From NCBI GenBank assembly GCA_947088345.1, contig CAMUGE010000006.1, positions 1 to 64,000 of the forward strand: a stretch of 64,000 bases of DNA, written 5' to 3'. The first letter of the stretch is position 1. Each line of letters starts with the position of its first letter. The notes under the pieces are model-generated. The model made no database searches. It worked only from the letters and a program-made list of their open reading frames with translations, and was not told where the DNA came from. Shown here piece by piece: positions 1 through 64,000 of the stretch. This DNA is from an uncultured Roseburia sp. GTDB lineage: Bacteria > Bacillota > Clostridia > Lachnospirales > Lachnospiraceae. The translations under genes were made by a program, and so were the position numbers.

Positions 1-1
1 G

Positions 2-109
2 ATAATATCCCGATTTGAAATCGGAGAACTGACAAGAACGGCTTTTCCGCTTTTCGGAATCCCTATACACACACGTCGCAAGCCCCTATTTTGGATTGTA
101 ACGGCATGA
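2..109 (+). CDS. C-terminal tail of an unidentified protein (partial)
   Basis: An open frame enters from the left edge and runs about 35 codons to a TGA at 107-109. It overlaps the next short frame (ATG at 106) by the ATGA arrangement typical of translationally coupled genes. I do not recognise the family. The opposite strand of 1-162 is also open, from an ATG at 160-162, so the coding strand is not certain. The ATGA overlap and the similar fate of the next frame favour the + strand. The fragment probably belongs to a mobile or accessory region left of the window; that is inference only. Confidence 0.25.
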   Translation: MISRFEIGELTRTAFPLFGIPIHTRRKPLFWIVTA

Positions 110-374
110 ACGTTTTCTATCAGGTAAGGCAATACAAGCCGGATATGGGGCAGACAGAGCATTTACAGAGGGATTTTGACGGGTAGAGCCTTGCCAGTGT
201 GTTTCATTCTTCCTGGATGATGAATGGGACGGCTATCCTGATGCAAGATGGTTGTCAGTGGGAGCAATCTTGTATTTAGGTGCAGGAAATTTCCCGCTCC
301 ACATAATGTCGAACCCCTGTAAAAATTTTAGCATCCTTTGTATGTGCCAGCTTGTCAGCATATTCCTTCTCTAA
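106..374 (+). pseudogene. Frameshifted remnant of a small accessory protein
   Basis: A frame starting at ATG 106 reads 26 codons (MNVFYQVRQYKPDMGQ...) to a stop at 184-186. Protein-like sequence resumes in another frame from about 180 (EPCQCVSFFLDDEWDGYPD...) and continues to TAA at 372-374. The acidic/aromatic composition and the switch exactly at the stop suggest one original reading frame broken by a small indel. I cannot name the family. The remnant lies just before the promoter of the SRP operon, so the operon boundary may mark the end of an inserted, decaying element. Alternatively the two pieces are chance open frames. Confidence 0.3.
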
Positions 375-450
375 ATAGCAGCAGTATTGAAATAAACAGT
401 GATAACACAAGACGGAGAAACACAAACAACAGTTCGTAAAGAAAAAACAC

Positions 451-477
451 TTGACAGGCATCTGCTTTTATGATAAT
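451..477 (+). promoter_or_regulatory. Sigma-A type promoter of the ylxM-ffh operon
   Basis: A perfect -35 TTGACA lies at 451-456. A -10-like GATAAT follows at 472-477 (15 bp spacer), with TAATCT at 474-479 as a 17-bp-spaced alternative. Transcription would start near 485, downstream of the ATG at 470. That rules out the longest reading of the first gene and supports its start at 524. Confidence 0.55.
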
Positions 478-523
478 CTATCCAAAGCGTAAACGGCCGT
501 CCGGCAGAAAGTCAGGGAAATGG

Positions 524-868
524 ATGGAAGAAAAGGTAGAACAGGCTTATCTGTATGATTTTTACGGTGAACTGCTCAACGAGCGCCAGCGCAAGATATA
601 TGAAGACTATGTGTTCGGAGATCTCTCCCTCAGTGAGATTGCACAGGAAGAGGGAATCAGCAGACAGGGCGTACATGATATGGTCAGGCGCTGCACGAAG
701 ATCCTTGTCGGATATGAAGAAAAGCTAAAGCTTGTACAGAAGTTTCTCGCGGCAAAGCGCAGTGTGGAGCGTATCCACAGACTTGCGGGAGAATTTCGCG
801 CAAGCCCTGATATTTCTATTATAGAAGAGATTGAACAGATTTCCAACGGGATTATAGAGGAGTTATAG
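524..868 (+). CDS. ylxM: YlxM-type helix-turn-helix protein of the SRP operon
   Basis: A 114-residue protein of the YlxM/P13 family (UPF0122), a small sigma-factor-like HTH protein encoded immediately upstream of ffh in many Firmicutes and thought to interact with or regulate SRP components. The family signature LYDFYGELL is near the N-terminus. A sigma-70 region-4-like HTH follows at about residues 34-57 ([19 protein letters not shown]). An upstream ATG at 470 is open but lies inside the promoter and would add 18 basic residues absent from the family, so the start at 524 is preferred. The stop codon directly abuts the ffh ATG, implying translational coupling. Confidence 0.85.
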
Positions 869-2215
869 ATGGCATTTGACAGCTTATCCGAAAAACTTCA
901 AAATGTTTTTAAAAATTTAAGAAGCAAAGGCCGCCTGACGGAAGCGGATGTGAAGACAGCGCTGAAAGAAGTCAAGATGGCGCTGCTGGAAGCAGACGTC
1001 AATTTTAAAGTCGTAAAACAATTTGTAAAAGACGTAAACGAGCGGGCAGTCGGTCAGGATGTGATGAACGGTTTAAATCCCGGGCAGATGGTGATTAAGA
1101 TCGTAAACGAGGAAATGATTCGCCTGATGGGTTCAGAAACGACCGAGATTGAGATAAAGGCGGGAAATGAACTTACGATATTAATGATGGTCGGGCTGCA
1201 GGGCGCCGGCAAGACGACGACCGCCGCAAAACTGGCCGGCAAATTCAAGGCAAAAGGGAAAAAGGTTCTGCTCGCCGCCTGTGATGTGTACCGTCCGGCA
1301 GCAATTGAGCAGCTGCAGATCAACGGAGAGAAACAGGGTGTCGAAGTATTTGCAATGGGAGATAAAAACAGGCCGCCCGATATTGCAAAAGCAGCGGTGG
1401 AGCATGCAGCAAAAGGGGATTTTCAGATTGTCATACTCGATACGGCCGGTCGTCTTCATATCGACGAGGATATGATGGCGGAACTGCAGCAGATCAAGCA
1501 AAATGTTGCTGTCAGCCAGACTGTGCTTGTTGTGGATTCCATGACCGGGCAGGATGCGGTAAATGTAGCGGGAACGTTCGATGAAAAGATCGGTATTGAC
1601 GGTGTGATACTCACAAAGTTGGACGGCGATACCAGGGGCGGAGCAGCGCTCTCGATACGCGCCGTGACCGGGAAACCGATTCTCTATGCCGGCATGGGAG
1701 AGAAACTGTCCGATTTGGAACAGTTTTATCCGGATCGCATGGCGTCCCGCATTCTTGGCATGGGAGACGTTCTTACGCTGATTGAGAAAGCGCAGGAAGA
1801 ATTTGACGAGGAGAAAGCCAAAAAACTCGAAGAAAAAATGCGTAAAAACGAATTTGACTTCGAGATGTATCTGGAATCTATGAGCCAGATGAAAAAAATG
1901 GGAGGTCTATCGAGCATAATGAGTATGATACCGGGGCTGGGCGCAGCAAAAATACCGGATATCGACGAGACGGCAGCCGAAAAAAGCATGGCCCGTACAG
2001 AGGCGATTATATACTCAATGACCGCGGCGGAGCGAAAAAACCCGTCGCTGCTTAATCCGAGCAGGAAGCGCAGAATTGCGGAGGGCGCGGGCGTGGATAT
2101 TGCAGAAGTCAATCGGCTTGTCAAGCAGTTTGAACAGGCGAGGAAAATGATGAAGCAGATGCCCGGCATGATGAAAAAGGGAAAAAGAGGAATGTTTCAA
2201 GGACTTCCTTTTTAA
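869..2215 (+). CDS. ffh: Signal recognition particle protein Ffh (SRP54)
   Basis: The 448-residue GTPase that, with 4.5S/6S RNA, binds signal sequences of nascent membrane and secreted proteins and delivers ribosomes to FtsY. It has an N-terminal four-helix N domain, then the G domain with P-loop GLQGAGKTT from residue 109, DTAGR and TKLDGD motifs. The C-terminal methionine-rich M domain (about residue 310 on; MYLESMSQMKKMGG, MMKQMPGMMKKGKRGM) forms the signal-peptide groove and RNA-binding site. Length matches the family. Its ATG follows the ylxM stop without a gap, and rpsP follows 33 nt later, the standard order in low-GC Firmicutes. Confidence 0.98.
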   Translation: MAFDSLSEKLQNVFKNLRSKGRLTEADVKTALKEVKMALLEADVNFKVVKQFVKDVNERAVGQDVMNGLNPGQMVIKIVNEEMIRLMGSETTEIEIKAGNELTILMMVGLQGAGKTTTAAKLAGKFKAKGKKVLLAACDVYRPAAIEQLQINGEKQGVEVFAMGDKNRPPDIAKAAVEHAAKGDFQIVILDTAGRLHIDEDMMAELQQIKQNVAVSQTVLVVDSMTGQDAVNVAGTFDEKIGIDGVILTKLDGDTRGGAALSIRAVTGKPILYAGMGEKLSDLEQFYPDRMASRILGMGDVLTLIEKAQEEFDEEKAKKLEEKMRKNEFDFEMYLESMSQMKKMGGLSSIMSMIPGLGAAKIPDIDETAAEKSMARTEAIIYSMTAAERKNPSLLNPSRKRRIAEGAGVDIAEVNRLVKQFEQARKMMKQMPGMMKKGKRGMFQGLPF

Positions 2216-2248
2216 TAGAACATACAGCAATTTAAGGAGGTGAAAAAG

Positions 2249-2494
2249 ATGGCAGTAAAGATCAGATTGAGAAGAATGGGAAAAAAGAAAGCTCCTTTCT
2301 ATAGAATCGTTGTAGCAGATTCCAGATCGCCAAGAGACGGCAGATTTATCGAAGAGATCGGAACTTATGACCCGACAAGAGATCCGAGCGAATACCATGT
2401 CAACGAAGAGCTGGCAAAGAAATGGTTAGCAAACGGAGCACAGCCGACAGATACCGTCAGCCGCATTTTCAAGAAAGCCGGCATTGAGAAATAA
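2249..2494 (+). CDS. rpsP: 30S ribosomal protein S16
   Basis: An 81-residue ribosomal protein bS16, needed for 30S assembly. It begins [20 protein letters not shown], the canonical S16 start, and carries [18 protein letters not shown] three codons upstream (2240) is open but lies inside the strong ribosome binding site AAGGAGG (2234-2240), so the ATG at 2249 is the true start. It sits between ffh and the KH-domain gene khpA. Confidence 0.98.
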
Positions 2495-2514
2495 GATTAG
2501 TGAGGTGGAATCTT

Positions 2515-2745
2515 ATGAAAGAGTTAGTGGAAATTATTGCCAAATCATTAGTCGATTATCCGGAGGAGGTCACAGTGACCGAAACCGAAAATGAAAAGGC
2601 TGTAGTATTGGAGCTGCGTGTGGCACAGGCCGATATGGGTAAAGTAATTGGAAAACAGGGGCGCATCGCGAAAGCGATACGTTCCGTGGTTAGAGCCGCT
2701 GCTTCCAAGGACGAGAGAAAAGTGATTGTAGAGATTGTGCAATAA
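2515..2745 (+). CDS. khpA: KH-domain RNA-binding protein KhpA
   Basis: A 76-residue single KH-domain protein with the RNA-binding GxxG loop (VIGKQGRIAKAIR), about the usual family length. KhpA (YlqC) forms homodimers or heterodimers with KhpB and acts as a global RNA chaperone affecting cell division and elongation in Firmicutes. A GTG at 2500 is in frame but is part of the Shine-Dalgarno region GAGGTGG (2502-2508); ATG 2515 fits spacing and family length. It is followed by a stem-loop terminator, so rimM-trmD may need read-through or a second promoter. Confidence 0.95.
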   Translation: MKELVEIIAKSLVDYPEEVTVTETENEKAVVLELRVAQADMGKVIGKQGRIAKAIRSVVRAAASKDERKVIVEIVQ

Positions 2746-2764
2746 CCGTAATTTGAGCACAGTC

Positions 2765-2815
2765 AGGCTGCTGCGGCAGGCTTTTATACGGCCCGGCGGC
2801 AGCCTTTTTATTTTC
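2765..2815 (+). terminator. Rho-independent terminator after khpA
   Basis: AGGCTGCTGC (2765-2774) pairs with GCGGCAGCCT (2796-2805, one G-U pair), followed by TTTTTATTTT. It lies inside the rRNA-processing/translation operon, so it is likely a partial terminator setting a higher rpsP/khpA output than rimM/trmD. Confidence 0.7.
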
Positions 2816-2951
2816 CGTAAAACAAAAACCATCCGGGAGAGCGCATAGCGGCGGTGAAAAATACAGCAAAAGCAGTTCGCCTTGGACAAAGAATCCGGCA
2901 AAACAGAATACTTTGTTAATCATATGAGATGCCAAAACGGCAGGAATGGTA

Positions 2952-3467
2952 ATGACAGAAATGGATGATTTATTGCAGGTAGGCGTGATTACAACAACAC
3001 ACGGACTGAAAGGGGAAGTAAAGGTATTCCCGACTACAGATGAAAAAGAACGATTTCAGGAACTAAAACAGGTGATCTTAGATACCGGAAAAGAGAAGCT
3101 GGACCTGGAAATTGAGAACGTTCGTTATTTTAAGAATCTGGTAATTTTAAAATTCAAAGGAATCAACGATATCAATGATGTCGAACCATATAGAAAAAAA
3201 AGTCTCTATGTCACACGGGAGAATGCCGTGGAGTTAAAAAAGAACGAATATTTTATCGCGGATCTGGTAGGACTTTCCGTCTTTGAGGAAGACGGGGAGG
3301 AGCTTGGCGAACTCTATGACGTGCTGCAGACAGGAGCAAACGATGTCTACTGCGTCAAAAAGGACGGTCGGGAAATTTTGATTCCGGCAATCCGGGAGTG
3401 TATCCGAAATGTTGATATTGCGGCGGGGAAGATGACAGTACATCTTCTGCCGGGATTGCGTGATTGA
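2952..3467 (+). CDS. rimM: Ribosome maturation factor RimM
   Basis: A protein of about 171 residues needed for 30S head maturation, binding S19. The N-terminal RimM beta-barrel contains [16 protein letters not shown]. The C-terminal PRC-barrel contains [18 protein letters not shown] and the terminal GREILIPAI. ATGs occur at 2946, 2952 and 2961. The first is directly abutted by AGGA (2942-2945), so 2952, six bases from that site, is preferred. The stop is followed without a gap by trmD, as in most bacteria. Confidence 0.94.
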
Positions 3468-4190
3468 ATGAGATTTTATATACTGACATTATTTCCGGAA
3501 ATGGTGCGGGAGTGTCTTTTGACAAGTATTCTCGGCAGAGCGGCCGAAAAGGGAATCTTATCGTTTGAGGCAGTCAATATCCGGGATTATACAAGGGATA
3601 AACATAAAAAGGTTGACGATTATCCTTACGGCGGAGGCGCCGGCATGTTAATGCAGGCGCAGCCGGTATACGACGCGTGGCTGTCTGTGGTTGACCGGAT
3701 CGGTTATCGCGCGCGCACTGTCTATCTGACGCCGCAGGGATACCCTTTTACACAGCCGATGGCAAAAGAATTTGCACAGGAAGACGCTCTTATTTTTCTG
3801 TGCGGTCATTATGAGGGGATTGATGAGCGCGTACTGGAGGAGATTGTAACAGATTATGTCTCCATCGGCGACTATGTCCTGACCGGAGGCGAACTGCCGG
3901 CAATGGTCATAGCGGATGCCGTCTCCCGTATGGTTCCCGGCGTTTTGTCAAATCAGGAGTCGGGCAGCGCAGAGTCGTTTGAGGGAAATCTTCTGGAGTA
4001 TCCGCAATACAGCCGTCCGGAGGAATGGCATGGGAAACGCGTTCCGCCGATACTGCTGTCCGGGAATCACCGGAAAGTAGACGAATGGCGCAGGGAACAG
4101 TCAATTCTGCGCACAAAGGAGCGCAGGCCGGATCTGTTGAAAAAAGCGGTTCTGACAGAAAAAGAAAAAAGAGAGCATACGTATGGGTAA
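3468..4190 (+). CDS. trmD: tRNA (guanine-N1)-methyltransferase TrmD
   Basis: A 240-residue SPOUT methyltransferase that makes m1G37 in tRNAs with G36, preventing frameshifting; it uses S-adenosylmethionine bound in a trefoil knot. The knot-forming segment SIGDYVLTGGELPAM and the upstream LCGHYEGIDERV are present. So is the linker and C-terminal domain (PPILLSGNHRKVDEWRR), so the gene is full length. It starts immediately after the rimM stop. Unusually for Firmicutes, rplS (L19) does not follow; an esterase gene does. Confidence 0.97.
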   Translation: MRFYILTLFPEMVRECLLTSILGRAAEKGILSFEAVNIRDYTRDKHKKVDDYPYGGGAGMLMQAQPVYDAWLSVVDRIGYRARTVYLTPQGYPFTQPMAKEFAQEDALIFLCGHYEGIDERVLEEIVTDYVSIGDYVLTGGELPAMVIADAVSRMVPGVLSNQESGSAESFEGNLLEYPQYSRPEEWHGKRVPPILLSGNHRKVDEWRREQSILRTKERRPDLLKKAVLTEKEKREHTYG

Positions 4191-4242
4191 CTGTTGCGGA
4201 ACGGTTGCCCATTTTGCAAATATAAAAACGGGGGGGGATCGT

Positions 4243-5355
4243 ATGTATACTTACATACCGGCAGAAGAATCAAATATAACGGTGAACGGCAGAACCGTAA
4301 AAGAAAACCCGCTTCCGCTTTTCTGGACCGGAAGCGGCGTAGAATTTGTCACAGACGGGGGAGAGCTATATTTTGAGATAGAGACGGACTACAGTGTACA
4401 CGAACAGTGGATACGTATTGTGGTCAATGGATTTCCGGCTGTGCGTATGCCGCTTGCAAAAGGAAATAATACAGTGTGCGCATTTCGTGGTTTTGCTGGC
4501 GCCGGGAAAAAAACGGTACAGCTGCTAAAAGAAGTACAGCCGATGCGTATCGACGAAGAAAATCAATTGCGGCTGCTGTCAGTCAGGACAGACGGACAGA
4601 TTTTTTCGTCAGATCCAAAGAAATATAAGATAGAATTTGTGGGAGACAGCATTACTTCCGGGGAGGGACTTGGAGGAACGGCAGGTATGCATATCTGGGC
4701 GCCCGCGATTTTTTCGACGCAGGGGCATTATGCGCTTAAGATTGCGCAGAAATTGTCCGCGGAAATTCGTATTTTATCGCAGAGCGGCTGGGGCGTACTC
4801 AGCAGCTGGGATAACGATCCGGTTCGTTCAATGCCGCCTTACTATGAAACGATATGCGGAGTCATAAAAGGGCAGCAAAACAAAAATATGGGCGCGTATA
4901 AAGAAAATGATTTTGACGCGTGGAAGCCGGACGCCATTGTCATAAATCTGGGCAGTAACGACGCATATGCGTTTGACAATCCGGCATGGACGGATGAATC
5001 GGGAAAAGTGTTCTGGCAGCGCAGAAAGCCGGACGGCAGCTTTGAGGAAGCGTCGATCAGGCGGTTTGAGCAGGCGGTGTTTGACTTTCTGGTAAAATTA
5101 CGCCACTATAATAGGGAAAGTATTCTGATCTGGGCTTACGGTATGATCGACCATACGATGCAGCCATATATCGAACATGCGCTGAATCGCTACAGAGAGG
5201 AGCGCGGGGATCGGGCAGTGGAATTTTTGCAATTGCCGCCGCTTCGGGACGGCTGGTACGGGGCAAACGATCACCCGGGCGTTCTGTCTCATCAGGCCGC
5301 CGCGGATGTGCTTGGCGGTCGCCTTTTAGAACTTTTAGAAAGGGATGCATTGTAA
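4243..5355 (+). CDS. CE2-like SGNH carbohydrate acetyl esterase
   Basis: A 370-residue protein with an N-terminal beta-sandwich-like region (about 1-120), then an SGNH/GDSL hydrolase domain. Block I FVGDSITSGEG places the nucleophile at Ser136, block III GSND at 237-240, and the block V catalytic pair in NDHPG (Asp343, His344 or close). This two-domain order matches CE2 carbohydrate esterases, which deacetylate xylan or glucomannan oligosaccharides. No signal peptide is visible, so it may act on imported oligosaccharides. An in-frame ATG at 4183 overlaps trmD; ATG 4243 is preferred because it follows a G-rich ribosome binding site (4231-4238) and starts the recognisable domain. Substrate is inferred. 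Confidence 0.8.
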   Translation: MYTYIPAEESNITVNGRTVKENPLPLFWTGSGVEFVTDGGELYFEIETDYSVHEQWIRIVVNGFPAVRMPLAKGNNTVCAFRGFAGAGKKTVQLLKEVQPMRIDEENQLRLLSVRTDGQIFSSDPKKYKIEFVGDSITSGEGLGGTAGMHIWAPAIFSTQGHYALKIAQKLSAEIRILSQSGWGVLSSWDNDPVRSMPPYYETICGVIKGQQNKNMGAYKENDFDAWKPDAIVINLGSNDAYAFDNPAWTDESGKVFWQRRKPDGSFEEASIRRFEQAVFDFLVKLRHYNRESILIWAYGMIDHTMQPYIEHALNRYREERGDRAVEFLQLPPLRDGWYGANDHPGVLSHQAAADVLGGRLLELLERDAL

Positions 5356-5357
5356 AT

Positions 5358-5834
5358 ATGGAGAGAAGTATCCTTTATGCGGGGAACACCGAACCGATCG
5401 TATATCCTGAAATCCGCAAAACAAAATATACAAAAGATTTCTCATGGGGCTTTTATTGCACAAGAGCGCGCGCTTATGCTTACAGGACGGCATTTCGCAG
5501 AGGAAAGATCGGCGTGTTAAACTGTTATTCCTTTTTGGATAACGGGTGTTTGAATATATTGAAATTCGAAGAGATGAATGACGAATGGCTTGATTTTGTC
5601 GGCGGCTGCAGGAGAGGTTATGTGCATGATTATGATATTGTGGAAGGACCCATGGTGGATGATACGATCTGGGATTATGTCAATGAATTTTTTGCAGACC
5701 GCATCGACCGTGAGACATTCTGGCTGAATGTGCTGGACAAACAGCCGGCGATACAGTTGAGTTTTCATACGCTCTCGGCAATTGACTGTCTGACTTATGA
5801 GGGGAGTGAACAGGTGGTTGGAGAGAATGGCTGA
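5358..5834 (+). CDS. DUF3990-family protein (ADP-ribosyltransferase-like fold suspected)
   Basis: A 158-residue protein beginning ILYAGNTEPIVYPEIRK, with DFSWGFYCT, YDIVEGPMVDD and a C-terminal FHTLSAIDCL. These landmarks match DUF3990, a family of unknown function whose YHGS...DFGxGFY pattern recalls ADP-ribosyltransferase folds. Here the usual His of YHG is Ala (YAG), so if the fold is right, catalysis may be altered or absent. It starts 2 nt after the esterase stop and overlaps the next gene by 8 nt, indicating tight coupling. DUF3990 genes usually sit beside DUF3791 genes, as appears to be the case here. The family call rests on remembered landmarks. Confidence 0.65.
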   Translation: MERSILYAGNTEPIVYPEIRKTKYTKDFSWGFYCTRARAYAYRTAFRRGKIGVLNCYSFLDNGCLNILKFEEMNDEWLDFVGGCRRGYVHDYDIVEGPMVDDTIWDYVNEFFADRIDRETFWLNVLDKQPAIQLSFHTLSAIDCLTYEGSEQVVGENG

Positions 5835-6273
5835 TAAAAGAACAGAGGATAATCTGTTTTACTTTTGTATCTTACTGGAGTATATTGCGCGCAAAACGGC
5901 CAACCGCAGGTCTGACGTGATACGTTATTTTGACAGAAATGACGTGCGGAGGGAGATGTGTCTGGCGGAGATTAACCGCGAGCTGACGTTTGACCAGGTG
6001 GCGGCTGCACTGATAGCGGACTATCGGATTGCGCGCGGAGATTTTGACACGATACGCGAGTGCAGCTACACGATTCCGTCGGTGATTTCGATCGGCAGGC
6101 TTTATCAGCAGCTGGTGCTTGACGTATGTGAAGACGAAGATTACGGGCAGGCAGTGATCGACGTGTTTTCGTCTTTTATCAGTGACGAGATTGCAGACTA
6201 TAATTCCGACATTTATTACAGGAATCCGGATTATTTAAAGCAGTCTTTTCTGGAAGGACGTCTGTTGGAATAG
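5827..6273 (+). CDS. DUF3791-like partner of the DUF3990 protein
   Basis: A 148-residue protein. The N-terminal part (NLFYFCILLEYIARKT..., RYFDRNDVRREM) resembles DUF3791, a short helical family encoded next to DUF3990 genes. The remainder (about 70-148) is acidic and I do not recognise it. ATG 5827 has GGAGAG 5' of it; an earlier in-frame ATG at 5797 would overlap the upstream gene by 38 nt and lacks a good site. The 8-nt overlap suggests the two proteins act as a unit, possibly a toxin-antitoxin or modifier-immunity pair. That role is inference from architecture, not established here. Confidence 0.55.
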   Translation: MADKRTEDNLFYFCILLEYIARKTANRRSDVIRYFDRNDVRREMCLAEINRELTFDQVAAALIADYRIARGDFDTIRECSYTIPSVISIGRLYQQLVLDVCEDEDYGQAVIDVFSSFISDEIADYNSDIYYRNPDYLKQSFLEGRLLE

Positions 6274-6288
6274 ACGGGAATGTGTTTT

Positions 6289-8691
6289 ATGGCAAATCAG
6301 ATTGTAAAAAATGAGAAAGGCGCAGTCCGTATTTCTGTTCGCGGGCTGGTGGAGTTTATCCTGCGGGAAGGAGATATCGACAATCGGGTCGGAAAGACTG
6401 CGGGAGCGCAGGCCATGCAGGAGGGCAGCCGCATCCACCGCAAAATACAGGGCGGTATGGGCGATAATTACCGGGCGGAAGTCCCGCTGAGATTGACGAT
6501 TGACCAGGAGGATTATCAGATTGTAGTTGAGGGGCGTGCCGACGGCATTCTTATCGAAGACGGAAAAACGATGATTGACGAGATCAAGGGCGTATACAAA
6601 AATTTGGAGCTTCTTGCAGAACCGGTCAAAGCGCATCGGGCGCAGGCAATGTGTTATGCCTATATCTATGCGCTGCAGCAGGAACTGGATGAGATCGGCG
6701 TTCGCATGACATACTGCAATCTGGATACGGAGGAAATCCGCGTATTTGAGGAAAACTTTTCGTTCGAGCGGCTTGGCGGCTGGTTTGCCGCGCTGATAGG
6801 CGAATACCGCAAGTGGGCCGATTTTCAGCTCGCATGGCGCATTCTGCGTCAGGAATCCATCAAAAAGTTAAAATTTCCATATGAATATCGCGAAGGGCAA
6901 AAACAGCTTGCGGCGGATGTGTACCGCACGATTGCCAGGAAAAAAACACTTTTTATTCAGGCGCCGACAGGCGCAGGGAAGACAATCTCTACAATTTTTC
7001 CGGCGGTGAAAGCAGTCGGGGAGGAGCTGTCGGACCGTATCTTTTATCTGACGGCAAAGACGATTACCGGTTCCGTGGCGCGGGAGACGTTTGAACTGCT
7101 GCGGCATCAGGGGTATCAGGCAAAGACGATACAGATTGTCGCAAAAGAAAAACTCTGTCTGTGTGACGAGATGGACTGTAACCCTGTGCACTGTCCTTAT
7201 GCAAAAGGCCATTATGACAGGGTTAATGACGCCGTGTTTGAACTTTTGCAGACAGAGGATATGATTACGCGCGAAATATTGGAGGAACAGGCGGCAAAGC
7301 ATATGGTCTGTCCTTTTGAGATGTGTCTCGATACGGCCTCCTGGGCAGATAATATTATCTGCGATTACAATTATGTCTTTGATCCGAATGTCTATCTGAA
7401 ACGTTTTTTTGCCGAGGGAGCGGGCGGAGATTATCTTTTTCTGGTCGATGAAGCGCACAATCTGGTTGAGCGCAGCAGACAGATGTACAGCGCCGCAATT
7501 TATAAAGAAGATTTTATGCATGTAAAATCGCTGCTGAAAAAGCAGCATCAGCTGTATACCGAAAAGCTGATACGCGATCTGGACCGCTGTAACCGCATTC
7601 TTCTCTCCTATAAACGGGAGTGTGATAACTGTACGGTACGCGATAGTATCGCTTCTTTTGTCGTTCCCCTGCAGCGTCTTTTGACAAATTTTGACGAGTT
7701 TTTCCAGAAAGCGCCGGATTTTGCCGACCGAAGAGAAGTGTTTGAGTTTTATATGAATCTGTATCAGTTTCGGAATATCTATGACCTCTGCGATTCTCAT
7801 TATGTAATTTATACAGAGCACGGGGAAGAGAACGGGTTTAAGCTGAAGCTTTACTGTGCAGATCCCTCTGCAAATCTGCAGGAGCGTATTGCATGGGGAA
7901 CGGCGGCAGTCTTTTTTTCGGCTACTTTTTTACCGATCCAGTACTACAAGAGTATTCTCTCGACAAGAAAAGACAATTATGCAGTCTATGCGAAAACCTC
8001 GTTTTTGCCCGAGCAGAGCCTGATTCTTGTAGCGAATGACGTGAGCAGCGCTTATAAAAGACGCGGACAGACAGAATATGAGAAAATTGCTTTCTATATC
8101 GACCAGATGCTCCTTGCAAGAAAAGGAAATTATATGATATTTTTTCCGTCCTATAAAATGATGCAGGATATATACGGAGTTTTTATTCGCAGATTCGGGC
8201 AGGACGCCGAGTGCATTCTGCAGCAGCCCGGCATGGACGAGGCAGGGCGGGAACAGTTTCTGGCCGAATTTTTGCCGGAGAAGTCAGACGGGCGGGAAAA
8301 ATCGTTTGCAGCGTTTTGCGTGCTTGGCGGTATTTTTGGAGAGGGGATTGATTTAAAAAACGAGCGGCTGATCGGAGCGCTGATTGTTGGGACGGGTTTA
8401 CCGCAGATTGGAAATGAGAGAGAGATTTTAAAAGATTATTATGACGGCAGAAATAGCGCCGGGTTTGATTTTGCATACCGATATCCGGGCATGAACAAGG
8501 TACTTCAGGCGGGAGGGCGCGTGATACGCACGGCGGAGGATTACGGTGTGATTCTGCTTCTCGACGAGCGTTTTTGGCACGGGGAATACAGAACGCTTTT
8601 TCCCAGGGAATGGGAGGAGAGAACGGTCTGCAATGTCAGAACCGTAAAAAAATATCTGGACAATTTTTGGAACAAAAGACTTAAGGATTGA
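6289..8691 (+). CDS. PD-(D/E)XK nuclease fused to Rad3/XPD-type Fe-S helicase
   Basis: A protein of about 800 residues joining two enzymes. Residues 1-200 form a RecB/Cas4-like nuclease: GRADG (Asp85), DEIKG (Glu98, Lys100) and QAMCY (Gln119-Tyr123). The rest is a superfamily-2 helicase of the DinG/XPD type: Walker A APTGAGKT at 225-232, DEAH at 387-390, and a C-terminal motor domain with GGRVIR. Between motifs I and II are Cys290, 292, 297, 302, 341 and 346, consistent with the XPD 4Fe-4S cluster. It probably unwinds and cleaves branched or damaged DNA. An ATG at 6280 abuts the GGGA site, so 6289 is preferred. It is transcribed after the DUF3990 pair with a 15-nt gap. Confidence 0.85.
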   Translation: MANQIVKNEKGAVRISVRGLVEFILREGDIDNRVGKTAGAQAMQEGSRIHRKIQGGMGDNYRAEVPLRLTIDQEDYQIVVEGRADGILIEDGKTMIDEIKGVYKNLELLAEPVKAHRAQAMCYAYIYALQQELDEIGVRMTYCNLDTEEIRVFEENFSFERLGGWFAALIGEYRKWADFQLAWRILRQESIKKLKFPYEYREGQKQLAADVYRTIARKKTLFIQAPTGAGKTISTIFPAVKAVGEELSDRIFYLTAKTITGSVARETFELLRHQGYQAKTIQIVAKEKLCLCDEMDCNPVHCPYAKGHYDRVNDAVFELLQTEDMITREILEEQAAKHMVCPFEMCLDTASWADNIICDYNYVFDPNVYLKRFFAEGAGGDYLFLVDEAHNLVERSRQMYSAAIYKEDFMHVKSLLKKQHQLYTEKLIRDLDRCNRILLSYKRECDNCTVRDSIASFVVPLQRLLTNFDEFFQKAPDFADRREVFEFYMNLYQFRNIYDLCDSHYVIYTEHGEENGFKLKLYCADPSANLQERIAWGTAAVFFSATFLPIQYYKSILSTRKDNYAVYAKTSFLPEQSLILVANDVSSAYKRRGQTEYEKIAFYIDQMLLARKGNYMIFFPSYKMMQDIYGVFIRRFGQDAECILQQPGMDEAGREQFLAEFLPEKSDGREKSFAAFCVLGGIFGEGIDLKNERLIGALIVGTGLPQIGNEREILKDYYDGRNSAGFDFAYRYPGMNKVLQAGGRVIRTAEDYGVILLLDERFWHGEYRTLFPREWEERTVCNVRTVKKYLDNFWNKRLKD

Positions 8692-8716
8692 AAAATGGCG
8701 GTGAGAAGAGTATAAT
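8688..8716 (+). promoter_or_regulatory. Sigma-A promoter of the Cache chemoreceptor
   Basis: TTGAAA (8688-8693), 17-bp spacer, perfect TATAAT (8711-8716). The -35 overlaps the helicase stop codon. The leader carries two copies of a purine-rich GGAGGATCAT motif (about 8739-8760), the second serving as ribosome binding site. Confidence 0.8.
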
Positions 8717-8763
8717 GAATTTGTAGCATATGACAAAGGGGAGGATCATAGGAGGATCATTGG

Positions 8764-10578
8764 ATGAGCAATAAAATTGATGTGAAGACACAGAAAAGAT
8801 CCAGAAGCATTGCAAATGCAATTATACTGGCCATCTTTTTGCTGATTGCAGCTACGGCGGCAATTTTAGGCATGGTAGGAATACTGTTTCTGCGGCAGTC
8901 CATGAACGAGAGTGTGGAAAATTATCAGGTCGCAAAATATGAAGGGTATCAGTCAGAAATAAAATCCGAGGTGCAGGCAGCAGTAGCGGTTGCCGAAAGT
9001 TACTATGCACAGAGTCAGTCCGGGGAGATAACGGAGGAAGAGGCAAAACATCTGGCGGCGGAGAGTATCCGTGCAATGCGTTACCGTGACGACCAGACAG
9101 GGTATATATGGATTGACGGCATGGATTACACGCTGATCATGCATCCGATTCTTCCGGAACAGGAAGGCAATAACCGAAAAGATATGGCGGATGTAGACGG
9201 CGTAATGATTACGCAGAGTATTGTGGCTGCGGCCGATGAGGGAGGCGGATTTACTAATTTTTCCTTTACAAAAGCGGACGGTGTGACGGTTGCACCGAAG
9301 ATGGCCTACTCGCAGCAGTTTGAGCCGTGGGGCTGGGCAGTGGCGACCGGGAATTATATAGATGACATGGCGGCTGAGATTGATGCCAAGGAAGCGGCAA
9401 TGCGCAAAGAATTTCAGAAGATGATCACAATTTTTATTGTGAACGTAATTTTGATTCTTGTCGTTGGCATTGTCGTTTCCGCGATTTTTGGAAAGAGACT
9501 TGCGCAGGGCATTCAGAAAGTGTCGATTGATTTAAATAAGGTTGCGGAAGGCGATCTCTCCTTTGAGATCAATAGCAAGCTTTTAAATCGTTCCGATGAA
9601 ATCGGAAGAATCGCTCAGTCGCTGAATGAGGTGAAGCATGCGCTCGCAGGAATGATCGGCGCAGTCGGGGACGCCAGCGCGCAGCTTGAGGAGAGCAGCG
9701 TTGCGTTCAGCGATCGGTTCGGCAGCATTACGGAGAGTATTAACAGTATCAATATCGCAGTAAACGAAATGGCAAAAGGAACGGTAAGCCTTGCAGACGA
9801 GACGGAAACTGTCAACGAAAAGGTGCAGAAATTAGGCGAAGTGATGGATATTGAAAAAGGGGAGCTGGATCGGCTTGGCGCTTCGGTCAATGTTATGGCC
9901 AAATATTCCGACGGTGCATCCGAAAGTATTCAAAAACTTGAAGAGATTACAGAAATTACAAATAATGCCATTGCGGTAGTATCAGATCAGGCGCATCAGA
10001 CGAATGAATCGGCGATACATATCAACCAGATGGTTGAGATTATTAAGAGCATGGCGTCGCAGACAAACCTGCTCTCCTTGAATGCAAGCATTGAGTCTGC
10101 ACGGGCCGGGGAAGCGGGACGCGGTTTTGCAGTAGTAGCCGAGGAGATACGTAAGCTGGCCGAGGAGTCTGCAGACAGTGCGGCGGAGATTGAATCTGTC
10201 GTAAAAGAACTGACTTCAAATGCCGAGGTTTCAATCAGCAGAATGCAGGAGGTTATGTCAAGTGTGGAAGAACAGCGGAAGCGCTTAACACAGACCAGAG
10301 AGGCTTTTGGCAGTCTGTATCAGGAGATCAACGCAGTGGATGACGTCGCTAAGAATATCAGTCGGCAGACGGAGGTATTGAGTGAACTGAAAGATGTGGT
10401 AGCGGATTCGGTTTCAAACCTTGGCAGTGTTGCAGAGCAAAGTTCTGCTTCCGCCGAGGAGATGAGCGCGGAAATGCAGCTGGCATCCGAATCGCTCAGC
10501 GAGTGTTTTAGCGACACCAAAAAACTGGTGGAATTAAGCGAGAAGCAAAATCAGCAGACACAGAAATTTACGATATAA
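8764..10578 (+). CDS. Methyl-accepting chemotaxis protein with Cache sensor
   Basis: A 604-residue transmembrane chemoreceptor. TM1 lies near residues 17-43. The extracellular single Cache domain (about 45-205; typical [20 protein letters not shown] and [12 protein letters not shown]) is followed by TM2 (about 218-240), a HAMP region and the cytoplasmic signalling coiled coil. The hairpin tip [20 protein letters not shown] is intact, so it should couple to CheA/CheW. sCache_2 domains often bind small organic acids or similar ligands; the ligand here is unknown. It is a monocistronic unit with its own promoter. No che genes are in the window. Confidence 0.93.
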
Positions 10579-10622
10579 AACGGGATTCCGATTGACGGTA
10601 TCCCTGAGAAATGAGGCAGACT

Positions 10623-13600
10623 ATGAGCAATGTTCGCAGAGTGTATGTAGAGAAAAAAGAACTGTTTGCAGTCAGGGCAAACGAGCTGAAATCCGAAATA
10701 AAAAGTTATCTTGGAATAAGCGGCGTTACAGGAGTGCGCGTGCTGATCCGCTATGATGCGGAACATATTTCCGATACGACGTGGCAGAAAGCGCTTGTAA
10801 CCATATTTTCAGAACCACCGGTAGATTATGTGTATGAGGAAACGTTTCCGATGCCGGAGAGCGGCGCTGCCGCTGTATTTTCAGTTGAGTTTCTGCCCGG
10901 GCAGTTTGATCAGAGGGCCGATTCCGCCGAACAGTGTATCAAGCTTTTAAATGAGGAAGAAGAGCCGCTGATCCGCACGGCAGTGACCTATGTAATTGAG
11001 GGCGGGATCACGGAGGAGCAGCTTGCGGCGATCAAGAAGCACTGTATCAATCCGGTAGATTCCAGAGAGAGCGGTATGGAGAAACCGGAAACGCTTGTAC
11101 AGTCGTTTGAAGAGCCGGCGGATGTTGCAATTCTTGACGGATTTTGCGAAATGGCAGAAGAAAAGCTCAAAGAACTGTATGATTCGCTTGGTCTTGCAAT
11201 GACCTGGAAAGATTTTCTGCATATTCGCAAATACTTTCTATCCGAAGAAAAACGTGATCCGTCGATGACCGAAATCCGCGTATTGGACACCTACTGGTCG
11301 GATCACTGCCGCCATACGACTTTTTCTACAGAATTAAAGGACATACAGTTTGAGGACGGCGCATACCGTGAACCGATTTATGCGGCATATCAGGATTATA
11401 TGAACACATTCCGTAATATGTATGCGGGCCGGGAGGATAAATTTGTCTGTCTGATGGACATTGCGCTGATGGCGGCAAAGCGTCTTAAGAAAGAGGGAAA
11501 ACTGACGGATCAGGAGGAGTCCGACGAAATCAACGCCTGCTCTGTCGTTGTACCGATCGAGGTGGACGGAAAAACAGAAGAATGGCTTGTCAATTTTAAG
11601 AACGAGACGCACAATCATCCGACCGAGATAGAACCGTTTGGAGGAGCCGCCACATGCCTTGGCGGAGCAATCCGCGATCCGCTGTCAGGACGCACTTATG
11701 TCTATCAGGCCATGCGAATTACAGGAGCGGCGGACCCGACTGTATCGGTGAAAGATACGATTGCCGGAAAGCTGCCACAGAAGAAACTGGTGCGCGAGGC
11801 CGCGCATGGTTACAGTTCTTACGGAAACCAGATCGGACTTGCGACAGGTTATGTCAAAGAAATCTATCATCCGAATTATGTTGCGAAACGTATGGAGATC
11901 GGGGCCGTGATGGGCGCGGCGCCGAGGCGTGCCGTTGTGCGGCTTACATCAGATCCGGGCGATATTATTATTCTGCTTGGAGGACGTACCGGGCGCGACG
12001 GCATTGGCGGCGCAACCGGTTCTTCCAAAGCGCATACGACAAAATCTACGGAAGTCTGCGGCGCTGAAGTCCAGAAAGGAAATCCGCCTACTGAGCGTAA
12101 ACTCCAGCGGCTGTTCCGACGCGAGGAGGTTGCCCATATCATTAAAAAGTGCAATGACTTCGGTGCAGGCGGCGTATCAGTTGCGATCGGGGAACTTGCG
12201 GACGGGCTTTGTGTAGATTTGGATAAAGTACCGAAAAAATATGCGGGTCTTGACGGCACCGAGCTTGCAATCTCGGAGTCACAGGAACGCATGGCGGTTG
12301 TTGTAGCGCAAAAAGATGTACAGCAGTTCCTCGCGTATGCAAAAGAGGAAAATTTGGAGGCAGTGGAGGTTGCCGTAGTTACGAAAGAGCCGCGGCTTGT
12401 ATTAAAATGGCGCGGCAAAGAGATTGTCAATATTTCGCGGGCGTTTCTGGATACAAACGGAGCGCATCAGGAAACGTCCGTTATGGTTGAAATACCGGAC
12501 ACAGATAAAAACTATTTTCATAAAATAACGTCGGATCAAACGGCGTATCCGCTTGTGGAACGCGGGGATGTCAAAGAAACATGGCTTAAGATGCTTGCCG
12601 ATTTAAATGTATGTTCCCAGAAAGGACTGGTCGAAATGTTTGACAGTTCCATCGGCGCAGCCAGTGTTTTCATGCCGTATGGCGGGAAATATCAGCTGAC
12701 GGAGACGCAGAGCATGGTGGCAAAAATACCTGTGCTGGTCGGATCATCAGATGCGGTTACGATGATGTCCTATGGATTTGACCCGTATCTGTCTTCCTGG
12801 AGCCCGTTCCATGGAGCGGTCTATGCAGTGTTGGAATCGCTGGCTAAGATTGTTGCGTCAGGCGGTGACTGGCGCAAAGTCCATTTTACGTTCCAGGAGT
12901 ATTTCCGCAGGATGAGTGATGATCCGAAGCGCTGGAGTCAGCCGTTTGCAGCCCTGCTAGGTGCATACAGCGCGCAGATTGGATTTGGACTTTCATCGAT
13001 CGGCGGCAAAGATTCGATGTCCGGAACTTTTAATGAGACAGACGTACCCCCGACGCTGGTGTCATTTGCAGTTAACGTGGCAAAAGAGAGCGATATCATT
13101 ACGCCGGAATTTAAGGCGGCGGGCAGCAGGCTGATTTTATTCAGGGCAGAGAGGGACAAATATGATCTCCCTGTGTATACACAGGTGATGAAATTATACG
13201 ACACGCTGCACGATATGACAGAGAAAGGTCTGATCTGCTCGGCGTACGCGCTGGACGGGAAAGGTCTGGCGGCGGCGCTTGGCAAGGCGGCATTTGGAAA
13301 CGGCCTGGGCGTTACGATTGAAAGCGAGGTTTCCGCTGAGCAGCTGTTTTTGCCGGGCATCGGAGATATTGTTGCGGAAGTGCCGCAGGATCAGGTTGAT
13401 AAATTAAAAGAAATGGCAGACGCAGCCGGTTTGCTGCCCTTTCTGACAGAAGTCGGGTCTGTCACTGACAAAGCGGAATTTCGGTATAAAGAATTTGTGA
13501 TTTCGATGCGGGAGGCAGTGGACGCATGGACAAAGACGTTGGAAAAAGTGTTTCCCACGCGTGCCTCAGATTCGAAAGAGGAGCTTGACACAGGTCTTTA

Positions 13601-14438
13601 TCGGGCAAAAGAGCTGTATGTCTGCAGGAATAAGGTCGCAAAGCCGACTGTATTTATTCCGGTATTTCCGGGAACAAACTGCGAATATGACAGCGCCAGG
13701 GCCTTTGAACGCGCAGGAGCGGATGTCATTGTCAAAGTATTTCAAAATTTAAATGCATCCGATATTCGCGATTCGGTTGAAGTATTTACGAAAGCCATTG
13801 AAAAGTCCCAGATTATTATGTTTCCGGGCGGTTTTTCGGCGGGTGACGAGCCGGAGGGGTCCGCTAAATTCTTTGCAACAGCGTTTCGCAACGCAAAGAT
13901 GACAGAGGCGGTGATGAAACTTTTAAACGAGAGGGACGGGCTTGCTCTCGGAATCTGTAATGGTTTTCAGGCTCTGATTAAACTGGGACTTGTTCCATAC
14001 GGGCAGATTCGGCCGCAGGAGACAGATTCGCCGACTTTAACTTATAATACGATTGGACGTCATATCAGTAAAATGGTGTATATCAAAGTAGTCACAGACA
14101 AATCGCCATGGCTTTCCATGGCAAATATCGGACAGGTGTACACAAATCCGGCGTCGCATGGAGAAGGACGTTTTGTAGCGCCGAAAGAATGGCTTGACCG
14201 GCTGTTTTTGAACGGACAGGTTGCAACGCAGTATGTCAATGAGGCGGGAAATCCAACAATGGATGAAGAGTGGAACGTCAACGGTTCCTATATGGCAATC
14301 GAGGGTATAACAAGCCCGGACGGCCGCATTCTGGGCAAGATGGCGCATTCTGAACGCCGCGGCGACGGTGTTGCGATTAATATTTACGGAGAGCAGGATC
14401 TGAAATTATTTGAATCCGGCGTAGCCTATTTTCGATAA
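10623..14438 (+). CDS. purL: Phosphoribosylformylglycinamidine synthase, single-chain
   Basis: A 1271-residue enzyme of purine synthesis: FGAR + Gln + ATP to FGAM. An N-terminal PurS-like region precedes two AIRS-type ATP-binding halves (HNHPTEIEPFGGAATCLGG, DFGAGGVSVAIGELADGL, GGKDSMSGTF). The C-terminal class-I glutaminase domain has FPGTNCEYD and nucleophile GICNGFQ. This is the large fused form rather than the PurS/PurQ/PurL complex of Bacillus. An ATG at 10611 lies just before GAGG (10613-10616), which serves ATG 10623. A strong terminator follows directly; the gene stands apart from other pur genes. No purine riboswitch is visible in the 44-nt gap upstream. Confidence 0.96.
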   Translation: MSNVRRVYVEKKELFAVRANELKSEIKSYLGISGVTGVRVLIRYDAEHISDTTWQKALVTIFSEPPVDYVYEETFPMPESGAAAVFSVEFLPGQFDQRADSAEQCIKLLNEEEEPLIRTAVTYVIEGGITEEQLAAIKKHCINPVDSRESGMEKPETLVQSFEEPADVAILDGFCEMAEEKLKELYDSLGLAMTWKDFLHIRKYFLSEEKRDPSMTEIRVLDTYWSDHCRHTTFSTELKDIQFEDGAYREPIYAAYQDYMNTFRNMYAGREDKFVCLMDIALMAAKRLKKEGKLTDQEESDEINACSVVVPIEVDGKTEEWLVNFKNETHNHPTEIEPFGGAATCLGGAIRDPLSGRTYVYQAMRITGAADPTVSVKDTIAGKLPQKKLVREAAHGYSSYGNQIGLATGYVKEIYHPNYVAKRMEIGAVMGAAPRRAVVRLTSDPGDIIILLGGRTGRDGIGGATGSSKAHTTKSTEVCGAEVQKGNPPTERKLQRLFRREEVAHIIKKCNDFGAGGVSVAIGELADGLCVDLDKVPKKYAGLDGTELAISESQERMAVVVAQKDVQQFLAYAKEENLEAVEVAVVTKEPRLVLKWRGKEIVNISRAFLDTNGAHQETSVMVEIPDTDKNYFHKITSDQTAYPLVERGDVKETWLKMLADLNVCSQKGLVEMFDSSIGAASVFMPYGGKYQLTETQSMVAKIPVLVGSSDAVTMMSYGFDPYLSSWSPFHGAVYAVLESLAKIVASGGDWRKVHFTFQEYFRRMSDDPKRWSQPFAALLGAYSAQIGFGLSSIGGKDSMSGTFNETDVPPTLVSFAVNVAKESDIITPEFKAAGSRLILFRAERDKYDLPVYTQVMKLYDTLHDMTEKGLICSAYALDGKGLAAALGKAAFGNGLGVTIESEVSAEQLFLPGIGDIVAEVPQDQVDKLKEMADAAGLLPFLTEVGSVTDKAEFRYKEFVISMREAVDAWTKTLEKVFPTRASDSKEELDTGLYRAKELYVCRNKVAKPTVFIPVFPGTNCEYDSARAFERAGADVIVKVFQNLNASDIRDSVEVFTKAIEKSQIIMFPGGFSAGDEPEGSAKFFATAFRNAKMTEAVMKLLNERDGLALGICNGFQALIKLGLVPYGQIRPQETDSPTLTYNTIGRHISKMVYIKVVTDKSPWLSMANIGQVYTNPASHGEGRFVAPKEWLDRLFLNGQVATQYVNEAGNPTMDEEWNVNGSYMAIEGITSPDGRILGKMAHSERRGDGVAINIYGEQDLKLFESGVAYFR

Positions 14439-14440
14439 GA

Positions 14441-14480
14441 AAAACCCCGGGACGGGGAAAATCTGTTCCGGGGTTTTATC
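14441..14480 (+). terminator. Rho-independent terminator after purL
   Basis: AAAACCCCGG (14441-14450) and CCGGGGTTTT (14468-14477) form a perfect 10-bp GC-rich stem with a 17-nt loop, with A and T tracts on either side. It begins 2 nt after the purL stop codon. Confidence 0.9.
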
Positions 14481-14587
14481 TGCACAGGCCCGGGAAGAGG
14501 AAAAGAGCCGCAGCAGCGACAACCGGGCCGCAGGGGAGCGGAGCAGCAAGAGAAGGGCTGCTCGAATACCGGTTATGGGGGATTGTT

Positions 14588-15241
14588 ATGATTTTAAGAA
14601 AACATTTTCGGGCATGTTTGAAAGAAAATGTGTCCGACGAGACGAAGAAAACGGCCGTTTCGACCGACGCCGCAATATGCCGGGCCGCAGTAGCGGATCG
14701 CAAATGTCTGACAGTCGCGCTTTACGGCCACGAAACTATGCTGTTCCTCTATGTGGAAGCGCTTTCGGAGGAACTGATGCCGCAGGCATTATTTCCGGAG
14801 CTTTCAAAATTGCTGGAACTCTGGCCGCAAAAGGACGGAAAGACGCCATGGGCATCCATGTATCATATTTATTATCATGCAGTGCCGAAGTCCGAGCAGA
14901 TGTGGGCGCGCATCGGAACGAAGATCAGGCGGGGGCGCATTGCGTACCTTAAGGAGGAGAAACTTTTTTCCTATATTTTTTATCACAAGATGATTGTGGA
15001 CGAGGGCTTGCTTGAGGGAGATATGTATCAGTCAATTGCGCTGCATGAAAATATTTTGTTTTCTTATTTTGAGGAACCCAAAATTTTTACACATATCAAG
15101 AGCGAAGACGACAGGTCGTCTGAAGCGATTAAAGCATGGATGGCGGTTGATCCGGAGAGCCATTTTGATCATGAACTTTCGGGTGAGGATAACTTTTTAT
15201 TGATTGACGAGATTTTTTCCACAGGGAGAGAAGACCTTTGA
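14588..15241 (+). CDS. Conserved-looking protein of unknown function
   Basis: A 217-residue protein with no signal peptide or membrane segment; I do not recognise a family. The centre is rich in aromatic and charged residues (MYHIYYHAVPKSEQMWARI, FSYIFYHKMIVDEGLLEGD, ILFSYFEEPK), suggesting a compact soluble fold. Its TGA overlaps the TTG start of the downstream diguanylate cyclase, so it may be a cytoplasmic partner or regulator of that enzyme (inference). A second + frame (14575-14952) overlaps it but has poor protein character. The start has no strong ribosome binding site (GGGGGAT at about 14577-14583). Confidence 0.7.
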   Translation: MILRKHFRACLKENVSDETKKTAVSTDAAICRAAVADRKCLTVALYGHETMLFLYVEALSEELMPQALFPELSKLLELWPQKDGKTPWASMYHIYYHAVPKSEQMWARIGTKIRRGRIAYLKEEKLFSYIFYHKMIVDEGLLEGDMYQSIALHENILFSYFEEPKIFTHIKSEDDRSSEAIKAWMAVDPESHFDHELSGEDNFLLIDEIFSTGREDL

Positions 15242-16890
15242 AAGACAACGAAGAAAATTGGGGGATGAAAAGAGCGGTGATCCTGTTGTATGGCTTTTGT
15301 ATTGTGGGTTTTGCTGTTTTTTTAATCTATGTACAACGGAATTACCACAATGATATTTTCACAGCGAGGGAGGAAGTCGGCTGTGTGATCCTTGAAGGTA
15401 CCCAGGTTACAAAGGTGGAAGATAAGACGGCTCCTGTCGGACTGAGGCTTTTGTATCAGATACGGATTCCCGATACAGTAAGAGAAGGCAGTAAGCTGAT
15501 GTTTTACACCTCGCATCAGGGAGTGACTGTAAAAATAGCAGGCGAAACCATATATAGCGTGAAGATTTCGGAGGGAAAACGGGGCGGGAGGACGCCCGGA
15601 AAATTTTGGAATACAATACCGGTTTACTGGACCGATGCGGAGCAGACGATTGTTGTCGAACTGACTCCTGTATACAAAAGCGGAGCAGACGCCGAGATCG
15701 AATTTTATGCGGGGAGTAAATTCGAGATCTCTTTGGATGTGATTCGAAAAGAGTTTGCCCTGTTTTTTATCAGCTTTTTATCGGTAGTCACAGGGATCGT
15801 ATTTATTATCTGCACAATTTGTTTATTTCGTCGTAAGGATATGGATAAAAGTCTGATGATGCTCGGGTTTTTTTCGCTGAATATCGGTCTGTGGAAAATA
15901 TCGGACCTGAAAATGACAGCTCTGTTTCTGCCGTATTCTCTGGTTCGCACATATGCCACGTATCTTTTTTTGATGTTGGTTACGGTGCCGTATGTGATGT
16001 ATCTTTACGATATGATGAAGACAGAAAAGAAAAAACTCTGGCTCGTTGTCTGCCTGGCCGGTATATTTGTAAATATATTTGCGCTTTATATGCAGTTGTC
16101 CGGGAAAACGGATATGAAAGAGTTATTGTGGACCACACATGCCGTGATGATACTTGTACTGATAACGGCTGTTTATCTTGTATTGCAGGAAGCCAGAGAA
16201 CATGGCTTTCGAAAGCGGTTATGGATACTGGTCGCCTGTCTTTGTGCGACGCTTTCCGGTATGCTGGCGGATCTTCTTGTATACTACTTCTTTAAAGGAA
16301 GTACGGCGCTTAGTATGCTCGGATTTTTAATTTACAGTACCGTACTCGGTATCTTATCCATACAGGATATGCGAAAATTGATTGCGATCGGAAGAAAAGC
16401 AAAGCATTTTGAGGAGATGGCATATCACGATCAGCTGACAGGACTATATAACAGGGCGGCCTATGTTGATTTTACGGAAGATCCGCAGTTTAAGCGTGAG
16501 GATTATATTATAGTGATGTGTGACCTGAACAATTTAAAAAAGTGTAACGATACGCAAGGGCACGACAAAGGAGATTACTATATTACAAAGAGTGCAAAGC
16601 TGATTAAAGAAATTTTCCACAAAAATGCGAGATGGTATCGTATGGGAGGCGATGAGTTTTGTATTTTACTCAAAGACGTCTCGCTGAAAGAATGTGAAAA
16701 AATGGCTGCCAGATTAAAGGCGGAATCGGAAGCATATAACAATAATCATCCGGGCGAATTTCCGATGAGAATTGCATGCGGTTTTGCAATGTATGACGCA
16801 CAAAACGATTATGATTTTGCAGACACAGTGCGCCGTGCAGATAAAATGATGTATCATGAGAAATTTGTTATGAAACAGGCACAATTATAG
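15238..16890 (+). CDS. Membrane diguanylate cyclase (GGDEF)
   Basis: A 550-residue protein making c-di-GMP. A signal-anchor TM (about 12-32) is followed by an extracellular beta-rich domain (about 40-175), about seven hydrophobic segments (about 180-375, a 7TM-DISM-like layout), then a GGDEF domain. The active-site motif GGDEF at 470-474 is intact. The inhibitory RxxD I-site expected before it is absent (HKNA in that position), so product inhibition is probably lacking. The start is TTG at 15238 behind GGGAGAG, overlapping the upstream gene by 4 nt; the alternative ATG at 15265 would leave a shorter cytoplasmic lead. Confidence 0.88.
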   Translation: MKDNEENWGMKRAVILLYGFCIVGFAVFLIYVQRNYHNDIFTAREEVGCVILEGTQVTKVEDKTAPVGLRLLYQIRIPDTVREGSKLMFYTSHQGVTVKIAGETIYSVKISEGKRGGRTPGKFWNTIPVYWTDAEQTIVVELTPVYKSGADAEIEFYAGSKFEISLDVIRKEFALFFISFLSVVTGIVFIICTICLFRRKDMDKSLMMLGFFSLNIGLWKISDLKMTALFLPYSLVRTYATYLFLMLVTVPYVMYLYDMMKTEKKKLWLVVCLAGIFVNIFALYMQLSGKTDMKELLWTTHAVMILVLITAVYLVLQEAREHGFRKRLWILVACLCATLSGMLADLLVYYFFKGSTALSMLGFLIYSTVLGILSIQDMRKLIAIGRKAKHFEEMAYHDQLTGLYNRAAYVDFTEDPQFKREDYIIVMCDLNNLKKCNDTQGHDKGDYYITKSAKLIKEIFHKNARWYRMGGDEFCILLKDVSLKECEKMAARLKAESEAYNNNHPGEFPMRIACGFAMYDAQNDYDFADTVRRADKMMYHEKFVMKQAQL

Positions 16891-16901
16891 AAAGGAAAAG
16901 A

Positions 16902-17543
16902 ATGGGACAGATCATTTTGGCCTCGGCTTCCCCGCGGCGAAAAGAGCTTTTGGAGCAGATCGGGCTTTGTTTTGAAGTTTGCGCGGCCGGCGGCGAGGAA
17001 CATACGGAGCAGACGGTTCCGGAGCAGGCCGTTATGGAGCTTGCATCGGGCAAGGCGCGGGAAGTGGCGGGCCGTATCAGAGCGTACGGTGATGCGCATG
17101 AGAAAGAAACGTCACCGCAGGATATTCTTGTGATTGGCGCCGATACCGTTGTTGCCGCGCGCGGGCAGATTCTTGGGAAACCAAAAGACGAGGAAGATGC
17201 ATTTCGTATGCTTTCGCTGCTGTCCGGCAGAATGCATGAAGTCTATACCGGCGTTGCACTTGTGTTTTTAGAGACTTCAGGCAGGGCCGGCGAGCATGTA
17301 TTTTATGAAAAGACGAGCGTGCGGATGTGCAGGATGGACGATACGGAAATCAGGAGCTATATTGCAACGGGCGAGCCTATGGATAAGGCGGGAGCTTATG
17401 GCATTCAGGGGAAATGCGCCGTATATATAGACAGCATTGAGGGCGATTACAATAATGTTGTAGGACTTCCCATCGCCGGGCTCTACCGTGAGTTAAAGAA
17501 ACTTGGAACCAATTTATTTGACTGGCAGCGCAGCATTGTATAA
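16902..17543 (+). CDS. maf: Maf-family nucleoside triphosphate pyrophosphatase
   Basis: A 213-residue enzyme that hydrolyses non-canonical or excess nucleoside triphosphates (dTTP/UTP or modified pyrimidine nucleotides) to monophosphates. It begins with the Maf signature IILASASPRRKELLEQIG and contains GADTVVAARGQILGKP and KAGAYGIQGKCA. It lies 11 nt after the GGDEF gene with an AAAGGAAAAG ribosome binding site, probably in the same operon. Bacillus Maf is linked to septum formation when overexpressed. Confidence 0.93.
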   Translation: MGQIILASASPRRKELLEQIGLCFEVCAAGGEEHTEQTVPEQAVMELASGKAREVAGRIRAYGDAHEKETSPQDILVIGADTVVAARGQILGKPKDEEDAFRMLSLLSGRMHEVYTGVALVFLETSGRAGEHVFYEKTSVRMCRMDDTEIRSYIATGEPMDKAGAYGIQGKCAVYIDSIEGDYNNVVGLPIAGLYRELKKLGTNLFDWQRSIV

Positions 17544-17567
17544 CAGGCCGCTGCGCCGGAGGGATAG

Positions 17568-18548
17568 ATGAAAAAAATACTGGCAGTCGTTTTAATGTGC
17601 GCACTGTTGACCGTGTCCGGTTGTCAGATCGGGGGCAGAGAGATTGTCGTCACCGGTGTGGCTGGTAACCGGCAGGTATTTACGATCGGAAAAAAGAGCT
17701 GTGATATCAGAGAGGCAAAAGTTTATCTGACAAATTACAGAAATATTTACGGGACGGCTTACGGAATTAATCTCTGGGATCATGATTTTGGCAATCATTC
17801 CCTGGAAGAATATGTCAGAGGCGTTGCGCTGGACGAGCTGACAAAAATATTCTGCATGGAGCTTCTGGCGGAACAAAATGAGGTAACGCTCACCGATGAA
17901 GAAAATAAAAAGGTCAGGGAGGCGGCAAAAGAATATTACGGATCGCTGACCGATTCGGAAGTAGCGTATATGGATATCTCCGAGCGCGATATCGCGGACT
18001 ATTACCGGCGTTATGCGCTGGCACAGAAAATATACCATTATTTAACAGAAAGTGTAAACGAGGAGGTCAGCGATGACGAAGCGCGTGTGATGGAGGTCAT
18101 GCAGATCTATGTCACAAGTGCAAAAAATGCGGCCGAGGTGGCATCAAAGCTTGCGGCCGAAGAGGATTTCGCTGCCGTAGCAAAAAACTATAACGAAAAA
18201 CCCGCCATTTCTGTGACTGTCTCAAGAGACGAGTTGCCGCCCGAAGTCGAGGAGGCTGCATTTGAGCTTGACAACAACCAGGTTTCGGGTAAAATAGAAA
18301 CAGCTGACGGGTACTATTTTATTAAATGCCTGAATAAATATAATGTGGAACTGACAGAGGCCAATAAATCAAAAATTGTGGAGAAGAGGGAAAACGAGGT
18401 GTTTGACAACGCCTACGATAAACTGCTTGTATCGCTTACTTCAAGCTTTCACGAGGAGGCCTGGAATGCAATTGACCTGGCGCTCGACGAGGAATTAAAT
18501 ACAAACAGTTTTTTTGCGGTATTTGAACAGTACTGCGCGGAAATTTAG
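17568..18548 (+). CDS. Parvulin-type peptidyl-prolyl isomerase lipoprotein
   Basis: A 326-residue exported protein. The signal peptide ends in a lipobox (LLTVSGC, Cys19), so it is anchored at the outer face of the membrane. The layout resembles PrsA/SurA foldases: an N-terminal helical chaperone region (about 60-175), then a PpiC-type rotamase domain (about 180-260: VYVTSAKNAAEVASKLAAEE, GYYFIKCLNKY), then a C-terminal helix. It probably helps secreted or wall-bound proteins fold. The domain is recognisable but divergent, so catalytic activity is uncertain. Confidence 0.83.
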   Translation: MKKILAVVLMCALLTVSGCQIGGREIVVTGVAGNRQVFTIGKKSCDIREAKVYLTNYRNIYGTAYGINLWDHDFGNHSLEEYVRGVALDELTKIFCMELLAEQNEVTLTDEENKKVREAAKEYYGSLTDSEVAYMDISERDIADYYRRYALAQKIYHYLTESVNEEVSDDEARVMEVMQIYVTSAKNAAEVASKLAAEEDFAAVAKNYNEKPAISVTVSRDELPPEVEEAAFELDNNQVSGKIETADGYYFIKCLNKYNVELTEANKSKIVEKRENEVFDNAYDKLLVSLTSSFHEEAWNAIDLALDEELNTNSFFAVFEQYCAEI

Positions 18549-18560
18549 AAAGGATCAAAT

Positions 18561-19901
18561 ATGACAAAGGATATGACAAACGGCTCGCCGATGAAACTGA
18601 TTTTGAGTTTCTCGGTGCCGTTATTATTTGGGAATTTATTTCAGCAGTTTTACAGTCTGGTCGATACGCTGATTGTCGGGCAGTATCTCGGCGTGGATGC
18701 GCTTGCGGCAGTCGGCTCGACCGGATCGCTGAACTTTCTTGTAATTGGCTTTTGTATGGGAGTGTGCAGCGGATTTGCAATTCCGCTTTCTCACAAATTT
18801 GGCGCCGGCGATTACAGAGGGATGCGTATGTTTATGATGAACGCGGTCTATCTGTCCATAGTATTTGCAATTGTGATGACGGCGTTGATGGTGATTTTCT
18901 GTCGGCCCATTCTGCAGCTGATGCGTACGCCGGATAACATTATAGACGATGCATATATCTATATTGTTATTATATTTGCCGGTATTCCCACGACATACCT
19001 GTATAATCTCGCAGCAGGCGTCGTGCGCGCAATGGGAGACAGCAAAACGCCGGTTGTTTTTCTGACAATCGCGTCATTTGTCAACATCGGGCTTGATTTG
19101 CTCTTTATCACGCAGTTTGGAATGGGCGTTTCCGGTGCGGCGCTTGCAACTGTGATTTCACAGGCAGTTTCCGGCGTGGGGCTTTTGATTTACAGTCTGA
19201 AAAAATTTGATTTGCTGCACACAGAACGAGAGGAGCGCAAAGTAAACCGCTCGCTTATGGCGACATTGTGCAATATGGGCATTCCAATGGGGATGCAGTA
19301 TTCCATAACTGCGATCGGAAGCGTTATTTTACAGAGTGCGGTTAATACATTGGGCTCGAATGCCGTTGCAGCCATGACGGCAGGAGGCAGGATCGGCATG
19401 TTCTTTACCTGCCCGTACGAGGCGCTTGGTTCCACAATGGCGACTTACGGAGGGCAAAACGTCGGAGCAAAAAAACTGGACCGCATTGGCAGCGGTTTAA
19501 AGGCATGTTCCATTCTGGGTATTGCCTATTCCGCGGTTGCGTTTGTGCTGTTGTGGTTTACCGGAGAGCGTCTGGCGATGTTCTTTGTTGAGAGCGCCAA
19601 TGTTTCGATTATTGCTGACGTAAAACTGTTTTTGCTGATTAACAGCGCCTTTTATATCACGCTGGCGTTCGTCAATATTATACGATTCCTGATTCAGGGG
19701 ATGGGATTTAGTAAGTTTGCTATTTTAGCGGGCGTCTTTGAGATGGCGGCACGAATGATCGCGGGATTTATACTTGTCCCCATGTTCGGATTTACGGCTG
19801 CCTGTTTTGCAAACCCGATTGCCTGGGTGTTCGCCGATATCTTTTTGTTTCCGGCCTATTTTTATGTGTGCCGTAAGACAAAAGAAATGTTAAAGATTTA
19901 G
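18561..19901 (+). CDS. MATE-family multidrug efflux transporter
   Basis: A 446-residue membrane protein with about 12 hydrophobic segments in two homologous halves, each with the MATE signature region (LFGNLFQQFYSLVDTLIVGQ in the first half). These exporters use Na+ or H+ gradients to extrude cationic drugs or metabolites; the substrate cannot be told from sequence. It follows the PPIase gene by 12 nt and is probably co-transcribed. Length is normal. Confidence 0.93.
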   Translation: MTKDMTNGSPMKLILSFSVPLLFGNLFQQFYSLVDTLIVGQYLGVDALAAVGSTGSLNFLVIGFCMGVCSGFAIPLSHKFGAGDYRGMRMFMMNAVYLSIVFAIVMTALMVIFCRPILQLMRTPDNIIDDAYIYIVIIFAGIPTTYLYNLAAGVVRAMGDSKTPVVFLTIASFVNIGLDLLFITQFGMGVSGAALATVISQAVSGVGLLIYSLKKFDLLHTEREERKVNRSLMATLCNMGIPMGMQYSITAIGSVILQSAVNTLGSNAVAAMTAGGRIGMFFTCPYEALGSTMATYGGQNVGAKKLDRIGSGLKACSILGIAYSAVAFVLLWFTGERLAMFFVESANVSIIADVKLFLLINSAFYITLAFVNIIRFLIQGMGFSKFAILAGVFEMAARMIAGFILVPMFGFTAACFANPIAWVFADIFLFPAYFYVCRKTKEMLKI

Positions 19902-19955
19902 TCAGCGCTGCAGGAATCGAATCAGCGCAGGTGACAGGAAAGGTTAGGAGTGTTT

Positions 19956-20822
19956 ATGTCTGAATTATGGAAAGCGATTCTGTTTGGAATCGTCGAGGGG
20001 ATTACGGAGTGGCTTCCGATCAGCAGTACCGGTCATATGATACTGCTGGACGAATTTCTGACGTTAAATGTCAGTGAAGAATTTCGGAGCATGTTTTTTG
20101 TCGTGATCCAGCTTGGCGCGATACTAGCGGTTGTACTGCTGTTCTGGAGCCAGATCTGGCCGTTTGCTCTGGCCGGGAAAAATAACAGGGCGGGATCGGA
20201 GCGGGACGAATGGAAGTTTGGCGCCATTGCAGTGCGAAAAGATATTATGATTAACTGGGTTAAAATTGTGGCTGCCTGTCTGCCTGCGATTATTTTTGTT
20301 ATTCTGGGGCTGGATGAGATCTGTGACACATACTTTTATAATCCCGTATGCGTCTCTGCCGCCCTGATTCTGTTTGGCGTGATTTTTATTCTGGTGGAAA
20401 ACCGCAATAAGAAACTGCAGCCAATTGTGCAGGAGATGGCGGGGATTACATGGAAAATGGCAGTACTGATCGGGATATTCCAGCTTCTTGCGGCCGCGTT
20501 TCCGGGAACGTCGCGCTCCGGAGCTACCATTATCGGCGCATTGCTTCTCGGTATCGCAAGAAAGGCGGCAAGTGAATTTACATTTATTCTTGCCATACCG
20601 GTTATGCTCGGCGCAAGTCTTTTGAAAATGCTTGATTTTGGATTTTCATTGACTGGCAGCGAGTGGATGATCCTGCTTTTTGGAATGGCGGGCGCATTTT
20701 TGGTTTCAATCGTTGTGATACGATTTCTGCTAAGTTATATCAGAAAACATGATTTTAAAGTATTCGGCTGGTACCGCATCGCGCTTGGCGCAATCGTACT
20801 GCTGTATTTTATGGTCCGATGA
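19956..20822 (+). CDS. uppP: Undecaprenyl-diphosphatase UppP (BacA)
   Basis: A 288-residue polytopic phosphatase recycling undecaprenyl pyrophosphate to the lipid carrier used for peptidoglycan and polysaccharide export; its amplification confers bacitracin resistance. Both active-site regions are present: GIVEGITEWLPISSTGHM at the N-terminus and PGTSRSGATI in the second half. A GTG at 19950 is in frame but overlaps the TTAGGAG ribosome binding site, so ATG 19956 is chosen. It lies 54 nt after the MATE gene. Confidence 0.96.
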   Translation: MSELWKAILFGIVEGITEWLPISSTGHMILLDEFLTLNVSEEFRSMFFVVIQLGAILAVVLLFWSQIWPFALAGKNNRAGSERDEWKFGAIAVRKDIMINWVKIVAACLPAIIFVILGLDEICDTYFYNPVCVSAALILFGVIFILVENRNKKLQPIVQEMAGITWKMAVLIGIFQLLAAAFPGTSRSGATIIGALLLGIARKAASEFTFILAIPVMLGASLLKMLDFGFSLTGSEWMILLFGMAGAFLVSIVVIRFLLSYIRKHDFKVFGWYRIALGAIVLLYFMVR

Positions 20823-20828
20823 AACCAC

Positions 20829-20856
20829 TTGTATTTTTCGAAATAGTTGGTATAAT
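20829..20856 (+). promoter_or_regulatory. Promoter of the small membrane protein/glycosyltransferase unit
   Basis: TTGTAT (20829-20834), 16-bp spacer, perfect TATAAT (20851-20856). It lies just after the uppP stop and drives the genes from 20894. Confidence 0.7.
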
Positions 20857-20893
20857 GTTCATAGTTATGCCGAAATAAAAGGTGAGGAAAATA

Positions 20894-21295
20894 ATGAGTG
20901 ATCCACAGGAAATCAGAGATTTTGAAAAAAACACAGAAGAGAAGCCGCGTGTTTCAATTCGGGAACGGCGCAGGCAAAGCGCGGCAAAGCCCTTTTTAGA
21001 ACATGAGCAGATCAGTATGCTGATTTTATTTGCTGCAATCGTGTCAGCAATTTCTTCTATACTGGTTGGCGTATTGGGGCTTCATATACCGGCAGTTGTC
21101 TGTTGCGCGATCATTTTTCTGGAGATGGCGATTGCGGGGTGTCTCATAAAAGTGCCTGTCTGGCTGCATGTAGCGGTAGTGGCGATACAGCTGGCAGCGG
21201 GTATCTGGCAGAAAAAGCTTGTATTGATGCTGCTTGGCATAGCAGTCTATCTGTTGTTTGGATTTGCATTCCGCTATATGCGCAGGCAATATTAA
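20894..21295 (+). CDS. Small membrane protein of unknown function
   Basis: A 133-residue protein. A charged cytoplasmic N-terminus (about 1-40, rich in Arg/Glu/Lys) is followed by about four closely spaced hydrophobic helices (about 45-125), ending in an Arg-rich tail. I do not recognise a named family. ATG 20894 has GGTGAGG at 20880-20886; the in-frame GTG at 20882 lies inside that site. It has its own promoter and precedes a glycosyltransferase by 52 nt, so an envelope role is plausible but unproven. Confidence 0.72.
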   Translation: MSDPQEIRDFEKNTEEKPRVSIRERRRQSAAKPFLEHEQISMLILFAAIVSAISSILVGVLGLHIPAVVCCAIIFLEMAIAGCLIKVPVWLHVAVVAIQLAAGIWQKKLVLMLLGIAVYLLFGFAFRYMRRQY

Positions 21296-21347
21296 AAAGT
21301 ATGCTGCAGATTGTTCTGCAAATCACAGAAAAACGGGGCGGCGTATC

Positions 21348-22523
21348 ATGGAAAACGGACGTGTATTAGTTTTTAGCTCAAGGGAGATCTGTTATTATTC
21401 CGGAAATTTTTTTGCAAACCAGCTTGCGTCTGCATTTGAGGAAATCGGATATTGGGCCGAACTCTGTGAATTGTCAAAAGGAGAAGATTTTGATCAAAAA
21501 CTGGCGCCGTATATGGAGAAAGAGTATGAGGTTATTGTCGATTTTAACTCACTGCTCCCGCGTCTTGTGCTGGACGACGGCAGCTATTATCTGGATCATT
21601 TAAACGGGCCTTTTTTTGACTATATTTTAGATCACCCGCTGTTTCACTATGCGGGCCTTACCTCGGATGCCTCTAATCTGCATGTGCTGGTTCTGGACGA
21701 ATCACATCAGACGTATGCACAGAAGTATTATCCGAAACTGTCCGGTGTCCATATGCTTCCATTGGGGGCTACACAGGGGGTATACCAGGGAAAGAAACTG
21801 CATGCGGACCGGATTTTGTTTCTGGGCACTTATGATACGACGGATCATATCAAGGCGTTGATAGAACAGGCTCCCGCACAGCGCCAGGCAGTGATGCGAC
21901 ATTTGATTGAGCGCCGGATTGCGCAGCCGCTTCTTCCGATGGAGGAAGCGTTTTTGGATTATCTGGGAGAGCGGGAAATCAAACTGGACGCGGAAGCGTT
22001 TGCGCTGGCGATGAATGAAATGTATCCGGTTGACGCGTATGTGCGCGACTATTTCCGAGAGAAAGCCGTGGAAACGCTGCTTGCCGGCCATATACCGGTT
22101 GTGGCTGTGGGGGAAGGATGGGAAAAATTTAAGACGCCGCATCAGAGATTCCTGACGACAGAGAAAGCAGTGACATTTTCGCTTTCTTTTGAGAAAATTG
22201 CGAGAGAATCGGCGCTTCTAAATGCGTTTCCGGTATTTCATCACGGTATGCATGACAGAATTGCCGCCGGCATGGCAAACCGGACAGTCGTGTTGACGGA
22301 TCGCAATCCTTATCTGGAAAAACATTTTACCGACGAAAAGCAGTTATGTTTCTATGATTTAAACCGTCCAGAGAGCCTTTTGGAGAAAGCGGACAGGCTG
22401 TTATCGGATGCCCCGCTGCGGGAGAGAATCGGACGTGAGGCATATGAAAATTTTAGCGAAAACCATACCTGGAAAAAGAGAGCGCAGCAGATTCTAAAAC
22501 TGGCGGCATTGTACCGCAGATGA
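21348..22523 (+). CDS. Putative glycosyltransferase (GT-B, CgeB-like)
   Basis: A 391-residue soluble protein. The N-terminal half has a Rossmann-like alternation (VLVFSSREICYYSGNFFANQ) and acidic loops. The C-terminal third (about 290-385: PVFHHGMHDRIAAGMANRTV, then a KADRLLSDAPLRERIGREAY-type helix region) is typical of the Glyco_trans_1_2/spore maturation CgeB-like family that uses nucleotide sugars. Acceptor and donor are unknown. An earlier ATG at 21258 overlaps the upstream gene and lacks a site; 21348 follows GGGGCGG. Confidence 0.75.
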   Translation: MENGRVLVFSSREICYYSGNFFANQLASAFEEIGYWAELCELSKGEDFDQKLAPYMEKEYEVIVDFNSLLPRLVLDDGSYYLDHLNGPFFDYILDHPLFHYAGLTSDASNLHVLVLDESHQTYAQKYYPKLSGVHMLPLGATQGVYQGKKLHADRILFLGTYDTTDHIKALIEQAPAQRQAVMRHLIERRIAQPLLPMEEAFLDYLGEREIKLDAEAFALAMNEMYPVDAYVRDYFREKAVETLLAGHIPVVAVGEGWEKFKTPHQRFLTTEKAVTFSLSFEKIARESALLNAFPVFHHGMHDRIAAGMANRTVVLTDRNPYLEKHFTDEKQLCFYDLNRPESLLEKADRLLSDAPLRERIGREAYENFSENHTWKKRAQQILKLAALYRR

Positions 22524-22565
22524 TGACAGAGAAGACAGGCGGCGGAAAGGACAGGATACAGGCGC

Positions 22566-23177
22566 ATGAATCAAAATTATCAGAAAATGCTGGAGGAACT
22601 GATTCGCAAAAACAGGGAGAAACAGATTGTACCGTCACTTGTGCTGCACAGTTGCTGTGCGCCCTGCAGTTCTTACTGTCTGGAATATCTTTCCTCCTGT
22701 TTTCATATCACAGTCTTCTATTATAATCCCAATATTTATCCAAAAGAGGAATATGAAAAGCGCGTCAGGGAACAGGAACGGTTTATTGCGAAACTTCCGG
22801 TAAACAACCCGGTTTCGTTTTTTGCAGGAGAATATGATACGGACCGTTTTTATCAGACAGTAAAAGGGTTGGAGAAAATGCCGGAGGGCGGGGAGCGCTG
22901 CAGGCAGTGTTATAAGCTCAGGCTTTCCGAGACGGCAAAGTTTGCCGCGTGCCGGGGGGCGGATTATTTTACGACAACACTTTCGATCAGTCCGCATAAA
23001 AACGCACAGGCGATCAACGAGATCGGCGTGACAATCGGGACAGAATACGGTGTGTCCTGGCTTTTTTCCGATTTTAAAAAGAAAGACGGTTTTAAACGTT
23101 CAACAGAGCTGTCGAATCAGTATGGAATGTATCGGCAGGACTACTGTGGATGTATTTTTTCAATGAGAGATCAATAG
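22566..23177 (+). CDS. queH: Epoxyqueuosine reductase QueH
   Basis: A 203-residue enzyme performing the last step of queuosine synthesis in tRNA, reducing epoxyqueuosine to queuosine. It is the cobalamin-independent replacement for QueG (formerly DUF208). It carries the expected cysteine clusters: HSCCAPCSSYCLEYL near the N-terminus, CRQCYKLRL in the middle and DYCGCIFS at the end. These ligate an Fe-S cluster and neighbouring metal in QueH. No other queuosine genes are nearby. It starts 42 nt after the glycosyltransferase and 16 nt before argH. Confidence 0.95.
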   Translation: MNQNYQKMLEELIRKNREKQIVPSLVLHSCCAPCSSYCLEYLSSCFHITVFYYNPNIYPKEEYEKRVREQERFIAKLPVNNPVSFFAGEYDTDRFYQTVKGLEKMPEGGERCRQCYKLRLSETAKFAACRGADYFTTTLSISPHKNAQAINEIGVTIGTEYGVSWLFSDFKKKDGFKRSTELSNQYGMYRQDYCGCIFSMRDQ

Positions 23178-23193
23178 TACGGAGGGATAAAAA

Positions 23194-24588
23194 ATGGCAC
23201 AATTATGGGGCGGACGTTTTACAAAAGAGACGGACAGGCTTGTCTATCGTTTTAACGCGTCAATCTCTTTTGACAAAAAGTTATATAAACAGGATATCCG
23301 CGGAAGTATCGCGCATGTAACCATGCTCGGAAAACAGGGGATATTAACACAGGAAGAAGCGGCTTCCATCCAAAAGACACTGGAAGAGATCGAGAAAGAC
23401 GTTGAGGAGGGACGCCTTGCAATTACAGATGAATATGAGGATATTCACAGTTTTGTGGAGGCGAATCTGATCGAACGCCTGGGTGACACCGGAAAAAAAC
23501 TGCATACAGGAAGAAGCAGAAACGATCAGGTTGCGCTTGATATGCGGCTTTATGTCAGGGATGAAGTTGTGGAAACAGATTTGTTGTTAAAAGAGCTTTT
23601 AACAACAGTTTTAGCGATTATGGAGGAGCATACGGAAACGATTATGCCCGGGTTTACACATCTGCAGAAAGCGCAGCCAATCACACTTTCTCATCATATG
23701 GGCGCGTATTTTGAGATGTTTAAGCGCGACCGCATGCGGCTGGCAGACCTGTATGACCGTATGAATTTCTGTCCGCTTGGCTCAGGAGCTCTTGCGGGCA
23801 CCACGTATCCGCTCGACCGTGCGTATACAGCCGAACTGCTTGATTTTTACGGCCCGACATTAAACAGTATGGACGGCGTATCTGACCGCGACTATCTGAT
23901 AGAGTATCTGTCGTCCCTGTCTATGATCATGATGCATTTGAGCCGCTTCTGTGAGGAAGTAATTATCTGGAACAGCAATGAGTATCAGTTTATAGAAATC
24001 GACGACGCTTACAGTACCGGAAGCAGCATTATGCCGCAGAAAAAAAATCCGGATATCGCAGAGCTGGTACGGGGGAAGACCGGGCGCGTCTACGGAGCGC
24101 TTTTGTCGCTTTTGACGACAATGAAAGGAATTCCGCTTGCGTACAATAAAGATATGCAGGAAGATAAAGAACTTTCGTTTGATGCGATTGATACCGTAAA
24201 AGGCTGTATTGCGCTGTTTCATGGGATGCTTAAAACCATGCGGTTTTGCAGAGAGCGTATGTACCGTTCTGCGAATCACGGTTTTACAAATGCAACCGAC
24301 GCCGCCGATTATCTGGTACGTCATGGCGTGCCGTTCCGCGATGCGCATAGCATTGTCGGACGTCTGGTGCTTGCCTGTATGGAAAAGGGGATTGCTATTG
24401 ACGAGATGAGTTTATCCGAATTGAGAGAAATCAGTCCTGTGTTTGAAGAGGATATTTATGAAGCAATTTCGTTACAGACATGCGTGGACAAACGGCTGAC
24501 CATAGGCGCACCGGGCAAAGAGGCGATGGAACGCGTGATTGAAACAGAGAAAATATATCTGGAACAGGCAGGGATTGCGGTTTCCTGA
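23194..24588 (+). CDS. argH: Argininosuccinate lyase
   Basis: A 464-residue enzyme splitting argininosuccinate to arginine and fumarate, the last step of arginine synthesis. The superfamily signature GSSIMPQKKNP, with the catalytic Ser loop, is intact. So are the N-terminal LWGGRFTKETD and HTGRSRNDQV segments and the second catalytic region (GFTHLQKAQPITLSHH). Length is normal. It is separated from argG and other arg genes and preceded only by queH. Confidence 0.98.
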   Translation: MAQLWGGRFTKETDRLVYRFNASISFDKKLYKQDIRGSIAHVTMLGKQGILTQEEAASIQKTLEEIEKDVEEGRLAITDEYEDIHSFVEANLIERLGDTGKKLHTGRSRNDQVALDMRLYVRDEVVETDLLLKELLTTVLAIMEEHTETIMPGFTHLQKAQPITLSHHMGAYFEMFKRDRMRLADLYDRMNFCPLGSGALAGTTYPLDRAYTAELLDFYGPTLNSMDGVSDRDYLIEYLSSLSMIMMHLSRFCEEVIIWNSNEYQFIEIDDAYSTGSSIMPQKKNPDIAELVRGKTGRVYGALLSLLTTMKGIPLAYNKDMQEDKELSFDAIDTVKGCIALFHGMLKTMRFCRERMYRSANHGFTNATDAADYLVRHGVPFRDAHSIVGRLVLACMEKGIAIDEMSLSELREISPVFEEDIYEAISLQTCVDKRLTIGAPGKEAMERVIETEKIYLEQAGIAVS

Positions 24589-24650
24589 ACTATTGTGGGA
24601 AATGTACAGGAAAACATAAAATTTTCAGGGGATTTTTTCCGATTTGAATA

Positions 24651-24679
24651 TTGTAATTTTTCATAAAATAGCATAATAT
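24651..24679 (+). promoter_or_regulatory. Probable promoter of asd
   Basis: TTGTAA (24651-24656), 17-bp spacer, TAATAT (24674-24679), in an AT-rich 150-nt gap. CATAAT at 24672-24677 is an alternative -10 with a 15-bp spacer. Strength is uncertain. Confidence 0.4.
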
Positions 24680-24738
24680 AGTCACTATAAAGACAGATGT
24701 TTGCGGTGCGCGGACAATGAGATGAGGAGATCAGACAA

Positions 24739-25830
24739 ATGAGTGAAAAGTTAAAAGTTGGGATTCTTGGCGGTACCGGCATGGTTGGGCAGCGGTTTAT
24801 TTCTCTGCTGGAAAACCATCCGTGGTTTGAGGTGACGACAATTGCGGCAAGCGCGAGGAGTGCAGGAAAACCATACGAAGATGCCGTAGGCGGGCGCTGG
24901 AAGATGGATACGCCGATGCCGGAAGCCGTAAAAAAAATTATGGTGATGAATGTAAATGAGGTGGAACAGGTTGCGTCGCAGGTAGATTTCGTGTTTTCCG
25001 CCGTTGATATGACAAAGGATGAGATCAGAAAAATCGAGGAGCAGTACGCAAAGACGGAGACGCCGGTTGTTTCCAATAACAGCGCCCACAGGTGGACGCC
25101 GGATGTCCCGATGGTGATTCCGGAGGTAAATCCGGAGCATATGGAGGTGATACGCTTCCAGAAAGAACGGCTTAAAACGACACGGGGCTTTATCGCAGTA
25201 AAGCCGAACTGTTCCATTCAAAGCTATGCCCCGGTACTTGCCGCATGGAAAACATTTGAGCCGTATGAAGTGGTTGCGACGACTTATCAGGCAATTTCCG
25301 GCGCAGGCAAGACTTTTGCGGATTGGCCCGAGATGGAGGGCAATGTGATTCCCTATATCGGCGGGGAGGAAGAGAAGTCCGAGAAAGAACCGCTGCGCAT
25401 TTTCGGGCATGTGGATGAAGAACAAAAGGAGATCGTGGCAGCGGTATCCCCGGTTATTACCTGTCAGTGCATTCGCGTACCGGTTTTAAATGGTCATACA
25501 GCCGCGGTATTTGTAAAATTTAAAAAGAAACCGACAAAAGAACAGCTGATTCAGGCATTAAGAGATTTTCGCGGTGTTCCCCAGGAGCTTTCGCTTCCGA
25601 GCGCGCCGGAGCAATTTTTGCGCTATATGGACGAGGATGATCGTCCGCAGGTGACATTAGATGTGGATTACGAGTCGGGTATGGGTGTTTCCATCGGACG
25701 ACTGAGAGAAGACAGTGTGTACGATTATAAATTCGTCGGACTGTCTCACAACACAGTGCGCGGCGCAGCGGGCGGCGCAGTATTGTGTGCGGAATTGTTG
25801 AAAGCGCAGGGATATATTTCCGGGAAATAA
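24739..25830 (+). CDS. asd: Aspartate-semialdehyde dehydrogenase
   Basis: A 363-residue NADP-dependent enzyme reducing aspartyl phosphate to aspartate semialdehyde, the branch point to lysine/DAP, threonine and methionine. The N-terminal nucleotide-binding motif GILGGTGMVGQRF is present and the catalytic cysteine lies in PNCSIQ (Cys158). The sequence resembles the archaeal/fungal-type ASADH branch common in Clostridia rather than the E. coli type. It is monocistronic; no terminator is obvious, and a + strand RNA promoter begins 17 nt after the stop. Confidence 0.95.
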   Translation: MSEKLKVGILGGTGMVGQRFISLLENHPWFEVTTIAASARSAGKPYEDAVGGRWKMDTPMPEAVKKIMVMNVNEVEQVASQVDFVFSAVDMTKDEIRKIEEQYAKTETPVVSNNSAHRWTPDVPMVIPEVNPEHMEVIRFQKERLKTTRGFIAVKPNCSIQSYAPVLAAWKTFEPYEVVATTYQAISGAGKTFADWPEMEGNVIPYIGGEEEKSEKEPLRIFGHVDEEQKEIVAAVSPVITCQCIRVPVLNGHTAAVFVKFKKKPTKEQLIQALRDFRGVPQELSLPSAPEQFLRYMDEDDRPQVTLDVDYESGMGVSIGRLREDSVYDYKFVGLSHNTVRGAAGGAVLCAELLKAQGYISGK

Positions 25831-25846
25831 TTTAACCGATATTTTC

Positions 25847-25875
25847 TTGTGTTTATCCGTGTGCTGTGTTATAGT
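25847..25875 (+). promoter_or_regulatory. Promoter of the antisense RNA of the toxin locus
   Basis: TTGTGT (25847-25852), 17-bp spacer, TATAGT (25870-25875). Transcription would start near 25882 and run towards the 3' end of the - strand toxin mRNA. Confidence 0.6.
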
Positions 25876-25881
25876 AAAAAA

Positions 25882-25978
25882 GGGAAGCCACGCAAGCGGC
25901 TCTACCCCATTATAATATTTGACGAAACAAATCAGGCAGCCGTCGCTATTGGGAGTAGTGGCGGCTGTTTCTATGCAG
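25882..25978 (+). ncRNA. Putative antisense antitoxin RNA (type I system)
   Basis: A predicted RNA of about 95 nt. A small hairpin near the 5' end (AGCCAC/GCGGCT, one mismatch) is followed by a 12-bp stem CAGCCGTCGCTA/TAGTGGCGGCTG (including G-U pairs, about 25939-25969) and then TTTCTAT, which reads as an intrinsic terminator. It is convergent with the toxin gene, whose mRNA, if it extends past its stop at 26059, would carry the complementary strand. This is the arrangement of par-type loci with convergent RNAs. The boundaries and function are predicted. An overlapping 69-codon frame (25849-26058) starts upstream of the predicted RNA start and is unlikely to be translated. Confidence 0.5.
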
Positions 25979-26058
25979 ATCCGTGCGGCGGCAATATGCC
26001 GTTAAAGCAGTGCACGTGTTTCGCGGTGAGTAGCAGAGAAAGACATTTCCCTGCTTGA

Positions 26059-26145
26059 TTATGTCCTTTTGAATATTGTGTAGCACAATCCGACAAGGGC
26101 AACAAGAAATATTCCGGTTTGAATCAATTCAGAATATGAAATCAT
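26059..26145 (-). CDS. Holin-like type I toxin peptide
   Basis: A 28-residue peptide, MISYSELIQTGIFLVALVGL followed by CYTIFKRT: a short polar N-terminus, one membrane-spanning helix and a basic tail. This matches the 'putative holin-like toxin' family, small membrane-depolarising peptides of type I toxin-antitoxin loci. The start at 26145 has an excellent AGGAGGGC site with GGAGGGC at 26161-26155. A longer frame from 26286 is open but lies upstream of that site and includes the leader hairpin, so it is rejected. The gene has its own promoter, a structured leader and a convergent antisense RNA. Confidence 0.75.
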   Translation of the reverse strand: MISYSELIQTGIFLVALVGLCYTIFKRT

Positions 26146-26180
26146 CGCTGCATCGCCCTCCTTTCTCGAAAGATTTTCTA

Positions 26181-26207
26181 TTTGGAGGGCTGCAGAAGCC
26201 CTCCAAA
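26181..26207 (-). promoter_or_regulatory. Leader hairpin that can pair with the toxin ribosome binding site
   Basis: In the toxin mRNA, TTTGGAGGGCT and AGCCCTCCAAA form a perfect 11-bp stem with a 5-nt loop. The 5' arm contains GGAGGGC, identical to the ribosome binding site 20 nt downstream (26161-26155). The 3' arm (GCCCTCC) can therefore pair either with the 5' arm or with the ribosome binding site, giving two mutually exclusive structures. Confidence 0.65.
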
Positions 26208-26257
26208 ATAAGAAAGAGGGCAAAGCCGCCAGTGGCTCTGTGGTTTCCCATATTGTC

Positions 26258-26286
26258 ATTATAGCATATCCTGTCGCAATTTTCAA
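26258..26286 (-). promoter_or_regulatory. Promoter of the toxin mRNA
   Basis: On the - strand: TTGAAA (26286-26281), 17-bp spacer, perfect TATAAT (26263-26258). The start would be near 26251, giving a leader of about 105 nt that includes the regulatory hairpin. Confidence 0.75.
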
Positions 26287-26391
26287 TACTTTTTAACCGA
26301 AAATTCATCATAATATAACCAGATAAAAACCGATTTGTCATTCGCATTCCCGGATGCATATCTTATAAAAAAGAGGAGATTGTAAAAGAGA

Positions 26392-27291
26392 ATGGATCGT
26401 GTGAAACGGATGATTCATACCGACTATGCGTACCGGATTGGATTAAGCGGGCATAATGTTACGGTTGCAGTAATGGATACGGGGATTGTTCCGCATATGG
26501 ATTTTGGAAAAAGGATTCTGCATTTTGAGGATTTCTGTAACGGGAAAGCAGGACTTTATGATGATAACGGCCATGGCACTCATGTGTCAGGGATTATAGC
26601 CGCAAGCGGCGATGGTTCGCCGCAGAAAAATGGCGGGAGGGTTTATTCCGGAATGGCGCCCAAAGCAAATATTATAATGTTGAAAGTATTGGATGAGGAA
26701 GGAAACGGAACAACATCCACCGTATTAAAAGGTCTTGCGTGGATTGCCAAAATGAAAGACAGGTTCCGCATCGGCCTGCTTAATATTTCGGTCGGGATGC
26801 TGCCAAGCGCCGGAGCAAGCGAACAGAAAGCGCTTTTGGATGCGGTGGATGATATCTGGGACCGGGGCGTCATGGTGATTGCCGCCGCAGGAAATAACGG
26901 ACCGGGTGAAAATACGGTGACAATCCCGGGTATTTCCAGAAAAATACTGACTGTGGGAAGTTCCGACGACGGTGTAACGGGAGTGCGCAATTTAAATCCT
27001 GGCTACAGCGGCAGGGGACCGACGGAATGCTGCATTGTGAAACCGGAGATTTTGGCGCCGGGGACAAATATCGTAAGCTGCAGTAGAAACGGAACAGGAT
27101 ATCAGGCCAAAAGCGGAACGTCGATGGCTGCGCCTGTTGTAACAGGGGCTCTTGCGCTTGCATTCCAGAAATATCCCTATTTTACGCCGGCTCAGATGAA
27201 GCTGCGTGTGTATGAGCGCGCCTATCCGCGTGGAGAACAGATAAACAAGATGGGATGGGGAGTCGTTCATGTGGAGAATCTTGTCAGATAA
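26392..27291 (+). CDS. Subtilisin-like serine protease (S8), cytoplasmic
   Basis: A 299-residue subtilase with the full catalytic triad: Asp29 (VAVMDTGI), His61 (DDNGHGTHVSG) and Ser244 (SGTSMAAP), plus the oxyanion Asn region AAAGNNGPG. It lacks a signal peptide and prodomain, and the sequence begins only about 25 residues before the Asp motif. It is therefore probably an intracellular subtilisin, comparable with Bacillus IspA, acting in protein turnover. It sits between the toxin locus and cls with its own upstream AT-rich region; a weak promoter TTGTCA-N18-TATCTT (26335-26364) is possible. Confidence 0.92.
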   Translation: MDRVKRMIHTDYAYRIGLSGHNVTVAVMDTGIVPHMDFGKRILHFEDFCNGKAGLYDDNGHGTHVSGIIAASGDGSPQKNGGRVYSGMAPKANIIMLKVLDEEGNGTTSTVLKGLAWIAKMKDRFRIGLLNISVGMLPSAGASEQKALLDAVDDIWDRGVMVIAAAGNNGPGENTVTIPGISRKILTVGSSDDGVTGVRNLNPGYSGRGPTECCIVKPEILAPGTNIVSCSRNGTGYQAKSGTSMAAPVVTGALALAFQKYPYFTPAQMKLRVYERAYPRGEQINKMGWGVVHVENLVR

Positions 27292-27293
27292 GT

Positions 27294-27322
27294 TTGACAT
27301 TTACTGTCGGAATCATTACAAT
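27294..27322 (+). promoter_or_regulatory. Promoter of cls
   Basis: Perfect TTGACA (27294-27299), 17-bp spacer, TACAAT (27317-27322), starting 3 nt after the subtilase stop. GGGGGCGGGC before the ATG at 27355 is a poor ribosome binding site. Confidence 0.75.
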
Positions 27323-27354
27323 GGAGTATAATTTCTGAAAAATGGGGGCGGGCA

Positions 27355-28887
27355 ATGAAAAAAATTGTGAATACGCTGTTCGGCAGGCTTACCGTGATCG
27401 GGCTGACCATCCTTTTGCAGTTTGCATGGATATTTGTGATGTTCTGGCGTTTCAGTTATCAATATACGTATGTGAGCATTGTATTTCGAATGCTTGCGAT
27501 CATACTTGTCTTTGTGATTGTAAACCGTTGGATTAATCCGGCGCACAAATTGTCCTGGACATTTCTGATCCTGCTTTCCCCGGTGCTTGGAGTGCTTTTA
27601 TATGCATTTTTTGGACGTTCCGGCCTCACGAGGCATGTGGCAAAAGGGATGGATCAGGTGCACCAGGAGACAGGCGCTCTGTTGGAAGAGAATGACGATG
27701 TAAACGGACGTTTGCAGCGCGCAGATATATCGGCTTACCACCAGTCACGCTATATCAACGACTGGGCTGGATATCCGCTGTATCAGAATACGGCGACCAA
27801 TTATTATCCGTGCGGCGAGATGCTGTTTCCCGATCTGATGGAGGCGTTAAAAAGCGCCGAAAAATTTATATTTCTGGAATATTTTATTATAGATAACGGT
27901 TATATGTTTGGAACTGTTGAAAAGATTCTGGAGCAGAAAGCCAAAGAGGGCGTGGAGGTGCGTCTGATTTACGATGATGTGGGGTGCATCGGCACGCTGC
28001 CGTCCGGTTTTTCAGCAGAACTGGAGAAAAAAGGGATTCAGTGCGCGGTGTTTAACCCGTTTCTGCCTGTGCTCTCAGTTATTATGAACAACCGTGACCA
28101 CAGGAAAATACTTGTAGTCGACGGAAATATCGGTTTTACCGGCGGCATCAATCTTGCCGACGAATATATCAACAAGATCGAGCGTTTTGGCTACTGGAAA
28201 GATACGGCGATCCGAATTGAGGGAGAGGCGGTTTGGAGCCTTACCACAATGTTCCTTGAAATGTGGAACTGTATCAAAAAAAGTGAGGAAGATTACAGGC
28301 GGTATATGCCGGATCTGTTTATGCAGTTTCCTGCCGAGGGCGGATTTGTGCAGCCATACGGCGATACGCCGTTGGACCATGAGAATGTCGGTGAAAATAT
28401 ATATCTCAATATCATTAACCGGGCGAAAGAGTATGTCTATATTTTTACGCCGTATCTGATTATTGACAATGAAATGATCGTTGCACTCTGCAATGCCGCA
28501 AAAAGCGGCATTGATGTGCGCATTGTAACGCCGGGAATCCCGGATAAAAAAATGGTCTGGCTGCTGTCGCAGTCTTATTATCGTCCGCTGATTGAGGCCG
28601 GCGTACGTATCTTTCAGTATACGCCCGGTTTTATCCATGCAAAATGTTTTGTCTGCGATGACGAGGTAGCGACAGTCGGCACAGTAAATCTTGATTTTCG
28701 CAGCCTTTACCTGCATTTTGAGTGCGGGATCTGGATGTACGGTGCGAGAGCCGTAATGCAGGTAAAGGAGGACTGTATTGACACGTTCCAGAAGTCGAAA
28801 GAAATTTCGCTTGCATTTTGCATGAACCGCCCGCTGCCCGTTCGTATTCTGCAAAGTTTGATGCGTCTGCTTGCCCCGCTTCTCTAG
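27355..28887 (+). CDS. cls: Cardiolipin synthase
   Basis: A 510-residue phospholipase-D-superfamily enzyme condensing two phosphatidylglycerol molecules to cardiolipin and glycerol at the membrane. Two N-terminal TM helices (about 15-80) precede two PLD domains with intact HKD motifs: HRKILVVDG (His249, Lys251, Asp256) and HAKCFVCDD (His428, Lys430, Asp435). Length is normal. It is transcribed from its own promoter; its 3' end overlaps by 4 nt the 3' end of the convergent dacF remnant. Confidence 0.95.
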   Translation: MKKIVNTLFGRLTVIGLTILLQFAWIFVMFWRFSYQYTYVSIVFRMLAIILVFVIVNRWINPAHKLSWTFLILLSPVLGVLLYAFFGRSGLTRHVAKGMDQVHQETGALLEENDDVNGRLQRADISAYHQSRYINDWAGYPLYQNTATNYYPCGEMLFPDLMEALKSAEKFIFLEYFIIDNGYMFGTVEKILEQKAKEGVEVRLIYDDVGCIGTLPSGFSAELEKKGIQCAVFNPFLPVLSVIMNNRDHRKILVVDGNIGFTGGINLADEYINKIERFGYWKDTAIRIEGEAVWSLTTMFLEMWNCIKKSEEDYRRYMPDLFMQFPAEGGFVQPYGDTPLDHENVGENIYLNIINRAKEYVYIFTPYLIIDNEMIVALCNAAKSGIDVRIVTPGIPDKKMVWLLSQSYYRPLIEAGVRIFQYTPGFIHAKCFVCDDEVATVGTVNLDFRSLYLHFECGIWMYGARAVMQVKEDCIDTFQKSKEISLAFCMNRPLPVRILQSLMRLLAPLL

Positions 28888-29663
28888 GTCAGGAAAAATA
28901 AGACTGTCTTAAAGAAGTAATCGCGGTAAGCCGCGCGTTCTATGCTTTCGGTGTAGAGGATATCGACGCTTCCGATCTCTTTGCCATTTAATGTGTAGAC
29001 AACTTTTCCGGCGGGGGAACCCTGCGTAACGGGCGCTTCGGCATCTTTGGGCAGTAAGGTTTCCTTTTGTATGCCGGAAAGGTCGCTTCCCGTCGTATCA
29101 AGATAGGAGAATGTGCCGGAATAGGTAAGCGTCGTCGTCTCTTTTTTTCCTTTTTTGATTGTTAAGTCAGGCAGCGGCGTCATTTCGGTATCTTTATAGA
29201 TTCGGCATTTACCGAATCCGTAATTTAACAGTGTGGCCGCGTCCGAAAAACGGACTTTATAGTCGGGAGCTGCCATGATCACGGCGATCAGTTCCATATC
29301 GTCTTTTTTGGCGGTGGCGGAAACACAGTATTTGGCAAGGCTTGTGGAGCCTGTTTTTAAGCCGGTTGCATATTGATACTGGCGAATCAGTTTGTTTGTG
29401 TTGGTCAGGCCAAATTCGCTTGAGCCGCGCTTTGTGACATGTGTGATGGTATCCATCCAGATTGTACTGTAATCGTGTATTTGCGGGTATTTTGTGATTA
29501 GTTCCCGCGACATCAGGGCAACGTCATTTGCGCTGGTCAGATGTCCGTCCGTATCGAGGCCGCAGCAGTTCACAAAATTTGTGTCATTCATGCCAAGGCC
29601 TTTGGCGCGCTCGTTCATCTGACGTACAAACTCATTTTCTGAGCCGCAGATAAATTCCGCCAT
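28884..29663 (-). pseudogene. 5'-truncated D-alanyl-D-alanine carboxypeptidase (dacF-like)
   Basis: The reading frame corresponds to the middle and C-terminal part of a class-A low-molecular-weight PBP. It begins inside the segment normally reading ...NDACVAMAEF; here DACVAMAEF is kept but is preceded by unrelated residues. The KTG motif (GLKTGSTSLAKY) and the C-terminal beta-rich PBP5_C-like domain are present. The signal peptide, catalytic SxxK and SxN motifs are missing, so it cannot be an active DD-peptidase. The break falls near 29679, about 43 nt from the ATG of the divergent AraC gene, pointing to a deletion or rearrangement. A short in-frame ATG (29663) exists but has no clear ribosome binding site. 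Confidence 0.82.
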
Positions 29664-29721
29664 GGCGACACAGGCGTCGTATACAAATAGTAGACAGAGG
29701 AAACGTTGGGAGGAACAGCCG

Positions 29722-30609
29722 ATGCGCCGCAGTTATGTACCGATCACGGCTACCCCGTTCGCAGCAGGGCCAAAATATCTGGAGATAGTTCCGTCTAACC
29801 ACTGGCTGCGAAATTACATACGCTGTTTTTGGGGGAGCGAGAAACCTTATTGGAAAAACAAAGCGTCAGGCCCCGATCTGGTAATTCCGGATACCTGTGC
29901 CGATATTATCTATTATATGGATTATACGGACAATAAAGTTATGGCCGGCTTCTGTGGTCCGAATGACAGAAGTTTTTATGCGAATGATCCGTTTGGGACA
30001 GGGCATCTTGTCTCGACTTTCTGCATTCGATTTTATGCGTGGGGCGCATATGCATTTTCCGAGGATTCTCTCTCCGATACGATAAACGGTTTTTTTGACG
30101 TGCAGTCCCGGTTCCGATGGCTTGATTGTCAGCTGCAGAAGAGATTGTTTGAAATGAAAACCATACAGGATACAGTCCGATTTGCAGAACAGCTGTTTAT
30201 GAAAAGAATTTTATCGGTCAGGCAGAATCAGATTATCGACGACGCAGTAGATGCGCTGCTGTTTCATCGGGGGACTTTGAGCGCAGCCGCGCTTGCGAAA
30301 GAGGCGTTTGTCAGCAGCAGGCAGCTGGAGCGGGTGTTTCGCGAATATACAGGCATTACGCCGAAAAAGATCAGCAATCTTGTGCGTTACCAGTATCTGT
30401 GGAATGATATTGTAAGAAATCCGGGCTTTCAGATCCTGGATGCAGTTGAAAAATATAACTATACAGATCAGCCGCATTTGATGCGCGAGTTTAAACGCTA
30501 TCATGCGATGGGTATAAAACAGGCAAGGCGGTATGCCCGTTTGAATGTCGCAAATATACAAGACGACGGCGCCTGTAACTGTTATGATCTTTCCAAAGGA
30601 GGGACGTAG
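29722..30609 (+). CDS. AraC-family regulator with DUF6597-like N-terminus
   Basis: A 295-residue regulator. The N-terminal domain (about 10-165; KYLEIVPSNHWLRNYIRCFW) matches the DUF6597 region found in many AraC proteins of Firmicutes. The C-terminal AraC DNA-binding domain (about 180-285) has two HTH units (LAKEAFVSSRQLERVFREYT and a second ending in HLMREFKRYHAMGIKQAR). ATG 29722 follows GGGAGGA; the ATG at 29662 is upstream of that site and in the dacF remnant. It is followed 1 nt later by a DUF3795 gene. The original promoter may have been lost or replaced by the rearrangement upstream. Confidence 0.85.
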   Translation: MRRSYVPITATPFAAGPKYLEIVPSNHWLRNYIRCFWGSEKPYWKNKASGPDLVIPDTCADIIYYMDYTDNKVMAGFCGPNDRSFYANDPFGTGHLVSTFCIRFYAWGAYAFSEDSLSDTINGFFDVQSRFRWLDCQLQKRLFEMKTIQDTVRFAEQLFMKRILSVRQNQIIDDAVDALLFHRGTLSAAALAKEAFVSSRQLERVFREYTGITPKKISNLVRYQYLWNDIVRNPGFQILDAVEKYNYTDQPHLMREFKRYHAMGIKQARRYARLNVANIQDDGACNCYDLSKGGT

Positions 30610-30610
30610 A

Positions 30611-30898
30611 ATGGCAGATATCAGTGTTTGCGGGACAGACTGCAGCGCATGCTGCTGTTTCGGATCTATGTGCAGCGGCTGTAATAAATGTGAGGGAAAA
30701 GTATTTCATGTGCCGGATCAGAAAGCGTGCGCAATTTATGCATGTACGGTGCAGGAAAAGGGATTTAAAAACTGCGGCGAATGTACGCAGGTCCCGTGCA
30801 GTATATGGACAGGCATGAGAGATCCGAAATATTCCGACGAGGAATTTCAGCAGAATATTGATATGCGCGTAAAGAAATTACAAGAACTCAGTCAGTAA
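30611..30898 (+). CDS. DUF3795 cysteine-rich protein
   Basis: A 95-residue protein with about 13 cysteines in the DUF3795 pattern: CGTDCSACCCFGSMCSGCNK, then CAIYACTVQEKGFKNCGEC and VPCSIW. It is probably a metal- or Fe-S-binding protein; the function is unknown. The start at 30611 has GGAGGG at 30599-30604, overlapping the end of the AraC gene. AraC-DUF3795 pairs recur in Clostridia to my knowledge, so the two are probably functionally linked. A terminator follows. Confidence 0.85.
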   Translation: MADISVCGTDCSACCCFGSMCSGCNKCEGKVFHVPDQKACAIYACTVQEKGFKNCGECTQVPCSIWTGMRDPKYSDEEFQQNIDMRVKKLQELSQ

Positions 30899-30909
30899 CT
30901 TTTGCGCCT

Positions 30910-30956
30910 GACACCCGTTTTGCATTTGTTTTGTGCGGAACGGGCGTCTTTTTTTT
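30910..30956 (+). terminator. Rho-independent terminator after the DUF3795 gene
   Basis: GACACCCGTT (30910-30919) pairs with AACGGGCGTC (30939-30948, one mismatch), followed by eight T residues. Confidence 0.85.
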
Positions 30957-30965
30957 CTGCGGTTG

Positions 30966-30994
30966 TTGAATCAGGCGTGCCGTTATGATACAAT
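30966..30994 (+). promoter_or_regulatory. Promoter of the binding-protein/GGDEF-EAL operon
   Basis: TTGAAT (30966-30971), 17-bp spacer, TACAAT (30989-30994); the predicted start near 31001 lies about 40 nt before the ATG at 31043. Confidence 0.75.
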
Positions 30995-31042
30995 AGATCC
31001 ATAGACAGGACAAAAGAAAAAAGTAATCGAGGGGAGTTTTCA

Positions 31043-32482
31043 ATGCAGCGGAAAAAGACAGTATTTTATTGCGGAGTATGCGTGATTGCAATTCTATTAA
31101 GCGGGTGCGGCGACAGTTCGCCGCTGGATGCGCAGGACCCGGTGACAATTGACGTGTGGACCTATTACAACGGCGATCAGCTCAGTGCGTTTGACAGCCT
31201 GGTAAAAGAATTTAACGAGACTGTCGGTAAAGAAAAAGGAATTGTCGTAAAAGGATACAGCCAGGGGTCGGTAATCGACCTGGAGACAAATGTGCTGGCG
31301 GCAGTCAGAGGGGAAGTCGGAGCGGACGAAGTGCCGGATATCTTTGCGGCGTACGCAGACACGGCCTATACAGTTGACCAGCTGGGGCAGGCAGTAGATT
31401 TAAAAGAATATTTGACGGAGGAAGAAATTTCCTCCTACATAGACAGCTATATGAATGAAGGCGATTTTAGCGGCAGCGGCGAGATCAAGATATTTCCAAT
31501 GGCAAAATCCACGGAAGTGCTGGTGATCAACAAGACGGACTGGGATAAATTTGCAGAGGATACGGGAGCGACATATGATGATCTTGCCGATCTGGAAAAG
31601 TTGTGCGAGACGGCAAAGATGTATTATGAGTGGACCGACGCAAAGACGCCGGAGGTGCCAAACGACGGACGTGCATTGTTTGGCAGAGATGCAATGGCAA
31701 ATTATATGCTGATTGGCGGTATGCAGCTTGGAACGGAGATTTTTCAGGTGTCGGACGGAGCGATGACACTTCAGTTTGACGAGGAAACGGCGCGGAGACT
31801 GTGGAACTGCTATTATGTGTCTTATGTAAAAGGTTATTTTGCGGCGGGCGGACGCTTTCGCAGCGACGATATCAAGACCGGAAATATCATTGCCTATGTG
31901 GGTTCTTCTTCCGGCGTTTCGTTTTTTCCGGAGGAAGTAAACACGGAAAGCGGCGAGCGCTATCCGATTGAGATGGAGGTACTGCCCAGCCCTGGTTTTC
32001 CCGGGGAGAACGCGGATTATGCGGTGCAGCAGGGCGCCGGTATGGTGGTGACTAAGGGAAGCGAACAGGAAATCTTTGCTTCGGTCGAGTTTTTAAAGTG
32101 GTTTACATCGGATGAGCGAAATATAGAGTTCTCGGTTAACTCAGGTTATCTTCCGGTGAAAAAAACAGCAAACGATATTGACAGGATTTTAGGCAGCGGG
32201 GCGCAGATAAGCGGTAATCTGGAAAAAGTGCTGCCGGTAGCTGTTGAGACGGTAAACGCGAACCGGATGTATACTACAAAGGCGTTTGCGTCCGCCACAA
32301 AAGCACGAAGTATTTTGGAGAATACATTAAGCGACCGGGCTGCGGCAGACCGTGAGGCAGTGATTTTAAAGATGGCATCGGGATTGAGTCTGGACGATGC
32401 GGCGGCGGAATTTATTTCGGATATCAATTTTTTGTCATGGTATGAGGAGACAAAAGAGCAGCTTAAGCCATTGGAAAATTAG
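31043..32482 (+). CDS. Extracellular solute-binding lipoprotein linked to c-di-GMP signalling
   Basis: A 479-residue family-1 (ABC-type) solute-binding protein. The signal peptide ends in lipobox LLSGC (Cys22). The mature part opens with VTIDVWTYYNGDQLSAFDSL, followed by the Venus-flytrap fold. No permease or ATPase gene accompanies it. Instead the next gene, 17 nt downstream on the same promoter, encodes a Cache-GGDEF-EAL protein. The lipoprotein is therefore more likely a ligand-presenting sensor for that membrane enzyme than a transporter component. The ligand is unknown, probably a sugar or oligosaccharide by family. Confidence 0.88.
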   Translation: MQRKKTVFYCGVCVIAILLSGCGDSSPLDAQDPVTIDVWTYYNGDQLSAFDSLVKEFNETVGKEKGIVVKGYSQGSVIDLETNVLAAVRGEVGADEVPDIFAAYADTAYTVDQLGQAVDLKEYLTEEEISSYIDSYMNEGDFSGSGEIKIFPMAKSTEVLVINKTDWDKFAEDTGATYDDLADLEKLCETAKMYYEWTDAKTPEVPNDGRALFGRDAMANYMLIGGMQLGTEIFQVSDGAMTLQFDEETARRLWNCYYVSYVKGYFAAGGRFRSDDIKTGNIIAYVGSSSGVSFFPEEVNTESGERYPIEMEVLPSPGFPGENADYAVQQGAGMVVTKGSEQEIFASVEFLKWFTSDERNIEFSVNSGYLPVKKTANDIDRILGSGAQISGNLEKVLPVAVETVNANRMYTTKAFASATKARSILENTLSDRAAADREAVILKMASGLSLDDAAAEFISDINFLSWYEETKEQLKPLEN

Positions 32483-32499
32483 GAATGCGGGTGAGGAAA

Positions 32500-35469
32500 A
32501 TGACTGGAAAGAAAAAGGGCAGAACGATTTTCCGCGTTCTGGTATTGCCGTTTCTTTGTATACTGGCAGCACAGCTTTTTGTTCTGGCGGGCAGTCTGGT
32601 ATTTGGCGGCGTGATGGATCGGCTCAATCAAAACGCGAAAGATATTCTGGCGCAGCAGGTAGAAAACAGGGGAAACTATCTTCTGAACGAGATGGTTGGA
32701 AACTGGTCCGGGCTGAATCTTATATTAGAAAGGATCAATGCGGTTGTAGAAGAACAAACGGAACAGGGATTATTTGCGCTTTCTGATCTGAATGAAAATG
32801 ATAAAGTCTGTGAATCATTGCTGGAAGAAATGCATACCGAATTGATTGACACAATGTATAACAAACAGGTGTCCGGGGTTTTCCTGATATTAAATACGAA
32901 AAGTCTGGACGGGGAAGATGCCCCGGAAACGTTAAACGGGATCTATCTGCGGGATCTCGACCCGTCGTCTACACCGTCGAGGCGGCATGAGGATATTCTT
33001 ACGGAACGTGCGCCGGCAGAGGTGGTTCGTTCGGGCAGGATTGCCACAGATACCGGCTGGCAGCCTGTTTTTTCCCGAGAGGACAGCGTGCTGCAGCCTT
33101 TTTTTTACCGGCCCTATATGGCGGCGTATCGGGACGGCGGAAAGCTTGCGGCAAAAGAGTACGGATATTGGACGTGCGAACCGTACCGGCTGAGTGGAGA
33201 TGAACACTCCGCGATTGCGTATTCGGTGCCGTTATTGTTGGAGGACGGAACGGTCTATGGAGTTTTGGGAGTTGAGATCCTGACGGACTATCTGCAGTCG
33301 CTTTTGCCCTGCGGCGAATTGATGGAGGAGGGAAACGGCTCTTATCTTGTGGCAGTTTCAAAAGACGGCGGCGAACTCTCTCCTCTTGTTTTTTCCAGTG
33401 AATCGATTACATGGGAAGATATGGAACAATTGCAGATTGCGCTGCGCGGAGATAATACGGAAGCTTATGACCGTGAAAATAATTATTTTGGAGCCGCGAA
33501 GCCGCTTGCGATCTATAACAGCAACGCGCCGTTTGAATCGGACCGATGGTATCTGATCGGGATTGGAGCCGAAGAACATTTATTTGCTTTTTCCGGGCAA
33601 ATTCGCATGATACTTCTCTTTTCTTTTATCCTGACAGTCGGAATCGGGGGCGCAGGTATCCTCTATGTCAGTTATAAATTATCAAAACCGGTTCGGCAGC
33701 TTTCTAAAGAGGTAGAGCAAGCGAAGCATGAGAACCGGCTGCCCGAGTTGTCAGATACCGGGATTCTGGAAATTGACCGGTTTGCCGATGCCATTGTGCA
33801 GCTGCAGCAGGAAGTGATGGATTTTTCGACAAGATTTCTGCAGATTATTGATATGGCAAGCGTGGATATCGCCGGATACGAGGTAAAGGACGGTTCGGAT
33901 TGTGTGTTTGTCACAGAGAATTATTTCCCTCTGCTTGGCGCGGATGCGCCGGATGTGTCTCACCTGACGCCGGATGAGTTTTGGGAGCGTTTAAACCAGG
34001 CAAAGAAGAAACTGAAATGCTGTGTTTCGGAGGAGGGAAACGAAGTATATAAAGTGGCGGCAAAAGACGGCGGGGAGCGGTATCTGCGGTTTGAGGATAT
34101 CAAAGACGACGGCAGACATGTCGGATTGGTGGAAGATGTGACAGCCGCCACATTGGAGCGTATGCGCATAGAGCGTGAAAGGGACTGCGACGGTCTGACA
34201 AAACTATACAGCAGGCGCGGCTTCCGGCGGGAAGCGGACGCTCTGTTTTTGAACCCGGACCGTTTGAAAGAAGCGGCTCTTTTAATGATAGATCTCGATA
34301 ACTTAAAAATGACGAACGATAAATACGGCCACAGCTTCGGCGATCATTATATCCAGACGGCGGGAAGGTGTTTTTTGGAGAATACGCCGAAAGAAACAGT
34401 ATGCGCCCGTATATCCGGGGACGAGTTTCTTTTGTTTTTCCATGGGTATGAAAGCAGGGAGGAAATATCCGAACACATCAGGGCGCTCTACCGGGCGATC
34501 GGCGAGGTCAGATTTCATTTTCCTGACGGCAGCAGTATGGGCCTTAGCGCTTCCGGCGGCGTGGCATGGTATGGAAAAGACAGTTCCGATCTCTCGGAGT
34601 TAATGAAATATGCGGATTTTGCGATGTATCAGGTCAAATGCTCCCAAAAAGGAGAGGTAAAAGAGTTTGACCGGAATGCATATCAGGAAAAAATGTACCG
34701 TAATCAGAATCGTCTCGAATTTCACCGCCTGATCGAAAACGAACAGGTTGACTATCATTTTCAGCCTGTTTTTGACGGCAAAACCGGAGAGCCGTTTGCA
34801 TATGAAGCGCTGATGCGCGTAGATTTTTCCACATTAAAATCTCCCGAAACCGTGTTAAAGCTTGCAAGGGAAGAGGGGCGTATGCATGATATTGAGCGAA
34901 TTACAATGTTTCGGGCAAGTGAAATTTACTGCGAATTGTTAGAAAAAAACCTTGTATCGGATACGACGCTGCTGTTTCTCAATTCCATTGCAAGCGAGCG
35001 TATGACGGAACAGGAGGAACGGGAGTACCATCAGCGGTTTGCGCATATTCAGTCGAGAGTCGTCGTTGAGATCACCGAAGCGGAGCATATGGATCTGGAA
35101 CTTGTTGATAAGAAAAAAGAGGTGGAAGGGTTTTCCGGGATGTTTGCGCTGGATGATTATGGAAGAGGGTATAACAGCGAGATTAACCTGTTGGAATTAA
35201 AGCCTGATTTTGTTAAGGTCGATATCACGATGGTGCGTGACATAGACAAAGATATCAACAAACAGCAGATTGTTTCGAATATTGTGGCTTATGCACACAA
35301 AAGAAATATGAAGATTATCGCGGAGGGACTGGAGACAAAAGCGGAAGTCGTAAAATCGCTTGAGCTTGGCGTAGATCTGCTGCAGGGCTTCTTTCTTGCA
35401 TGTCCGGCGCCGATACCGCCGAAAATCAGCGAGGAAGCTTTTTCGTTAATACAAAAGTACTGGGAATAA
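32500..35469 (+). CDS. Cache-GGDEF-EAL bifunctional c-di-GMP enzyme
   Basis: A membrane protein of about 989 residues. TM1 (about 10-35), a large extracellular double-Cache-like sensor (about 45-360; HSAIAYSVPLLLEDGTVYGV), TM2 (about 370-390), a HAMP/PAS-like linker, then GGDEF and EAL. The cyclase motif is SGDEF (639-643), a variant that can be active. The phosphodiesterase domain looks complete: EAL 769-771, LFLNS, VVEITEAEH, ALDDYGRGYNS, PDFVKVD, AEGLE and LLQGFF. It probably acts mainly as a c-di-GMP phosphodiesterase controlled by an external ligand. An ATG at 32485 abuts an AGGA; ATG 32500 follows GTGAGG and is preferred. Confidence 0.9.
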   Translation: MTGKKKGRTIFRVLVLPFLCILAAQLFVLAGSLVFGGVMDRLNQNAKDILAQQVENRGNYLLNEMVGNWSGLNLILERINAVVEEQTEQGLFALSDLNENDKVCESLLEEMHTELIDTMYNKQVSGVFLILNTKSLDGEDAPETLNGIYLRDLDPSSTPSRRHEDILTERAPAEVVRSGRIATDTGWQPVFSREDSVLQPFFYRPYMAAYRDGGKLAAKEYGYWTCEPYRLSGDEHSAIAYSVPLLLEDGTVYGVLGVEILTDYLQSLLPCGELMEEGNGSYLVAVSKDGGELSPLVFSSESITWEDMEQLQIALRGDNTEAYDRENNYFGAAKPLAIYNSNAPFESDRWYLIGIGAEEHLFAFSGQIRMILLFSFILTVGIGGAGILYVSYKLSKPVRQLSKEVEQAKHENRLPELSDTGILEIDRFADAIVQLQQEVMDFSTRFLQIIDMASVDIAGYEVKDGSDCVFVTENYFPLLGADAPDVSHLTPDEFWERLNQAKKKLKCCVSEEGNEVYKVAAKDGGERYLRFEDIKDDGRHVGLVEDVTAATLERMRIERERDCDGLTKLYSRRGFRREADALFLNPDRLKEAALLMIDLDNLKMTNDKYGHSFGDHYIQTAGRCFLENTPKETVCARISGDEFLLFFHGYESREEISEHIRALYRAIGEVRFHFPDGSSMGLSASGGVAWYGKDSSDLSELMKYADFAMYQVKCSQKGEVKEFDRNAYQEKMYRNQNRLEFHRLIENEQVDYHFQPVFDGKTGEPFAYEALMRVDFSTLKSPETVLKLAREEGRMHDIERITMFRASEIYCELLEKNLVSDTTLLFLNSIASERMTEQEEREYHQRFAHIQSRVVVEITEAEHMDLELVDKKKEVEGFSGMFALDDYGRGYNSEINLLELKPDFVKVDITMVRDIDKDINKQQIVSNIVAYAHKRNMKIIAEGLETKAEVVKSLELGVDLLQGFFLACPAPIPPKISEEAFSLIQKYWE

Positions 35470-35594
35470 TACAGAACAGTTCGGCTTTCGGCTTCACTCC
35501 CGCGCCCGGTGTATAAAGAATGCTCCGTAGTCGTATTCCGGCGCCTGCATAACTTCGGGAATTTCGTAAAGTTGGACTGTTACAATAAAAAAAA

Positions 35595-35638
35595 TGATTG
35601 TCAGGGCTTGCCGAATCAGGGCAGATATGAGACAATCA
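35595..35638 (+). promoter_or_regulatory. Inverted repeat in the FIST gene leader
   Basis: TGATTGTC (35595-35602) and GACAATCA (35631-35638) are perfect complements, enclosing a smaller TTGCC/GGGCA-type hairpin. It lies 36 nt before the FIST ATG and could be an operator or an mRNA hairpin. It has no T-run and is not a terminator. Confidence 0.45.
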
Positions 35639-35673
35639 AAAATGGTTGGAATAACTTACAGGAGGAAGTGATT

Positions 35674-36729
35674 ATGAGACAGTTTTTTGGTACAAGCCGA
35701 AGCGGTAATCTTGCGGAAGCAGTCAGGGGGTTAAACAATCCCGGATTTCTGATGCTTCTGTGTAATGACGACCGTTTTGAGGCGCATGTAAAGTCATTGG
35801 AAAAACTCTATCCGAAAGTTCCGAGTATTGGATGCGTCGGGATGAGCTATGATGCGGCAATGGTCGAGCGGGGCGTCAGTGTGATTGCTTTTTGCGACGG
35901 TGTCGTCGCTGCGGCGAACGCATTGGAACAGGTCTCTTCCATGCCGATTAAATATATCAGGCGGCTGGAGGAGGATCTGCACAAAGTACAGGCTTCCAGC
36001 AAGGATACGGTGTGTATTGACTTTTGTACCGGAAACGATGCCTGTGTATTGACTACAATCTATACGGCATTGCGCAGAAACGGCATTCAGCTTGTAGGCG
36101 GCACGGGCGATGCGGGCAAAGTATCGGTGAACGGAAAAATATACGAGGATGCTGTTGCCTATGCGCTGGTACGCAATTTAAACGGCCGTGTGAAAACTTA
36201 TAAAGAAAATATTTACCGTCCGATGAGCCGGTACCGGTTTATTGCCTCCAAAACGGATAAAGCAAACTACATACTCGGAGCGTTAAACGGAAAACCGGCA
36301 AAACAGGTCTATCAGGATATTCTGCATGTGACAGATAAAGAGATCCTGACACAGACTTTCCGCAACCCGTTTGGGAAGATCAACGGGGAAGATATCTGTA
36401 TTATATCAATTAAGGACGTAAGCGGCAATGCGCTTGCCTGCTTTCGCCAGGTCAATGATTCCGATGTACTGACACTGCTGGAACTTGCCGATTACAGGGC
36501 GGTCACACAGCAGACGATCGCGCAGATCTGCCAGGATTTTCCGAGGCGTTCCGCCGTCTTTTCGGTCAATTGCCTGTTCCGTTACAAATTATTTACGGAG
36601 ACAAATTATATGCAGACGTATTTACAGGAGATGGCCAAACTTGGAGGCCACGCCGGACTTGTCGGTTATGGCGAGCACTATAACAACCGCTTTGTCAATC
36701 AGTCTATGACATGTGCAGTATTTGAATAG
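35674..36729 (+). CDS. FIST-domain sensory protein
   Basis: A 351-residue soluble protein with FIST_N (about 25-200; SIGCVGMSYDAAMVERGVSV, LVGGTGDAG) and FIST_C (about 215-345) domains. FIST domains are predicted small-ligand (amino-acid-like) sensors usually linked to signalling proteins. The start at 35674 follows AGGAGG (35660-35665); upstream codons to 35509 are open but not convincing. The next gene, 15 nt downstream, is a soluble MCP, so the pair could form a split cytoplasmic receptor in which FIST senses and the MCP signals. Ligand unknown. Confidence 0.85.
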   Translation: MRQFFGTSRSGNLAEAVRGLNNPGFLMLLCNDDRFEAHVKSLEKLYPKVPSIGCVGMSYDAAMVERGVSVIAFCDGVVAAANALEQVSSMPIKYIRRLEEDLHKVQASSKDTVCIDFCTGNDACVLTTIYTALRRNGIQLVGGTGDAGKVSVNGKIYEDAVAYALVRNLNGRVKTYKENIYRPMSRYRFIASKTDKANYILGALNGKPAKQVYQDILHVTDKEILTQTFRNPFGKINGEDICIISIKDVSGNALACFRQVNDSDVLTLLELADYRAVTQQTIAQICQDFPRRSAVFSVNCLFRYKLFTETNYMQTYLQEMAKLGGHAGLVGYGEHYNNRFVNQSMTCAVFE

Positions 36730-36744
36730 GGGGAAAAGAAGAAA

Positions 36745-37674
36745 ATGTTTCAGAAAAATAAGGACCAGCTGAGGCACAGCAAAGACAGCCTTTATCCGAT
36801 ACTGTATGTGACGGACAGCTTGAAAGATTATCAGAAAGAATTTGTTCAAAAAGAGGTGGATACGTTATTTGAGCTTGGCATGGTGTCCAGCACATTTTCG
36901 GAAGTGTTGAAAAAGGCGGATCATTTTCATACGCAGCTGTTAAATTTTGAGCAGACTTTTTCCGGTATTAACCAGGTGGCGGGACAGTTTTCCGATGTGC
37001 GCGAGGCGATCTCTTCGACTGTAGCGGAAACGCAGGAGAAAGTTGAGGAGCTGAAAGATACTTCGATCAGAGTTGAGAAATCATACAGTGAAATGGAACA
37101 GGCATTTGAACAGCTGCAGACGTCGATCAAAAACATTCAGCAGTGCATGGCAAAAATCGTCTTGATTGCAGACGAGACGAATATACTTGCAATCAATGCT
37201 TCTATCGAGGCGGCCAGGGCCGGCGAGGACGGAAAGGGGTTTGCCGTTGTCGCGACCAAAGTAAAAGAGCTTGCGGAAGAGATCAAGGGACTCGCAAACG
37301 AAGCGGATGTCGGCATCCATGAAGTGGAGGAGGGAGCAAGCCAGTTAAACAGCGATATCCAGACATCACAGCAGGTTTTAAACCAGAATATCGATACGGT
37401 AAACAGCACATATGAATCTTTTCACAAAATTACCGAGACGTCGGAAGGGGCTGCTGTCGTACAGGATCAGATTTCAGATGTGATCGACAGCTCTCATCAG
37501 GAGCTGCAGACGATTGGACATTTTTTTGACGAGATGAAACTCCAGTATCAGGAAGTGGTAAAGCATTTACGGCGTGCAAGCAGCCTGGGTACGACAAAGG
37601 GAGCGATGTTTGAGGATATTGACAATATGCTTTCACAGATTCCACTGATTATCAAAGATAAGGATTTTATGTAA
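36745..37674 (+). CDS. Soluble methyl-accepting chemotaxis-type protein
   Basis: A 309-residue cytoplasmic coiled-coil protein without TM segments. A short N-terminal region (about 1-65) precedes the MCP signalling hairpin, whose tip reads [20 protein letters not shown] and is intact for CheA/CheW contact. The protein lacks its own sensor domain, and the adjacent FIST gene probably supplies sensing. It has a GGGGAAAAGAAG ribosome binding region and is followed by a long terminator hairpin. Confidence 0.9.
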
Positions 37675-37715
37675 CCGTTCCGCGTTACGATATTTTAGTG
37701 CCAAACGGTATTGCG

Positions 37716-37757
37716 CAAAAAGCGTGCGGAAAGTTAACTTTTCACAGCGCTTTTATT
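37716..37757 (+). terminator. Terminator after the FIST-MCP operon
   Basis: AAAAGCG...GAAAGTT (37718-37734) folds against AACTTTTC...GCGCTTTT (37735-37754) as a long, nearly continuous hairpin with small internal mismatches, ending in TTTTATTT. Confidence 0.7.
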
Positions 37758-37766
37758 TGCAGCGTG

Positions 37767-37789
37767 TTTCCATCATTTTTTGATGGAAA
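37767..37789 (+). repeat. Perfect 9-bp hairpin with T5 loop
   Basis: TTTCCATCA (37767-37775), five T, TGATGGAAA (37781-37789). It lies between the MCP terminator and the pan-operon promoter; it may be a second terminator or a regulatory site. Nothing else is recognisable in 37790-37839. Confidence 0.5.
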
Positions 37790-37839
37790 CCGGTTGGTAC
37801 TGTAAGTTGATAAAAGGAGTAAGTTCAAGGTTTTTTTTA

Positions 37840-37868
37840 TTTACAGCAAATGTTGAACGTGCTATAAT
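37840..37868 (+). promoter_or_regulatory. Promoter of the pantothenate operon
   Basis: TTTACA (37840-37845), 17-bp spacer, perfect TATAAT (37863-37868). Start predicted near 37875, about 144 nt before the first gene. Confidence 0.75.
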
Positions 37869-37872
37869 GTTT

Positions 37873-37903
37873 CCGGATAGTATTCCCTGGGAAACTATAC
37901 CGG
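37873..37903 (+). promoter_or_regulatory. Dyad at the 5' end of the pantothenate-operon transcript
   Basis: CCGGATAGT (37873-37881) mirrors ACTATACCGG (37894-37903), with an inner TTCCC/GGGAA stem. It starts at about the predicted transcription start, so it could be an operator overlapping +1 or a 5' mRNA hairpin. No known riboswitch class is recognised in 37904-38018. Confidence 0.5.
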
Positions 37904-38018
37904 AGACAAATTATATACTTGTTTGCAAATCCCTGACTTTGTATTTGGAATATGGAATACGACTGATACATCTGAGAAAGGGCTTCGTTTTTGGGATGCC
38001 GGGAAAGAAGGTGGTCTG

Positions 38019-38885
38019 ATGAGGATAGGATTTGCGGGTGCGGGAAAGGTCGGCTTTACGCTTGGGAAATATATGACGGAACATAACGTGTATGTATCCG
38101 GATATTACAGCAAGAGTGTTCAAAGTGCGAAAGAGGCATCCGTTTTTACAAAAACAAGGTATTTTCGTACGCTGCACGAGCTTGCGGCAGCGAGCGACGC
38201 AATTTTTTTAACAGTTCCGGACAGAGCGATTGAAGAGGTCTGGAATGAATTAAAACAGTATTCAATTCAGGGCAAGTGTATTTGTCACTGCAGCGGCGCA
38301 ATGGATTGTGCCGTATTTTCCGGGATTGGTCAGACGGGGGCGTCTGGCTGTTCTATCCACCCCCTGTATGCAGTCAACAGCAGGCTGCAGTCGTATCAGG
38401 GAATTTCCGAAGCTTATTTTACAATCGAAGGAGCAAAAGAATATGTCGCGTTCTGGAAAGAATTTTTTGAGCGTCTCGGCAATCCGGTGAAAGTGATCGG
38501 GACAGAGAAAAAAGTTCTTTATCACAGTGCGGCTGTTTTTGCGAGCAATTTTGTAGCAGGACTGTTTGAAACGGCAGTATCTCTTCTTTTAGAGTGTGGG
38601 TTTGACAGAGAGGGCGCGCAGTGTGCGCTTCGGGGTCTGTTTTTAAACAATTGCCGTCATGTTGCGGACGAGGGAGCGCGAACTGCGCTGACAGGACCCA
38701 TAGAGCGTGCAGATACAAAAACAGTGGAGAAACATCTCGACGCGCTTTGGGGCAATGAGCGGGAAATTTATATACGGCTGTCAAAAGCGCTGGTTATGAT
38801 TGCAGAACAAAAACATCCGGACCGCAATTATTCGGAACTGGAACAATTGTTATTGGAAGCAGAAAGGAGTGGAAAGAAGATATGA
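38019..38885 (+). CDS. Rossmann/DUF2520 dehydrogenase, candidate ketopantoate reductase
   Basis: A 288-residue NAD(P)-binding protein. An N-terminal Rossmann domain starts [18 protein letters not shown] with the GxGxxG-type loop. A C-terminal helical DUF2520 domain (about 150-280) contains [20 protein letters not shown]. It opens the panB-panC-panD cluster and overlaps panB by ATGA. No panE is present in the cluster, and panG-type proteins replace PanE in some bacteria. It is therefore the best candidate for NAD(P)H reduction of ketopantoate to pantoate; the function is inferred from context. An upstream start at 37923 is open but ATG 38019 follows GAAGGTGG. Confidence 0.78.
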
Positions 38886-39709
38886 AAAACACTGTAACTA
38901 CATTTAAAAAAGCGAAAAAAGACGGGAAAAAGCTGTCTATGCTGACTGCCTACGATTATTCGACGGCAAAACTGATGGACGAATCCGGTATCCACGGGAT
39001 ACTGGTGGGGGATTCGCTTGGGAACGTGATGCTTGGCCATGCGGATACCATTTCCGTTACTATGGACGATATGATACATCACGGCGCGGCAGTTGCGCGC
39101 GGCGTCCAAAATGCGCTGGTGGTCGTTGATATGCCGTTTATGTCTTACCAGTGTTCGGTATATGACGCCGTGTATAACGCCGGGAGACTGTTAAAGGAAG
39201 GGCGCGCCAAAGCCGTAAAACTGGAAGGAGGCGTGGAGATAACGCCGCAGGTTACGGCAATCGTTCAGGCGGGCATTCCGGTGATGGGCCATATCGGTCT
39301 TACACCGCAGTCTGTCAATGTGCTCGGCGGATATAAAGTGCAGGGCAGGGACGAGGCGGCGGCACAAAAGCTGTTGGACGACGCAAAGGCGCTGGAAAAA
39401 GCGGGAGTATTTGCGATTGTACTGGAGTGCGTGCCGGCTGCGCTTGCCCGCAAGATTACGGAAGCTGTCGATATACCTACAATCGGAATCGGCGCCGGAG
39501 CGGGCTGCGACGGACAGATTCTTGTCTATCAGGATATGTTGGGGATGTTTTCTGACTACGCCCCGAAATTTGTAAAGCGGTATGCGGATATTGGAAGCCG
39601 AATGAAAGAGGCGTTTTCCGATTATATCGGCGAGGTGTCGGCGGGAACCTTTCCGGCGGAGGAACACAGCTATCCGATAGCTGACGAGTTAATAGAGAAA
39701 TTATACTAA
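38882..39709 (+). CDS. panB: 3-methyl-2-oxobutanoate hydroxymethyltransferase
   Basis: A 275-residue TIM-barrel enzyme transferring a hydroxymethyl group from 5,10-methylene-THF to ketoisovalerate, giving ketopantoate. Family motifs are intact: [50 protein letters not shown] and [11 protein letters not shown], including the Mg-binding aspartates and catalytic Glu region. Its ATG overlaps the DUF2520 stop (ATGA), indicating translational coupling. Confidence 0.97.
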
Positions 39710-39722
39710 GGGGGATTCGCGT

Positions 39723-40571
39723 ATGAATATAGAAAAAACAGTACAGGGAGTGCGTGCGCAGGTAAAAGCGTGGAGAAGAGAAGGGCTTCGCGTCGGACTC
39801 GTTCCTACTATGGGGTATTTGCATGAAGGGCATAAAAGTTTAATAGAGCGGGCTGTAAAGGAAAATGACAGGGTGATTGTCAGTGTATTTGTCAATCCGA
39901 TTCAGTTTGGGCCGGGTGAGGACTTTAGCGCTTATCCAAGAGATCTGAATGCAGACGCGCGTCTGTGTGAGGATGCGGGAGCTTCCCTGGTCTTTGCGCC
40001 GGATGTTTCGGAGATGTATCAGGACAATTTCTCAACATTTGTTGATATGAGCGGCGTGACGGAGGAACTGTGCGGAAAAAGCCGACCGACCCATTTCAGA
40101 GGCGTATGTACGGTAGTCAGTAAATTATTCCATATTGCTGCGCCTGACTGCGCTTATTTCGGACAGAAAGACGCACAGCAGCTTGCAGTGATCAGGCGTA
40201 TGGCGCGCGATTTGAATATGGATATCGAGATTGTCGGATGTCCGATTGTACGCGAGCCGGACGGACTTGCCAAAAGTTCAAGAAATACCTATCTTTCAAA
40301 AGAGGAGCGCAATGCCGCAGCCGTGCTTTCCAGGGCGCTTTCTGCCGGTCGGACAATGCTTGAAAACGGCGAGAGGGACGGCGAGCTGGTCCTTGGTGAA
40401 ATTCGGAATATTATTTCGGCAGAACCGCTTGCAAATATTGACTATGTGGAGATGGTAACCTGGGACAGTATAGAAATACATCACACAGCCGATGTGCCGG
40501 TACTTGTGGCGGCTGCAGTATGGATTGGGAAGACCAGGCTGATTGACAACTTTATTTTTGAAAGAGAGTGA
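39723..40571 (+). CDS. panC: Pantothenate synthetase
   Basis: A 282-residue enzyme joining pantoate and beta-alanine with ATP. The nucleotidylyl-transferase HIGH-like motif is in [13 protein letters not shown] and the KMSKS-like loop is [18 protein letters not shown] contributes to the active site. It begins 13 nt after panB behind AAGGGGGA. Confidence 0.97.
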
Positions 40572-40578
40572 GGAAATC

Positions 40579-40965
40579 ATGTTCAGTATCATGTTAAAAG
40601 GGAAAATCCACCGTGCCGTCGTGGTGCAGGCAGAGCTTGATTATGTCGGCAGCATTACGATCGACGAAGCGCTGATGGAGGCCGCAGGCATCCGGGAATA
40701 TGAGCAGGTACAGATTGTAAATATCAATAACGGGCAGCGCTTTGAGACTTATGTAATTTGCGGGAAACGAGGCAGCGGTATGATCTGTTTAAACGGGGCG
40801 GCGGCACGAATGGCGCAGGTCGGAGATAAGATCATTGTTATGTGCTATGCACTGATGTCGCAGGAAGAAGCAGACGGCTGTGCACCCAAAGTCGTTTTTG
40901 TTGATGAAAAAAATCAGGTGGAGCGTGTGACAAGCTACGAAAAACACGGACAATTAAAAGTGTGA
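40579..40965 (+). CDS. panD: Aspartate 1-decarboxylase
   Basis: A 128-residue pyruvoyl enzyme making beta-alanine from aspartate. The self-cleavage site is Gly24-Ser25 in [10 protein letters not shown]; Ser25 becomes the pyruvoyl group. The start [13 protein letters not shown] is canonical; the frame is open from 40543 inside panC but ATG 40579 follows GTGAGGAAAT. With panB and panC it completes de novo pantothenate synthesis. Confidence 0.97.
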
Positions 40966-41002
40966 TGCGAGCGGTGTCTGCACTGCAGAAATGGGGATTG
41001 AT

Positions 41003-42220
41003 ATGTTAAAGGGAAAAACAGTAATTCTTGGTGTGACAGGCAGCATTGCAGCTTATAAAATGGCAGGTCTTGCGAGCCGTCTTGTGAAGCTTCATGCTGA
41101 TGTGCACGTGATTATGACGGAAAATGCGGCAAATTTTATACATCCGGTTACCTTTGAAACATTGACGGGAAATAAATGTATGATTGATACATTTGACCGC
41201 AATTTTCAGTTTCATGTCGCGCATGTGTCGCTTGCGGAAAGGGCGTCATGCCTTTTGATTGCGCCGGCCTCCGCTAATGTGATTGCGAAGCTGGCGAACG
41301 GAATTGCGGACGATATGCTGACCACAACTGCGCTTGCAGTGAAAACGCCGGTGCTTGTCTCTCCGGCGATGAATGTCAATATGTATCATAATCCGATTGT
41401 GCAGGACAATCTGGAAAAATTGAAACAATATGGTAAAATCGTGATTCCGCCGGACAACGGGTACCTGGCATGCGGTGCGAGCGGCGACGGAAAAATGCCT
41501 TCGGAAGAAGTGCTTCTGGACTATATTTTGCGTGAGATTGCAAAAGAAAAGGATCTGGCGGGCAAAAAGGTTTTGGTCACGGCTGGTCCCACCAGAGAGG
41601 CTGTCGATCCGGTGCGTTTTCTTTCCAACCACTCTACCGGAAAAATGGGATATGCGATTGCGCGGCGCGCGATGCTTCGCGGCGCAAAGGTAACGCTTAT
41701 CAGCGGTCCGGTATCTATTGCGCCGCCGCCGTTTGTGGAGACGATTCACATTGTCAGCGCGTCGGATTTATTTCATGCAGTACAGGAAATGTGGGAGGAG
41801 CAGGATATTCTGGTCAAAGCAGCCGCAGTGGCGGATTACGCGCCGCTGGAACCGTCGGAGGAGAAAATAAAAAAAGACGACGGCGCGCTGTCTCTTCCCC
41901 TGCGGCGAACAGAAGATATCCTTGCATGGCTTGGAACCCGCAAAAAGAAAAGTCAGGTACTGTGCGGATTTTCCATGGAAACGTCTGACGTTCTTTCCAA
42001 TTCCCGCAAAAAACTGGAATTAAAAAATGCGGATTTGATTGCGGCAAACAGCCTGAAAGAGCAGGGGGCGGGATTTGGAACCGATACGAATCATATACTT
42101 TTGATACAGACAGACAGTGTCAGGGATCTTCCCATGCTCTCAAAGGAGGATGCTGCAGACAGACTGCTGGATGAACTCATTGACATTTATTACAGAAAGC
42201 AGGAAACGCTTCTCTCTTAA
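41003..42220 (+). CDS. coaBC: Bifunctional phosphopantothenoylcysteine synthetase/decarboxylase
   Basis: A protein of about 405 residues catalysing two successive CoA steps. The N-terminal CoaC flavoprotein (about 1-180) has GVTGSIAAYK, PASANVIAKLANGIADDM, PAMNVNMYHNP and the active-site Cys in LACGASGDGKM. The C-terminal CoaB domain (about 185-400) has TAGPTREAVDPVRFLSNHST and KAAAVADYAP. It follows panD by 37 nt, so one operon supplies pantothenate and commits it to CoA. ATG 40991 is also in frame; 41003 follows TGGGGA. Confidence 0.95.
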   Translation: MLKGKTVILGVTGSIAAYKMAGLASRLVKLHADVHVIMTENAANFIHPVTFETLTGNKCMIDTFDRNFQFHVAHVSLAERASCLLIAPASANVIAKLANGIADDMLTTTALAVKTPVLVSPAMNVNMYHNPIVQDNLEKLKQYGKIVIPPDNGYLACGASGDGKMPSEEVLLDYILREIAKEKDLAGKKVLVTAGPTREAVDPVRFLSNHSTGKMGYAIARRAMLRGAKVTLISGPVSIAPPPFVETIHIVSASDLFHAVQEMWEEQDILVKAAAVADYAPLEPSEEKIKKDDGALSLPLRRTEDILAWLGTRKKKSQVLCGFSMETSDVLSNSRKKLELKNADLIAANSLKEQGAGFGTDTNHILLIQTDSVRDLPMLSKEDAADRLLDELIDIYYRKQETLLS

Positions 42221-42254
42221 AATGTATTACGGGCTGAACAGACTCTGATATAAA

Positions 42255-42293
42255 TTGGTTTGTTGTATGGCGACTTTATAAAGGTTGTATGGC
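42255..42293 (+). promoter_or_regulatory. Promoter and direct-repeat operators of the XRE gene
   Basis: TTGGTT (42255-42260), 16-bp spacer, TATAAA (42277-42282). The 10-mer GTTGTATGGC occurs at 42262-42271 and 42284-42293, 22 bp apart, flanking the -10. Such direct repeats two turns apart suit autoregulation by the adjacent XRE protein (inference). Confidence 0.5.
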
Positions 42294-42349
42294 ATTCTGT
42301 TGACGGGCGAATGTTGCCGATACTATGGACGGTGAGAGAGGTATACGCA

Positions 42350-42688
42350 ATGAACGGGAAGAAGAAGGATCTGAATATACTGATAGGGAAACGATTGCAG
42401 AATGCCAGAGTAAATGCCGGTTATACACAGGAAATGTTTGCGGAGACGCTGGGTGTGAGTGTGGAGCATTACCGAAAACTTGAGTGCGGCGCTTACAGCC
42501 TGCAGCCGGAGAAACTGCTGCTATTATACGAAAAGTATAAGATTGATCTGACTGGCCTGATCGCCGGGAAAAAAATGGAACCTTTTGATCTGGACGGGTT
42601 TATTGCGAACTGTACCAGAGAGGAGCGGGATCAGCTTGTCAGGCGTATGCTTGTCTACATCGAGAAATGGATTACAGGATCGGATTAA
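42350..42688 (+). CDS. XRE-family transcriptional regulator
   Basis: A 112-residue protein with an N-terminal Cro/C1-type HTH (about 10-65: IGKRLQNARVNAGYTQEMFA, LGVSVEHYRKLECGAYSLQP). A C-terminal helical tail of about 45 residues probably serves for dimerisation. In-frame starts exist back to 42260, but that lies in the promoter; ATG 42350 follows GAGAGAGG. The target is unknown apart from possible autoregulation through the direct repeats. A stem-loop terminator follows. Confidence 0.82.
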   Translation: MNGKKKDLNILIGKRLQNARVNAGYTQEMFAETLGVSVEHYRKLECGAYSLQPEKLLLLYEKYKIDLTGLIAGKKMEPFDLDGFIANCTREERDQLVRRMLVYIEKWITGSD

Positions 42689-42711
42689 AAAGAAAAGATG
42701 GCCGTTTTAAT

Positions 42712-42787
42712 CGGAATCTGGCGTATGGTGAAACTTGAGCTGTGTTTCCAGATATAAAGTTTCACGGGTCGGATTCCGTTATTTTTT
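42712..42787 (+). terminator. Two-tier stem-loop terminator after the XRE gene
   Basis: An outer stem CGGAATC (42712-42718)/GATTCCG (42772-42778) and an inner stem GTGAAACTT (42728-42736)/AAGTTTCAC (42757-42765) enclose a 20-nt loop, and TTATTTTTT follows. Its position and T tract fit an intrinsic terminator, though the long arms could also act as a protein-binding site. Confidence 0.6.
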
Positions 42788-42839
42788 CGAGATTTTCCGG
42801 TATCATAAAAAAGAATCACAGCAGGGGAGCCAAAATCCA

Positions 42840-42867
42840 TAGACTTTTTTGGGAAAATGATTATAAT
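42840..42867 (+). promoter_or_regulatory. Promoter of ugd
   Basis: TAGACT (42840-42845), 16-bp spacer, perfect TATAAT (42862-42867). Start near 42874, about 40 nt before the ATG at 42914. Confidence 0.6.
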
Positions 42868-42913
42868 AGGAAGCAGTTCGTATGTCATATGGATAGGGCA
42901 AAGGAGGAGCCAG

Positions 42914-44143
42914 ATGAAAATAACAGTTACCGGGGTCGGTTACGTCGGTCTGTCACTCGCCGTGTTGCTGGCGCAGGAGAATGAGGTGACGGCGCTTGAT
43001 ATTTTACCGGAGAAAGCAGATCTGATCAATCGGAAAAAATCGCCGATTATTGATCGTGAGATAGAAGATTATCTTGCAAACAGGAAATTAAATCTGACAG
43101 CGACGACAGAGAAAGAAGCCGCGCTAAAAGATGCAGATTTTATTATTATTGCGACGCCTACCAATTATGATCCGGATAAAAACTATTTTGATACAAGTTC
43201 TGTCGAGGATATTATAGAACGGACGCTGCCGCTGAATCCGGATGCGGTCCTGGTTGTCAAATCCACTGTTCCGGTCGGATATACAGAGAGTATGCGGGAA
43301 AAATATCAGACGGAACGAATTTTGTTTTCGCCGGAATTTTTACGTGAGGGACGGGCACTCTACGACAATCTGTATCCCTCCAGGATCATTGTGGGCGTAC
43401 CGGATGCAGACGGGGCGATGACAAAAGCGGCGCATACATTTGCCGGGCTTCTCTCACGGGGAGCGGTCAAAAAAGAGATTCCGACACTGTTTATGCACAG
43501 CACGGAAGCCGAAGCGGTAAAGCTGTTTGCCAATACGTATCTTGCGCTGCGCGTCGCCTATTTCAATGAACTTGACACTTATGCGGAAGTGCGCGGGCTT
43601 AATACAAAAAATATTATCGAAGGAATCGGACTTGATCCGAGAATCGGTACGCATTACAATAATCCGTCCTTTGGGTATGGCGGTTACTGCCTGCCGAAAG
43701 ATACAAAGCAGCTTCTGGCGAACTATGAGTTTGTGCCGAATAATATTATCGGTGCGATTGTGGATGCGAATCGTACCAGAAAAGATTTTATTGCAGAGAG
43801 AATTTTGGAAAAAGCCGGATTTTACAGCAGCGGCAGCGGCAGGAACGGCTGGCCGGGCAATGACTGTCGGGTGGGAATCTATCGTCTGACAATGAAAGCC
43901 GATTCCGACAATTTCAGACAGAGTTCTATCCAGGGCATAATGAAGCGTCTGAAAGCAAAAGGAGTGGAAGTTGTGTTATATGAGCCGACGCTTAAAGAAG
44001 AAAAGTTTTTTGGCAGCAGAGTAATCTCTTCCCTGGAAGAGTTTAAACAGGTGTCGGATGTGATAGTGGCAAACCGCTATGACAAGGGACTTAACGATGT
44101 AAAAGAGAAAGTGTATACACGAGATTTGTACCATCGGGATTGA
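42914..44143 (+). CDS. ugd: UDP-glucose/UDP-sugar 6-dehydrogenase
   Basis: A 409-residue NAD-dependent enzyme oxidising a UDP-sugar (typically UDP-glucose to UDP-glucuronate) for surface polysaccharide synthesis. The N-terminal [15 protein letters not shown] binds [12 protein letters not shown] is the family loop, and the catalytic Cys259 lies in [10 protein letters not shown]. The frame opens at 42857 inside the promoter; ATG 42914 follows AGGAGG. It stands alone without other nucleotide-sugar genes, so the sugar could also be UDP-GlcNAc or ManNAc; UDP-glucose is the default. Confidence 0.93.
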
Positions 44144-44291
44144 AAAAGATATGTTACGATATTCAGCTTTATGATATTCTTAAAGTTATGCAGAGCCGGA
44201 ATGCGATATTGGCGCATTTTGTGAGGATTTGGTCTGACATAAAGTCAGCGGTGGTCTGTTGCGAAAAGTGCACAAAAAATTCTGAAATTGA

Positions 44292-44320
44292 TTGCATTTT
44301 TAGGATAATATTGCTATAAT
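44292..44320 (+). promoter_or_regulatory. Promoter of hpf
   Basis: TTGCAT (44292-44297), 17-bp spacer, perfect TATAAT (44315-44320). Between the ugd stop and this site (44144-44291) no feature is evident. Confidence 0.7.
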
Positions 44321-44375
44321 TACTACATGATATGTGAATCGTGTATCAAATAAACAGCAAAGGGGTTGTGACAGC

Positions 44376-44906
44376 ATGAAGATCAATATTACAGGAAGAA
44401 ATATTGAGTTGACCGATGGGTTGAGAGCAGCAGTGGAGGACAAGCTTGGCAAACTGGAGAAGTATTTTACGCCGGATACAGAAGTCTACGTGACGCTTTC
44501 CGTAGAAAAGGAGCGTCAGAAAGTTGAGGTTACGATTCCTGCCAAAGGCAACTATATCCGCTCAGAGCAGGTGAGCAGCGATATGTATGTGACCATTGAT
44601 CTGGTGGAAGAAGTGATTGAGCGACAGCTCAAGAAATACAGGACAAAACTTGTCACAAAACAACAGAATGCCGCTTCTGTCTTTAAACGGGAATTTTTGG
44701 AGGAACAGTCCGACGAAGAAGAAGAGATTCGGATTATCCGTTCCAAGAAATTTGACATGAAGCCGATGTATCCGGAGGATGCATGCGTGCAGATGGAATT
44801 GTTGGGACATGATTTCTTTGTATTTATCAATGCGGAAACAGAGGACGTCAATGTTGTTTACCGCAGACAGGGCAACACATACGGACTGATTGAGCCGGAA
44901 TATTGA
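44376..44906 (+). CDS. hpf: Long-form ribosome hibernation promoting factor
   Basis: A 176-residue HPF that dimerises 70S ribosomes into 100S particles in stationary phase or stress. The N-terminal S30AE domain (about 1-100; MKINITGRNIELTDGLRAAV) is followed by an acidic linker. The C-terminal dimerisation domain (about 120-175) contains FDMKPMYPEDACVQMELLGH and DVNVVYRRQGNTYGLIEP. This long architecture is the Firmicute type. The start at 44376 follows AAAGGGG; the frame is open from 44334. It has a dedicated promoter. Confidence 0.96.
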   Translation: MKINITGRNIELTDGLRAAVEDKLGKLEKYFTPDTEVYVTLSVEKERQKVEVTIPAKGNYIRSEQVSSDMYVTIDLVEEVIERQLKKYRTKLVTKQQNAASVFKREFLEEQSDEEEEIRIIRSKKFDMKPMYPEDACVQMELLGHDFFVFINAETEDVNVVYRRQGNTYGLIEPEY

Positions 44907-44973
44907 GCAGACAGAGCCAATTGGGGGGTATGAGCGCAGAAAGTTAAAAATATTGACATAATGGAACAGGAAC

Positions 44974-45005
44974 AGGGCAGAGAGAGAATAAATTTCTCGC
45001 CCCTC
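44974..45005 (-). ncRNA. Group II intron domain VI (relic)
   Basis: On the - strand, immediately 3' of domain V, GGGGCGAGAAA and TTCTCTCTCTGCCC form an imperfect hairpin with unpaired bases on one side, as expected for domain VI carrying the branch-point A. The intron 3' end would lie a few bases beyond, near 44970. Confidence 0.55.
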
Positions 45006-45010
45006 GCATT

Positions 45011-45041
45011 GAACCGTACGTACGGGTCTCGTATACGGCTC
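45011..45041 (-). ncRNA. Group II intron domain V (relic)
   Basis: Read on the - strand the segment starts GAGCCGTATACGAGAC and ends GTACGTACGGTTC. This is the conserved domain V pattern: lower stem GAGCCGTA/TACGGTTC containing the catalytic AGC, a two-base bulge and a short capped upper stem. It lies six bases after the stop of the reverse-transcriptase remnant and before domain VI, the normal order. Confidence 0.8.
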
Positions 45042-45047
45042 CACAAT

Positions 45048-45329
45048 TTATATTCCAACTTTGACTGAGTAATAGGATAAGGGATTGAGCAGACCAGCTC
45101 CATCTTTTATCCTATTTTCAAGTAAATCTTTACTGATTATGAAGTTCACTACGTTCATTCCACATCTTCTGTACCATCCAAGTCTCGAATTTGCCGCCTT
45201 GAAAATCGCTTCTTGCTTACATCCAATCCTGTACTTCCAGTTTAGATAATTAACATCTTCGAAACAGCGCGCCCTCAATTGCCGGGATGGCATGAGAAAC
45301 AGAAATCCATATGCCCCGTTTTTTCCCAC
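45048..45329 (-). pseudogene. C-terminal fragment of a group II intron reverse transcriptase/maturase
   Basis: The last ~75 codons (RQLRARCFEDVNYLNWKYRI, IFKAANSRLGWYRR, LLNPLSYYSVKV) follow the pattern of the C-terminal end of group II intron maturases (compare ...ANTRKGYWRI...LSYY). The RT motifs 0-7 and most of domain X are missing, and upstream (45330-45407) I see no intron 5' structure. It is therefore a 3'-end relic, left by deletion or by incomplete retrohoming. Orientation is opposite to all neighbours. The apparent ATG at 45329 is probably incidental. Confidence 0.7.
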
Positions 45330-45364
45330 GCGCTTACGGTAAGAATATACACGCGATTCGCGGA

Positions 45365-45394
45365 TTTACAAATATAGTTTTAATTGATTATAAT
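45365..45394 (+). promoter_or_regulatory. Promoter of the short gene at 45408
   Basis: TTTACA (45365-45370), 18-bp spacer, perfect TATAAT (45389-45394). It lies next to the intron relic's outer edge. Confidence 0.55.
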
Positions 45395-45407
45395 AAAAGC
45401 GGATTGT

Positions 45408-45719
45408 ATGTCACATGGCGGTTTGTATGAAAAGATGAAAGAGAAAAACGGTGAAAAAATATTATATCTGAATCATGTTATCGCGCTTGCAGGGGCGGAT
45501 CAGACATTACGGCGTTCGATTGGCAGTGTATACTGCTGTACCGGAAAACAGGCGGAATTGCTGGAGAAGATTTTGCTTGGCCTTAAACAGGGAGTACATG
45601 AGCATAATTCGCAAAGTTTTAGAAATCAGGTTTATCAGTATGGCAGCATGGTAAAGGACAGAGACCTGTTCGCAAGACAGATGTTTTTATTGCTTTTTGA
45701 TATTTTGGAAACGATCTGA
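45408..45719 (+). CDS. Small hypothetical protein
   Basis: A 103-residue (or 94-residue from ATG 45435) soluble, mostly helical protein with three cysteines, two of them adjacent (SVYCCTGKQAELLEKILLGL). I do not recognise a family. The predicted promoter start near 45401 leaves very little leader for ATG 45408, so ATG 45435 or leaderless translation is possible; ribosome binding sites are weak. The frame also opens at 45384, inside the promoter. It is separate from ddl by 152 nt. Confidence 0.5.
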   Translation: MSHGGLYEKMKEKNGEKILYLNHVIALAGADQTLRRSIGSVYCCTGKQAELLEKILLGLKQGVHEHNSQSFRNQVYQYGSMVKDRDLFARQMFLLLFDILETI

Positions 45720-45800
45720 CAACAGACAGGGAAAAACAGAAAAATATTCTTAAAATAAGAGCAGGGGGAGGAAAAAACTGCCATGTGAATCACAATTTCC

Positions 45801-45829
45801 TTGTCACAAAGCCAAAAAAGGTATACTAT
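45801..45829 (+). promoter_or_regulatory. Probable promoter of ddl-murF
   Basis: TTGTCA (45801-45806), 17-bp spacer, TACTAT (45824-45829). TATACT at 45822-45827 is an alternative -10 with a 15-bp spacer. Confidence 0.5.
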
Positions 45830-45871
45830 AAAACAAATGGCTTATTGAGCCGATAGAAAAAGGAGTATACA

Positions 45872-46936
45872 ATGAATATTGTTGTTTTGGCAGGCGGATT
45901 GAGCGCCGAGAGGGATGTTTCCCTGCAGACAGGGGAAATGGTAAAAAATGCGTTGAGCGAAAACGGTCACCAGGTAATATTGCTTGATGTGTTTATGGGA
46001 TACAGCGATAAAACGGAAGATTTATCCGGTATTTTTGAAAAAGCAAAAGAGGTTAGCATAAAAGTGGACGCAATCCCGGAGACGGCGCCGGATCTTGCAA
46101 AGGTAAAGGCGATGCGCAAAGATCAGTCAGACAATTTTTTCGGCCCCAATATTGTGGAATTATGCAGGATGGCCGATATCGTTTTTCTGGCGCTGCATGG
46201 AAAAGACGGGGAGGACGGAAAAATACAGGCGGCGTTTGATCTGCTTGGCATACGCTATACCGGCAGCGGATATTTTGGCAGCGCTGCGGCAATGAATAAA
46301 GCGCTGGCAAAACTTGTGTTTTTAAAAAACAATATCCCTACGCCGAACGGTATTTCGCTGACAAAAAAAGACAGTGCAAAAACAGCAAAGGAACTTGGGA
46401 TACATATGCCGTGTGTTGTAAAACCCTGCAGCGGAGGTTCCAGTATCGGCGTGTCTATCGTAACAGACGATGAAGAATTTGAGGCGGCGGTACAGGAAGC
46501 GTTTATCTGGGAGGATGAGCTTGTGGTGGAAGAGTATATCAGGGGACGTGAGTTTTCTGTCGGTATTCTCGACGATCAGCCGCTTCCGGTGATTGAGATG
46601 GCGCCGGTAGAGGGATTTTACGATTATATTAATAAATACAAAGCCGGAAGTACAGTAGAGACATGTCCGGCGGACTTGCCGCCGGAGATTGCGTCGTCCA
46701 TGCAGCAGTATGCGCTGCGCGCGTCGCGCGCGCTGGGACTTTTTGCATACAGCCGTGCAGATTTTGTGCTGAGCGAAAAAAATGAGATTTATTGTCTGGA
46801 AATTAATACGCTGCCCGGTATGACGGCGACAAGTCTTCTGCCGCAGGAAGCGCTTGAACTCGGGATTGATTATCGTGCGCTCTGCGAGAAAATCATTGAG
46901 ATATCGTTGCAGAAATATCATAGCCAATTGATTTGA
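45872..46936 (+). CDS. ddl: D-alanine--D-alanine ligase
   Basis: A 354-residue ATP-grasp enzyme making D-Ala-D-Ala for peptidoglycan. The N-terminal VVLAGGLSAERDVSLQTG and LHGKDGEDGKIQAAFDLLGI contain substrate-binding residues. The ATP-grasp region has VVKPCSGGSSIGVSIV and YCLEINTLPGMT (metal-binding Glu/Asn). It lies 32 nt before murF, whose enzyme uses the dipeptide directly. An unusual insert (about residues 60-85, SIKVDAIPETAPDLAKVKAM) between the N-terminal strands adds to the length; other Clostridial Ddl proteins may share it. Confidence 0.95.
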   Translation: MNIVVLAGGLSAERDVSLQTGEMVKNALSENGHQVILLDVFMGYSDKTEDLSGIFEKAKEVSIKVDAIPETAPDLAKVKAMRKDQSDNFFGPNIVELCRMADIVFLALHGKDGEDGKIQAAFDLLGIRYTGSGYFGSAAAMNKALAKLVFLKNNIPTPNGISLTKKDSAKTAKELGIHMPCVVKPCSGGSSIGVSIVTDDEEFEAAVQEAFIWEDELVVEEYIRGREFSVGILDDQPLPVIEMAPVEGFYDYINKYKAGSTVETCPADLPPEIASSMQQYALRASRALGLFAYSRADFVLSEKNEIYCLEINTLPGMTATSLLPQEALELGIDYRALCEKIIEISLQKYHSQLI

Positions 46937-46968
46937 GTCGCGGCAGAGCCGCGGTATGGAGGATAACT

Positions 46969-48333
46969 ATGACATTAGAATGGATTGCAAATATTTGTGG
47001 CGGGACGCTTTCTGGCAGCGAGTCAGATCAGAAGATCGAGGTGACGGGCGTTCATACAGACAGCCGCGAGATAAAAAGCGGATGGCTGTTTATTCCGTTA
47101 AAAGCAGAGCGTGACGGTCATGACTTTATCGCTGCGGCAGCAAAAAACGGGGCTGTGGCCGCGCTTTCCGAGAGAGAACTGGACGGCAGTCTGCCCTATA
47201 TCAGAGTGGCGGATACAAAAGCCGCAATGCATCGGCTGGCTGCAGCCTATCGGCGCTCTCTTGCTGTTAAAGTAGTCGGCATTACCGGGAGCGTGGGAAA
47301 GACCAGCACAAAGGAGATGATTGCGTCGGTGCTGGCCGAACAGTATCAGGTGTTAAAGACCGAGGGCAACTACAATAATGAGATCGGGCTTCCGCTTACC
47401 ATATTTCGTCTCAAAAAAGAGCATGAGGTTGCCGTGTTGGAAATGGGAATTTCAGATTTCGGTGAGATGCATCGCCTTGCCGGGATGGCGTATCCGGATC
47501 TGTGCGTGATTACAAATATCGGGTTAAGCCATCTGGAGCATCTGGGCAGCCGGGACGGCATTTTAAAAGCAAAGACAGAGAGTTTTTCTCATATCAAAGA
47601 AAACGGCGCTGCTATCTTAAATGGAGACGACGATAAACTCTGCGCGTTGACAGAGGCGGACGGAAAGCCGGTGATATTTTATGGAATCGGGAATGATAAA
47701 GGCGATGGCAGAGAAGTGTATGCAGATCAGATTGATGCGGAGAGTCTAAAACAAACCTGCGCTGTCATTCATATCGGAGAGGAACAGTTTCCGGTCTGCA
47801 TACCGGCTGCGGGAGCGCATAATGTCTACCATGCGCTTGCGGCGGCCTGTGTAGGAACAAAGCTGGGACTTAGCGCCGCACAGATCAGGCGCGGGATTGA
47901 GCATGTGCAGTCCATAGACGGAAGAAACCGCCTGATTGAGCAGGGGAAAATCACGATCATTGACGCCTGCTATAATGCGAGTCCAAATTCCATGAATGCG
48001 TCCATTGATGTGCTCACAAAGGCCAGGGGGAGAAAAATTGCGGTGCTCGGCGATATGGGAGAGCTTGGACCGGATTCAAAAAAACTTCATGCACTGGTCG
48101 GGGAGTATATTGCCGGCGCTCCGATTGACGCATTGTTTTGCACCGGCACACTTGCGTCTGAGATCGTTGCGGCGGCAAAAGCGGCGGGCAGCAGCGCAGA
48201 TCTAATCTACGAAAACAGCAGGGAGACGCTGATTGAAAAACTGCGGCAGTATAAACAGGAAGGCGATACGATACTGGTCAAAGCATCGCATTTTATGGAG
48301 TTCCATAAAATTGTAGACGCTTTGTCAGAATAG
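46969..48333 (+). CDS. murF: UDP-MurNAc-tripeptide--D-Ala-D-Ala ligase
   Basis: A 454-residue Mur ligase adding D-Ala-D-Ala to the UDP-MurNAc tripeptide, the last cytoplasmic step of the peptidoglycan precursor. Mur motifs are intact: P-loop GITGSVGKTSTKEMIASVL, EGNYNNEIGLPLT, EMGISDFGEM and NASPNSMNAS. The start at 46969 follows TATGGAGGATAA; upstream in-frame codons to 46933 precede that site. It forms an operon with ddl. Confidence 0.96.
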   Translation: MTLEWIANICGGTLSGSESDQKIEVTGVHTDSREIKSGWLFIPLKAERDGHDFIAAAAKNGAVAALSERELDGSLPYIRVADTKAAMHRLAAAYRRSLAVKVVGITGSVGKTSTKEMIASVLAEQYQVLKTEGNYNNEIGLPLTIFRLKKEHEVAVLEMGISDFGEMHRLAGMAYPDLCVITNIGLSHLEHLGSRDGILKAKTESFSHIKENGAAILNGDDDKLCALTEADGKPVIFYGIGNDKGDGREVYADQIDAESLKQTCAVIHIGEEQFPVCIPAAGAHNVYHALAAACVGTKLGLSAAQIRRGIEHVQSIDGRNRLIEQGKITIIDACYNASPNSMNASIDVLTKARGRKIAVLGDMGELGPDSKKLHALVGEYIAGAPIDALFCTGTLASEIVAAAKAAGSSADLIYENSRETLIEKLRQYKQEGDTILVKASHFMEFHKIVDALSE

Positions 48334-48355
48334 ACAGAAAGGCAGGAAAAAGATT

Positions 48356-48595
48356 ATGTTGAATCCATCCGGCATTTTAAAACTGGTTGGCATCAAAAAT
48401 AAATTTATGTCATTGCATCCCAAATTTTCGGCGTTTATCGGGCATTTGATGAGAAACGGGATTGCCGAGGGGAGTGTAATTGAGATTACTGTGACAGGGC
48501 CGGACGGGGAAACGGTTACATCCAATATGAAAGTGACACAGGATGATATTGCGATGTTCCAGGAGATCGCAGAAACAGTATCTACTTTTCGGTAG
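48356..48595 (+). CDS. Small conserved-looking protein between murF and recJ
   Basis: A 79-residue soluble protein. The first half is basic (LVGIKNKFMSLHPKFSAFIG). The second half has a beta-like strand pair and an acidic helix (IEITVTGPDGETVTSNMKVT). No family is recognised. It has a good AGAAAGGCAGGAAAAAG leader and sits 22 nt after murF and 6 nt before recJ, so it is co-transcribed. The compact alpha-beta pattern and tight packing make it a likely real gene. Confidence 0.75.
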   Translation: MLNPSGILKLVGIKNKFMSLHPKFSAFIGHLMRNGIAEGSVIEITVTGPDGETVTSNMKVTQDDIAMFQEIAETVSTFR

Positions 48596-48601
48596 GGAAA
48601 T

Positions 48602-50359
48602 ATGGAAAACTGGTTAGTGATAAACAAGGGAGCCGATTTTCAGGGAATCGGGGAACGTTTTTGTATCAGCCCGGTTCTGGCGAGGCTGATCCGAAACAGA
48701 GAAGTGGTCGGGGATGAAGCGATTGCCAGATATTTAAACGGCGGCATGGAATGCCTGTATGACCCGCACCTGTTAAAGGATGCGGATCTGCTCTGTGAAA
48801 AGCTGTCATACGCAGTTGACTGCGGAAAAAAAATACGTATTATCGGCGACTATGACATCGACGGCATTATGTCGACTTATATTATGTATCAGGGTATCAG
48901 CCGTGTGGGCGGAACTGTGGATTTTCAGATACCGGACCGAATTACAGACGGTTACGGACTAAACGAAAATCTGATTCGCCGGGCGGCCGCGGACGGGATC
49001 GAGGTTATTGTAACCTGCGATAACGGAATCTCGGCGATGCGGGAGATTGCGCTTGCCAAAGAACTGGGAATGTCGGTGCTCGTGACCGACCATCATGAGA
49101 TCCCTTATCAGGAAGAAAACGGGAAGCGCATTTATCAGAAAAGTGAGGCGGACGCCATTGTAAATCCAAAACAGCCGGACTGTAAGTATCCGTTTTCGGG
49201 CCTGTGCGGGGCAGCTGTAGCATGGAAAGTTATTCAGGTATTGTATGAAAAACGCGGGGCAGCGGCAGAGGAGGCAGAAGCTTTTCTTGAAAATGTGGCT
49301 TTTGCGACAGTCGGCGACGTGATGGATCTGAAAGATGAGAACAGGATTCTTGTCAAGGAGGGGTTAAAACGGATTCGCTGCACTTCAAATGTTGGAATGC
49401 GCGCTCTGATCTTAAAAAATAATCTGGAACCGGGTCAGATATCGGCATATCATTTCGGTTATGTCTTAGGGCCCTGTATCAATGCAAGCGGGCGTCTCGA
49501 CACAGCGAAGCTGGCGCTGAAACTCTTTCTGGAACAGGACGCGCCGACAGCTTCCGCTATTGCCGCGGAACTTACAAAATTAAATTCCATGCGCAAGGAT
49601 ATGACGGCAGAAGGCGTTTTGTCAGCCCGCGCCGTTGTGGAAGCGGGTAACGCCGGGGAAAAGGTCTATGTTATCTTCCTGCCCATGGTACATGAAAGTC
49701 TTGCAGGGATTATTGCGGGCAGAATCAGGGAAGCATACAACAGGCCGACTTTTGTCCTGACGCGCTCGGAAGACGGGGTGAAAGGTTCCGGCAGATCCGT
49801 CGAGGGGTATTCCATGTATGACGAGTTGTGTAAGTGCAGCGAATTTTTTACAAAATTCGGCGGTCATCCGATGGCTGCCGGATTATCCATGCGTGAAGAA
49901 TCGGTTGATGCATTTCGGGAAAAAATAAATATATGCTGTGAGTTGACAGAAGCGGATTTTATCCCTAAGATAAAAATAGATATTCCGATGCCGGCGGGAT
50001 ATCCTGATGTGGCGCTGGTACAGGAGCTTACGCGTTTAGAGCCGTATGGAAAAGGGAATCCAAAGCCCCTGTTTGCGGACCGGGATCTTGGAATCAGACA
50101 GGCCTCTGTCGTCGGAAAAAACAAAAACGTGCTGAAGCTTGTTTTGACGACAAGCAGGAGCGAGCGTGTTTCTGCGGTTTATTTTGGCGACGTTGCGGCG
50201 TGGATAAATTATTATAAAGAAAAATATGGAAGCGAGGAGCTGGACAGGGCCTTTGCGGGCCAAAACAACAGGATACGGCTCTCTGTCGTATACGATCCGC
50301 AGATAAACCGGTATCAGGGGGCAGAAACAATACAGCTTGTCATCCGCAATTACCGATAG
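48602..50359 (+). CDS. recJ: Single-stranded-DNA-specific exonuclease RecJ
   Basis: A 585-residue DHH-family 5'-3' exonuclease for recombination and mismatch or base-excision repair. DHH motifs include IIGDYDIDGIMST, VTDHHEIPY and CINASGRLDTA. The DHHA1 region has GSGRSVEGYSMYDELCKC and KFGGHPMAAGLSM, and the C-terminal OB-like domain has PYGKGNPKPLF. It is full length and starts 6 nt after the small gene. Confidence 0.95.
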   Translation: MENWLVINKGADFQGIGERFCISPVLARLIRNREVVGDEAIARYLNGGMECLYDPHLLKDADLLCEKLSYAVDCGKKIRIIGDYDIDGIMSTYIMYQGISRVGGTVDFQIPDRITDGYGLNENLIRRAAADGIEVIVTCDNGISAMREIALAKELGMSVLVTDHHEIPYQEENGKRIYQKSEADAIVNPKQPDCKYPFSGLCGAAVAWKVIQVLYEKRGAAAEEAEAFLENVAFATVGDVMDLKDENRILVKEGLKRIRCTSNVGMRALILKNNLEPGQISAYHFGYVLGPCINASGRLDTAKLALKLFLEQDAPTASAIAAELTKLNSMRKDMTAEGVLSARAVVEAGNAGEKVYVIFLPMVHESLAGIIAGRIREAYNRPTFVLTRSEDGVKGSGRSVEGYSMYDELCKCSEFFTKFGGHPMAAGLSMREESVDAFREKINICCELTEADFIPKIKIDIPMPAGYPDVALVQELTRLEPYGKGNPKPLFADRDLGIRQASVVGKNKNVLKLVLTTSRSERVSAVYFGDVAAWINYYKEKYGSEELDRAFAGQNNRIRLSVVYDPQINRYQGAETIQLVIRNYR

Positions 50360-50410
50360 CGGATCTCTCCTGAAAACAGTAAATGATAGGGAAAGGTATG
50401 GTCAGATATC

Positions 50411-51367
50411 ATGTTTAACGGAAAAAAAGAACGGATTTTGGAAGAGGAACTGGAGAAAGAGCGCCAGTTATGTGAAAAGCGCGGCGCAGCAATAAAAGCA
50501 GTGCATGCGAAAAAAGAAGATTACGGCAAACAGCTCGCGCGTGCGATGGACTCTCAGAAAAAGACGGCGGGTTATGCGGGGCAGATGAAAGAGTCGTCAG
50601 GTCAGATTACGGAACTGACGAAAAATGGGGCGGAGACTGCGGCGGATATTCATGGAGAGCTGATTCGCATGAACAATACAATTGAATCGTTTGATGCCAA
50701 CCACTCTGTTTTTCTTGGAAAAATGAAAGAACAGAGCGAGAAAGCGATGGAGCATCTGGAAAAAGAGCGTAAATTAGGTCCTGCTGCCGGAGATCTGGCT
50801 GCATTGACCGGACAGATGCAGGAAAATTTCAATGCCATGAAAGGGACCTCTGCAAAAATGCTTGATTTTTCCAAGGATATGAGTGTGATCTGTTTAAACG
50901 CGGCGCTTGAGGCAGGCAGGATGGGGGAGAACGGAAGCCGCTTTGTGGTTGCCACAGAAGATGTGCGTTCCCTTGCAGAGCAGTATGAAAATGCAGTCAG
51001 GGAAATGGACGGCATGCTGGAGTCATATCAGCAGCAGACAGCTGACCTTACGGCGAAAGTTGAATTGCTGGAGTCCATGATAAAGGAACAGACGGTATCG
51101 TTAACAAAGACGGCCACGGCGATGATGACAGGCATGGGCGATTACAAAAACGGTCAGCTCGATCTGCACGGCATTGTGCAGGAATCCGTCATTGGCCGCT
51201 CCGATGCGCTGATTCAGCTTGCGCAGGATGTGGTCAGATTAAACGGAGAACTGGCGGGAAGTATTGAAAAGACAGAGGAGGAAATCAGCAGCGGAAAAGA
51301 GGCTCTGCTTGATTTGGACAAAACGGCGCGGGAGATCTTTACGGCTGTAAAGGAGGAACAAAAGTAA
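50411..51367 (+). CDS. Divergent soluble MCP-like coiled-coil protein
   Basis: A 318-residue cytoplasmic protein with no TM or sensor domain. A long N-terminal coiled coil (about 1-130) leads to a degenerate MCP tip: MSVICLNAALEAGRMGENGS, where chemoreceptors read [17 protein letters not shown]. Several CheW-contact residues differ, so coupling to CheA is doubtful. It might have been recruited for another scaffold role. It follows recJ by 51 nt and is closed by a strong terminator. Confidence 0.78.
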   Translation: MFNGKKERILEEELEKERQLCEKRGAAIKAVHAKKEDYGKQLARAMDSQKKTAGYAGQMKESSGQITELTKNGAETAADIHGELIRMNNTIESFDANHSVFLGKMKEQSEKAMEHLEKERKLGPAAGDLAALTGQMQENFNAMKGTSAKMLDFSKDMSVICLNAALEAGRMGENGSRFVVATEDVRSLAEQYENAVREMDGMLESYQQQTADLTAKVELLESMIKEQTVSLTKTATAMMTGMGDYKNGQLDLHGIVQESVIGRSDALIQLAQDVVRLNGELAGSIEKTEEEISSGKEALLDLDKTAREIFTAVKEEQK

Positions 51368-51387
51368 ATAACAGGTATTCGGAGAAG

Positions 51388-51447
51388 AACTGCAGCTTGA
51401 GGAAACGGATTTTATTTTACCGTTGTCTTGGGCTGCAGTTTTTTTTT
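51388..51447 (+). terminator. Terminator after the MCP-like gene
   Basis: AACTGCAGC (51388-51396) pairs with GCTGCAGTT (51432-51440), with an inner AACGG/CCGTT stem, followed by a run of nine T. Confidence 0.85.
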
Positions 51448-51520
51448 CCACAAGAATAATGGAACAGTCGGCTCTGCCGGCTTTGTTTTTTAAATATTTA
51501 TTAAGATAGATATAATAATG

Positions 51521-51550
51521 TTGACAGGACAATATTATATAGTGTATAGT
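51521..51550 (+). promoter_or_regulatory. Promoter of the PadR-DUF1700-DUF4097 operon
   Basis: Perfect TTGACA (51521-51526), 18-bp spacer, TATAGT (51545-51550), start near 51557. Confidence 0.75.
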
Positions 51551-51553
51551 ATT
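51531..51553 (+). promoter_or_regulatory. Candidate PadR operator
   Basis: A 23-bp near-perfect dyad (AATATTATATA / TGTATAGTATT around a central G, two mismatched pairs) fills the spacer and covers the -10. AATA...TATT-flanked dyads of this size are typical PadR targets, so autorepression is likely (inference). Confidence 0.55.
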
Positions 51554-51599
51554 GGCAGATCAATAATATTATAATTAAAACATGAAAGGAGTGGGGTCT

Positions 51600-51917
51600 A
51601 TGGTATTTAATACGGGTGCTGCTCTGCTGGATGCAATCGTTCTTGCTGTCGTATCCAAAGAGGATGAGGGCACATACGGTTATAAGATCACGCAGGATGT
51701 GCGGCGGGCGATTGAAGTGTCAGAATCTACATTATATCCGGTTCTCAGGCGTCTGCAGAAAGAAGACTGCCTTGTGGTATACGATATGGAATGCGGCGGC
51801 AGAAACCGGCGGTATTACCGGATCACGGATACCGGTCAGGTGAAATTGAAAGAATACCGAAAGAACTGGGAAGATTATTCTTCGAAAATATCAAGATTAT
51901 TTTCTGAGGAGGTATGA
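51600..51917 (+). CDS. PadR-family transcriptional regulator
   Basis: A 105-residue winged-HTH PadR repressor (VSESTLYPVLRRLQKEDCLV with the recognition helix and wing). The short C-terminal dimerisation helix is typical of the small PadR subfamily that senses membrane stress or drugs. ATG 51600 is chosen over 51582, which lies 5' of the AGGAGTGG site. Its gene overlaps a dyad-containing promoter and is followed by a DUF1700 gene 16 nt downstream. Confidence 0.92.
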   Translation: MVFNTGAALLDAIVLAVVSKEDEGTYGYKITQDVRRAIEVSESTLYPVLRRLQKEDCLVVYDMECGGRNRRYYRITDTGQVKLKEYRKNWEDYSSKISRLFSEEV

Positions 51918-51933
51918 GTGGATGGAGGATATA

Positions 51934-52857
51934 ATGAGGAAAGAAGAATTTTTACAGCAATTAGAGCAGCTTCTCTCTGGTATCTCGGAGGAAGAGCGAA
52001 AAGAGGCGATGGCGTTTTATCGTAGTTATTTTGAGGATGCAGGTGCAGAAAATGAGGCGTCTATACTGGAAGAACTGGAGTCGCCTCAGAAAGTGGCGCA
52101 GAGTATATTAAAAGATCTGGGAATGGTTGTAGTTTATGACGGTACGAACGCCGACGGCAAATCCGCGGGCTGCAGCGAGAACAGCAGTGAAAACTCCGGC
52201 AAAGGCGCACAGAGCCGTTCCGGAGGTAACAACAGTTATGCAGGAAGTGAGAGCAAATCCGGCGAAAACGGATACGCAGGCAATACTGGTTACGGAAGCT
52301 ACGGAAATGGAGGCTATGGAAACGGAAGCTACGGAAACGGAGGCTACGGAAATGGAAGCTACGGAAACGGGAATTATGCGGGCGAAAGAAAAAACCAGAG
52401 TGTGAACGGGACAGAAAACAGTTACGGTTATGGATCTTATGCCGGAAACAGCGGCGCGAACAGCGGTCAGAACAGACAGATCGGCATCATTGTAGTAGCC
52501 GTGGCAGCTATTTTGCTCTCCCCGATCTGGCTGGGACTGCTCGGAGGAGCTTTTGGCGTTGTCGTAGGTCTTGTGGGGGCAGTTTTCGGAATTATCGTAG
52601 CGGCCGTAGCGGTCATGGGTTCTCTGCTGATTGCAGGCGTGGCAGTGATTACAGCCGGCTTTAGCGCAATCTTCAGCGGGTATGTTGCCGGAGGAATCGG
52701 TGTGATCGGCGTTGGAATGCTTTTGCTTTCACTTGGGATGCTTGCGGTAATTGCGACAGTCTGGGCGATCGGAAGTTTCCTGCCGTGGGCATATCAGGGA
52801 ATCCGTGGATGGTGGAGTCAGGTATGGTCAAAAAGAAAGGGGAAAAAGATATTATGA
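51934..52857 (+). CDS. DUF1700 membrane protein with Gly/Asn/Tyr repeat linker
   Basis: A 307-residue protein. The N-terminal helical DUF1700 domain (about 1-68: MRKEEFLQQLEQLLSGISEE) is cytoplasmic. A low-complexity Ser/Gly/Asn/Tyr linker follows (about 75-175), with GNGGYGNGSY repeats. A hydrophobic block of about four TM helices (about 183-290) ends the protein. ATG 51934 follows GGAGG; an ATG at 51922 is four codons upstream. DUF1700 proteins are co-encoded with PadR and DUF4097 proteins and are thought to take part in envelope-stress sensing; the mechanism is unknown. It overlaps the next gene by ATGA. Confidence 0.85.
   Translation: MRKEEFLQQLEQLLSGISEEERKEAMAFYRSYFEDAGAENEASILEELESPQKVAQSILKDLGMVVVYDGTNADGKSAGCSENSSENSGKGAQSRSGGNNSYAGSESKSGENGYAGNTGYGSYGNGGYGNGSYGNGGYGNGSYGNGNYAGERKNQSVNGTENSYGYGSYAGNSGANSGQNRQIGIIVVAVAAILLSPIWLGLLGGAFGVVVGLVGAVFGIIVAAVAVMGSLLIAGVAVITAGFSAIFSGYVAGGIGVIGVGMLLLSLGMLAVIATVWAIGSFLPWAYQGIRGWWSQVWSKRKGKKIL
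52303..52377 (+). repeat. Five 15-bp tandem repeats coding GNGGY/GNGSY
   Basis: Units start at 52303, 52318, 52333, 52348 and 52363. The encoded pentapeptides are GNGGY, GNGSY, GNGGY, GNGSY and GNGNY, so a 30-bp higher-order unit is duplicated. A partial unit (GGAAGCTAC, 52294-52302) precedes it. The high identity predicts length variation by slippage. Confidence 0.9.
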
Positions 52858-53768
52858 AAAAATTTACAAAAGTAAGCTTAGTACTGTCAGGCTTGTTTGC
52901 CGGGCTTGGAATACTTTTGATTCTTATTGCATCCATTATGGGCGCAGGTTTTCATACACTGCGCCAGATGGCTATTGACGGCAGCTTCCATCTTTGGAAC
53001 TGGCATTTCGGAGAGGACGGCTTTTATTACAGTTCCACCGACGGCCTGGAACGCGGCGAACAGGCAGGCTCTTTTGACAGCGACGAAGTGGAAAACCTGG
53101 TGCTTGATGTCAGCCAGGCGGAAATATTGTTTGCAGATTTGGATGAAAGTGATAAAATAACAGTACAACTGGAAAATGGGGTCAAAAGTAAATATTCATG
53201 CAGTTTGGACGACGGTACGCTTACTGTCCGGTATGTATTAAAACATCATTCCGCTATCAAGGGAGGCGCGGTTATCACGATCGGGATTCCGGACGGAATG
53301 TCATTTGAGACAATGGATTTTGATATTGGAGCTTCTTCCCTTGAAATTGACTCATCGAATTTCAGCTGCAATACGTTAAAGATGGATGTGGGCGCCGGCG
53401 ATATGGATGCGGAATATCTGAATGTCACAGACAGGATGGATCTCACGCTGGGCGTGGGAAATGTCGATATTTCCGACGGTTCTTTTGGAGAGATGCGATT
53501 GGACTGCGGGCTTGGCGTATTAAACTTAAGCGGCTCTGTAGGCGGTGATGTGACGGCGCACTGCGGTATGGGGGAGCTTGACTTGGAGCTGCGCGGTGAC
53601 GAAAAGGATTATGATTTCGATATATCCTGCGGCCTGGGAAGCCTTGAGGTGAACGGAATGTCCTATGGGGGGCTTGGCGGCAGCAAAACGATACGCAATG
53701 AAGGCGCGACAAAGAAAATGAAGCTGGAATGCGGCATGGGCAATGTGGAAGTATCGCTGTATGAATAA
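52854..53768 (+). CDS. DUF4097-family envelope protein
   Basis: A 304-residue protein. An N-terminal TM/signal anchor (about 7-30) precedes a right-handed beta-repeat (LiaG/YvlB-type DUF4097) domain. It shows regular hydrophobic/Gly alternation (MDVGAGDMDAEYLNVTD, LTLGVGNVDISDGSF, CGLGVLNLSGSVGGD, CGMGELDLELRGD, CGMGNVEVSLY), i.e. about six stacked strands. Its ATG overlaps the DUF1700 stop. This family accompanies PadR/DUF1700 or LiaRS-like systems; the binding partner is unknown. Cys residues recur at the turns (CGLG/CGMG), which is a notable regular feature. Confidence 0.85.
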   Translation: MKKFTKVSLVLSGLFAGLGILLILIASIMGAGFHTLRQMAIDGSFHLWNWHFGEDGFYYSSTDGLERGEQAGSFDSDEVENLVLDVSQAEILFADLDESDKITVQLENGVKSKYSCSLDDGTLTVRYVLKHHSAIKGGAVITIGIPDGMSFETMDFDIGASSLEIDSSNFSCNTLKMDVGAGDMDAEYLNVTDRMDLTLGVGNVDISDGSFGEMRLDCGLGVLNLSGSVGGDVTAHCGMGELDLELRGDEKDYDFDISCGLGSLEVNGMSYGGLGGSKTIRNEGATKKMKLECGMGNVEVSLYE

Positions 53769-53809
53769 CCGAGTCGCTTTTGTCTCCGCGGAAGAAAGGG
53801 AGAAATTAC

Positions 53810-55138
53810 ATGTGGAAAGTAATTCGAACAGTGATTGAGATTCTGGCGGCGCTTACACTTGCAGGCGTTCTGTCCGCAGTTGTCATAAGATACGGAACCG
53901 GTCAGGATACCGTTCAAAAAGAGGCGCAGACGACAGCCGCAGAAAATTCTGCGGCTGATTCTGCAGGGGAAAAGGCAGACGCGGGGCCTGCGAAAGAAAA
54001 CGTCAAAAAAGATTTACAGGGCAGCAGCCGTCCTGTTTCCGGAGAACAGGACGATTCGGAAGAAAAGGTATCCGCAGCTGCGGATTCGCGTCCGGATGAA
54101 GATCATTTGGATACGGAACAGATGCGGGAGGAGAGCCCGGGGGCGCTGCCGGAGGAAGAAAATGCGAATCGGGAGCAGCAGCCGGACAACGAGGCAGTTT
54201 CGACAGAAATAATCCTGACCGGCGACGTTTTGTTTGACAAGGCTTTTCGCGCCGGGTATGATGCGGCTGGAATCGACGGCGTTGTGTCAAATGAACTGAG
54301 AGAGCAGTTAAACGCGGCGGATATCCTTATGATTAACCATGAATTTCCATTTAGCGATCGTGGGACGCCGATGGAAGATAAGCAGTTTACATTCCGCTGT
54401 CCGCCTTCCTATGTTACGGCGCTGGGAGAACTTGGCGTAGATATTGCTTCTCTGGCAAACAACCACGCGCTTGATTACGGGACGGATGCGCTGCTGGATA
54501 CTTTTGAGACGCTGGACGCTGCCGGTATCCGGTATGCGGGAGCCGGATTGACAAAAGAGCGCGCCGAGCAGGTTCAGATCATGGAGTTAAACGGTATGCG
54601 CTTTGGTTTTCTGGCCGTCACAAGAGTAGTGCCGGTTGTGGAGTGGAAGGTTGAAGTGCAGACGCCCGGCCTATTTTCCTGCTATGACGACACGCGTTTA
54701 TTGGAGTTGGTCCGGGAAGCGAAAAATCAGTGTGATTATCTGATTGTTTTTCCGCATTGGGGAGTTGAGCGGGAAGAGATACCGGAGGATTATCAGGCAG
54801 CGATTGCAGAGCGCTGTATCGAAGCGGGCGCAGACGTTATTGTCGGCGCGCACAGCCACTGTCTGCAGAGTGTGGAATATATTCAGGGGAAGCCTGTGTT
54901 TTACAGTCTGGGAAACTTTATTTTTGGGTATGCGATCGAGCGTACCGTATATCTTAAAATAACGGTAGATGAACAGGGAAACCCGCTTTTTCAGCTAATC
55001 CCCGCATTTTCATCCGGCGGGATTACACAGCTGGCGGGGGCAAAGGACGCGGCGCGTACAATAAGCCGTCTGAATGAAATATCACAGACCGCCGGCATAG
55101 CGGAGGACGGAACGGTATGTCCGCATATTTCGCAGTAG
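53810..55138 (+). CDS. CapA-family poly-gamma-glutamate-type metallophosphatase
   Basis: A 442-residue protein. An N-terminal TM anchor (about 3-22) precedes a Glu/Asp/Ala-rich linker (about 30-125), then a CapA/PgsA domain. Calcineurin-like motifs are present: LTGDVLFDKAF, NHEFPFSDRGTP, ANNHALDYG and VGAHSHCLQ. CapA participates in poly-gamma-glutamate export in Bacillus; in Clostridia lone copies have unknown roles. It follows DUF4097 by 41 nt and may belong to the same operon. It is closed by a terminator. Confidence 0.88.
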   Translation: MWKVIRTVIEILAALTLAGVLSAVVIRYGTGQDTVQKEAQTTAAENSAADSAGEKADAGPAKENVKKDLQGSSRPVSGEQDDSEEKVSAAADSRPDEDHLDTEQMREESPGALPEEENANREQQPDNEAVSTEIILTGDVLFDKAFRAGYDAAGIDGVVSNELREQLNAADILMINHEFPFSDRGTPMEDKQFTFRCPPSYVTALGELGVDIASLANNHALDYGTDALLDTFETLDAAGIRYAGAGLTKERAEQVQIMELNGMRFGFLAVTRVVPVVEWKVEVQTPGLFSCYDDTRLLELVREAKNQCDYLIVFPHWGVEREEIPEDYQAAIAERCIEAGADVIVGAHSHCLQSVEYIQGKPVFYSLGNFIFGYAIERTVYLKITVDEQGNPLFQLIPAFSSGGITQLAGAKDAARTISRLNEISQTAGIAEDGTVCPHISQ

Positions 55139-55227
55139 GGACGAAAAGATCTTTCGCGTCTTATCTGAAACGACCTGTCAGGGATTTCTTAATATTGTTC
55201 GGCGAATATGTAAAGTGTTAACATAGC

Positions 55228-55263
55228 AAAAGCCGGGAACCTGTTCACAAGTTCCCGGCTTTT
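55228..55263 (+). terminator. Terminator after the CapA gene
   Basis: AAAAGCCGGGAAC (55228-55240) and GTTCCCGGCTTTT (55251-55263) form a perfect 13-bp stem with a 10-nt loop; A/T ends make it potentially bidirectional. Confidence 0.9.
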
Positions 55264-55300
55264 GATGTCAGGGCATAATCTAAATTCGCCAATAATTTTC

Positions 55301-55329
55301 TGGTCAAAAGACGGCGCCTGTGCTATAAT
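55301..55329 (+). promoter_or_regulatory. Promoter of the phosphoglucomutase operon
   Basis: TGGTCA (55301-55306), 17-bp spacer, perfect TATAAT (55324-55329), start near 55336. Confidence 0.65.
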
Positions 55330-55368
55330 GCATAATGGAAAAAAATTGGAAAGAAAACGAGGCAGAAT

Positions 55369-57087
55369 ATGGATTGGATGGAGCTTTACAGAGAGTGGTG
55401 CCGCGACGCTTATTTTGACAGGGAGACACAGGAAGAGTTAAAAGCGATAAAAGAGGATAAAAAAGAAATTGAAGATCGTTTTTACCGGTATCTTGCATTC
55501 GGTACAGGCGGACTTCGCGGCGTAATCGGCGCAGGGACGAACCGGATGAATATCTATACGGTGCGCAGGGCGACGCAGGGGCTGGCGAATTATATTCTTT
55601 CGCAAAACGGGCAGGAAAAAGGCGTCGCGATTGCGCGGGATTCAAGAAATAAGTCGGAAGATTTTGCAAAAGAGGCGGCGCTTTGCCTGAATGCAAACGG
55701 TATCAGGACTTATCTGTTCGACGGGATCAGGCCGACGCCGGAATTGTCATTTGCGGTGCGCGAGGCCGGATGCATCGCGGGGATTGTGATTACGGCAAGC
55801 CATAATCCGAGAGAATATAACGGTTACAAAGTATACTGGGAGGACGGGGCGCAGATTACGCCTCCGCACGATAAAAATATAATGGCGGAAGTGGAACGGA
55901 TTTCGTCTTTTTCCGAGGTGAAAACAATGGATGAGAAAGAGGCTGTAAAGAAAGGCCTTTACCATATTTTCTCCGGGACGATGGACGACCGCTATATGGA
56001 AGCGTTAAAAAAGCAGTCTGTTCATCCGGAAATGATAAAGGAGACGGCGGACGACATCAGAATTGTCTATACGCCGCTGCACGGGACAGGCAATCTTCCG
56101 GTAAGACGCGTTTTAAGGGAGCTTGGATTTACCAAAGTGTATGTGGTAAAAGAACAGGAACTGCCGGACGGTAATTTCCCGACAGTTCCATATCCCAACC
56201 CGGAATCCCCGCAGGCGTTTTCGCTTGCGCTGAATCTGGCAAAAGAAGTGGACGCCGATATTGTGCTCGCGACAGATCCGGACGCGGATCGTCTGGGCGT
56301 ATACTGCAGGGATACAAAGAGCGGAGAATATATCAGCTTTACCGGAAATATGTCGGGAATGTTAATTGCGGAATATATTCTGTCGGAGCGAGCCAAAAAC
56401 GGTACCATGCCAGACAATCCGGCGCTGGTGGAGACAATTGTGACGACGGACATGGCAAAGGCGGTCGCAAAGGCGTATGGCGTAACGCTGATAGAAGTTC
56501 TGACCGGATTTAAATACATTGGGGAACAGATCAAATTCTTCGAAGAAAATACTTCGTATCAGTATGTATTTGGACTCGAAGAAAGTTACGGCTGTCTTGC
56601 GGGAACCTATGCGAGAGATAAAGACGCCTGCGTCGCCGTTATGATGCTATGCGAGGTGGCGGCATGGTATAAAAGGAAAAACATGACGCTTTGGGATGCG
56701 ATGCTCCAGATGTATGAGAAGTATGGGTATTATCAGGAAGGCCTGGAGACAAGGACGTTAAAAGGAATTGACGGTGCAAAGCAGATTGAAAAAATGATGC
56801 AGGATGCCAGAAGTAATCCGCCCGCTGCTCTGGGGGGATTTGAAGTTTTGGCAGTGCGCGACTATCAGGCGGATAAAAGAACGGATCTTGTCACTGGAAA
56901 GACAGAGTGCACGGGACTGCCGGTTTCCAATGTCCTGTATTATGAATTGAGTGAAAATGCATGGTGCTGCATTCGTCCGTCCGGTACAGAGCCAAAGATT
57001 AAATATTATTTTGGCGTAAAAGGCAACTCCGTATCCGATGCCGCGGAGAAATTGAACCAGTTAAAGCAGGCGCTTCTAAACAGCTGA
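55369..57087 (+). CDS. pgcA: Alpha-phosphoglucomutase/phosphomannomutase
   Basis: A 572-residue enzyme interconverting glucose-1-P and glucose-6-P (possibly mannose-P). All four loops are intact: phosphoserine TASHNPREYNGYKVYW, metal-binding DPDADRLG, sugar-binding GLEESYG and phosphate-binding RPSGTEPKIK. It is of the long PgcA type found in Firmicutes and supplies UDP-glucose precursors for wall polysaccharides and glycogen. It starts an operon with the GH3 gene 16 nt later. Confidence 0.95.
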   Translation: MDWMELYREWCRDAYFDRETQEELKAIKEDKKEIEDRFYRYLAFGTGGLRGVIGAGTNRMNIYTVRRATQGLANYILSQNGQEKGVAIARDSRNKSEDFAKEAALCLNANGIRTYLFDGIRPTPELSFAVREAGCIAGIVITASHNPREYNGYKVYWEDGAQITPPHDKNIMAEVERISSFSEVKTMDEKEAVKKGLYHIFSGTMDDRYMEALKKQSVHPEMIKETADDIRIVYTPLHGTGNLPVRRVLRELGFTKVYVVKEQELPDGNFPTVPYPNPESPQAFSLALNLAKEVDADIVLATDPDADRLGVYCRDTKSGEYISFTGNMSGMLIAEYILSERAKNGTMPDNPALVETIVTTDMAKAVAKAYGVTLIEVLTGFKYIGEQIKFFEENTSYQYVFGLEESYGCLAGTYARDKDACVAVMMLCEVAAWYKRKNMTLWDAMLQMYEKYGYYQEGLETRTLKGIDGAKQIEKMMQDARSNPPAALGGFEVLAVRDYQADKRTDLVTGKTECTGLPVSNVLYYELSENAWCCIRPSGTEPKIKYYFGVKGNSVSDAAEKLNQLKQALLNS

Positions 57088-57103
57088 TGTAAGGGGGCTA
57101 TAG

Positions 57104-58432
57104 ATGAATCAGGAAGAGAGAAGACAAAAGAGACACAGCGAGACAAAAACGGCAAGGCTTGTATTCGTTGTGATTATTCTGGCATTTTTTGTTGCAGCGG
57201 CGGGCGCCGTTTTTGGTTTGCGTCAGTTTCTTTTCAACGATGACGGGAAGGAAAACGACGATTTTTTGGCAGACTCTGATACGGAACATTTGGAGACAGA
57301 CGATACGGGTGCAGAGGAACCGCCGGCGGACACAGGCCAGGCTGCGCCGCCAGTTGCGGAAGATCCGCTCTACCAGCAGGCGCTTTCGACGGTATCCGGT
57401 ATGACAACAGAGGAGAAAGTGGCACAGCTGTTTTTTATAACCCCTGATTCTCTGACCGGATATACAAACGCAAACGTTGCCGGGGATACGACAAAAAGTA
57501 TCTATCAGGAATATCCGGTCGGCGGGATCATCTATCTGTCAGGCAACCTGCAGAATACCGACCAGACAAAAACAATGCTTGGCAAAATGATGGATATTGC
57601 AAAAGAGCGGACAGGGCTGCCTCTGCTTTTGGGCGTGGACGAAGAGGGCGGCAGTGTGGCGCGTATCGCTGGAAATCCGGAGTTTCAGATTCAAAACGTA
57701 GGCGATATGAGCGCGGTAGGCGCAACAGGGGATGCACAGAAAGCGCATGAAGTCGGCACGACGATCGGCGCTTATCTGAAGGGATTCGGATTTAATGTGA
57801 ATTTTGCACCGGTTGCCGACGTGCTGACGAATCCGGAAAATACTGTAATCGGGAAACGTTCTTTCGGTTCTGACAGCCAGATTGTGGCAGGCATGGTCAC
57901 ATCGGAGCTGATGGGACTTTCGGAACAGGGAATTTTCGGCGCAGTGAAACATTTTCCGGGGCAGGGGGGCACAGCGGGAGATTCCCATGAGGGAACTGTA
58001 ACGCTGGAAAAAACAGTGGATGAACTTCTGGCGGAAGAACTTGTGCCGTTCCAGCATGCGATTGACGCGGGCGTGCAGATCATTATGGTTTCTCATATGT
58101 CCCTGCCGAATGTTACAGGGGACAATACGCCGGCATCCCTGTCGCCAAAGGTGATGACGGATCTGCTGCGCGGCAGGATGGGGTATCAGGGCATTATTAT
58201 TACCGATGCGCTCAATATGGGAGCCGTGACTGCTTCCTATTCATCAGAACAGGCCGCAGTAGCTGCAATTGCCGCGGGAGCCGATATGGTGCTGATGCCG
58301 CAGGATTTTAAAGCGGCGTATCAGGGTGTGCTGGACGCGCTGGCAAACGGCACGCTCTCCGAAGAACGCATCAACGATGCAGCCGCGCATGTCGTGAAAT
58401 TGAAGCAGCAGATTCAGACGGCCGCACAATAG
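57104..58432 (+). CDS. GH3 beta-N-acetylhexosaminidase, membrane anchored (NagZ-like)
   Basis: A 442-residue protein. A basic N-terminus and one TM segment (about 16-40) suggest an anchored extracellular enzyme; an acidic linker follows, then the GH3 N-domain. NagZ-type signatures include GGIIYLSGNL, LLLGVDEEGGSVARI, KHFPGQGGTAGDSHEG (general acid/base His in DSH) and IITDALNMGAV with the nucleophile Asp. The second His of the usual KHFPGHG is Gln here. The protein is single-domain like NagZ, so peptidoglycan-derived GlcNAc-MurNAc is the likely substrate, though another beta-glycoside is possible. Confidence 0.88.
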   Translation: MNQEERRQKRHSETKTARLVFVVIILAFFVAAAGAVFGLRQFLFNDDGKENDDFLADSDTEHLETDDTGAEEPPADTGQAAPPVAEDPLYQQALSTVSGMTTEEKVAQLFFITPDSLTGYTNANVAGDTTKSIYQEYPVGGIIYLSGNLQNTDQTKTMLGKMMDIAKERTGLPLLLGVDEEGGSVARIAGNPEFQIQNVGDMSAVGATGDAQKAHEVGTTIGAYLKGFGFNVNFAPVADVLTNPENTVIGKRSFGSDSQIVAGMVTSELMGLSEQGIFGAVKHFPGQGGTAGDSHEGTVTLEKTVDELLAEELVPFQHAIDAGVQIIMVSHMSLPNVTGDNTPASLSPKVMTDLLRGRMGYQGIIITDALNMGAVTASYSSEQAAVAAIAAGADMVLMPQDFKAAYQGVLDALANGTLSEERINDAAAHVVKLKQQIQTAAQ

Positions 58433-58579
58433 GCGTTTCGTCAAAATGACGGGAAAAATACAATTTCTTATACAGATTGTATGAAAAAACTTCAGCTGTC
58501 GCACAGATGATTGGTCAAATTGTTATTTTTGCATTATAAAGGAAAAATGAGAAATATTAAGAAATTCGAAAAAATCTAT

Positions 58580-58631
58580 TGTGAAAATTAACTAAAACTT
58601 AAGAAGGGATAATGTGAAAATTAACTAAAAC
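58580..58631 (+). repeat. Two 19-bp direct repeats upstream of the sugar-transport operon
   Basis: TGTGAAAATTAACTAAAAC occurs at 58580-58598 and again at 58613-58631, 33 bp apart (about three helical turns). They lie 23 bp upstream of the -35 of the promoter at 58654, the position expected for activator binding. Confidence 0.65.
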
Positions 58632-58653
58632 ATCATGACTTATGAAAAACAAA

Positions 58654-58682
58654 TAGACAAAATCACAAATTTTTGGTATAAA
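58654..58682 (+). promoter_or_regulatory. Promoter of the sugar ABC-transport operon
   Basis: TAGACA (58654-58659), 17-bp spacer, TATAAA (58677-58682); start near 58690, 65 nt before the first permease ATG. Confidence 0.6.
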
Positions 58683-58697
58683 TATAGTTAGCAGTTT

Positions 58698-58718
58698 AAT
58701 TGTATAATTTGTACAATT
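58698..58718 (+). promoter_or_regulatory. Operator-like dyad downstream of the transport promoter
   Basis: AATTGTA (58698-58704) and TACAATT (58712-58718) form a perfect 7-bp inverted repeat with a 7-bp centre, just after the predicted start site, a position suited to a repressor. Confidence 0.55.
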
Positions 58719-58754
58719 ACGCTAGACTTAAGGGAACGAAGAAGGAGTGAGGAC

Positions 58755-59717
58755 ATGAAACAAAACAAACCTGCTGCAGGGAATGCAGCCATGAACACGC
58801 CGGAACGACGCAGGGAGAGCAGAAGGCTCTACATGAAGAAGAACTGGCAGTTGTACGCTTTGTTGGTTCTGCCGCTGCTGTTCACCATTATCTTCAAGTT
58901 TGGTGCATATGCGGGACTGACAATCGCGTTCAAGGACTACAAGGTAGCGAAAGGATATGCCGGGAGTCCTTGGGTAGGATTTGAAGTTTTTCAGAAAGTA
59001 TTTTCCGACAGGCGTTTCGGGCCGGCAGTTTGGAATACGCTGCTGTTGAACATACTGGATTTAATATTCAGTTTTCCGATGCCGATTATACTTGCACTGG
59101 TCTTAAATGAGATTCGCTGCAAATGGTTTAAGCGCGTATCGCAGACACTGTTATATTTACCGCACTTTCTTTCATGGGTTATCATCGGCGCGCTGGCTTA
59201 TCAGCTGTTCCAGGTCGGAAACGGCGTGATCAATGTACTGATCCAGAAAGTGGGCGGATCTGAAGTTCCATTTTTGCAGAGCGACGGCTGGTGGCTGTTT
59301 ACATATGTACTGATTGGTGTCTGGCAGACGATGGGGTGGGGCACGATCCTCTACCTTGCGGCGATTACCAGTGTAAGCCCCGAGCTTTATGAAGCGGCAA
59401 GGGTAGACGGCGCGGGCCGCTGGAAACAGTGTCTTCACGTTACGCTTCCATGTATCCGCGGCACAATCGTTACGCTGCTGATCATGAACTTAGGTAAAGT
59501 AATGCAGGGTTCTTTCGAGCGAATCTATGCATTGACAAATGCAAAAGCAACCAAGTATACGACGACGATTCCGGTGCTCGTGTTCCGCTGGGGTATTGAG
59601 AGCGGAAAGCTCAGCGAATCTACCGCCATCGGACTGTTCCAGTCGGTGATCGGTCTGATTCTGGTAGTGGCATCTGACTATATCGCAAAACGTCTCGGCG
59701 AAGACGGATTAATTTAA
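58755..59717 (+). CDS. Sugar ABC transporter permease, LplB-type
   Basis: A 320-residue membrane protein with six TM helices and the cytoplasmic EAA loop EAARVDGAGRWKQCLHVTLP, which contacts the ATPase. It is a CUT1-subfamily permease of the LplB/YtcP-YteP group that imports complex oligosaccharides, including unsaturated rhamnogalacturonan fragments in Bacillus. A long polar N-terminus (about 1-33) precedes TM1. No ATPase gene is in the operon; a shared MsmX-like ATPase probably energises it, as in Bacillus. Confidence 0.92.
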   Translation: MKQNKPAAGNAAMNTPERRRESRRLYMKKNWQLYALLVLPLLFTIIFKFGAYAGLTIAFKDYKVAKGYAGSPWVGFEVFQKVFSDRRFGPAVWNTLLLNILDLIFSFPMPIILALVLNEIRCKWFKRVSQTLLYLPHFLSWVIIGALAYQLFQVGNGVINVLIQKVGGSEVPFLQSDGWWLFTYVLIGVWQTMGWGTILYLAAITSVSPELYEAARVDGAGRWKQCLHVTLPCIRGTIVTLLIMNLGKVMQGSFERIYALTNAKATKYTTTIPVLVFRWGIESGKLSESTAIGLFQSVIGLILVVASDYIAKRLGEDGLI

Positions 59718-59733
59718 GGGGGTGCTGAGAGGA

Positions 59734-60648
59734 ATGAGTAATACGAGCGTGGGAAAAAAGAAAAAAGTATGGACGGCAGCCAGAAAGAAAGATCTGGTAT
59801 TTGATATTATCTTTTATACATTGATGGTATTGATCAGCTTGATCTGTCTGTTTCCGTTTATTCACGTATTATCAAAATCAATCAGTGAAGAAGCGGCAGT
59901 TATTGCAAATAAGGTTGTGCTGTTTCCAAAAGGATTCAGCTTAAACGCTTATGAGAAAGTGTTTGCGGACAAATCCATTATGAGATCCATGTGGGTAACG
60001 ATTGTGGTAACGGTTACATTTACCGTGATCGGTATGTTCCTTACCGTATGCGCGGCATATGCATTAAGCCGTAAGGAGTTAAAGGGAAGAGGAATCATGT
60101 CGTTTTTGATTATGATGACGATGTATTTCGTGGCTGGTACCATCCCGGATTACTTGCTGATGAATAATCTTCATATGCTTGATACATGGTGGTGTATGAT
60201 TCTTCCGTTATGTTTTGCGCCATACAACCTGATGATTATGAAAAATAACTTTTCATCGAATATCCCGGACAGTTTGATTGAATCCGGCGTTATCGACGGG
60301 GCAGGACATTTCAGGATTCTTGCATCCATCGTGCTGCCGCTTTCCAAGCCGATCCTTGCATCCATCGCTCTGTTCTATGCAGTAGGCCGCTGGAATGCTT
60401 ATCAGGATGCGCTGTACTTTATCAAACAGCGTGTTGATTTAAGACCGCTGCAGTTAAAACTCTACTATCTGGTTGTAGCTGCCAATGAGTCATTTCAGGC
60501 AGAGGGAGGAAACGTCGGCGTACTGACAAACCCGGAAGTGCTGAAAGCAGCCTGCGTTATGTTTGCAACGCTGCCGATCATCTGTATCTATCCGTTTATC
60601 CAGAAGTATTTTGTACAGGGTACCATGGTAGGAGCCGTGAAAGGTTAA
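59734..60648 (+). CDS. Sugar ABC transporter permease, YtcP/UgpE-type
   Basis: A 304-residue partner permease with six TM helices and EAA-type loop SGVIDGAGHFRILASIVLP. Basic residues precede TM1 (about 25-45). The C-terminus YPFIQKYFVQGTMVGAVKG is typical of the YtcP/LplC group. The start ATG 59734 or the in-frame GTG 59722 share the AAGGGGGTG site; ATG is preferred. It lies 16 nt after the first permease. Confidence 0.92.
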   Translation: MSNTSVGKKKKVWTAARKKDLVFDIIFYTLMVLISLICLFPFIHVLSKSISEEAAVIANKVVLFPKGFSLNAYEKVFADKSIMRSMWVTIVVTVTFTVIGMFLTVCAAYALSRKELKGRGIMSFLIMMTMYFVAGTIPDYLLMNNLHMLDTWWCMILPLCFAPYNLMIMKNNFSSNIPDSLIESGVIDGAGHFRILASIVLPLSKPILASIALFYAVGRWNAYQDALYFIKQRVDLRPLQLKLYYLVVAANESFQAEGGNVGVLTNPEVLKAACVMFATLPIICIYPFIQKYFVQGTMVGAVKG

Positions 60649-60673
60649 AAAGATTTATTTTACTGGTTACACA

Positions 60674-60697
60674 GGTCTGTGCAGTTATGCACAGACC
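60674..60697 (+). other. 10-bp hairpin between permease and binding-protein genes
   Basis: GGTCTGTGCA (60674-60683), loop GTTA, TGCACAGACC (60688-60697), perfect. No T-run follows, so it is more likely an mRNA 3'-end stabiliser, processing site or weak terminator. Nothing else is evident in 60698-60874 apart from A/T-rich sequence with a TATAAT-like 60822 region. Confidence 0.6.
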
Positions 60698-60874
60698 GTA
60701 TGAAAGTAATTCGGGAGCGAACCAATCTCATTTGCAAAGCAATTATTAAATGGATTTGCGAATGATGCTGCGAACAGCAGCTATATTTTTTCTATCTTTT
60801 ATAAAAAAATATAAAAACCAGGTATAATGAAATAAAATTTGGGCAAAATGCCGAATATAGGAAAATTTTCCTTA

Positions 60875-60903
60875 TTGACAGATGAATAAAATTTTAGTAG
60901 AAT
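60875..60903 (+). promoter_or_regulatory. Separate promoter of the binding-protein gene
   Basis: Perfect TTGACA (60875-60880), 17-bp spacer, TAGAAT (60898-60903). It would let the binding protein be made in excess over the permeases. Confidence 0.75.
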
Positions 60904-60968
60904 GGTCACGAGCAATGGGATAGGCCTGTTGCCGGATCAAATATATACCAAATAAGGGAGGGTATTAT

Positions 60969-62696
60969 ATGAGAAAGAATCACCTGAAAAGGGGCATGGC
61001 AGTTCTGCTCTCAGCAGCAATGGCAGCAACGATGTTAGCTGGCTGTGGCGGCGGTGACGCAGAGACAGATGCCAATGCAAACAATGACAACAATGCCGAA
61101 GCAAACAATGACAATCAGGCAGACAACGATGCGGATGCAGATGCTGCAAACGATGATGTAGAAGATACATCTGCAGCAGATAATGCTGATGCGCCGGCAG
61201 GAGACTACACAGATTATTCTGCAGGTTTCCCGGAGAATGTAACAATCCAGATTCCGGTTTACGACCGTGCATTTGAGGGATGGAATGTAACAGACAACTA
61301 TTATACACAGTGGGTTCAGAAAGAATTCGGTGATAAGTATAATGTAACGGTTGAGTATGTTGCAATCGGACGTACCACAGAAGTTGCCGATTATATGCAG
61401 ATGATCGCAGCAGGTACAGCTCCTGACATTATCATGCACTATGATATGCCGCAGGCAGTTAACTACTATGGCGAGGGCGCTCTTCAGCCGCTTGATCTGG
61501 ATGAGATCGCTTACTATGCACCGACATATTACTCCAAACTTGCTGATACGATCGCTACTTACGGTTCCTTAGACGGACAGAATATGTTCTTCTTTGCAGA
61601 GCGTAACGCAATCTATTACAACTGGGTAACATTAATCCGTCAGGATTGGCTGGATCAGGTGGGCGCTGCTATGCCGACTAATCTGGATGAGTTAGAGGAA
61701 GTTGGAAGAAAATGGAAAGAGGCTGGCCTTGGAACACTTGGCGCACTGTTAGTACAGAACAGCTTCACTTATATGTATCCGTATTTTGACGACAGCATTT
61801 CAACAGAAGATTATGCAAAATATCTTGACTTAAACGTTGCTCCGTTTACATGGAAACCGACAGAAGATTATCTGAGAAGATTGAATGCACAGTACAACGA
61901 AGGCATTCTTGATCAGAACTTCTATCTGAAAGATGAAGATGCAAAATGGAAAGCTGCATTCGTAGCAGGCGAAGTAGGAACATACAGCTTCTATATCAAC
62001 AGCTCTACGGATGTTATCACATCCTTACTTGCTAACGATGCAAACGCAAAAGTTTCCGTTATGGATACAGGCGCAGGCAGCCCGTCCGGAAAAGCTTACT
62101 ACTATGAGTATCCGCCATATGGTATGATCATGGGTATCAACTCTACAACTTCTGATGAAGAGAGAGCTGCTGTATGGATGTTCTTAGACTGGATGATCCA
62201 GCCGGAGAACCTGACATTCTTCCAGAATGGTCCGGAAGGCGAAGCTTATGAGCTTGTTGACGGTGTTCCGACAGCAAAAGCTGATTACGAAGGCGAAGCT
62301 AAGAGATCTCAGAACAACAACAAAGACTACTGGTGCTTAGTACAGGAAGTTGTTGACCTTGGCGATGAGGAGTTAAACTACAAGGCTAACCTTGCTACAT
62401 TAGCTCCGGCAGGTTACGAAGACCTGATCAAAGCTTCTTATGATTACAACGTAGCTCAGGCTGATAACGGTATCGTTACACCGATCTTCACAAAGGTTAT
62501 CGCTGCAAGCAGTGACAATGCAGAGGCATTAAAAGCTGACTGGAAAGAGTTCTATGTAGATTGTATTACATGTAAACCGGATGAGTTTGATGCGAAGTAT
62601 GCTGAGCATTGCCAGACATACCTTGATGACGGTTATCAGGCAATCTTAGACGAGAAAACAGCTGCATTCTCAGCTGGCGATTATATCGCAAACTAA
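60969..62696 (+). CDS. Extracellular sugar-binding lipoprotein of the ABC importer
   Basis: A 575-residue lipoprotein of the LplA/YtcQ type. The signal peptide ends LAGC (Cys26). A long Asn/Asp/Ala linker follows (about 30-80), then a large two-lobe binding domain (ENVTIQIPVYDRAFEGWNVT; PDIIMHYDMPQAVNYYGEGA). Codon use is unusually uniform, with many C-ending codons (AAC, TAC, TTC, ATC) and GCT/GTT, unlike neighbouring genes, indicating very high expression. It captures oligosaccharides for the two upstream permeases. The GH88/GH105 gene downstream suggests unsaturated uronide-containing ligands (inference). Confidence 0.92.
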   Translation: MRKNHLKRGMAVLLSAAMAATMLAGCGGGDAETDANANNDNNAEANNDNQADNDADADAANDDVEDTSAADNADAPAGDYTDYSAGFPENVTIQIPVYDRAFEGWNVTDNYYTQWVQKEFGDKYNVTVEYVAIGRTTEVADYMQMIAAGTAPDIIMHYDMPQAVNYYGEGALQPLDLDEIAYYAPTYYSKLADTIATYGSLDGQNMFFFAERNAIYYNWVTLIRQDWLDQVGAAMPTNLDELEEVGRKWKEAGLGTLGALLVQNSFTYMYPYFDDSISTEDYAKYLDLNVAPFTWKPTEDYLRRLNAQYNEGILDQNFYLKDEDAKWKAAFVAGEVGTYSFYINSSTDVITSLLANDANAKVSVMDTGAGSPSGKAYYYEYPPYGMIMGINSTTSDEERAAVWMFLDWMIQPENLTFFQNGPEGEAYELVDGVPTAKADYEGEAKRSQNNNKDYWCLVQEVVDLGDEELNYKANLATLAPAGYEDLIKASYDYNVAQADNGIVTPIFTKVIAASSDNAEALKADWKEFYVDCITCKPDEFDAKYAEHCQTYLDDGYQAILDEKTAAFSAGDYIAN

Positions 62697-62733
62697 TTGA
62701 ACATTCATAGTGAAACCGCTATAAGAGTCTAGG

Positions 62734-62766
62734 AAAGGGCTGCTGCAATTTGCAGCAGCCCTTTTT
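62734..62766 (+). terminator. Strong terminator after the binding-protein gene
   Basis: AAAGGGCTGCTGCA and TGCAGCAGCCCTTT form a perfect GC-rich stem with a 2-3-nt loop, followed by TTTTT. Confidence 0.95.
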
Positions 62767-62788
62767 CTATCATTCTGTAGTGTGGGAG

Positions 62789-63015
62789 GAACTTCTATAG
62801 TTTATGGCAGAGGGCAAATCGTGAGAACAGTTCGCGCGAATAAGTTCTAATTCTCTAGCGTGAAAAGTACTTGTAAGGTTCATGCCAGAGGGCATTTCGC
62901 CAACAAGTACTAAGTTTCACGCTCTGGATATGAGATTCCGCGGAGCGGAATCATGGGAGTTAGCATGAACCTGGTCCAAATTCTGGAATCTCCCTGAAAC
63001 GCCATATATGGCGTT
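62789..63015 (+). other. Dyad-rich intergenic element (possible structured RNA or repeat)
   Basis: At least four stems lie in series. (1) GAACTT 62789-62794/AAGTTC 62842-62847, with an inner AGAAC...GTTCT dyad. (2) An 18-bp stem AGCGTGAAA+AGTACTTGT (62857-62874)/ACAAGTACT+TTTCACGCT (62903-62923, 3-nt bulge), capped by ATGCC/GGCAT. (3) GATTCCGC 62934-62941/GCGGAATC 62945-62952. (4) The perfect palindrome AACGCC...GGCGTT (62998-63015). CAGAGGGCA is repeated at about 62808-62816 and 62886-62894. GTTCATGC (62878-62885) can also pair with GCATGAAC (62963-62970). No frame is credible here. Function unknown. Confidence 0.55.
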
Positions 63016-63155
63016 GGATTTTCTGCATTGATTTCAGTCGCACCGAGCTTGTGAGTTGTTGTTTCGTGTTGAGAAGAATTTTTAATGCTCGTAGCAAAGA
63101 CATATTATGTTAAATCTTTATGGGGTTTTATAAAGTTGGTATATATTTTGATTGA

Positions 63156-63172
63156 GGCGTATCAAATACGCC
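63156..63172 (+). promoter_or_regulatory. Hairpin next to the GH88/105 ribosome binding site
   Basis: GGCGTAT (63156-63162), loop CAA, ATACGCC (63166-63172), perfect, ending five bases before GGAGG (63178-63182). It may modulate translation of the hydrolase or be an operator. 63016-63155 shows no clear feature. Confidence 0.5.
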
Positions 63173-63187
63173 GGAATGGAGGACAAA

Positions 63188-64000
63188 ATGGCAGGATTAG
63201 AATTTGACAAACAGCAGATTGAGGAAGTAATTGACAAGATTGTAACACGAACCATGCGCATGGATATGGTATGGGACTGGCCATGCGGAGTGGCTTATTA
63301 TGGAATCAGTAAAGCTTATGAAGTGACTAAGAATGAAAAATATCTGAACCTGATGAAAGAAAGGGTTGATAAATATATAGAACTGGGTCTGCCGGAAGTG
63401 TGGACTGTAAATGCATGCGCGATGGGCCACTGCCTGATTACGATTTATGAGGCAACGGATGATCAGAAATACTGGGATATTGTAATGAGCAAGGTGGATT
63501 ATCTGCGCAAAGAAGCGCTGCGTTTCGGCGATTCTGTATTGCAGCATACAGTATCTGCGAACAATGACTTTCCGGAGCAGGCATGGGCGGATACGTTATT
63601 TATGGCGGCATTTTTCCTGATGCGCGTTGGTGTGAAGTTAAAAGATGAGGAGATCATTGACGACGCGTTAAATCAGTATTACTGGCATATCCAGTATCTG
63701 CAGAATGAGGATTCCGGATTGTGGTATCATGGCTACAATAATATCACAAAGGATCATATGTCCGGTTTTTACTGGGGCAGGGCAAATTGCTGGGGCGCAT
63801 ATACCATGTCTCAGGTAGGCGTTATTTTGCCGGAGTGCTATCTGTATCCGAAATATCTGGAGATTGTCGGATCAATCAATGAGCAGTTGGCAGCGCTGAA
63901 AATGCTTCAGACCGATAACGGTTTATGGCGCACTATTTTGGATGACCCGGATTCGTATGAGGAAGTATCCGCATCTGCAGGAATTGCGGCAGCGATGATT
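63188..64000 (+). CDS. GH88/GH105 unsaturated glycuronyl hydrolase (partial)
   Basis: The first 271 residues of an (alpha/alpha)6-barrel hydrolase; the frame stays open to the window end. Family features: WPCGVAYYGISKAYE near the start; FPEQAWADTLFMAAFFL, in which the Asp of WADT is the expected catalytic residue; and WGRANCWGAYT, corresponding to the WxRGxGW motif. These enzymes hydrate the C4-C5 double bond of unsaturated glucuronyl or galacturonyl ends left by polysaccharide lyases (YteR type for rhamnogalacturonan). No signal peptide, so it acts on imported oligosaccharides, matching the adjacent importer. It is separated from the importer by a terminator and the structured region. Confidence 0.88.
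   Translation, partial: MAGLEFDKQQIEEVIDKIVTRTMRMDMVWDWPCGVAYYGISKAYEVTKNEKYLNLMKERVDKYIELGLPEVWTVNACAMGHCLITIYEATDDQKYWDIVMSKVDYLRKEALRFGDSVLQHTVSANNDFPEQAWADTLFMAAFFLMRVGVKLKDEEIIDDALNQYYWHIQYLQNEDSGLWYHGYNNITKDHMSGFYWGRANCWGAYTMSQVGVILPECYLYPKYLEIVGSINEQLAALKMLQTDNGLWRTILDDPDSYEEVSASAGIAAAMI

What the first reader, a model, noticed from the sequence alone, without database searches (positions are those of the whole stretch)
25847..26286. Complete type I toxin-antitoxin-like locus with convergent antisense RNA
A 28-residue holin-like membrane peptide on the - strand has a consensus promoter (TTGAAA-N17-TATAAT) and a strong ribosome binding site. A + strand promoter (TTGTGT-N17-TATAGT) drives a predicted ~95-nt RNA ending in a 12-bp stem and T-rich tail, convergent with the toxin mRNA. 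Par-type loci with two convergent RNAs have this plan. The locus is intergenic, between asd and a subtilase, with no plasmid features, and is the best-supported undescribed system in the window.
Basis: partly seen in the sequence, partly recalled or inferred. Interest (0 to 1): 0.75.

Follow-up and report, generated by a model that had tools for sequence, protein, structure and literature searches.

The report
Gut-bacterial peptide toxin with RNA antidote
A tiny gene for a membrane peptide and a short RNA made from the opposite DNA strand form what looks like a toxin-antidote pair; copies with the same RNA folding recur in one family of gut bacteria, and the pair seems undescribed although its kind is well known.

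Summary
At 25847-26286 lie a 28-aa hydrophobic peptide gene (26059-26145, -), its promoter, a convergent + strand promoter and a predicted ~94-nt RNA with a terminator hairpin. It is a conserved module: a second copy exists in the same genome, and a covariance model of the + strand RNA hits 67 of 299 genomes of the family but very few outside it. Peptide and RNA travel together: 93 of 100 peptide-seeded loci carry the RNA adjacent and antisense; 32 of 34 RNA-seeded hits have toxin sequence adjacent. The toxin transcript's two ends pair, with compensatory changes, and its Shine-Dalgarno sequence is masked in silico beyond shuffled leaders. The peptide family matches Hol_Tox, although the window copy scores below the Pfam cut-off. 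Best reading: a type I toxin-antitoxin locus working like Bacillus bsrG/SR4 or bsrE/SR5, not a par/Fst locus, since its terminator hairpin is kept for one strand only. Transcription and toxicity were not testable. New member of a known kind; no description surfaced in eight literature searches.

The parts
26258..26286 (-). toxin promoter TTGAAA-N17-TATAAT, extended -10
   Evidence: conserved in 80 copies
26216..26249 (-). 5' leader box of toxin mRNA (GGGAAACCACAGAGCC..GGCGGCTTTGCCCTC) that pairs with the 3' end; contains a terminator-like site 26240-26221
26181..26207 (-). leader hairpin TTTGGAGGGCT/AGCCCTCCAAA; its CCCTCC arm can instead pair with the Shine-Dalgarno GGAGGG
   Evidence: inverted repeat; CCCTCC/GGAGGG pairs in 98% of cells in 41 copies, almost invariant
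26155..26163 (-). Shine-Dalgarno AAGGAGGGC
   Evidence: masked in silico
26059..26145 (-). toxin ORF, 28 aa, one hydrophobic segment, Hol_Tox-like
   Evidence: 5 synonymous and 2 non-synonymous codon changes against its G032 orthologue
25977..26058 (-). stretch between toxin stop and antisense terminator, absent or much shorter in the relatives aligned
   Evidence: alignments
25936..25971 (+). antisense terminator hairpin and short T-tail
   Evidence: strand-specific G.U
25882..25975 (+). predicted antisense (antitoxin) RNA, about 94 nt
   Evidence: covariance model hit 25870-25974, 79.9 bits (the window row was in the training set)
25847..25875 (+). antisense promoter TTGTGT-N17-TATAGT
   Evidence: conserved -35 TTG in 79 copies; not listed by the consensus scan
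25876..25908 (-). 3' end of toxin mRNA: pairs with the 5' leader box and contains the likely terminator GAGCCGCTTGCGTGGCTT-CCC-T6

Best explanation
A chromosomal type I toxin-antitoxin locus. The - strand gene makes a ~375-nt mRNA (median 275 nt in 80 copies) for a membrane peptide of about 28-31 aa. Its 5' and 3' ends pair (helices of 13 and up to 15 bp) and its Shine-Dalgarno sequence is held by upstream CCCTCC/CCCTC elements, so the full-length mRNA is poorly translated. A ~94-nt RNA from the convergent promoter is complementary to the mRNA's 3' untranslated end; it anneals there, displaces the 5'-3' helix, lets the leader hold the Shine-Dalgarno sequence more tightly in most relatives, and probably exposes the duplex to RNase III. 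If the antisense RNA fails, processed mRNA is translated and the peptide inserts in the membrane. Shown: sequence elements, conservation, compensatory pairing, co-occurrence. Predicted by folding only: Shine-Dalgarno masking and its tightening. Inferred from named relatives: transcription, toxicity, annealing, RNase III, activation by processing.
For: Hol_Tox matches 12 of 12 family peptides, best 3.1e-8; the second own-genome copy passes the Pfam cut-off, 26.1 vs 23.3. Antisense RNA adjacent in 93 of 100 peptide-seeded loci; 25 of the 93 were in the model's training set, leaving 68 of 75, some of them near-identical to training rows. Toxin sequence adjacent in 32 of 34 RNA-seeded hits. 5'-3' duplex: cognate mean -44.0 vs -37.8 kcal/mol for permuted partners, 0 of 2000 as low, 93 loci. 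Central pair: of 80 copies 72 scored, 64 Watson-Crick of four types, 6 G.U, 2 mismatched. Covariation score of the whole tested structure 0.168 vs 0.114 shuffled, 0 of 500. Shine-Dalgarno unpaired 0.037 vs 0.248 with shuffled leaders, lower in 37 of the 39 copies scored (of 40 taken from 80). Leaving out the antisense-covered end lowers it from 0.188 to 0.065, in 65 of 78.
Against: No transcript or toxicity data. The window copy is atypical: tail KRT instead of KGKKK, an ~80-nt extra stretch, weak T-tail, the second antisense hairpin not predicted (-0.7 kcal/mol), peptide below the Pfam cut-off, and no tightening of Shine-Dalgarno masking without the 3' end (0.097 to 0.105). 8 of 80 copies unscored for the central pair. 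Helix 2 has columns mostly unpaired in the alignment (31/421, 32/420). One of five measures (further pair types) was reached by 10 of 500 shuffles. Permutations and shuffles do not remove relatedness; the structure was taken from one of the rows; copies were chosen by patterns at both ends. A terminator-like site lies in the toxin leader.
Confidence: 0.83

Rival explanations
1. A small regulatory or lysis-related membrane peptide, not a toxin of its own host, whose synthesis is held down by an antisense RNA in the same way (compare the competence inhibitor ComI or phage holins).
For: 4 of 12 family members match NCBIfam ComI, best 2.5e-4; 8 of 12 match PHROG 3488 'holin', best 2.2e-4; toxicity untested.
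Against: 10 of 12 match the type I toxin PepG1 (best 1.2e-4) and 12 of 12 Hol_Tox. Tandem copies and decayed copies fit an addiction-like element better. No match of the second copy's peptide among phage records.
Confidence: 0.11
2. A small mobile repeat: inverted near-identical ends (promoter plus leader) spread by transposition or recombination, the pairing being a by-product of the inverted ends.
For: Both RNAs begin with nearly the same sequence; copies are sporadic, multi-copy and in tandem; the second own copy lies near a phage integrase fragment.
Against: Departures from pairing are G.U on the toxin strand rather than A.C: 131 vs 55 in 41 copies (22 of the 55 in one column), 142 vs 38 in 80 copies, as expected for selection on the toxin RNA; the ORF varies mainly at third positions (10.2 vs 5.1 and 2.7 differences per pair). 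Target duplications were not looked for; an empty site could not be compared, because asd was found within 1.5 kb of the subtilase in only 2 of 30 loci fetched.
Confidence: 0.05
3. The window copy itself is a decaying locus of an otherwise functional family (compatible with the best explanation for the family).
For: Extra ~80 nt, altered tail, weak T-tail; other decayed copies exist (L176, L193, second hit of L182).
Against: Its orthologue in G032 keeps the ORF with 5 synonymous to 2 non-synonymous changes and the antisense RNA.
Confidence: 0.15

Closest known systems
bsrE/SR5 and bsrG/SR4 of Bacillus subtilis
   Same: Toxins of 30 and 38 aa from mRNAs of 255-260 and 294 nt; antitoxin pairs with the mRNA 3' end; SR4 also changes structure at the ribosome binding site (PMC6562991, passages). 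B. subtilis is one of 2 of 14 control genomes that match Hol_Tox.
   Different: Antitoxin here about 94 nt (81-107 in the 76 of 80 copies measured) against 163 and 180 nt; found in a Lachnospiraceae-type family; antitoxin 5' box nearly copies the toxin mRNA's 5' leader; no Rfam match at gathering score.
txpA/RatA of Bacillus subtilis
   Same: antisense RNA binding the 3' end of a membrane-peptide mRNA
   Different: TxpA 59 aa, RatA 222 nt
aapA/IsoA of Helicobacter pylori
   Same: 5'-3' long-distance pairing plus transient Shine-Dalgarno hairpins, one anti-SD inside the ORF (PMC6733600, passages); here the codons GCC and CTT at A15-L16 are used in 67 and 69 of 80 copies
   Different: Unrelated host group; toxin homology not tested; a role of the ORF codons here is a guess
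par(pAD1)/Fst
   Same: Convergent promoters, small hydrophobic peptide
   Different: No bidirectional terminator, no PXXXG(C) motif in the window peptide
Clostridioides difficile CD2517.1-RCd8 and kin
   Same: Convergent overlapping toxin and antisense RNA (PMC6563280, the section on C. difficile read)
   Different: Toxins of 34-53 aa, reported without sequence homology to other systems; not compared by sequence here

Membership tests
Type I toxin-antitoxin system | small hydrophobic peptide gene | tested here: met
   28-31 aa, hydrophobic core
Type I toxin-antitoxin system | antisense RNA complementary to the toxin mRNA | tested here: met
   at sequence level only: promoter, terminator and model hit on the opposite strand
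Type I toxin-antitoxin system | both RNAs are made | not testable with these tools
   no RNA data
Type I toxin-antitoxin system | peptide toxic, antisense RNA protects | not testable with these tools
   needs expression
Pfam Hol_Tox (PF16935) | score over the curated cut-off, window peptide | tested here: not met
   17.6 bits vs 23.3
Pfam Hol_Tox (PF16935) | score over the curated cut-off, second copy in the same genome (79% identical) | tested here: met
   26.1 bits; 12 of 12 family peptides match at E<=1
[quoted passage not shown]
   at sequence level
BsrG/BsrE/TxpA-like loci | structured ribosome binding site in the mRNA (describes it for bsrG) | tested here: met
   in silico only
BsrG/BsrE/TxpA-like loci | toxin homologous to BsrG, BsrE or TxpA | tested here: inconclusive
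   no direct comparison; B. subtilis and the second copy both match Hol_Tox
par/Fst | bidirectional terminator shared by both RNAs | tested here: not met
   hairpin mismatched on the toxin strand in 40 of 41
par/Fst | PXXXG(C) motif in the toxin | tested here: not met
   no proline in the window peptide
par/Fst | direct repeats DRa/DRb at the translation start | not tested
   only inverted repeats were searched
PepG1 (NF041589) | score over the curated cut-off | tested here: not met
   17.2 vs 70 bits
any Rfam family | score at gathering threshold | tested here: not met
   0 matches in the window; four chance-level matches below threshold around the locus

The most novel reading that the evidence does not exclude
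A family-restricted RNA antitoxin whose 5' part is a near copy of its target's own 5' leader: it swaps into the toxin mRNA's 5'-3' helix in place of the leader, and the freed leader then clamps the Shine-Dalgarno sequence. The antidote would act as a strand-swap switch, not only as a trigger for degradation.
Probability: 0.35. Interest if true: 0.55.

Novelty: new member of a known kind. Interest (0 to 1): 0.42.

Why it matters
If true, a compact toxin-antitoxin module is spread through a family of gut bacteria (67 of 299 genomes, nearly one genome per genus; 27 of the 67 with more than one RNA hit), with an antitoxin RNA that Rfam does not list. It gives a natural data set for how a toxin mRNA is kept silent by end-to-end pairing, and an annotation model for genomes where so short a gene is easily skipped.

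Tried and rejected
Par/Fst membership: rejected on terminator and motif. Phage or plasmid element: the second copy's peptide has no match in 72,556 plasmid or 50,697 phage records (BLAST with 30 aa is insensitive), but 23 loci were found in viral contigs, not examined for being host flanks. Empty-site comparison: not possible; of 48 of 60 genomes with the subtilase, 30 loci were fetched and asd lay within reach in 2. Variable hairpin of the antisense RNA as recognition loop: 57 of 77 copies fold it below -2 kcal/mol and 40 of those 57 carry YUNR in the loop, but YUNR had no chance control; the first version of that script matched only 12 copies through a pattern error. Cross-talk between the two own copies: cognate duplexes -202 and -234, non-cognate -128 and -122 kcal/mol, so cross-talk is not excluded. 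Distant peptide relatives (L129, L133-L135) lack a hit of this antisense model; L138-L140 were not given to that call (limit of 100 sources). Of 116 copies (103 fetched loci and 13 own or genus copies) 93 gave both transcript ends by pattern and 23 were dropped; 80 non-redundant remained; 41 chosen by hand went into A2 and 32 into A3.

Full report
What is there. The finding's elements were re-read in the sequence: toxin promoter 26286-26258, Shine-Dalgarno 26163-26155, 28-aa ORF 26145-26059, convergent promoter 25847-25875, RNA start near 25882, terminator hairpin within 25936-25971. The consensus scan lists the toxin promoter but not the + promoter, whose -35 has 3 of 6 matches. The neighbours are a semialdehyde dehydrogenase (asd) and a subtilase. 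A likely terminator of the toxin mRNA, GAGCCGCTTGCGTGGCTT-CCC-TTTTTT, lies at 25902-25876, so that mRNA would cover the entire antisense RNA. The same scan calls a terminator-like site in the toxin leader, 26240-26221; it may mark early termination or just the pairing arms.

It is a family. The genome holds a second copy, G000:C2:81021-81333, with peptide MVTYSDLIQTGIFIVALVGLCYTIFKGKKK. A DNA search finds matches in 18 of 60 same-genus genomes, own included. One of them, G032, has the module in the same place between subtilase and asd. A covariance model of the antisense RNA (R1, 32 sequences) hits 67 of 299 genomes of the family. Among 60 relatives it hits 13, all in the genus (13 of 36), and none of the 24 genomes from other families of the order. 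In the order sample it hits 2 of 146, both of the own family; in the class sample 6 of 245, two of the own family and four weaker (E 2.4e-5 to 9.7e-4). Samples include some genomes of the own family; how many is not fully listed.

Peptide and RNA belong together. Of 100 peptide-seeded loci (80 named-genome and 20 of 23 viral-contig loci) 93 have the RNA hit directly downstream and antisense; the seven without are L064, L128-L130 and L133-L135, of which L128 and L130 end at the contig edge. 25 of the 93 were in the training alignment. From the RNA side, the 30 loci returned hold 34 strong hits: toxin sequence is adjacent in 32 and absent in L175 and L184; in three of the 32 (L176, L193, second hit of L182) it is damaged. 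Of six hits in the class outside the family, two have a toxin-like peptide (L203, L208), four do not at any convincing score.

RNA structure. The toxin mRNA's 5' box pairs with its 3' end. Cognate duplexes average -44.0 kcal/mol against -37.8 for permuted partners (0 of 2000 as low, 93 loci). The middle base of CCA[N]AG and CT[N]TGG changes in step: 64 Watson-Crick pairs of all four types, 6 G.U and 2 mismatches among 72 scored of 80. On 41 sequences the tested structure of 44 pairs (5'-3' helices, Shine-Dalgarno hairpin, terminator hairpin) has 18 pairs with changes on both sides against 8.7 in shuffles; 11 of the 18 are in the 5'-3' helices and 7 in the terminator hairpin. Relatedness is not removed by that control and the structure came from one row. 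Strand asymmetry helps: in the 5'-3' helices departures are G.U on the toxin strand 131 times and A.C 55 times (22 of those in one column), whereas in the terminator hairpin the toxin strand has A.C 44 times and G.U never, i.e. that hairpin is kept for the antisense RNA. In the unguided alignment of 80 copies the figures are 2041 Watson-Crick, 142 G.U, 38 A.C, 77 other mismatches and 548 gap positions. The pair CCCTCC/GGAGGG that masks the Shine-Dalgarno sequence is nearly invariant and gives no covariation evidence; its support is an unpaired probability of 0.037 against 0.248 with shuffled leaders, lower in 37 of 39.

Mechanism. In all four folded states tried the Shine-Dalgarno sequence is mostly paired (mean unpaired 0.05-0.19, 91 loci). 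Leaving out the antisense-covered 3' part lowers exposure from 0.188 to 0.065, in 65 of 78 loci; for the window copy it does not fall. The most likely course: a silent full-length mRNA; antisense RNA anneals to the 3' end, frees the leader to clamp the Shine-Dalgarno sequence and marks the duplex for RNase III; loss of antisense lets processed mRNA be translated. Annealing, RNase III and processing are inferred from bsrG/SR4, txpA/RatA and aapA/IsoA (PMC6562991 and PMC6733600, passages seen).

Comparison with the known. The peptide family matches Hol_Tox (12 of 12), the type I toxin PepG1 (10 of 12) and ComI (4 of 12), and a phage 'holin' PHROG (8 of 12); the window peptide alone is below the Hol_Tox cut-off. 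Size and plan fit bsrE/SR5 and bsrG/SR4. The review of clostridial type I systems (PMC6563280, its C. difficile section read) tells of TxpA-like and Fst-like sequences in C. bolteae and C. asparagiforme, of further in silico candidates in several Clostridium species, and of experimental proof in C. difficile only. Eight searches of open full texts, of which I saw listings and abstract beginnings plus passages of PMC6563280, PMC7699646, PMC6733600, PMC6562991, PMC7472228 and PMC11318856, showed no paper describing this module. Two papers looked up by identifier (recalled as the T1TAdb database paper and the 2010 survey of type I toxins) were not held, so a prior listing there cannot be excluded.

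State of the window copy. It differs from the family by a KRT tail, about 80 extra nucleotides after the stop codon and a weak T-tail, yet against its G032 orthologue it shows 5 synonymous and 2 non-synonymous codon changes, so it is probably still constrained.

Noticed in passing
L009:2448-2783 and about 3022-3334: The second own-genome copy lies about 240 bp from an ORF that is a phage integrase fragment (PF00589, 2.5e-13).
   Followed up: partly
G029:C81:13831-15119; G339:C11:17252-18095; L191:808-2013: Tandem arrays of the module: 4 toxin-half matches within 1.3 kb, 3 antisense hits spaced 371 bp, 4 antisense hits, the last cut off.
   Followed up: partly
L053, L189: Near-identical copies whose 5' leader is deleted so that the ORF follows GGGAAACCAGAGAGCC directly; how they stay silent is unclear.
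   Followed up: no
L175:400-506 and L184:145-248: Antisense RNA with no adjacent toxin: solitary antitoxins or decayed loci.
   Followed up: no
window 26240-26221 (-): Terminator-like site within the toxin mRNA leader; possible early termination of the toxin transcript.
   Followed up: no
window 26153-26142 (-): An upstream ATG gives a three-codon frame ATGCAGCGATGA overlapping the toxin start; some relatives have an ATG there too but not this frame.
   Followed up: no
L203, L208 (G690, another family of the class): Weak antisense hits beside a related peptide (MYVTYSDLFQFCLVLIGLAGLF...), hinting at a wider superfamily.
   Followed up: partly
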